Part shown: positions 1-21,279 of the stretch, one piece after another
Layout of the letters: every line of letters starts with the position of its first letter
Numbering within the stretch: position 1 is the stretch's first letter
DNA from: a virus
Virus record (IMG/VR): IMGVR_UViG_3300011116_000136
Span: 1 to 21,279 of that record
DNA: 21,279 nt
Strand: one strand, 5' to 3'
Position numbers and translations under genes: made by a program
Notes under the pieces: model-generated
What the model was told of the DNA's origin: nothing
What the model saw: only the letters and a program-made list of their open reading frames with translations
Database searches by the model: none

Positions 1-61
1 CTGCAATCGCTGATGCTAGAGTCGTTTGTTGAGAACGAGAAGAATATTTGCGTACTGTCAT
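1..61 (-). CDS. Tail-type virion protein, N-terminal fragment
   Basis: An ATG at 61-59 opens a frame that runs without a stop to the window edge, giving 20 residues that begin MTVRKYSSRSQQTTLASAIA. It starts 8 bases after the stop of the connector-like gene, in the same direction, and is preceded by the purine-rich stretch TAGGTAAATAA. The Ser/Thr/Ala-rich opening resembles the start of beta-rich minor tail or appendage proteins that follow connector genes in many actinophages, but only the first codons are visible. The product name is therefore an inference from position and composition; the existence of a gene here is well supported by the tight spacing. Confidence 0.55.
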   Translation of the reverse strand, partial: MTVRKYSSRSQQTTLASAIA

Positions 62-69
62 TTATTTAC

Positions 70-990
70 CTATCGGCTGTAGTGGACACGGATTGGGTAT
101 TGCGCTTGCTGCCTTTGAGTTTCCTCTGTAAGGCGTTGCGTATACAAAGCATAGAGTTGTTTTGTTGCACTCTGAGATGCTCCGTAAGGTCGCTTGCTAT
201 CAGTCTCGTCAGCCTGTGGTGATACCTGAGCAGCACGTGCAGGGTCTAGATATGTTAGCAAACGATAAGATGCACCAAGAATTATTACATCTTTGCAAGA
301 TTCTGGTAATCCAGTTTGTGTTGCAAAGTCTTCTCCATTAGCCGTAAAGGCTACTGGGTCAGTAGCATATATAACCTTGACGGTTCTTCCTGGTGTTATG
401 TAATCCCCTATTGTTACTGTCTGTGCTCCTGCGCCAAACTCTGTTTCATCGGCTGCAGAATCCCAAGACCAACGACGTACTGGACGCCATTCTTTAGATG
501 GTCCAACCTCTTGCCACATTAGGCTAAGGATGTTTTGAATATTTAAATTGTTAAAAGCATAAGTTGTTTCGGCTGCATTAAAAGTAAATGATGTACTATC
601 TACAGCAAATATCATAGAACCAGCAGCACGGATAGTATCGTTAATTGCTCTTTTAATTGTAGAGCGTGGGAAGATTGGGGATATGGTAACCTTAGAATCT
701 GCTGCATGTGTGGTAGCAGTTGTACCTAGATATCCTCTTCCATATGGAGATACTGTTGCAGTATTACCTACTCTATCAAAGGTATCAATCCATAGTAATT
801 CTTCACCGATTTCTATAACACCCTTACCAACATTCTCAGTAGAGCCTAGGGCTAGAATTGTAGGAGATGCAGATGTCGATACTGTAGTAGTAACACTACT
901 TCTTAGGTATGTAGTTCTTTCTTGTTGATAAGTATAACCAGATAGATTAGTTGATAACTCATCAATCATATTAGATAGGGTAGTTGTCAC
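70..990 (-). CDS. Head-tail connector-like virion structural protein
   Basis: This 306-residue protein starts with GTG at 990-988, which overlaps the TGA of the preceding gene as GTGA, so translation is probably coupled. Residues about 55-115 form a beta-rich segment (VIEIGEELLWID, then YGRGYLGTTATTHA) of the kind seen in phage connector and minor tail proteins. This is followed by a helical stretch (FPRSTIKRAINDTIRAAG) and, near the C-terminus, a Gln/Glu-rich helix. There is no signal peptide and no membrane segment. Its place after capsid, scaffold and the small-protein cassette, and before a tail-type gene, fits a head-completion or tail-adaptor role. I cannot name an exact family; alternatives are tail terminator or stopper. 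Confidence 0.6.
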   Translation of the reverse strand: MTTTLSNMIDELSTNLSGYTYQQERTTYLRSSVTTTVSTSASPTILALGSTENVGKGVIEIGEELLWIDTFDRVGNTATVSPYGRGYLGTTATTHAADSKVTISPIFPRSTIKRAINDTIRAAGSMIFAVDSTSFTFNAAETTYAFNNLNIQNILSLMWQEVGPSKEWRPVRRWSWDSAADETEFGAGAQTVTIGDYITPGRTVKVIYATDPVAFTANGEDFATQTGLPESCKDVIILGASYRLLTYLDPARAAQVSPQADETDSKRPYGASQSATKQLYALYTQRLTEETQRQQAQYPIRVHYSR

Positions 991-1262
991 GAGGCTATAG
1001 TCCTTAATGCGTCAACCGCAGATTTGCCAGTAGTTCCAGCGAGTTCATTACATATACCGTTAATATCTTTATAGGCAGACGGAGCACGTCCAGCACTTGC
1101 TTTAATGTTTAGTGCTGCAATAATACCAAGCCCTGATGTACCAGCCCAAGCATTAGCAGCACCTTGTTCATCTTTAAATGCTGTTCTTGCTGGGTAAGTA
1201 CCACCATTTGCTAGGCGATTTAGTTCAGCACATAGTGTGCTACCCGCTATACCTGTTGGCAT
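987..1262 (-). CDS. Small hypothetical protein in virion operon
   Basis: The gene encodes 91 residues with two Gly/Ala-rich halves separated by a hydrophobic segment (LGIIAALNIKASAG). Visible features are ELNRLANGGTYP near residues 13-24, the phrase AANAWAGTSGLG in the middle, and a C-terminal KDINGICNELAGTTG stretch. There is no recognisable catalytic motif. The start ATG at 1262-1260 follows AGGATAAAAT, a modest ribosome-binding site, 8 bases after the stop of the glycosyltransferase gene. It overlaps the connector-like gene by four bases. The function is unknown; position suggests a minor virion or assembly protein. Confidence 0.7.
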   Translation of the reverse strand: MPTGIAGSTLCAELNRLANGGTYPARTAFKDEQGAANAWAGTSGLGIIAALNIKASAGRAPSAYKDINGICNELAGTTGKSAVDALRTIAS

Positions 1263-1270
1263 ATTTTATC

Positions 1271-2005
1271 CTATCTAGGTGTAATGATTTTTTTCTTAGG
1301 TGTAATTAATTTTGATTCTTCTTTAGGTTGTCCAAAGAATGCTTTGTAGTAATGCTCATCAAATGAGAATCGCTTCATATGTGGTGCAGTTGCTCCTGTA
1401 TGACAATACAGTGGAACTTCAGCCTTATCACATAGTGCGAAGAAGAATATATCCTCACCTATGAACTTAGTGCCTCGTCCCATTTCCATAAAGAGTTGAC
1501 CATCAGGTGCTACTTCACGGACTTTAGGAACTATGCTGCGGTGCATTAGGATGAATCCCATACCTGCTGCATCTACCTTGATTAGTTCATTAACTGGTAG
1601 TGGATGTACCCTGGATAATCCAAAGCCACCTTCTCCATCATTAACAAAACTAAATACTGTAGGCATCGGAATCATTAATGGTTCTTCTGGATTATCTGTA
1701 GTAAAATATACTCCAGTAACCATAGGGCGCTTCTCAGCATCTTTGTTATCCCATAATAACTTAAACTTTTCTGGACTAATTACTACATCTGAGTCTACCC
1801 ATAGTAGCCATTCATAATCAGTCTTATCATACCAATAATCAATTACTGTCTGTCTTTGTCTAGCAATTTGATTGCCTTGACTTCGTAATGTAGAGCCAAA
1901 TGATACGCCAGACTTTAGCATTACATCTGCTACGCCTTGCATAAACTTGCCATCTACCATTCCATTATCACACCATACTAGTGCTACAGAATCTTTATTA
2001 CTCAT
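1271..2005 (-). CDS. GT-A fold glycosyltransferase-like protein
   Basis: This 244-residue soluble protein probably transfers a sugar from a nucleotide donor to a protein, glycan or lipid acceptor. An early strand-turn is followed by the conserved region around RSQGNQIARQRQ (residues 41-52). The metal-binding DxD is at residues 71-73 (WLLWVDSDVV). A second acidic motif, FIGEDIFFFALC (181-192), is placed like the ED catalytic motif of GT-A enzymes, and a His-rich HTGATAPHMKR segment follows. The C-terminus is a short Lys/Pro tail. It sits inside the virion operon between the small basic proteins and the connector gene, with AGGGGA ahead of its ATG. Donor and acceptor cannot be predicted. Confidence 0.75.
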   Translation of the reverse strand: MSNKDSVALVWCDNGMVDGKFMQGVADVMLKSGVSFGSTLRSQGNQIARQRQTVIDYWYDKTDYEWLLWVDSDVVISPEKFKLLWDNKDAEKRPMVTGVYFTTDNPEEPLMIPMPTVFSFVNDGEGGFGLSRVHPLPVNELIKVDAAGMGFILMHRSIVPKVREVAPDGQLFMEMGRGTKFIGEDIFFFALCDKAEVPLYCHTGATAPHMKRFSFDEHYYKAFFGQPKEESKLITPKKKIITPR

Positions 2006-2019
2006 AGTCCCCTGTGTCC

Positions 2020-2256
2020 CTATCTGTATTTTGCTGCTTTTTTGGCTATTGATTTAGGTTGCTTTACAAACTGTTTACCTTTAGCATTACCTGCAGCCTT
2101 GGCTTTATTGGTTGCAGCCTTCTCTGCTGGGCTTAATGCAGCCCATGCTTTTTCAGGTAAATATCTTTTCTTGCCTTTAGATGGTTTACCATCAGAGGTA
2201 GTCCACTTCTGCTTGGTCCAATCCTTTAAAGACTTTTGAGATTTAGCAAGTGCCAT
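2020..2256 (-). CDS. Small basic protein, SLKDWTKQKW type (DUF5872-like)
   Basis: The gene encodes 78 residues, strongly basic and rich in Lys and Ala. The recognisable block is SLKDWTKQKWTTSDGKPS (9-26) followed by RYLPEKAW and LSPAEKAATNKAKAAG. This pattern matches a small domain recurrent in phages and large DNA viruses; I associate it with DUF5872, from memory. Its ATG shares one base with the stop of the preceding gene (TAATG), and GGAGGT lies 9 bases upstream. The charge suggests binding to DNA, RNA or an acidic virion component, but no function is shown. Confidence 0.7.
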   Translation of the reverse strand: MALAKSQKSLKDWTKQKWTTSDGKPSKGKKRYLPEKAWAALSPAEKAATNKAKAAGNAKGKQFVKQPKSIAKKAAKYR

Positions 2257-2444
2257 TACTTGTAACCTCCACCTTTTTTCTTATATTCCACAGCAAGTAA
2301 TTGTGCTTTACGAGCAGACCATTCTCCTGGGTCTCCACCCTTAGAACCAGCCTTTATCTTCTTAAATAAGGCTGCTCTCATGCTGGGCTTTGTATAATTA
2401 CCAGCAGCATTTACTTTAGACTTGGTCTTCTTCTTGGCTACCAT
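2256..2444 (-). CDS. Small basic protein, GNYTKP/WSARKAQLL type
   Basis: This 62-residue Lys/Gly-rich protein contains GNYTKPSMRAALFKKIKAGS (15-34) and then GGDPGEWSARKAQLLAVEYK, ending in a KKKGGGYK tail. These phrases recur in small phage proteins of unknown role. It overlaps the preceding gene by seven bases (ATGGTAG) and the following gene by one, so it is translated as part of a coupled series. There is no cysteine, no membrane segment and no catalytic motif. A nucleic-acid-binding or head-internal role is plausible from charge alone. Confidence 0.7.
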   Translation of the reverse strand: MVAKKKTKSKVNAAGNYTKPSMRAALFKKIKAGSKGGDPGEWSARKAQLLAVEYKKKGGGYK

Positions 2445-2719
2445 TTTACTTTATCTGCCCAGTATGCTGCAGACATTTTACCTTTAGCAATATTCTTACC
2501 GTGTCTTGCCTTAAAAGATTTACGCTTCATCTTCATACGCTCAGACTCACCAGCCTTAGGAGCACCTGCTGTTTTAGCACCTTGCTCACCAAATCGGATA
2601 GTCTTTACTTTATCCCCTACCTTAGCCACAACTACGTGTGATTTCTTAGGGTGATTAGGAGTACGCTTTGGCTTGTTGTAGCCAGATACTCCGACTCTCT
2701 TTAGAATTGAATCTTTCAT
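2438..2719 (-). CDS. Small basic protein, DUF6321-like
   Basis: This 93-residue protein carries a well-defined block: VSGYNKPKRTPNHPKKSHVVV (split here at residues 10-30), VGDKVKTIRFGEQGAKTAG, KRKSFKARHGKNIAKGKMSA and a terminal AAYWADKVKW. The arrangement fits the family I know as DUF6321, found in many environmental phages; the family number is from memory. A short beta hairpin (KVKTIRFGEQG) flanked by basic helices would suit nucleic-acid contact. The start overlaps the preceding stop as ATGA, with GGGGAG upstream. No role has been established from what is visible. Confidence 0.75.
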   Translation of the reverse strand: MKDSILKRVGVSGYNKPKRTPNHPKKSHVVVAKVGDKVKTIRFGEQGAKTAGAPKAGESERMKMKRKSFKARHGKNIAKGKMSAAYWADKVKW

Positions 2720-2859
2720 TTGCTCCCCTTAATTACTTCTTTTGTCTTAGGGTCAAGGCGCATCTTTTCACGCCCATCCTTACGAAGAATAACAACCACA
2801 CCGTCTCGCATGATTGATTTATTCCAACCGTCGTGACGCTTACGTTGACCCGATGACAT
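2716..2859 (-). CDS. 47-aa basic protein of the small-gene cassette
   Basis: A short gene read directly from the sequence: the ATG at 2859-2857 shares its A with the TAA of the preceding gene, and its TGA overlaps the next ATG (ATGA). The product starts MSSGQRKRHDGWNKSIMRDG and continues with VVVILRKDGREKMRLDPKTKE. About a third of the residues are Lys or Arg. The centre forms a likely beta hairpin (VVVILRKDGREKMRL). AAGGAAAAAG precedes the start. The overlaps on both sides and the shared direction support it as real; the function is unknown. Confidence 0.65.
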   Translation of the reverse strand: MSSGQRKRHDGWNKSIMRDGVVVILRKDGREKMRLDPKTKEVIKGSK

Positions 2860-3014
2860 TACTTTTTCCTTGACTTACCAGCCTGAGATAGAGCAATAGC
2901 AATTGCCTGCTTCTTAGACTTTACTTTCTTTTTAGACTTGCCAACATTAAGTTCGCCAGCCTTAAACTCTTTCATTACCTTGGAGATTTTCTTTTGGGCT
3001 TTAGTTTTTTTCAT
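2859..3014 (-). CDS. 51-aa basic protein, DUF6496-like
   Basis: Both ends are fixed by TAATG overlaps with neighbours. The 51-residue product contains KKISKVMKEFKAGELNVG (8-25) followed by KKVKSKKQAIAIALSQAGKS (30-49). This pairing of a VMKEFKxGxL block with a KQAIAIALSxAG helix matches a small family I recall as DUF6496, occurring in phages and bacteria. It is extremely Lys-rich, has no cysteines and no hydrophobic span beyond the amphipathic helix. Charge and size suggest nucleic-acid association; this is inference only. GAGAGGGCGATA precedes the start. Confidence 0.7.
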   Translation of the reverse strand: MKKTKAQKKISKVMKEFKAGELNVGKSKKKVKSKKQAIAIALSQAGKSRKK

Positions 3015-3196
3015 TATCGCCCTCTCTTTGGAGCAGGAGCAATTCTTTTCTCAGGAATAAACATTCCTGGATATTTTTGCTCAAGTGCTTTTCTAGCAGC
3101 AGCCTCGGCTGCAGCCATACCCTTTGGGGATATTTGTTTTTGGAATTCATTAATGGCTGCTTTGCCTCTTAATGGATTAGGCTTAGGGGTATTCAT
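3014..3196 (-). CDS. 60-aa basic protein of the small-gene cassette
   Basis: The gene encodes 60 residues: a Pro/Asn-rich N-terminus (MNTPKPNPLRGKAAINEFQK), a central Ala-rich helix (GMAAAEAAARKALEQ) and a Pro/Arg-rich tail (PEKRIAPAPKRGR). The stop overlaps the next start by one base, and the start lies one base after the preceding TAA. I do not recognise a family. The mixture of a short helix with basic, Pro-rich ends resembles small nucleic-acid or capsid-associated peptides, but nothing more specific is supported. Confidence 0.65.
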   Translation of the reverse strand: MNTPKPNPLRGKAAINEFQKQISPKGMAAAEAAARKALEQKYPGMFIPEKRIAPAPKRGR

Positions 3197-3197
3197 G

Positions 3198-3347
3198 TTA
3201 CTTCTTCTTACCCATCTTCTTCATGCCCTTTTTCATTTCCATTTTTTTCTCAGCCTTAGATTCCATCTTCTCACCTTTAGCATAAGCCTTTGCAGCCTTC
3301 TTGCCCTTGGCGGTATATGGGAACTTCTTTTTTCCTACTTTTGGCAT
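3198..3347 (-). CDS. 49-aa Lys/Met-rich protein
   Basis: A short gene read from the sequence between the preceding 102-aa gene (TAATG overlap) and the 60-aa gene. The 49 residues open MPKVGKKKFPYTAKGKKAAK and then run as an almost uninterrupted Lys/Met/Glu helix ending GMKKMGKKK. The VGKKKFPYTxxGKxAAK opening recurs in small environmental-phage proteins as far as I know. Roughly 40% of residues are Lys. The methionine-lysine repeats are unusual and suit a flexible polycation. The function is unknown. Confidence 0.65.
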   Translation of the reverse strand: MPKVGKKKFPYTAKGKKAAKAYAKGEKMESKAEKKMEMKKGMKKMGKKK

Positions 3348-3655
3348 TATACTTGTCCTATCTCTTTCATTACGGCTGCGGTTTTTGGTGTTATGTCTTT
3401 CGTCTTAGGCATAGTGTCCGCATTATACGCTTTGCCTAAAATCTCTGATGCTTTATGGGCTGCTTCTACATGATGCATAGTTGTCCCTGCTGGCTGTATA
3501 CCTTGTGCTCTTGCATCTCGGTAAGCCTGTAATTCAGAGTTCCATTTCTTGTCTGGAATATCTCGCTTGGCGTCTCCTGAGTTCATCTGTAAAGTTGAAC
3601 CCTTGCATCCAAAACAATTATCTACATACTCTGGATGATACTCCCAATGTTTCAT
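3347..3655 (-). CDS. Hypothetical protein with N-terminal CxxC
   Basis: This 102-residue protein begins MKHWEYHPEYVDNCFGCKGS; the single CxxC at 14-17 plus nearby His residues could bind a metal, but a second cysteine pair is absent. A long helical part follows (ELQAYRDARAQGIQPAGTTM, then HHVEAAHKASEILGKAY), ending in a basic tail. It lies second after the capsid gene, with AGGGGAC upstream of its ATG, and its TAA overlaps the next start. I recognise the HPEYVxxCFGCK style of opening from other actinophage proteins but know no function. Confidence 0.65.
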   Translation of the reverse strand: MKHWEYHPEYVDNCFGCKGSTLQMNSGDAKRDIPDKKWNSELQAYRDARAQGIQPAGTTMHHVEAAHKASEILGKAYNADTMPKTKDITPKTAAVMKEIGQV

Positions 3656-3662
3656 ATGTCCC

Positions 3663-3932
3663 CTATATTGCTGTAAAGTTTGCCTCAGTTATTCCTAAAC
3701 CCGATGCTATTAATGCTGCCTTGGTTGTATCGTTAACTATATGATTATAACCACCACGATAAAATTCTTGATAATCATCGATTGCTTCGTCTAGTGCATA
3801 TCGAACTTTTGAATAAGTTCCACCACTTTTAGCAATGCTGATACCTCTATCTAGTTTATAGAAGTAAAACAATCTGTGTTTACCCGCTGGTCCTTCTCGA
3901 ACCGTAGGTGTTTTAAATACATAATCTGCCAT
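3663..3932 (-). CDS. Hypothetical 89-aa protein next to capsid gene
   Basis: The longest frame opens further upstream at 3992, but the ATG at 3932-3930 is preferred: it has AAGGAG seven bases upstream, and the longer form would run through the hairpin after the capsid gene. The 89-residue product begins MADYVFKTPTVREGPAGKHR and has a beta-rich N-terminus (HRLFYFYKLDRGISI), a helical middle (KVRYALDEAIDDYQEFYRGG) and a small C-terminal domain (AALIASGLGITEANFTAI). Immediate proximity to the major capsid gene suggests a head-completion or decoration role, as gene order in tailed phages often shows; the sequence itself does not prove it. Confidence 0.65.
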   Translation of the reverse strand: MADYVFKTPTVREGPAGKHRLFYFYKLDRGISIAKSGGTYSKVRYALDEAIDDYQEFYRGGYNHIVNDTTKAALIASGLGITEANFTAI

Positions 3933-3958
3933 TGTTCTCCTTAATGAACTTACTGTTA

Positions 3959-3982
3959 AGCAGGAAACACGTGCTTCCTGCT
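3959..3982 (-). terminator. Hairpin between capsid gene and next gene
   Basis: A perfect 8-bp inverted repeat (AGCAGGAA / TTCCTGCT) encloses an 8-base loop containing the self-complementary CACGTG. It lies just after the capsid stop codon, in a gene-packed operon where other gaps are only a few bases. No U-run follows on the transcribed strand, so it may be a partial terminator or a 3' stabiliser of the capsid message rather than a full terminator. Confidence 0.4.
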
Positions 3983-3996
3983 CAACCGTCAATCAA

Positions 3997-4950
3997 CTAA
4001 GCGATTGATGAACCTGATTCGATTCTGAATAGTGCCTCTTCGCGGTAGCGTGCAAAGCCAAGTACGCCGTACCAACCCATTGGGCGGTGACGCATTAACT
4101 TGTCAACTACTGGTCCGATTACTACGTGTGGCTCTTCGGCAACTGCCTCGGCCAATGCTTGCTGTCCTGCAACAATTGTACGGTACACCTTTGCAGATGA
4201 AGCACCGTCGGTTGCTGTGTATAGACGTGAAGACTCTACGAAGTATGCACCTTCATATGTTCCGATTTCTCCTGCCCAAATGCGGTCCTGTGAAGCACCG
4301 TATTGGTTAGGAAGCAACCATCCTGCTGAACCTGTCTCAGCACGTAGGTCGTGGGATACCTCTGGGTGTAATCCAGCCCAGTATAGGTTACCCTTACGTC
4401 CTGCAGCGCTGTTAGCACGTAACTTAGCAACAGCCCTACGGATGTTTGCTGAAGATAGTGTTGCTGCTGCTGTGATAGTTGCAGTTGAAGTTGCTGTTGA
4501 ACCTGAGTAGATTACGTTTGAACCGCCACGCAATGTTGTCATTGCGACTCGGTCAATAGAATCTGCTAGGTTGAAAGCGATGATGTTTGCGATTGCAGGG
4601 TCAACATCTGCTAATGAGAATAACTCAAGAGCGCGAGTTACCAACACTGAGTTACCGTACTCGTTAAGAGTAATAGTTACTGAGGTTGGTGTTGACATTG
4701 CTACTGCATCTGGGTCAGTATCCTCTGTGAGGGCTGTAGTTGCAGCAGATAGGTCAACATAACGTTGTAGAACAACTGTTGAACCTGGTTGTGTTTGGCG
4801 TACTGGACGCTTGTCTGCGACTGAACGAATTAGTGGTTCAGAACGGAGAGCAAATTCCAGAAGACGGTCATACGCCTTCTGTACTAGACCAGCAGCACCA
4901 GCGGTACCTCCTAATGAGGAAGAACCAGTTGATACATAACTGTTAGGCAT
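3997..4950 (-). CDS. Major capsid protein (HK97 fold, N4-gp56-like)
   Basis: This 317-residue protein forms the icosahedral shell. The N-terminal arm is Gly/Ser-rich, followed by a helix (LVQKAYDRLLEFALRSEPLI) and an E-loop-like region (TQPGSTVVLQRYVDLSAATT). Next come ITLNEYGNSVLVTRALELFS and a spine helix (IIAFNLADSIDRVAMTTLRG). The C-terminal half carries the conserved WAGLHPEVSHDLRAETG and GEIGTYEGAYFVESSRLY blocks typical of capsid proteins in the N4-gp56/P22-like group. It directly follows a scaffold gene, and GGAGGTG precedes its ATG, a stronger ribosome-binding site than most genes here, as expected for the most abundant virion protein. Family assignment is from motif recall; length is slightly short for the group. 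Confidence 0.85.
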   Translation of the reverse strand: MPNSYVSTGSSSLGGTAGAAGLVQKAYDRLLEFALRSEPLIRSVADKRPVRQTQPGSTVVLQRYVDLSAATTALTEDTDPDAVAMSTPTSVTITLNEYGNSVLVTRALELFSLADVDPAIANIIAFNLADSIDRVAMTTLRGGSNVIYSGSTATSTATITAAATLSSANIRRAVAKLRANSAAGRKGNLYWAGLHPEVSHDLRAETGSAGWLLPNQYGASQDRIWAGEIGTYEGAYFVESSRLYTATDGASSAKVYRTIVAGQQALAEAVAEEPHVVIGPVVDKLMRHRPMGWYGVLGFARYREEALFRIESGSSIA

Positions 4951-4974
4951 TTGTCACCTCCAAGTGACTAGAAA

Positions 4975-5463
4975 CTATGATGATTGTTCTTGTGAACGAA
5001 GAACGTCTAACAATGCATCCATAGAATCTGCATTGTCAATTCTTGAGTTAAGTTCTTCCATTCTGTCAGGGGTGAACGCGGCCTGTGTTAGAACATCCTG
5101 CTGTCTTAAAGCAGCACGGTCTTGTTCCGCCATCTGAGGCTCATCTTTCTGCACTTGTATTCCAAACAAATCTGCGTTATCATCGAGCCAGTTTGCAACT
5201 GTCTCCTCGTTAACATCTTCAATGTCCTTAAGAATCAAGCGTGCAGCCTTAGCGTTTACGCCCTTCTTTTCTAGGACTTCTTTGACAGTTCTCTCACGCT
5301 GCACCTTGGATAATCCCTCAAGTTGCTCAGTGAGTTCCTTAATACGTTTCTCGTCGGCTCTTTTGGCTTTACGTAGTTTCTTAATTAAGTCACTACCATC
5401 ACCAGAAAATCCTTGGTCGGTATCTAGGTCTTCGTCTTCGTCTTCCCAGTAGTTGTTGCTCAT
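4975..5463 (-). CDS. Capsid scaffolding protein
   Basis: This 162-residue, highly charged protein helps assemble the procapsid and is expected to leave the head before or during packaging. The N-terminus is very acidic (YWEDEDEDLDTDQGFSGDGS). A predicted coiled coil follows at about 25-60 (LIKKLRKAKRADEKRIKELT onward), then helical segments and a Gln/Glu-rich C-terminus. Acidic N-terminus, central coiled coil and position immediately upstream of the capsid gene are the standard signature of phage scaffolds. A gap of about 120 bases (5464-5584) separates it from the 502-aa gene; no gene or convincing promoter was found there. Confidence 0.8.
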   Translation of the reverse strand: MSNNYWEDEDEDLDTDQGFSGDGSDLIKKLRKAKRADEKRIKELTEQLEGLSKVQRERTVKEVLEKKGVNAKAARLILKDIEDVNEETVANWLDDNADLFGIQVQKDEPQMAEQDRAALRQQDVLTQAAFTPDRMEELNSRIDNADSMDALLDVLRSQEQSS

Positions 5464-5584
5464 AGCAACTATCCACCCTTCTATTCGTTGTTAGTCGCAA
5501 GCCTCAAGTCAATTCGGGGAAATTGTTTGGCTCTTGCTCTCGGTCTTATACGCTGCATGGGGCCGATAGGTCCATGTCAGGATT

Positions 5585-7093
5585 CTATATTTGTCCGCCT
5601 GTTGTAGATGTTAGAGATGTTCTAGACATGCCAGACCTTCCAGCAAATGTTCCAATTTCTCTTTCAATTAATGCTCTACGTTTACGCTGTGCTGATGCTA
5701 GGGTGTTAAATACTTCTTGCTCTGCTTCTGCTTGTCCATAACCTTCTAATTGAGTTCCGTAAATAGAACTTAATTTTTCTGCGGTAGGTAGGATATCTGC
5801 AATAGTCGCATATCCTTTTTGCGCTTCTGCCTGTGTAATACCCTGTGCTGCAAGTTGCTCAGATACAGATACTCCAGCCTCAAGTCCTTGTAATCTTGCT
5901 GCCGTGCCAATTTCTGCTGCTGCAACTTGACGTTGAATCTTAGTAAGTTGTTGATTAGGGTCAAGTACATACGCAACCATATCAACATCACCGACACCAT
6001 AATAATCACGAAGTGTTCTAGCAACTGCTGGGTCAGCATTCTGTACTCTTTGAACCGCAGTAACTACACGAGTAGATAATTCTGATGGAGATACATCATT
6101 TTCAATAAACTGTTTTACATATGCATCATTGTCAAATTGAGTTAATCCATATGCACGTAACGTTTGACGGTATGCATCTTCTACGCTGAGATATTCTGCT
6201 GGAGTGAGAACGGATAAACCCTTTTTTTCTCTTTGAATATTAGCAGCAAACCTAGTTTTATATTCATCTGTATTTTGTAACTCTAAAGTAATTGTAGACT
6301 CGGTATATCCTTGACGTGCAAGGTCTAGAATTTTAGTACCGAGTGTTGCTAATCCATATTTAGCAAATCTATCTGCTACAATTTTACCTACAGCCTCACG
6401 TTGTGTTGCAACTCTTTCAGCCTCTGCCGCCGCAGTTGTTGCCGCTGCAACTGCTGCATTTTTTGCAGCCTCTGTAGTGCTAGTTGTATAGGCATTTGCT
6501 GCATTTTGAGCCGAGGCAAGAGCGGCCTGGGCTATTGAAAGGGCTTGTGTATTACCTGAAACCTGTGCTGTTACAACTGCTTGAGATGCTTGGTTAATAG
6601 CATTTTGAATTTGAGGTGGAATCGGAATTCCATATTGTCCGTATTGAGGAGATACCCTAGCAATTGCTTGTTCTCTGGTTAGCCCTTGAGCCATTAAATC
6701 TTTAATTTCATTTTCCTGCATTGCTCTTGCCTGAGCACCAGTATCCACTCTACCACCAGATGTCGCTGCCGCATATTGTTCTTGTGTTAAACGATATGCA
6801 CCAGTTACATCTCCATAATATGGAGTCATCTGAACTTCACCTGGTTTGGCTACACCAACAGATTGAAATCCACCTCGTTCAGGAGCAAGTGACTTATCAA
6901 ATACGTATGTATCGCCCACTTTACTAATACCAGTAGTACTACTAAAACCAAGAGATTTTGCTTCTGCAAGTGTAACTGGTTTAGGTGTTGGCGCTGCTTG
7001 ACCAAATGGTGTACCACCTACAACTACTGGGTCTTTAGTAGTTAATGGTGGAAGTCCCATCATTGCTCTAATTCTATCTCTTTCGTCAGCCAT
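5585..7093 (-). CDS. Large Ala-rich virion-associated protein
   Basis: The 502-residue protein is encoded directly upstream of the scaffold. After a Pro/Gly-rich N-terminal 90 residues there is a long Ala/Gln-rich helical or coiled-coil region at about 160-240. Two related segments follow: YGLATLGTKILDLARQGYTE (246-265) and YGLTQFDNDAYVKQFIENDV (315-334), the latter leading into a helical domain to about residue 400. The C-terminus is basic and Ser/Thr-rich (RKRRALIERE; GMSRTSLTSTTG). There is no membrane segment and no enzyme motif. Position between portal and capsid genes suggests an internal head or ejection protein; this is inference. It begins two bases after the stop of the preceding gene. 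Confidence 0.65.
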   Translation of the reverse strand: MADERDRIRAMMGLPPLTTKDPVVVGGTPFGQAAPTPKPVTLAEAKSLGFSSTTGISKVGDTYVFDKSLAPERGGFQSVGVAKPGEVQMTPYYGDVTGAYRLTQEQYAAATSGGRVDTGAQARAMQENEIKDLMAQGLTREQAIARVSPQYGQYGIPIPPQIQNAINQASQAVVTAQVSGNTQALSIAQAALASAQNAANAYTTSTTEAAKNAAVAAATTAAAEAERVATQREAVGKIVADRFAKYGLATLGTKILDLARQGYTESTITLELQNTDEYKTRFAANIQREKKGLSVLTPAEYLSVEDAYRQTLRAYGLTQFDNDAYVKQFIENDVSPSELSTRVVTAVQRVQNADPAVARTLRDYYGVGDVDMVAYVLDPNQQLTKIQRQVAAAEIGTAARLQGLEAGVSVSEQLAAQGITQAEAQKGYATIADILPTAEKLSSIYGTQLEGYGQAEAEQEVFNTLASAQRKRRALIEREIGTFAGRSGMSRTSLTSTTGGQI

Positions 7094-7095
7094 GT

Positions 7096-7929
7096 TTACG
7101 CCAATCCAAAGTCACGAAGGACTTTAAGTGATAGTGAATCGACAGTGGCTCTAGCATTATTTGTCAATTCCCAGCGTGGGTCTTGACGTAATTCTGCTTC
7201 AAATTGCCATATAGGTTTCACTGCTGGTTTACCGTCTGTTCCAATATATTGTAATGCTTTACGAATTGTTGGGTCATTGTATCCAATTGAATCAGAATCA
7301 ATCTCTAGTATATTTGCCATTGATGATTTATATGCAGACGCTAAAGCATCTAGCGTAGTTCCTGAATCAATTTCTCTTGAATATACAGGATATGCACTTG
7401 CTGAATCTCTACGTATTCTAGCCTGTATATCTTGTACTGTATTAGTTCCAGAGAACACACCTTTTGACCATTGGTCTAAAACTGTATTATCGTATGACAT
7501 ACCAAATGAATCAGCATATTCTTTTAAAGACTGTACTGTACCTAGGGTGGTTCCGCCAATAGTACCCTGAGATTTACTTAATGCCTGTAGGTCAATCTGA
7601 GCATCGTCTAAACCTTTATCATATGCATCTTGAATTATAAGATTAAAGGTTGCCTCGTCTAAATTAATACCCTTACCTATTAGACGCTTTCGTTGCTCTA
7701 TCTTAAATGAATCTAATCCCTGTGAATAAACCCCAGGTTGAGAAGCCTTTTGTTGTGCTCTAGTCTTAGATGTAGTATTTAAATTTTTATAATAATTGGT
7801 TTTGTAATACTCTAATTCAGCCTGTGCTAAGTCGCCTGCTACATATAGGTCATATACTCTTTGTAATTCTGGAAATGCTCTAATTAAATCGGCAGTAAGA
7901 CCGTATGCTGTTGTAACTGATTCCGCCAT
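7096..7929 (-). CDS. Virion-associated protein with YGL/FGM repeat domain
   Basis: The protein has 277 residues. An N-terminal helical part contains AYGLTADLIRAFPELQRVYD (8-27). The C-terminal domain (about 140-277) has FGMSYDNTVLDQWSKGVFSG, AYPVYSREIDSGTTLDALAS, DPTIRKALQYIG and WQFEAELRQDPRWELTNNAR. This order of phrases resembles a domain I have seen in large actinophage virion proteins, where it is repeated or fused to a lysozyme-type domain; no such catalytic domain is present here. The stop is two bases before the next ATG, and the start is one base after the preceding TAA. It is likely an internal or ejected protein, function not established. Confidence 0.65.
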   Translation of the reverse strand: MAESVTTAYGLTADLIRAFPELQRVYDLYVAGDLAQAELEYYKTNYYKNLNTTSKTRAQQKASQPGVYSQGLDSFKIEQRKRLIGKGINLDEATFNLIIQDAYDKGLDDAQIDLQALSKSQGTIGGTTLGTVQSLKEYADSFGMSYDNTVLDQWSKGVFSGTNTVQDIQARIRRDSASAYPVYSREIDSGTTLDALASAYKSSMANILEIDSDSIGYNDPTIRKALQYIGTDGKPAVKPIWQFEAELRQDPRWELTNNARATVDSLSLKVLRDFGLA

Positions 7930-7930
7930 A

Positions 7931-8770
7931 TTAACCCTTCAACTTTCCTAAAAAATCACCAAAGGCTAAACTTTGCGCCTCTTGGTAGTCTTGAGGGGAT
8001 TCGGCCTTAACCTTTTCTGTAATCAAAGCCCTTGCTTTTTCTGCTGTATATCCAGGAGTTGTTGTTTGTACAGTTTTACCGCCTACTTGTTTGGTGGTCG
8101 TTACTGTACCTTCATCCATTAATTTCTTAATAGCAGTATAAAACTCTTTAGTTTCTTGTTCTGTTGCTTTTCTTCTAAGGGTATTTTTTAATGTATCATC
8201 AATGAGTTCTTGAATTTGCTCTGGTTGGAATAGATACTTTTGTACGGATACAGACGGTTTACCAACACCCTCACCTTTAGCCCACCAAGAAATGTACTGT
8301 TCAGGTGTAACTTTCCTTTGACCATTGGAGTATGTGTACCAATCTGCCGCACCAGAAACCGCAATATCAAACATTTGTGCCGCCTTTATTGGGTCAGAAG
8401 CAGCATCTCCAAAACCATTCTTCTTGAGAATGTTCATCCAGTTTCTTTCAAACTTAGGGTCTGAATAATATTTTGACTTTAGGTCTGCTTCGCTTTCTGT
8501 ATCGCCATATGTAACATAAGAACCTCCACCAGGTATACTAACTGACTTTGTTCTACCCTTGCCAGTACCAACATATACTTGGCCTGAAACCATTTGAGGT
8601 CCTTCTAATTTATTGTACAAACCAGCAAGCGGAGTATTACCAGTAGCACTAGTTGTTGCGCCACTTTCGATACCATAAAGACGTGAAGCCTCCATGTCAA
8701 TTTGGGTCTGGTTCCACTCTGGATGAAGTCTTTTTACATCTGCACGATGCTGGTCTAATGTTTTAGCCAC
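7931..8770 (-). CDS. Virion-associated protein of unknown function
   Basis: The protein has 279 residues and starts with GTG at 8770-8768, sharing one base with the TAG of the 1542-aa gene. It opens MAKTLDQHRADVKRLHPEWN, followed by QTQIDMEASRLYG. A Gly/Ser-rich linker with a beta pattern (VYVGTGKGRTKSVSIPGGGS) precedes a mainly helical C-terminal half containing WADWYT-like aromatic residues and a charged helix (IQELIDDTLKNTLRRKATEQ). There is no catalytic motif or membrane span. It belongs to the run of large virion proteins between portal and scaffold and may be an internal protein; I do not recognise the family. Confidence 0.65.
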   Translation of the reverse strand: MAKTLDQHRADVKRLHPEWNQTQIDMEASRLYGIESGATTSATGNTPLAGLYNKLEGPQMVSGQVYVGTGKGRTKSVSIPGGGSYVTYGDTESEADLKSKYYSDPKFERNWMNILKKNGFGDAASDPIKAAQMFDIAVSGAADWYTYSNGQRKVTPEQYISWWAKGEGVGKPSVSVQKYLFQPEQIQELIDDTLKNTLRRKATEQETKEFYTAIKKLMDEGTVTTTKQVGGKTVQTTTPGYTAEKARALITEKVKAESPQDYQEAQSLAFGDFLGKLKG

Positions 8771-11700
8771 TATAAGCCTTTCGTAAGGTCATCATTTTCT
8801 AACATACGGGTATATAGTCTATTGAAGTAAATATTACTATCAATCAACTCGCCTATGAATGTATCCCATGCATATCTAATATCAGCATTATCTTCTGCAT
8901 TTATACTCTTCTTGTCCCTATTAGCGAGAATACCCATTACATATTGTCTTCCATCTAGATATTCACGCAAGGCTACAATGTCTGGCCTATCTTTAGTTCT
9001 CTTATCGGTGGTAAGAGTTTTTGCAAACTTAAGAAAGTTAGTTACTTTGCCAGTATCTATCTTGCCTCTAGCCTCTGACCAAGCAGGATTTTTAATACTT
9101 AAATCCCTAATGAACTCTTCTTTAGCCTGTTGTAAAGCCTCAGCACCTCTAGCCCTTAGGCTAGGTAATCCCATATCTATGCGCTTTGCTTCAATTAAAT
9201 CCATACCTTTGTTGTATTCTAACCAACCTTGTTCAGCCTGGGTTTCAGCAACAGCAACATATGGGTCTTGAGATTCACGCATAGTTCTTGTACTGCCTGG
9301 GGCTACAGGGGTTTCAAATTGTTTCCTGTAAACACTAGGAGAGAACTCGCCAGCATTAACTTCTCCTACAATAAACCATCCATAATCTGGTTCTTTAGCA
9401 ATTAAGTCAGATAACTCTTTGCTTCTTTTATCTGCTTCTATTGTTGCAGCGATACCAGTATTATTCTTTGATAAACTTGTAGTAAAAATAAAGTAATCGT
9501 CTCCATACATTTGATAGAATATATCAGTTGCATCAGTAGGATTATCTCTACGTATTCTGTGATACTCGTCTATATAATATTGATATGGTGAACGAGTATT
9601 TGTAGCAAATGGTAGGGTAATTTTAGCGGCAGCCTCTAGAGCCAACACCTTCATTGCTTTACCGTTAATCTCATTTGATGTAGGTTGCGTATCTCTAAGT
9701 CCCATATCATACTTATGGTTTTCTTCCATAGCAATAAGCACTGTAAGTCTTTTGCGAGCAGGGTCATTCTCATCAAATGCTGCAAGTGCTTTTCTTAGTG
9801 CAGGGCTTTGTAGAAATATATCTCTTGCAGTTGTACCTTCTGGACCATAAGGTAGTATTTCTTTTACTAATCTTTGTCTTTCTAGGTCTGGAATTGCCTT
9901 AAGTAATTGAGATGTTCCTATTTGAACGAACCAACCAGCACCTGGATTCCACCAAGAATTACCTTGGAACAACAAATCTAGCGATGCTTTAGGTATAGAT
10001 AATGGTCTATCTATTGTACCCAATGAGCCTCTTTTAACCCATTCTCCTGGTACATTTATATAGGTTTTACCATCACGCTCTTCGGTAATCCCCATGCGGT
10101 CAGGTGAGTTATAAACTATTTGAAGTTTCTGTAAAACTGATGGGTCATTCATATTGATTCGACCCCACTTTTCTAGTACATCTGTAAATGCACCAAAGAA
10201 TGGGAACATATATCGCATAGTGTATGCAGCATCAACACGTTCAGATGTGTCATATAGAGTTCTACGCAACTCTGCTCTTGCCCATTGGCGTGAACTATTC
10301 TCCAGTTTTTGCAAATATGCGGGTGGAATAGTATCGCCAGGATAAGTATCAATTGCATTTCTAACTAATGCATCCATACGACTACGATATAAAGAAACAA
10401 ACATAGGATGTTTGACTAAATATGTTTCTGGAATTTCACCAAACTTCTTATAGAAATGATTAGTAATATAAGAATAAGCCTTAGTTACAGGGTTGGTTCC
10501 ATTGGCGGCGCCAACTTGAGCACCGTTTACATCTGGATATCTACTGTTATCTGTACCAAAAAACTTTTTAATATCATCCGCATCTAAATTTCTGGCAGAT
10601 ACTATATCTATAAGTTCTTTTCTTCGGCTTAAATACTCAGGAAATAAGTTATCAATATTATCCATGTTGGCTTCTACGATAGACCTAGCATCTCGACCAA
10701 GTCCTAAAGCACGGAAAATTTTTCTTCCTTCTTCAGTTTTTGTTAAGAACCGTGTACCCTCTTCAATTAATTCTTCTCTTGGTTTATTCTGTAGAAGTAT
10801 AGAAGTTATCTTAGAACCACGCACTTGACGATTTACAACTCTTAGATATGCCTCAGCCCAGTTTTCATCAGTACCTTTAATGATTACGAAATCACCGTTT
10901 GTCTCAAAAGCATTACTTAATTTAGACTTGGCATTGTATAAATGGTCGTCTACAATTTTACCAGCATTGGCAATAAATCTTTCTTGAACGTAGTTGGCTT
11001 TTGCCATGCTCGCACCAAGAGCATCTTCGTACGTAACACCATCTACTTGTCTTAATCCTAAACCAAACTTATCGACAATCTTTGCTTTGCCTTCTAGCAT
11101 GTCATCGATTTCTTTTATTTGCTGGTCTATTAAATCAGTGTCGTCAACAGAATTTCTAAGTGCATTTAATTGCATTCTATGTGTGGTAAGTTTTACCTCA
11201 TCACTCCAAGAATAAACATCTTCAAGCGACGCCCCTTTAAATCTGGTCTGTATCATTCTGATACCTTTTTCGGTGGAACCAGCCACCATAGCACCAGCAC
11301 CTACAGATGTGATTACTCTACCTACACCCTCGGCAACATTTCGAACAGGATAACCCAGACGAGCAAGTACCTCAAACTTAATTAATGAATCTAAACCATC
11401 TAATAAATCTGTGGCTGCTCTTTTACTGGCAATACCAGCGCGATTTACTTTACCCAGGATACCATATTTGTCCATAACTCTTGCTCTTGAGTGACGGTTT
11501 AATGCAAGATACATGCTATCGATATCTATAACTGGCAGTTGTTTTACCAACTGAGTTTCATTTAATGGTAAAGGGATTACATAATCTATGTCATCTGAAC
11601 CTGTTATTGTTTTTACTTTACCTCCGACTGGTCCACCAGTCTTAGGGTCTATAGCACCAGTATAAGCACGTTCACGAATAAGGTTATGGGTCCTTGCCCT

Positions 11701-13398
11701 AGCGCCTGAGAACAATCTCCAAGCACTATTTACTTCATCAACATTATAACCAAATTGTTTTGCAACGGTATCAAATAATTCTTTTTCAATTTTTTGAAAT
11801 GCTACTGCTCTCGCAGATGCGTCGCCTGCAGAGGTATACAATTCAAACAATTCATTTTTGCGCTGTGCTGAAAATGTAGCCTGAGATAACTTATCCTCTA
11901 GTTTTTTAATATCTGCCTTAACTAATTTAACCTGCTCGGGTTTTAGTTTACCTGTATTTAAGTTATTTCTTAAGTCATTTATCTTTGAAGTGTACTTAGC
12001 CTCTTGTCTTGAGGTTATTCCTCTGACACGGTTCAAAAGATTATCTACGGTTTGAGCAGATTGGTTATCTGTAAAATCAATCCATCCTCTTGGACGCTTA
12101 TACATAAAACCAGTAAGAACTCTTACACCTTTTTGAGCATAGCCATTTTTTATATCTATAAACTTATTCTGGCCAGTTATTCTTGCTGTTGAAATAATGT
12201 TATCAAATTTAGGTACAACATTTGGGTCTAGAATAGATTCAACACTTAGTTTTTTGTGTATGTCTGCCAGTTCAGTCTCTAGAAGTTTTACATTTTCTAA
12301 TGACTTCTCGTAGTCAACACCATTATTCAATAGGTCAAATGTAGCCTGTCCAGTCTCTTTGTCTACACCAGCACCTAAATACTTAGCGCCACTAACCTCA
12401 TCTTGTAAAAGTCCAATTTTTACAGCAACATCATTTGCTTGACTTTGCAATCTAGTTGCAGCACCCATGTCACCCATAGCAGTTTTAATAATATCTGCTT
12501 TGACCTGGTGTCTAATAGCAACATCTTCAATTTTATTTGCGGTAGCCATTACATCGGCAAAGGCCGCAGGGTTGGAAGACTCTCTAATTGCTTTAACTCT
12601 AAACAATTCAGTCTGATTCATGTCGTCAGTTTTAGTAATAAAGTCATTAAAGGTTGCTTTAACCTTCTCTGCCTTACCTCCGACTTTTTGTCCAGTCAGA
12701 ATTGCATCTAAATCTTTAACACCCTTTACCGCAATTTGTGATGCACGGTATGCTTTAACTGCTTTACCAGCAAATATGGTTGGGTCAAGTACAAATCTTG
12801 ATACAACATCTGTACCAAATGATGTAAACCGTCCTAGATTTTGTTCTCTAAATGCTTTTTCTGCTTGTTTTTTATTAAAAATATCAAAATCATTTGCAGC
12901 AAAAAGTACATGGTCTTGCATGAATTTGTCAAAACCTGAAAGTTTTCCAAAACTTACTGTTTTTACTACACCGCTAAACAGTCCTTCAATTTCATCTAGT
13001 GGTCTACCCAAAACTGTACGGACAATTGAACGACCAGCAGAGATATCTCTTGATTTATCCCAGGCTTCTTTTACGTTATCTAAAGAAAAGTCGCCTTGCC
13101 AGATAGGATTATTCTTTTCTGGCAGCGTAAGTCCAAATGATACTGCTTGTGTTGTAAAATTGTATGCCTTTTCAAGACCAGCAAATGCTCTTGACCAGAA
13201 ACCCTTTTGTTCTTCTTGTGGTTTAGCAGTTGGTTTTTTTAAATAGTCATTAAAAGCATTTATAGCATCTGCTCTATCTTTGGCGGGTATAGATTTACCC
13301 ATATCCAATGGAAGAGAACTAGAATTGTAGGTGTTCCAGCCAGCATGATATCTACCGAATTCACCCATAGTGTCAAACGCGGATGGATTTTGGCTCAT
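8770..13398 (-). CDS. Giant (1542 aa) internal virion protein candidate
   Basis: This is by far the largest gene. The 1542-residue product is soluble, rich in Lys, Asp and Asn, mostly helical, with coiled-coil stretches in the first third (for example around TGKLKPEQVKLVKADIKKLE). The second half has an aromatic block near residue 1065 (MRYMFPFFGAFTDVLEKWGR), then NSWWNPGAGWFVQIGTSQLL. I see no clear lysozyme, protease or polymerase motif. A short weakly hydrophobic stretch lies around AGAMVAGS. Length and location (between portal and scaffold, before three other large proteins) match internal or ejection proteins of short-tailed phages; a tape measure is less likely because it lies on the head side of the capsid gene. 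It overlaps the preceding gene as ATGA. Confidence 0.65.
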   Translation of the reverse strand: MSQNPSAFDTMGEFGRYHAGWNTYNSSSLPLDMGKSIPAKDRADAINAFNDYLKKPTAKPQEEQKGFWSRAFAGLEKAYNFTTQAVSFGLTLPEKNNPIWQGDFSLDNVKEAWDKSRDISAGRSIVRTVLGRPLDEIEGLFSGVVKTVSFGKLSGFDKFMQDHVLFAANDFDIFNKKQAEKAFREQNLGRFTSFGTDVVSRFVLDPTIFAGKAVKAYRASQIAVKGVKDLDAILTGQKVGGKAEKVKATFNDFITKTDDMNQTELFRVKAIRESSNPAAFADVMATANKIEDVAIRHQVKADIIKTAMGDMGAATRLQSQANDVAVKIGLLQDEVSGAKYLGAGVDKETGQATFDLLNNGVDYEKSLENVKLLETELADIHKKLSVESILDPNVVPKFDNIISTARITGQNKFIDIKNGYAQKGVRVLTGFMYKRPRGWIDFTDNQSAQTVDNLLNRVRGITSRQEAKYTSKINDLRNNLNTGKLKPEQVKLVKADIKKLEDKLSQATFSAQRKNELFELYTSAGDASARAVAFQKIEKELFDTVAKQFGYNVDEVNSAWRLFSGARARTHNLIRERAYTGAIDPKTGGPVGGKVKTITGSDDIDYVIPLPLNETQLVKQLPVIDIDSMYLALNRHSRARVMDKYGILGKVNRAGIASKRAATDLLDGLDSLIKFEVLARLGYPVRNVAEGVGRVITSVGAGAMVAGSTEKGIRMIQTRFKGASLEDVYSWSDEVKLTTHRMQLNALRNSVDDTDLIDQQIKEIDDMLEGKAKIVDKFGLGLRQVDGVTYEDALGASMAKANYVQERFIANAGKIVDDHLYNAKSKLSNAFETNGDFVIIKGTDENWAEAYLRVVNRQVRGSKITSILLQNKPREELIEEGTRFLTKTEEGRKIFRALGLGRDARSIVEANMDNIDNLFPEYLSRRKELIDIVSARNLDADDIKKFFGTDNSRYPDVNGAQVGAANGTNPVTKAYSYITNHFYKKFGEIPETYLVKHPMFVSLYRSRMDALVRNAIDTYPGDTIPPAYLQKLENSSRQWARAELRRTLYDTSERVDAAYTMRYMFPFFGAFTDVLEKWGRINMNDPSVLQKLQIVYNSPDRMGITEERDGKTYINVPGEWVKRGSLGTIDRPLSIPKASLDLLFQGNSWWNPGAGWFVQIGTSQLLKAIPDLERQRLVKEILPYGPEGTTARDIFLQSPALRKALAAFDENDPARKRLTVLIAMEENHKYDMGLRDTQPTSNEINGKAMKVLALEAAAKITLPFATNTRSPYQYYIDEYHRIRRDNPTDATDIFYQMYGDDYFIFTTSLSKNNTGIAATIEADKRSKELSDLIAKEPDYGWFIVGEVNAGEFSPSVYRKQFETPVAPGSTRTMRESQDPYVAVAETQAEQGWLEYNKGMDLIEAKRIDMGLPSLRARGAEALQQAKEEFIRDLSIKNPAWSEARGKIDTGKVTNFLKFAKTLTTDKRTKDRPDIVALREYLDGRQYVMGILANRDKKSINAEDNADIRYAWDTFIGELIDSNIYFNRLYTRMLENDDLTKGL

Positions 13399-13847
13399 CG
13401 TATATTAGCCCTCAAAACTCTCACATAATTGCGAAACGCTTGTGATGAATTAGGGCTTTGAGCGGCAACCTCCAGTGCTGGTAAATAAGATAATAGTCTC
13501 ATTTTGTCAGTATCTGTATCTGACGTAGATGGTAACTGTAATGCTTCCATTCCTGCTCCTGGGCCACGCATAGCACCATCAGTTACTGGTACATCTGGCT
13601 CTGCGGTTGGTGCAGTAATTGGTAATACTTCTAGTGGTGTTGCTTGATTTGCTATAGGTGCAACAGGATTAGCAGCCATAGGTGCCGCTTGTTGCTGTGC
13701 CATCATAGCCTGTCCTTGGCCGTATGGCATTCCTGAATAATACTTTGCACCTTGTGTACCAGATTGCCCTGCTCCACCAGTTGCAGAAACATTAGCGGGA
13801 TTATTCTGTGGTGCTGTTGGGCGAAACCCTCCACGATTCTCAGCCAT
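13395..13847 (-). CDS. Ala/Pro/Gln-rich virion-operon protein
   Basis: The gene encodes 150 residues. The N-terminal 100 are low complexity (MAENRGGFRPTAPQNNPANV opening; many Gln, Ala, Pro and Gly), probably disordered. The C-terminal 40 residues form a helix-rich tail (DKMRLLSYLPALEVAAQSPN, then FRNYVRVLRANIR). AGGAGG with a four-base spacer precedes the ATG, so it is probably well translated. Proteins with this opening recur in actinophages near the portal gene, from memory. It might be a portal partner, plug or assembly chaperone; none of these is shown by sequence. Confidence 0.65.
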   Translation of the reverse strand: MAENRGGFRPTAPQNNPANVSATGGAGQSGTQGAKYYSGMPYGQGQAMMAQQQAAPMAANPVAPIANQATPLEVLPITAPTAEPDVPVTDGAMRGPGAGMEALQLPSTSDTDTDKMRLLSYLPALEVAAQSPNSSQAFRNYVRVLRANIR

Positions 13848-13855
13848 TGTTCCTC

Positions 13856-14425
13856 CTACTTAGAATATTGTATTTTAGTAATAATTGGACCACTTGAGTA
13901 TATATCCCAATTGGTTGCTATTTCGATTGACTTTCTGATAATCTTCTCTGCTTTATCTGCATCATCAGTGCTGCGTATTCTATAAGCCTCCATAGCACCA
14001 AGGGCAATATCGCTACCAGAACCAGAGTAATAGATACCACGAACATCACGGTCCCAACTGTAATCCTCAAAAATAGGATACAGAACGCCGCGAATTGCAA
14101 TAATAAATTGCGAATCATGTGAAGCATAATCCCCGTCTTCTTTCATATCATAACCTGCATCTATAAATAATTTTCTCATAGATGGTATAAATTTTTTAGT
14201 CATGAATATATCTAGGTCTTCATTTAACTTAGGTCTAGGTGGTTTCCAACCAAATTGTAATAAGTTAGAACCTCTACCTGAACCAGAGCCAGCAATTAAC
14301 ACGCCATTGTTTTCGACAATCTTGTGTGTTGCCATTTCAATAGGACGACCAGAATCATCAGATGAACGTGAATCGCTTCCGATTACACACCATCCATCAC
14401 CTTGTATAGCAGCAAGTGTCGTCAT
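13856..14425 (-). CDS. Proteasome/HslV-type Ntn-hydrolase peptidase
   Basis: The 189-residue protein has the 20S proteasome beta/HslV peptidase fold. Removal of Met1 would expose Thr2 as the N-terminal nucleophile (TTLAAIQGDGWCVIGSDSRS). Further matching residues are Asp18 in GSDSR, Lys35 in HKIVENNGVLIAG, the GSGSD turn at 135-139, and Asp174 with Ser177 in DIYSSGP. These correspond to the T1, D17, K33, S129, D166, S169 set of proteasomes. No propeptide precedes the threonine, so the enzyme would be active after Met removal. It sits between portal and the head genes, the usual place for a prohead protease, with AGGGGGG ahead of its ATG. It may cleave scaffold or head proteins; a cell-directed proteolytic role is the alternative. 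Confidence 0.8.
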   Translation of the reverse strand: MTTLAAIQGDGWCVIGSDSRSSDDSGRPIEMATHKIVENNGVLIAGSGSGRGSNLLQFGWKPPRPKLNEDLDIFMTKKFIPSMRKLFIDAGYDMKEDGDYASHDSQFIIAIRGVLYPIFEDYSWDRDVRGIYYSGSGSDIALGAMEAYRIRSTDDADKAEKIIRKSIEIATNWDIYSSGPIITKIQYSK

Positions 14426-14443
14426 GATGTCCCCCCTTTGCTA

Positions 14444-16207
14444 CTATCGTCTACGAATTGTTCTTACGCTTGCGTTTGCCGCCCCACCTGAAGTTAAACT
14501 AGATAATAAACTTTGTACGTCTGGAACTCCTTGACCTTCTGCTTCCATTGGAGGTAGACCTCCTACTGGCGCAGCGGGAGCAGGGGACGGTTGCTCAACC
14601 ATTGGAGCACCAGCAGGAGGAACTTGTTCTTTAGGCGCAAAGGTTTGCTCTATTGCGTCTTCGATGCTCTGTCCTTTTTGTCGTGACTTAATAACGTTAG
14701 CAATCTTTGTAACAATTTCAGAAGGGTCTTGTCCTTGCGTGGCCATCTGTGGAATGGCTTGGGTGTATGCTTGAAGTGAAGAGATAAGAGCATTACGCAT
14801 ATCTTCAATTTCAATCTTCTCTTGCTCTTGGCTAACATTGACATTAAATGGTAACTCTCTCATCGCCATATCCTTGGAGATTAACTTGCCTCCAAGAGCC
14901 TGTAACATAAATATTAATCCTTGTGCTGGATTTAGACCAGCCAACATACCATAACGAACATCTGCGGAGTAATCTCCCTTGATGTCTTTACTTGGTTTAT
15001 ACTCTAATGCGTAAGGTGAACCAGCGTCTACGCCACGAATTGTTTTTTGAATATCAAATATTGATTCATCAACTTCAAAACAAAGTCCAATTACATCTCT
15101 AAGTGCTGACGCAAATATTGCTTGGGCTGACTTAACTTGAGTATCGAATGCTCCCATGAGAGCCTGGACGCCTTGGCCTGTGACAATAGATGCATTGACG
15201 TTACCTGTTCGTCCTTCTGGATAACGAGCACCAATTCTAAGTTCTTGATTGAGCAGCGTTTGTTCTGTGAACGCACCTTGCGGAATTGTAAGTTCGACTC
15301 TGCGAACTCCTGCTGGAGTGTTCGTTCTGATGACTGAGTCTCCACCAAGTTGTAGTTCCTGGACATCCATCGGAACGACGATAGGAGATTGTACAGATTT
15401 TTCTGCAGCCTCCATAGCAAGCATAGCGAAACGATTGCGGAGCAACTGAATACCAATAACATCATCAAACTGTCCTCGCATCTCACCATCAATAGTAGGA
15501 CGCTTGGCCACTACAACCATCATCTTACCTATTGGATTTTTTGCACGGGATAAAACTAAATTTTCACGGCTAGGTACATAGACCACAGATTGGTCTTTAT
15601 CGTAATAACGTACGATTTCTGTTAGAGTGTTAGTGTCTTGTTTAAAACCTGAACGACCAAGTAGTTGTACTTCATATTCTGGGAATTGAGCAACTAACTC
15701 TCCAAGAGTTAATGAGTATACCTTTGCAAAAGAAATGCATCGTCCATAGCGGTCAAATTCAGGATAAGCCATCCTTGGGTTTTCTACACGTATACGAGGC
15801 ATCTTTGCTTCGTCATCCAATTCAATAATGAATGGGACGAAACCATATGTTACATAGTAATCTGCTCCAGTATACATAGATACCTGAAGGTCAGAGTGAT
15901 TAAAATAATTAGAAGCAATGCGTGTTCTGTTGTCAGCAAAACGACGAGCACGGTCATTGGTTTGAGAAGCACTTGAGCAGTTAACTGCAGGAAGTGGTGC
16001 CATAACCTCAGATAGGTCACGGGCTACAATATCAATAAAGTTTGCTACTACGTTAGCATCTACACCTTCAGGGAAGAAATCTGGATAGACTTCTGATATC
16101 TTACCCTGGCGCACAGATAGTACATCGCCTGCACGAGCATCACGCTCTGATGCACGGTATTTAAGGGAGTCAACCCGTGCTGCAATTTGTTCAATGGTAA
16201 GAGCCAT
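14444..16207 (-). CDS. Portal protein
   Basis: This 587-residue protein forms the dodecameric ring through which DNA enters and leaves the head. It follows the large terminase by 8 bases. The N-terminal domain contains RQGKISEVYPDFFPEGVDAN and NFIDIVARDLSEVMAPLPAV. Then come beta-rich wing segments (YVTYGFVPFIIELDDEAKMP, RVENPRMAYPEFDRYGRCIS), a stem-like helical region around VIGIQLLRNRFAMLAMEAAE, and a C-terminal Gln/Pro/Ala-rich tail from about residue 515. The order terL-portal and this composition fit actinophage portals. The tail (PAPAAPVGGLPPME) may be flexible. AAGGAAA precedes the ATG. No inteins or frameshift seen. Confidence 0.88.
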   Translation of the reverse strand: MALTIEQIAARVDSLKYRASERDARAGDVLSVRQGKISEVYPDFFPEGVDANVVANFIDIVARDLSEVMAPLPAVNCSSASQTNDRARRFADNRTRIASNYFNHSDLQVSMYTGADYYVTYGFVPFIIELDDEAKMPRIRVENPRMAYPEFDRYGRCISFAKVYSLTLGELVAQFPEYEVQLLGRSGFKQDTNTLTEIVRYYDKDQSVVYVPSRENLVLSRAKNPIGKMMVVVAKRPTIDGEMRGQFDDVIGIQLLRNRFAMLAMEAAEKSVQSPIVVPMDVQELQLGGDSVIRTNTPAGVRRVELTIPQGAFTEQTLLNQELRIGARYPEGRTGNVNASIVTGQGVQALMGAFDTQVKSAQAIFASALRDVIGLCFEVDESIFDIQKTIRGVDAGSPYALEYKPSKDIKGDYSADVRYGMLAGLNPAQGLIFMLQALGGKLISKDMAMRELPFNVNVSQEQEKIEIEDMRNALISSLQAYTQAIPQMATQGQDPSEIVTKIANVIKSRQKGQSIEDAIEQTFAPKEQVPPAGAPMVEQPSPAPAAPVGGLPPMEAEGQGVPDVQSLLSSLTSGGAANASVRTIRRR

Positions 16208-16215
16208 TAGTTTCC

Positions 16216-18084
16216 TTATCCGTAAGTTTCAGCCCATTGCTCAGCAAAGGCATCATCTAAATTGATTGAGTGTCGCATTTCCTTTTGACGTCTAGTTGCC
16301 CACCTATTGTTGGCATACTTAGTAGCAAAGGATGTCTGTTGCATTAGTTCACGTACTCGAATGATAGCAAACCATAGAGCCATCACGCAGTCAGTTGGGT
16401 TTTTAGTATCTGGCTTCCAAGTAATTAATTGTTGCACCAGAGATTTTAAACCTTCAGAACCTTCATTGGATGGAAGTTCTATCAGGTTGTTATCTTGAAA
16501 TCTGCCGTCCCTCAGACTGCCAAATAAGGCAGACATGGAGGCCACACCGAATGATGTGTCCCATTTATTTTTACCAGTAAAGTGTGGATTCAACTTACAA
16601 CCATACTGGGCTAAATACTGAACTAAGTCAGTGTCCATCTGATACGCCTTTTGATGGGCGTTGATTTCAACTCGAAACTCTTGAGGAGAGTATCTTTCTA
16701 CCCACTCTTCAATTAGAGCACGCTCTTTTTGTGGAGTAGGGTCAACCATGTTTACGCAATCTAAAACATAAACTTTGCCATCACCTCGGTTAAATGTAAC
16801 CGCTACGAAAGCAGACCTGCCTGATACGGCTGGGTCAAAACCTATAACTGTGTAAGTACCTTCAATGCGCTTTGGATGGCCTGCTGTTCCAGCCTTGAGT
16901 GGTCCTCTTTTTCGCATTCCATTAACGCATCCTGCGACAACTGTTGGTGGGAAGATTGCGTCTTCGACAACATCTTCTTGTTGGTAGACCATTGCCCAGA
17001 CTGACGGAGCAACCTCAGACCTTCTAGTAAAGAGCGAGGGTCCATCCCACTTTGGAAATAATCCTTCTTCATTTGCTTCATCCTGTTCCCCTTCAGCCCT
17101 ATCTGTCCAAGGCCATAATGTTTTCCAGTTGTCTGGCTTCTCATCAAACTCCAGAACTGCTGGTTGGGCGAAGTAGGTGAAGGGAGATTTGCCACCTGTC
17201 CATTGGTCGCCATCTCTAATCATCTTATATAAATCTATAGGGGCGACACGGGTTCCTACTATAAGTAGTTTTCCGTGCCGTCCCAAACGGGTGATGACTT
17301 CTTTTTGAAGCCATTCAATTTGCTTTTCCCACTCATGTGAGTTTGAGTTCATCACCACATCGTCTAGGATAATCAGGTCGGCGCGAGCACCGTAAATCTG
17401 TGACCCGAATCCTAATGCTTGTACCGTAGGGTCTTTTTCGCCTGAGTCACGTCCAGTACCTAGGTAAATCATATCTGCTGACCATGTAGGTGAGTCAGCC
17501 TTGTATCCGCCGTTTGGTCCGAAGGACATCTGTAACTTAGTCCAGTTTGGATGGGACATACGGGTCTTGATTGCACTTAAAAATTTTCTGGCCATACCCT
17601 GGGTCTTAGAGACAATAATGATTCTGACGTTAGGGTCTATGGCTATGCGGTAGGTCACATAGTTTATTGTGATGACTGTGGACTTAGCATGTTCAGGTGG
17701 TACGTTAATTAGAACTCGGTTGCTGGCCGCAGGCTCATAGGTCATAGATGGATGTAGCCAACGTGGTTCCCGCCCCTCGATTAGGTCAACCCAATCTTTG
17801 TGGTGGTCGAACAACTTGGTGTCTAGGAATTGCTCGGAGAAATCCTCAAACGAGATATCCTTCAGATTGGCAAGGTCAGCCTTAACACCTTTACCAGCAA
17901 GTCTTGCTTTGTCGGCCTCAGCCTTAAATTCAGGGTCAGACATTGACCATTGGCGGAAGGTAACATCGTTACGACCTACAGCATTCATAGCGTCGGTAAT
18001 GGTGCTACCCTGGGTCAGGAGTTCTAGGACCTGCTTCTTAGCGGCCTCCTTAGGAATGTCCTGCTTGCCAGGCTTTCGTCCCAT
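16216..18084 (-). CDS. terL: Large terminase with N-terminal HTH-like segment
   Basis: The packaging motor, 622 residues. Residues 12-65 (AAKKQVLELLTQGSTITDAM through FRQWSMSDPEFKAEADKARL) read like the helix-turn-helix of a small terminase, possibly a fused DNA-recognition domain. The ATPase follows: a degenerate Walker A at 128-136 (VPPEHAKST), Walker B at 237-242 (LIILDD), and the coupling motif LLIVGTRVAPID near 273-284. The nuclease domain has Asp417 in VIGFDPAVSGRS, Glu473 in RVEINAH and Asp565 in NPTDCVMALWF, spaced as in RNase H-fold terminases. AGGAGG with a four-base spacer precedes the ATG. It is the first gene of the late operon; no separate small terminase is visible in the window. 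Confidence 0.92.
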   Translation of the reverse strand: MGRKPGKQDIPKEAAKKQVLELLTQGSTITDAMNAVGRNDVTFRQWSMSDPEFKAEADKARLAGKGVKADLANLKDISFEDFSEQFLDTKLFDHHKDWVDLIEGREPRWLHPSMTYEPAASNRVLINVPPEHAKSTVITINYVTYRIAIDPNVRIIIVSKTQGMARKFLSAIKTRMSHPNWTKLQMSFGPNGGYKADSPTWSADMIYLGTGRDSGEKDPTVQALGFGSQIYGARADLIILDDVVMNSNSHEWEKQIEWLQKEVITRLGRHGKLLIVGTRVAPIDLYKMIRDGDQWTGGKSPFTYFAQPAVLEFDEKPDNWKTLWPWTDRAEGEQDEANEEGLFPKWDGPSLFTRRSEVAPSVWAMVYQQEDVVEDAIFPPTVVAGCVNGMRKRGPLKAGTAGHPKRIEGTYTVIGFDPAVSGRSAFVAVTFNRGDGKVYVLDCVNMVDPTPQKERALIEEWVERYSPQEFRVEINAHQKAYQMDTDLVQYLAQYGCKLNPHFTGKNKWDTSFGVASMSALFGSLRDGRFQDNNLIELPSNEGSEGLKSLVQQLITWKPDTKNPTDCVMALWFAIIRVRELMQQTSFATKYANNRWATRRQKEMRHSINLDDAFAEQWAETYG

Positions 18085-18140
18085 GAAGCCTCCTATAAAA
18101 CGGTTATTTAACGGTAAGTGTAAACGGACAGAACTTACCC

Positions 18141-18173
18141 ATATATATATATTATATATATTATATTATATAA
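18141..18173. repeat. Alternating A/T tract
   Basis: Thirty-three bases consist only of A and T, mostly as TA steps, with overlapping TATAAT strings when read on the minus strand. The tract lies 57 bases upstream of the terminase start. It could be an easily melted element of an origin, or the -10 part of the leftward late promoter. Confidence 0.6.
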
Positions 18174-18202
18174 GAGTTGGCGGGATAAAAGGGAGCCAAC
18201 TC
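18174..18202. repeat. 8-bp inverted repeat beside A/T tract
   Basis: GAGTTGGC and GCCAACTC pair perfectly around a 13-base spacer. An alternative smaller hairpin, GGGAG-CCAA-CTCCC, overlaps its right arm, so two mutually exclusive folds are possible. It adjoins the A/T tract on the side away from the terminase gene, a position suited to an operator or late-promoter regulator site. Confidence 0.5.
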
Positions 18203-18254
18203 CCTATATATGGAATTATTATTACATATATAGATAACCTGTTCAAATACAGAA

Positions 18255-18271
18255 ACCGAACAAAGTTCGGT
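18255..18271. promoter_or_regulatory. Palindrome ACCGAAC-AAA-GTTCGGT
   Basis: Seven-base arms are perfectly complementary around a three-base centre. A TATAAT on the plus strand begins at 18280, so the palindrome overlaps where a -35 would lie (18257-18262, a poor CGAACA). It shares GAAC/GTTC arms with the LexA-like sites further right but with a 3-base rather than 4-base centre. It may be an operator or a small hairpin. Confidence 0.4.
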
Positions 18272-18305
18272 AAAATACTTATAATATGTCCGATTTATGT
18301 ATATA

Positions 18306-18362
18306 TGCGGGGGGTATTATATAACAGAAATATTTTACGGGATACTATGACATCCCCCCGCA
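18306..18362. repeat. G/C-rich 9-bp inverted repeat with 39-base loop
   Basis: TGCGGGGGG (18306-18314) is exactly complementary to CCCCCCGCA (18354-18362). The arms are pure G/C blocks inside strongly A/T-rich DNA, and the 39-base interval includes a minus-strand TATAAT. Such homopolymer arms are unlikely by chance in this context; candidate roles are an origin structure, packaging site or looped operator. Confidence 0.5.
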
Positions 18363-18390
18363 CGCATTATTAAACACTCTAGGGTCAAAA

Positions 18391-18422
18391 TATCGACTTA
18401 TCGACTTATAGATTTATCGACA
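18391..18422. repeat. Four tandem 8-bp iteron-like repeats
   Basis: Units TATCGACT, TATCGACT, TATAGATT and TATCGACA follow each other without gaps; three of the four share TATCGAC. Tandem repeats next to A/T-rich DNA are typical of initiator-binding iterons, but no initiator gene is visible in the window, and the array is short. Confidence 0.5.
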
Positions 18423-18430
18423 ATTAACGC

Positions 18431-18446
18431 TAGAACAAATGTTCTA
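18431..18446. promoter_or_regulatory. LexA/DinR-like palindrome 1
   Basis: TAGAACAAATGTTCTA is a 16-base element with perfect 6-base arms and the GAAC-N4-GTTC core of Gram-positive and actinobacterial LexA boxes. A CACTATAA element follows about 18 bases later (18465-18472). The core match is seen directly; binding by host LexA is inferred. Confidence 0.5.
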
Positions 18447-18545
18447 TGGCTGACTATCTCCCGACACTATAAGTTCTAAGGGTGGGGGGTAGTTTAACTA
18501 TTTATTATCTAGGGCTACCCTATAAATATATTACTCACCAGTAAT

Positions 18546-18559
18546 CGAACATCTGTTCG
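18546..18559. promoter_or_regulatory. LexA/DinR-like palindrome 2
   Basis: CGAACATCTGTTCG has perfect 5-base arms around ATCT and matches the CGAAC-N4-GTTCG form typical of actinobacterial LexA sites. A second CACTATAA copy (18574-18581) follows after 14 bases, and the -35 of promoter P1 begins 27 bases downstream, so a bound repressor could control rightward early transcription. Confidence 0.55.
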
Positions 18560-18585
18560 TGTGATAGACACCACACTATAAACAC

Positions 18586-18614
18586 TTGACTTATTGGGGG
18601 GCGCGTGGTATAAT
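18586..18614 (+). promoter_or_regulatory. Early promoter P1 (TTGACT-N17-TATAAT)
   Basis: A near-perfect sigma70-type promoter: -35 TTGACT at 18586-18591, exactly 17 bases, then the consensus -10 TATAAT at 18609-18614. The upstream block ACTTGACTTAT recurs at P2 and P4. It reads toward the early genes. Confidence 0.8.
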
Positions 18615-18655
18615 CCCACCCATCTACCATGTGAGGTAAATCACACCGACACGAC

Positions 18656-18684
18656 TTGACTTATAGAATTAGGCGTGGTAGTAT
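18656..18684 (+). promoter_or_regulatory. Early promoter P2 (TTGACT-N17-TAGTAT)
   Basis: The -35 TTGACT is at 18656-18661 and the -10 TAGTAT at 18679-18684 with a 17-base spacer. The same ACTTGACTTAT block opens the promoter, and the GCGTGGTA ahead of the -10 is shared with P1, indicating duplication of a promoter unit. It lies 70 bases downstream of P1. Confidence 0.7.
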
Positions 18685-18754
18685 TATCCTTATCAAGTTA
18701 GAGATAACTAGATAGAACTAAATAAAGAACTTTAGAGATTAAGGCGTGTCGCAC

Positions 18755-18783
18755 TTGACTAGGTTCGCCTAGTATGGTAAGAT
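18755..18783 (+). promoter_or_regulatory. Early promoter P3 (TTGACT-N17-TAAGAT)
   Basis: The -35 TTGACT is at 18755-18760, with a 17-base spacer and -10 TAAGAT at 18778-18783. The spacer contains a separate inverted repeat. It is the promoter nearest to the first early gene, about 140 bases upstream of its start codon. Confidence 0.7.
18758..18773 (+). promoter_or_regulatory. Operator-like inverted repeat inside P3
   Basis: ACTAGG and CCTAGT are perfect 6-base arms around TTCG. The element covers the end of the -35 and most of the spacer of P3, the usual place for a repressor to block RNA polymerase. No such element is seen in P1 or P2. Confidence 0.5.
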
Positions 18784-18810
18784 ACTCTTAATAACTAAAT
18801 AAAGGTTAGA

Positions 18811-18896
18811 CTACTTAGCGGTAGCCTAGAGAGATACGCCCCACGACAATTCGGCGGTTGCGCTGAAGGGATACTAACTAGACTACTACTAAGTAG
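18811..18896 (+). promoter_or_regulatory. Folded 5' leader of first early gene
   Basis: CTACTTAG (18811-18818) and CTAAGTAG (18889-18896) form a perfect 8-bp closing stem around about 70 bases that are themselves rich in short G/C complements (GCGGTAG, GGCGGTTGCGC). It ends 27 bases before the start codon, placing the ribosome-binding site just outside the fold. It could be a regulatory leader; no known riboswitch class is recognised. Confidence 0.4.
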
Positions 18897-18923
18897 CCTA
18901 ACCCCTAGCGAAAGGTGAGAGTA

Positions 18924-19250
18924 ATGCCATATAACCCCTTCGGGGTTAGTGGTAGTATAATCACTCCACCGCATAAGGTTCGAACCACTAAGGCGTGGCA
19001 AGGTTCACGCTCAAGGCGGTTCAGTAATCTAGTGGTGAGAGATAAGGCGGGCAATATAATCGTTGCTATCGAGGATAGCCAAGCGGTTAAACTTGCTAGG
19101 CGTACAATTAAGAACGCCAAGCCTAAAGATACTACCCCTAAACCCTTAACCGAGTTAGAATTGCGTACTATTGCGTTAGATGAACGCCGTAGGCAATTTG
19201 AAGCACAGCAAGCCGAGAATTATCGCAAGTTAGTCGGCAATTACAATTAG
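18924..19250 (+). CDS. First early gene, hypothetical basic protein
   Basis: The 108-residue product starts at ATG 18924 with AGGTGAG six bases upstream; a GTG nine bases earlier is rejected because it sits within that ribosome-binding site. It opens MPYNPFGVSGSIITPPHKVR, is basic, has a short beta unit (NLVVRDKAGNIIVAIEDSQA) and ends in a charged helix (ERRRQFEAQQAENYRKLVGN). There is no cysteine, membrane span or catalytic motif. It is the first gene of the rightward block behind three tandem promoters and is likely expressed early. I do not recognise it; a DNA- or host-factor-binding role is possible but unsupported. The stop is TAG. Confidence 0.7.
   Translation: MPYNPFGVSGSIITPPHKVRTTKAWQGSRSRRFSNLVVRDKAGNIIVAIEDSQAVKLARRTIKNAKPKDTTPKPLTELELRTIALDERRRQFEAQQAENYRKLVGNYN
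18932..18948 (+). promoter_or_regulatory. Stable hairpin at start of first early gene
   Basis: TAACCCC and GGGGTTA pair perfectly around TTC within the first nine codons. A 7-bp stem with four G-C pairs this near the start codon could slow initiation or be a binding site for a translational regulator. It may also only reflect codon content. Confidence 0.45.
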
Positions 19251-19259
19251 TAGCCGATA

Positions 19260-19310
19260 GTCCTAGCCCGTAGGTCGGGTGTCTATGGGGTTCGATACCC
19301 CACTAGGACA
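19260..19310 (+). ncRNA. Miniature tRNA-like fold (51 nt)
   Basis: GTCCTAG (19260-19266) pairs over 7 bp with CTAGGAC (19303-19309), exactly like an acceptor stem, with a discriminator A after it. Directly before the 3' strand lies a canonical T arm: TGGGG, the 7-base loop TTCGATA, and CCCCA. Between acceptor and T arm, where the D and anticodon arms would be, there are only 19 bases, holding one small hairpin (CCCG-TAGGT-CGGG). No CCA is encoded (A then CGCC). The gene is thus too short to decode; it is either a shrunken tRNA gene, a tRNA mimic, or part of an attachment site. Confidence 0.55.
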
Positions 19311-19329
19311 CGCCGTAAGTCGAGGATAC

Positions 19330-19358
19330 TTGACTTATAGCCCTAAGTATGCTATACT
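19330..19358 (+). promoter_or_regulatory. Early promoter P4 (TTGACT-N17-TATACT)
   Basis: The -35 TTGACT is at 19330-19335, the spacer is 17 bases and the -10 TATACT is at 19353-19358. The upstream ACTTGACTTAT block is identical to P1 and P2. Transcription from it would give a very short leader, about 13 bases before the first start codon. It drives the small genes and probably the amidoligase. Confidence 0.75.
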
Positions 19359-19362
19359 TAGG
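19342..19362 (+). promoter_or_regulatory. 9-bp operator palindrome over the P4 -10
   Basis: CCTAAGTAT and ATACTTAGG are perfect 9-base arms around GCT, and the right arm contains the -10 box. This is the strongest inverted repeat in the early block. It suits a dimeric repressor that would occlude the promoter; no repressor gene is visible in the window. Confidence 0.6.
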
Positions 19363-19377
19363 CATTACTAAGGAGTT

Positions 19378-19479
19378 ATGTTGGACAGAACTTGCTTAGA
19401 GTGTGGAGTTAAACTACACTCTAGTTATGAGATAATCCTACATAATTGCGAGGGTAAGGAGAATAATGGAGATGATTAA
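19378..19479 (+). CDS. 33-aa Cys-pair (zinc-ribbon-like) protein
   Basis: The short frame starts at ATG 19378 (AAGGAG two bases away) or possibly TTG 19381, which has the better five-base spacing. The product reads MLDRTCLECGVKLHSSYEII and ends LHNCEGKENNGDD. CxxC at residues 6-9 plus His22 and Cys24 could hold one zinc ion in a half zinc ribbon. It follows P4 by a very short leader and overlaps the next gene by 14 bases. Small single-zinc proteins of this kind are common in actinophage early regions, with unknown targets. Gene reality is likely from the ribosome-binding site and packing; function is not established. Confidence 0.55.
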   Translation: MLDRTCLECGVKLHSSYEIILHNCEGKENNGDD

Positions 19480-19615
19480 CCTAGAGGTAGATAGTAATTC
19501 TATCTATCTAACTACCTACTTAGGCGATTTATACCTACCAATTAGAACTATAATTCTAGTCGGTATAGTAGTTATCACCCTAAGAGGGGTTAAACTATTC
19601 AGAGAACGCAGATAA
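19466..19615 (+). CDS. 49-aa single-pass membrane protein
   Basis: The ATG at 19466 has AAGGAG four bases upstream; a second ATG at 19472 with a ten-base spacer is an alternative. The product has an N-terminal polar half (MEMINLEVDSNSIYLTTYLG) and one clear membrane segment at about 25-40 (PIRTIILVGIVVITL), ending in a positively charged tail (RGVKLFRERR), which suggests N-out/C-in topology. It overlaps the preceding gene by 14 bases. Size and layout could suit a membrane-acting early protein, a superinfection-exclusion factor or a holin-like peptide, but only the membrane segment is supported. Confidence 0.55.
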   Translation: MEMINLEVDSNSIYLTTYLGDLYLPIRTIILVGIVVITLRGVKLFRERR

Positions 19616-19617
19616 TC

Positions 19618-19797
19618 ATGGATAACAATGTGGTTATTGAGATTACTAGAGATGACTTAGAACTCATAAGAAAATCTCTAAGAACCCAAGAGGGTTGGTA
19701 CACTAGGTCAGACTTTAAGAGTATGGCTATGGCTACTAACTTGCTAAGAAATAAAATCAATGATATAATGATAGAACTAGAACTACCTATAAAATAG
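19618..19797 (+). CDS. 59-aa hypothetical helical protein
   Basis: The ATG at 19618 lies two bases after the preceding stop, with no good ribosome-binding site, so translation probably depends on coupling. The product starts MDNNVVIEITRDDLELIRKS, continues with LRTQEGWYTRSDFKSMAMAT and ends LELPIK. It is mostly alpha-helical, with a short beta start, and has no cysteines or membrane span. The charge is mixed. I do not recognise a family. It is followed after 11 bases by the amidoligase gene, whose AGGGGG begins in this gene's stop codon. Confidence 0.55.
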   Translation: MDNNVVIEITRDDLELIRKSLRTQEGWYTRSDFKSMAMATNLLRNKINDIMIELELPIK

Positions 19798-19808
19798 GGG
19801 GTGATGAT

Positions 19809-21023
19809 ATGCCGATAGATGATGATGAGGACACCGAGTATGGTTGCGCCACATGTGATTATCGTTCGACTAGCGAGGACGACTTCGTAATAGTAGGTGA
19901 TGACCTACTATGTGAGAGTTGCCGAGCATGGTGTAATTATTGTGAGGAGTATTGCCACAATGATAACACCCACTATGTCGAGGGTGTCGGTGATTATTGT
20001 GAGAGTTGTTGGGAGAACCACACTCACTATTGCGAGAGATGTAGTTGTACCTATGCCGAGAACGATAGCATGTACAATATCGAGGATAGGGGTGAGTATT
20101 GGTGCGAGGGTTGCTATGAGAGTGATGGCAATTATTGTGATGATTGCGACCAATACTATGCTAGAGGGTGTAATAATTGTGGTGATGGCGGTAGGGGTTC
20201 TCGACTTATCAACGACTACTCTTACAAGCCTGACCCTAAGTTTATAGGTAAAGATAAGAATAACCTATACTTTGGAATAGAATTAGAGATGGAGATTAGG
20301 TCAGGCGACCTAGATGATAGTGCTAGGTATGTATCAGAGAATATAGGTAATTGGGTTTATATGAAGCAGGATAGTAGTATAAATCAAGGTGGGTATCGTG
20401 GCTTTGAGTTAGTATCTCACCCTATATCCTTTAGTAGTTGGTCAGACTTCCCACTATTCGATAAGACCTTAGACTATCTAAGAGAACACCAAGAAGCAAG
20501 GTCGTGGGACGCTAAGAGTTGCGGATTACATATACATGTAAGTAGGGCAGGGTTCAAGGGTGGTGCTCATACTCATAGGTGGCTAACGCTAATCTATAAG
20601 AACGCACCTGAGATGATGAAGTTTGCTGGTCGTAAGTCAGATTACGCCAAGTTCAATGATGTGTGGAAGTATGATGAGTACGACAGACCATACTTCACCC
20701 TAGCCGATAAGGTGGCTAGTCCTAGACAGGTGAACACCGAGAGATATTCTGCGGTAAATACGCAGAACGAACACACGCTAGAACTTAGGTTCTTTAGAGG
20801 GACTACTAAGCCAAGCGGTGTCCGTAGTGCTATACAATTAGCACATGCTAGTATAGAATATACTCGCAACCTTACCTTATCAGATGTAAAGATAGGTATG
20901 CTAGGTTGGGATTGGTTCTATGAATATGTGGAAGCCAACAATGGCTTCTACCCTGACTTATATGAGCGTATGTCCAAAGTACGCTCATTAAGTATCAACA
21001 GTAAAGAGTTAGTCAATGCGTAA
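19809..21023 (+). CDS. Zinc-ribbon amidoligase (ATP-dependent COOH-NH2 ligase)
   Basis: The 404-residue protein joins a carboxyl group to an amine using ATP. The N-terminal 125 residues hold eight CxxC pairs (C13/16, 35/38, 42/45, 64/67, 75/78, 99/102, 110/113, 121/124), enough for about four zinc sites. The glutamine-synthetase-like amidoligase domain (about 150-355) shows YFGIELEMEI at 154-163, KQDSS, GFELVSHP at 198-205, CGLHIHVSR at 238-246, RYSAVN at 312-317 and TLELRFFRGT at 323-332, the metal/ATP and substrate positions of the family (Amidoligase_2). AGGGGG lies seven bases before the ATG. A class II glutamine amidotransferase follows 12 bases later, so ammonia or glutamine-derived nitrogen is a likely substrate; target proteins or peptides are unknown. 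Confidence 0.85.
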   Translation: MPIDDDEDTEYGCATCDYRSTSEDDFVIVGDDLLCESCRAWCNYCEEYCHNDNTHYVEGVGDYCESCWENHTHYCERCSCTYAENDSMYNIEDRGEYWCEGCYESDGNYCDDCDQYYARGCNNCGDGGRGSRLINDYSYKPDPKFIGKDKNNLYFGIELEMEIRSGDLDDSARYVSENIGNWVYMKQDSSINQGGYRGFELVSHPISFSSWSDFPLFDKTLDYLREHQEARSWDAKSCGLHIHVSRAGFKGGAHTHRWLTLIYKNAPEMMKFAGRKSDYAKFNDVWKYDEYDRPYFTLADKVASPRQVNTERYSAVNTQNEHTLELRFFRGTTKPSGVRSAIQLAHASIEYTRNLTLSDVKIGMLGWDWFYEYVEANNGFYPDLYERMSKVRSLSINSKELVNA

Positions 21024-21035
21024 GAGAGGAGTTGT

Positions 21036-21279
21036 ATGTGTTTGCTAGTGGTGTGTAATCCTAATTCCACACCGAGTAAAGATGACCTAAAGATGGGTGC
21101 GTGCAAGAACCCACATGGCTTTGGCTTTGCGATAGATACTGGTTCAGGTATCATATCTGAGCGTAGTATGTCTGCTAAGAAGTCTATTGCTAGGTTCTTA
21201 GAATTGCGTGAGCAATACCCTAGTGGCTACGCTATGTGGCACGCTAGGTATGCTACTCATGGTGTTAAGAACGAACTCA
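21036..21279 (+). CDS. Class II glutamine amidotransferase (partial)
   Basis: The first 81 codons of a gene cut by the window edge. Met1 is followed at once by Cys2, the N-terminal nucleophile of Ntn-type glutaminases after Met removal (MCLLVVCNPN). NPHGFGFAID at 25-34 and WHARYATHG at 69-77 match the oxyanion and glutamine-binding motifs of the family. It would release ammonia from glutamine. AGAGGAG is upstream with a suitable spacer. Placement directly after the amidoligase points to a shared reaction: nitrogen supply and amide-bond formation. The C-terminal part, which would show whether a synthetase domain is fused, is outside the window. Confidence 0.85.
   Translation, partial: MCLLVVCNPNSTPSKDDLKMGACKNPHGFGFAIDTGSGIISERSMSAKKSIARFLELREQYPSGYAMWHARYATHGVKNEL

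Follow-up and report, generated by a model that had tools for sequence, protein, structure and literature searches.

For tailed phages, most of what is known about RNA processing concerns RNase III and RNase E sites. In its substrates, bacterial RNase P recognises the T loop and measures the 12-bp helix formed by the acceptor and T stems; the 3' RCC pairs with the P15 loop of RNase P, and pairing of the leader with the RCC motif is a hindrance (PMC10731613, PMC4919913). The E. coli and B. subtilis enzymes prefer a U at -1 (PMC10731613). Non-tRNA substrates of bacterial RNase P include pre-tmRNA, pre-4.5S RNA and the his operon mRNA, alongside minimal substrates consisting of an acceptor stem and T arm (PMC11143913, PMC10731613), and those linked to phages are single cases such as the phi80-induced M3 RNA, the C4 antisense RNA of P1 and P7 and the T4 gene 32 mRNA (PMC11143913). 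The use of tRNAs as punctuation is, in the literature searched, a mitochondrial concept. Among open-access papers we found no earlier description of a mini tRNA-like element such as the one reported here, an absence that is no proof of novelty.

Here, we describe a 51-nt element at positions 19260-19310 of a 21,279-nt stretch of viral DNA (the window), together with elements of the same shape in other phages. These resemble the known bacterial substrates of RNase P in their 12-bp helix, T loop or mimic of it, G1, unpaired -1 base and R73-C74, and phage RNAs are already represented among such substrates. They differ in that they recur, as a family with several copies to an operon, systematically between the early genes of many phages, and in the incompleteness of their RCC; cleavage is here something that we infer. 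As in mitochondrial punctuation by truncated tRNAs, (mini-)tRNAs lie between the genes of a polycistronic transcript, but the setting is a bacterial virus and the phage elements, having no anticodon arm, cannot decode, so that serving as the mark itself is their only plausible use. The best Rfam match, mascRNA/menRNA (RF01684), shares with them an acceptor stem, a small D-like arm, a T arm and the want of a normal anticodon arm. However, at 22.1 bits against a gathering threshold of 42.5 (E 0.13) this match reaches only half the gathering score and falls below threshold, and mascRNA/menRNA, which belong to the 3' end of vertebrate nuclear lncRNA, are not homologous. Membership of a known Rfam family was rejected more generally, the window having no match at gathering and matches elsewhere being sub-threshold. 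Canonical phage tRNA genes have the same acceptor and T arm with the T-loop consensus, whereas the elements are 43-52 nt long, with no anticodon, no CCA and no ARAGORN call.

The element and its surroundings

The preliminary description of this locus reported a 7-bp acceptor stem, a discriminator base, a 5-bp T stem and a TTCGATA loop, and all of these are confirmed at their positions in the sequence of the 21,279-nt window (Table 1). It also held that no room was left for D and anticodon arms. This is right for the anticodon arm, since only a D-like hairpin and a 6-nt linker separate the acceptor from the T arm and there is no anticodon stem-loop within 19260-19310, but it needs correction for the D arm, as positions 19267-19279 form a 4-bp hairpin that covaries in relatives. 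ARAGORN made no tRNA call at 19260-19310, and no CCA is encoded at the 3' end of the element. A pattern of 7-bp acceptor plus T arm gave a single match across both strands of the window and none in 60 Markov shuffles. The minimum-free-energy fold of 19260-19310 is the acceptor/D-like/T-arm structure (-25.1 kcal/mol, z -2.7), and its 121-nt context folds into three modules, a hairpin, the element and a second hairpin (z -5.1).

Table 1. Features of the element and its neighbourhood (window coordinates)
Feature	Position	Strand	Remarks
Early gene upstream, 111 aa	18915-19250	+	Probable start 18924 (MPYNP...); stop codon 9 nt 5' of element
Hairpin directly 5' of element	19233-19258	+	Holds stop codon of 111-aa gene; from fold
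Leader -4 to -1, GATA	19256-19259	+	Unable to pair with A-C at 73-74
Acceptor stem 5' strand, GTCCTAG	19260-19266	+	Pairs with 19303-19309; covaries in relatives
D-arm-like hairpin, CCCG-TAGGT-CGGG	19267-19279	+	4 bp, loop with GG; from fold; relatives covary
Linker, TGTCTA	19280-19285	+	6 nt in place of anticodon arm and variable loop; unpaired in fold
T arm, TGGGG-TTCGATA-CCCCA	19286-19302	+	5 bp, canonical T loop; from pattern, covariation and fold
T stem strands	19286-19290/19298-19302	+	
T loop, TTCGATA	19291-19297	+	
Acceptor stem 3' strand, CTAGGAC	19303-19309	+	Coaxial with T stem, 12-bp helix
Positions 73-75, A-C-G	19310-19312	+	Discriminator A = 19310
Hairpin directly 3' of element, TAAGTC..GACTTA	19312-19341	+	Overlaps -35 box of next promoter
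Sigma-70-type promoter of next block, TTGACT-17-TATACT	19330-19358	+	
Amidoligase-like protein	19809-21023	+	Cysteine-rich N-terminus; query for syntenic relatives

Terminase, portal and head genes run leftward in the window, and from about 18.4 kb onward lies the rightward early region. The stem of the hairpin 5' of the element takes the forms TCGGC/GCCGA, TCGGTG/CACCGA and TTGGC/GCCAA among relatives and is missing in one subclade; the hairpin on the 3' side was recognised by eye in most relatives inspected. Because a promoter directly follows the element, separation of the flanking messages is not strictly needed in the window itself. An intrinsic terminator was considered and rejected, there being no terminator-like site on the + strand and no U tract; the element is followed by ACGCCGTAAG.

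Conservation and covariation among relatives

The terminase of the window virus is 47% identical to those of Streptomyces phages and 75% identical to those of OX376640 and OX376641, which are the Planktophila phages LanE43AprE7 (E7) and AprF5 (F5). Both are given in PMC10202952 as lytic phages isolated on 'Ca. Planktophila' strain LanE-43, and its main text, in the part covered, makes no mention of mini tRNA-like elements. A WhiB gene was present in 15/15 relatives tested, which makes an actinobacterium the very likely host of the window virus and its relatives; the carriers of the element are very likely a family of viruses of freshwater actinobacteria. One contig of this family (L065, RFQY01000240.1) lies inside a Rhodobacteraceae MAG and is probably mis-binned. 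The related Streptomyces phage Immanuel3 has 22 ordinary tRNAs and no mini element. When 22 loci were scanned for tRNAs, 18 had none and the others had one each (L169) or a cluster (L122).

Near relatives were found through the adjacent amidoligase, the 111-aa gene or the element itself and, as in the window, their element comes after the 111-aa gene and before a conserved promoter; its synteny is secure because the flanking protein gene is conserved independently. Across ten distinct versions from this near clade, double changes occur in 6 of 16 pairs and 98% of positions are paired, compared with 34-45% for slid partners. Compensatory changes, which the preliminary description had named as the check to make, are found in the acceptor stem (C-G to G-C; AG/CT to GC/GC), the D-like stem (CCCG/CGGG to and from CCGA/TCGG) and the T stem (TGGGG/CCCCA to TAGGG/CCCTA). 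Since an alignment of all families did not align the 5' acceptor strands, covariation was counted within the safely alignable clades A2 and A6 alone.

Of the amidoligase-linked contigs, 57 have 700 nt or more of upstream sequence, and the element was identified by descriptor or pattern in 49 of them. Besides these, the covariance model R1 detected it in two (L107 and L115) and a seemingly related T-loop hairpin was seen by eye in three (L091, L096 and L104); neither element nor related hairpin was found in the three most distant of the 57 (26-35% identity). The predicted fold in L099 is a continuous 12-bp hairpin with the loop TTCAACT and no inter-arm insertion, L109 and L111 have lost the 7-nt T loop and kept the helices, and some relatives have no D stem. 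What endures is thus the length of the helix, which in L099, L109 and L111 outlasts the tRNA shape, and not a shape suited to decoding.

In many members of the window's clade a second, weaker element stands 5' of the 111-aa-like gene (recognised partly by eye). In L090 it occupies 3654-3700, arranged as GTGTCG - CCCC TAGTA GGGG - T arm - CGACAC, and with this second element upstream a 111-aa-like gene of the L090 type is flanked by two elements; a similar second element was seen by eye in L065, L107, L108 and L110. A related T-loop hairpin stands 5' of the 111-aa-like gene in L091, L096, L099, L103 and L104. A second match in L010 (16 bits, 69 nt) is probably due to chance.

Elements of the same shape in distant phages

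The observation proved larger in extent than the preliminary description reported. Distant phages carry, in intergenic gaps and on the early strand, elements of the same shape that are unrelated in sequence, with acceptors such as GCCCAC, GCCTAT, GCTCAC, GCTTGC, GGCGTG, GTCGCGC, GCCCAGG, GCCCCCC, GCCCCGC and GGATAAG, among others. Across about 17 acceptor families, the combined helix of acceptor and T stem measures 12 bp (11 in a few), G1-C72 is shared, most have a T-type loop and the -1 base is unpaired in nearly all. The helix is split as 7+5, 6+6 or 8+4 bp, and a few elements have 11 bp or a single mismatch. Every family has R73-C74, position 75 is never C and the -1 base is never U. The leader consensus is R-R-Y-(A/C/G) immediately before the G, which in most families cannot pair with R73-C74; the exceptions are L122 and L103, where C(-1) is able to pair with G73. 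Neither positions 73-75 nor the leader bases formed any part of the selection criteria in the element searches concerned.

A geometry-only search of terminase-linked loci, in which no loop sequence was demanded, returned 33 matches in the early sense orientation, 16 of them with a T-loop sequence. The corresponding figures were 24 and 0 for early antisense, 15 and 0 for late sense and 26 and 1 for late antisense. With the T loop included, the descriptor found 57 unique strong elements compared with 4 in 1.16 Mb of shuffled sequence. Fourteen syntenic 6+6-bp elements show double changes in 9 of 12 pairs and are 100% paired, a percentage that is partly built in because the descriptor used to pick these members demands pairing. 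The stronger evidence is the double changes at syntenic positions together with the unselected loop and flank signals. A model built from these 14 elements finds those of L116 (43.5 bits) and L117 (33.8 bits), neither of which was used in building it, and scores the first element of E7 weakly at 22.8 bits. Of 23 elements, all 23 have a GG in the region that separates the arms (shuffle mean 17.2, p 0.0007). No DNA match of the element was found in annotated phages. In MW202733, where the amidoligase is present, descriptor matches are without the G1/C74 flanks and look like chance, and this candidate was rejected.

No tested element falls within a same-strand ORF that has an SD/ribosome-binding site. 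Where both neighbours were called, a stop codon precedes the element by 5-22 nt and a start codon follows it by about 35-75 nt. One early operon of E7 contains three elements, arranged as 52 aa - element - 47 aa, 55 aa - element - 53 aa and small ORF - element - 104 aa, with G1 at 2208, 1794 and 1434 on the minus strand of OX376640. This stretch has a single promoter-like match, which is weak; L170, L179 and L195 have two elements each. In the L117-L122 group a promoter lies just 5' of the element, which there is consequently a 5' leader and no inter-gene mark.

Discussion

The fold, the covariation and the position of the element are observed, and we consider it probable that the element is a natural minimal RNase P substrate that punctuates the early mRNA. 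We infer this from the 12 bp, G1-C72, R73-C74, the mostly unpaired leader and a helix that outlasts the tRNA shape. In the window, the determinants of RNase P recognition appear as a coaxial acceptor/T-stem helix of 7+5 bp, a T loop at its distal end and a leader that cannot pair with positions 73-74 (GATA and AC). Of the 3' RCC(A) that would face the GGU of P RNA, R73-C74 is kept in all families and C75 is absent. On such a substrate, host RNase P would dock on the T loop, measure 12 bp and cut between -1 and G1 (19259/19260). The upstream mRNA would be released shortly past its stop codon, by a few nucleotides, and in the window with a hairpin at its end. RNase Z or another 3' nuclease would probably then trim after position 73. 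CCA is an anti-determinant for RNase Z, and trimming by that enzyme fits because the element encodes none. For the downstream mRNA this would mean a 5' end followed by a hairpin and a ribosome-binding site of its own, and adjacent early messages would thereby be separated, with different lifetimes. It is about as likely as not that a family of actinophages uses dedicated anticodon-less mini-tRNAs, cut out by host RNase P and a 3' nuclease, as operon punctuation, which would then have arisen more than once from unrelated sequences.

Several observations stand against a role in RNase P cleavage. The -1 base is never U and the RCC lacks its C75; 11 bp or one mismatch is seen in a few elements, the T loop is lost in L109 and L111, and the promoter shifts in position, lying shortly before the element in some phages and shortly after it in others. 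Some members, moreover, were picked up with descriptors for which pairing is a requirement. The preliminary description had offered both an RNA-processing signal, set between the first early transcript and the next block, and a tRNA mimic or decoy; we favour the former, given that the same shape recurs in early-gene gaps, and the latter gained no specific support.

The element could instead act uncut and in cis, as an mRNA stabiliser or leader that blocks exonucleases or shapes ribosome access to the neighbouring small genes. The flanking hairpins and modular fold would suit such a function, as would the position in distant phages, where the element belongs to a 5' leader that the promoter immediately precedes. 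We nevertheless regard it as rather unlikely, since a simple hairpin would suffice and neither the 12-bp ruler and the T loop nor G1-C72, R73-C74 and the unpaired -1 base would be explained. Unlikely, too, is a decoy or titrator, in which the mini-RNA, released or displayed, would occupy a tRNA-binding factor (RNase P, RNase Z, the CCA-adding enzyme, TruB/TrmA, EF-Tu or a tRNA-cleaving defence toxin that recognises the acceptor or elbow). In keeping with this, the folds are compact, and an elbow contact is suggested by the canonical T loop and by the GG, like that of a D loop, in every inter-arm region tested. However, a decoy would not need a position tied to short early-gene gaps with constrained distances, the element has neither an anticodon nor an encoded CCA, and in some members the T loop and D arm are lost while the helix length persists.

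That the element is a DNA-level palindrome, an operator or origin merely resembling a tRNA, seems very improbable. An inverted repeat (19342-19362) is indeed present at the neighbouring promoter, but T loops are strand-asymmetric (16 early sense against 0 early antisense), the helix geometry is interrupted and the single-stranded positions 73-74 are conserved. Phages commonly use the 3' half of a tRNA gene as an att site, yet an attachment site copied in this way from a host is hardly credible here. The preliminary description had proposed a search for such a tRNA; in 84,980 species genomes the exact 23-nt 3' half matched no host tRNA and solely another phage contig, which disfavours an attP. 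The acceptor sequence, moreover, varies among close relatives with covariation of its 5' strand, several copies occur per operon, and E7 and F5 are lytic isolates (PMC10202952). A decaying remnant of a real phage tRNA gene is scarcely tenable in spite of the 22 tRNAs of Immanuel3, given selection on all helices, one shape shared by many unrelated acceptors and 18 of 22 scanned loci with no tRNA at all; a host tRNA remnant was likewise not supported.

Were RNase P punctuation true, it would be the equivalent in a bacterial virus of what tRNA punctuation is in mitochondria, turning one early transcript into several mRNAs with protected ends. A mark made of structure alone that uses an essential tRNA maturation enzyme of the cell would be an economical means of breaking up operons in small, streamlined genomes, and many natural minimal substrates would show what RNase P needs in helix length, loop and positions -1 and 73-75. 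With the element, early operons of abundant freshwater actinophages can also be searched for in genomes, and a cultured phage-host pair exists for testing (E7/F5 on LanE-43).

Other features of the window and its relatives

A 9-bp inverted repeat at 19342-19362 of the window, CCTAAGTAT-GCT-ATACTTAGG, lies over the -10 box of the promoter that follows the element and is kept in relatives with compensatory changes, as in an operator or hairpin. The 5' UTR of the 111-aa gene (18805-18912) contains long complementary arms with a conserved GGCGG(G)TGCGCTG core, in relatives too; it has no Rfam match and looks like a second structured RNA. Among the structural genes, 13856-14425 encodes a protein with a weak match to a proteasome subunit (Pfam, just under the cut-off). 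The early regions of L117, L118, L119 and L122 contain phage-specific palindromes (TGTCGGGTTAGCCCGACA, CTATCCGTTTAAACGGATAG, GTATGATAATCATAC), repeated 5' of the ribosome-binding sites of several early genes.
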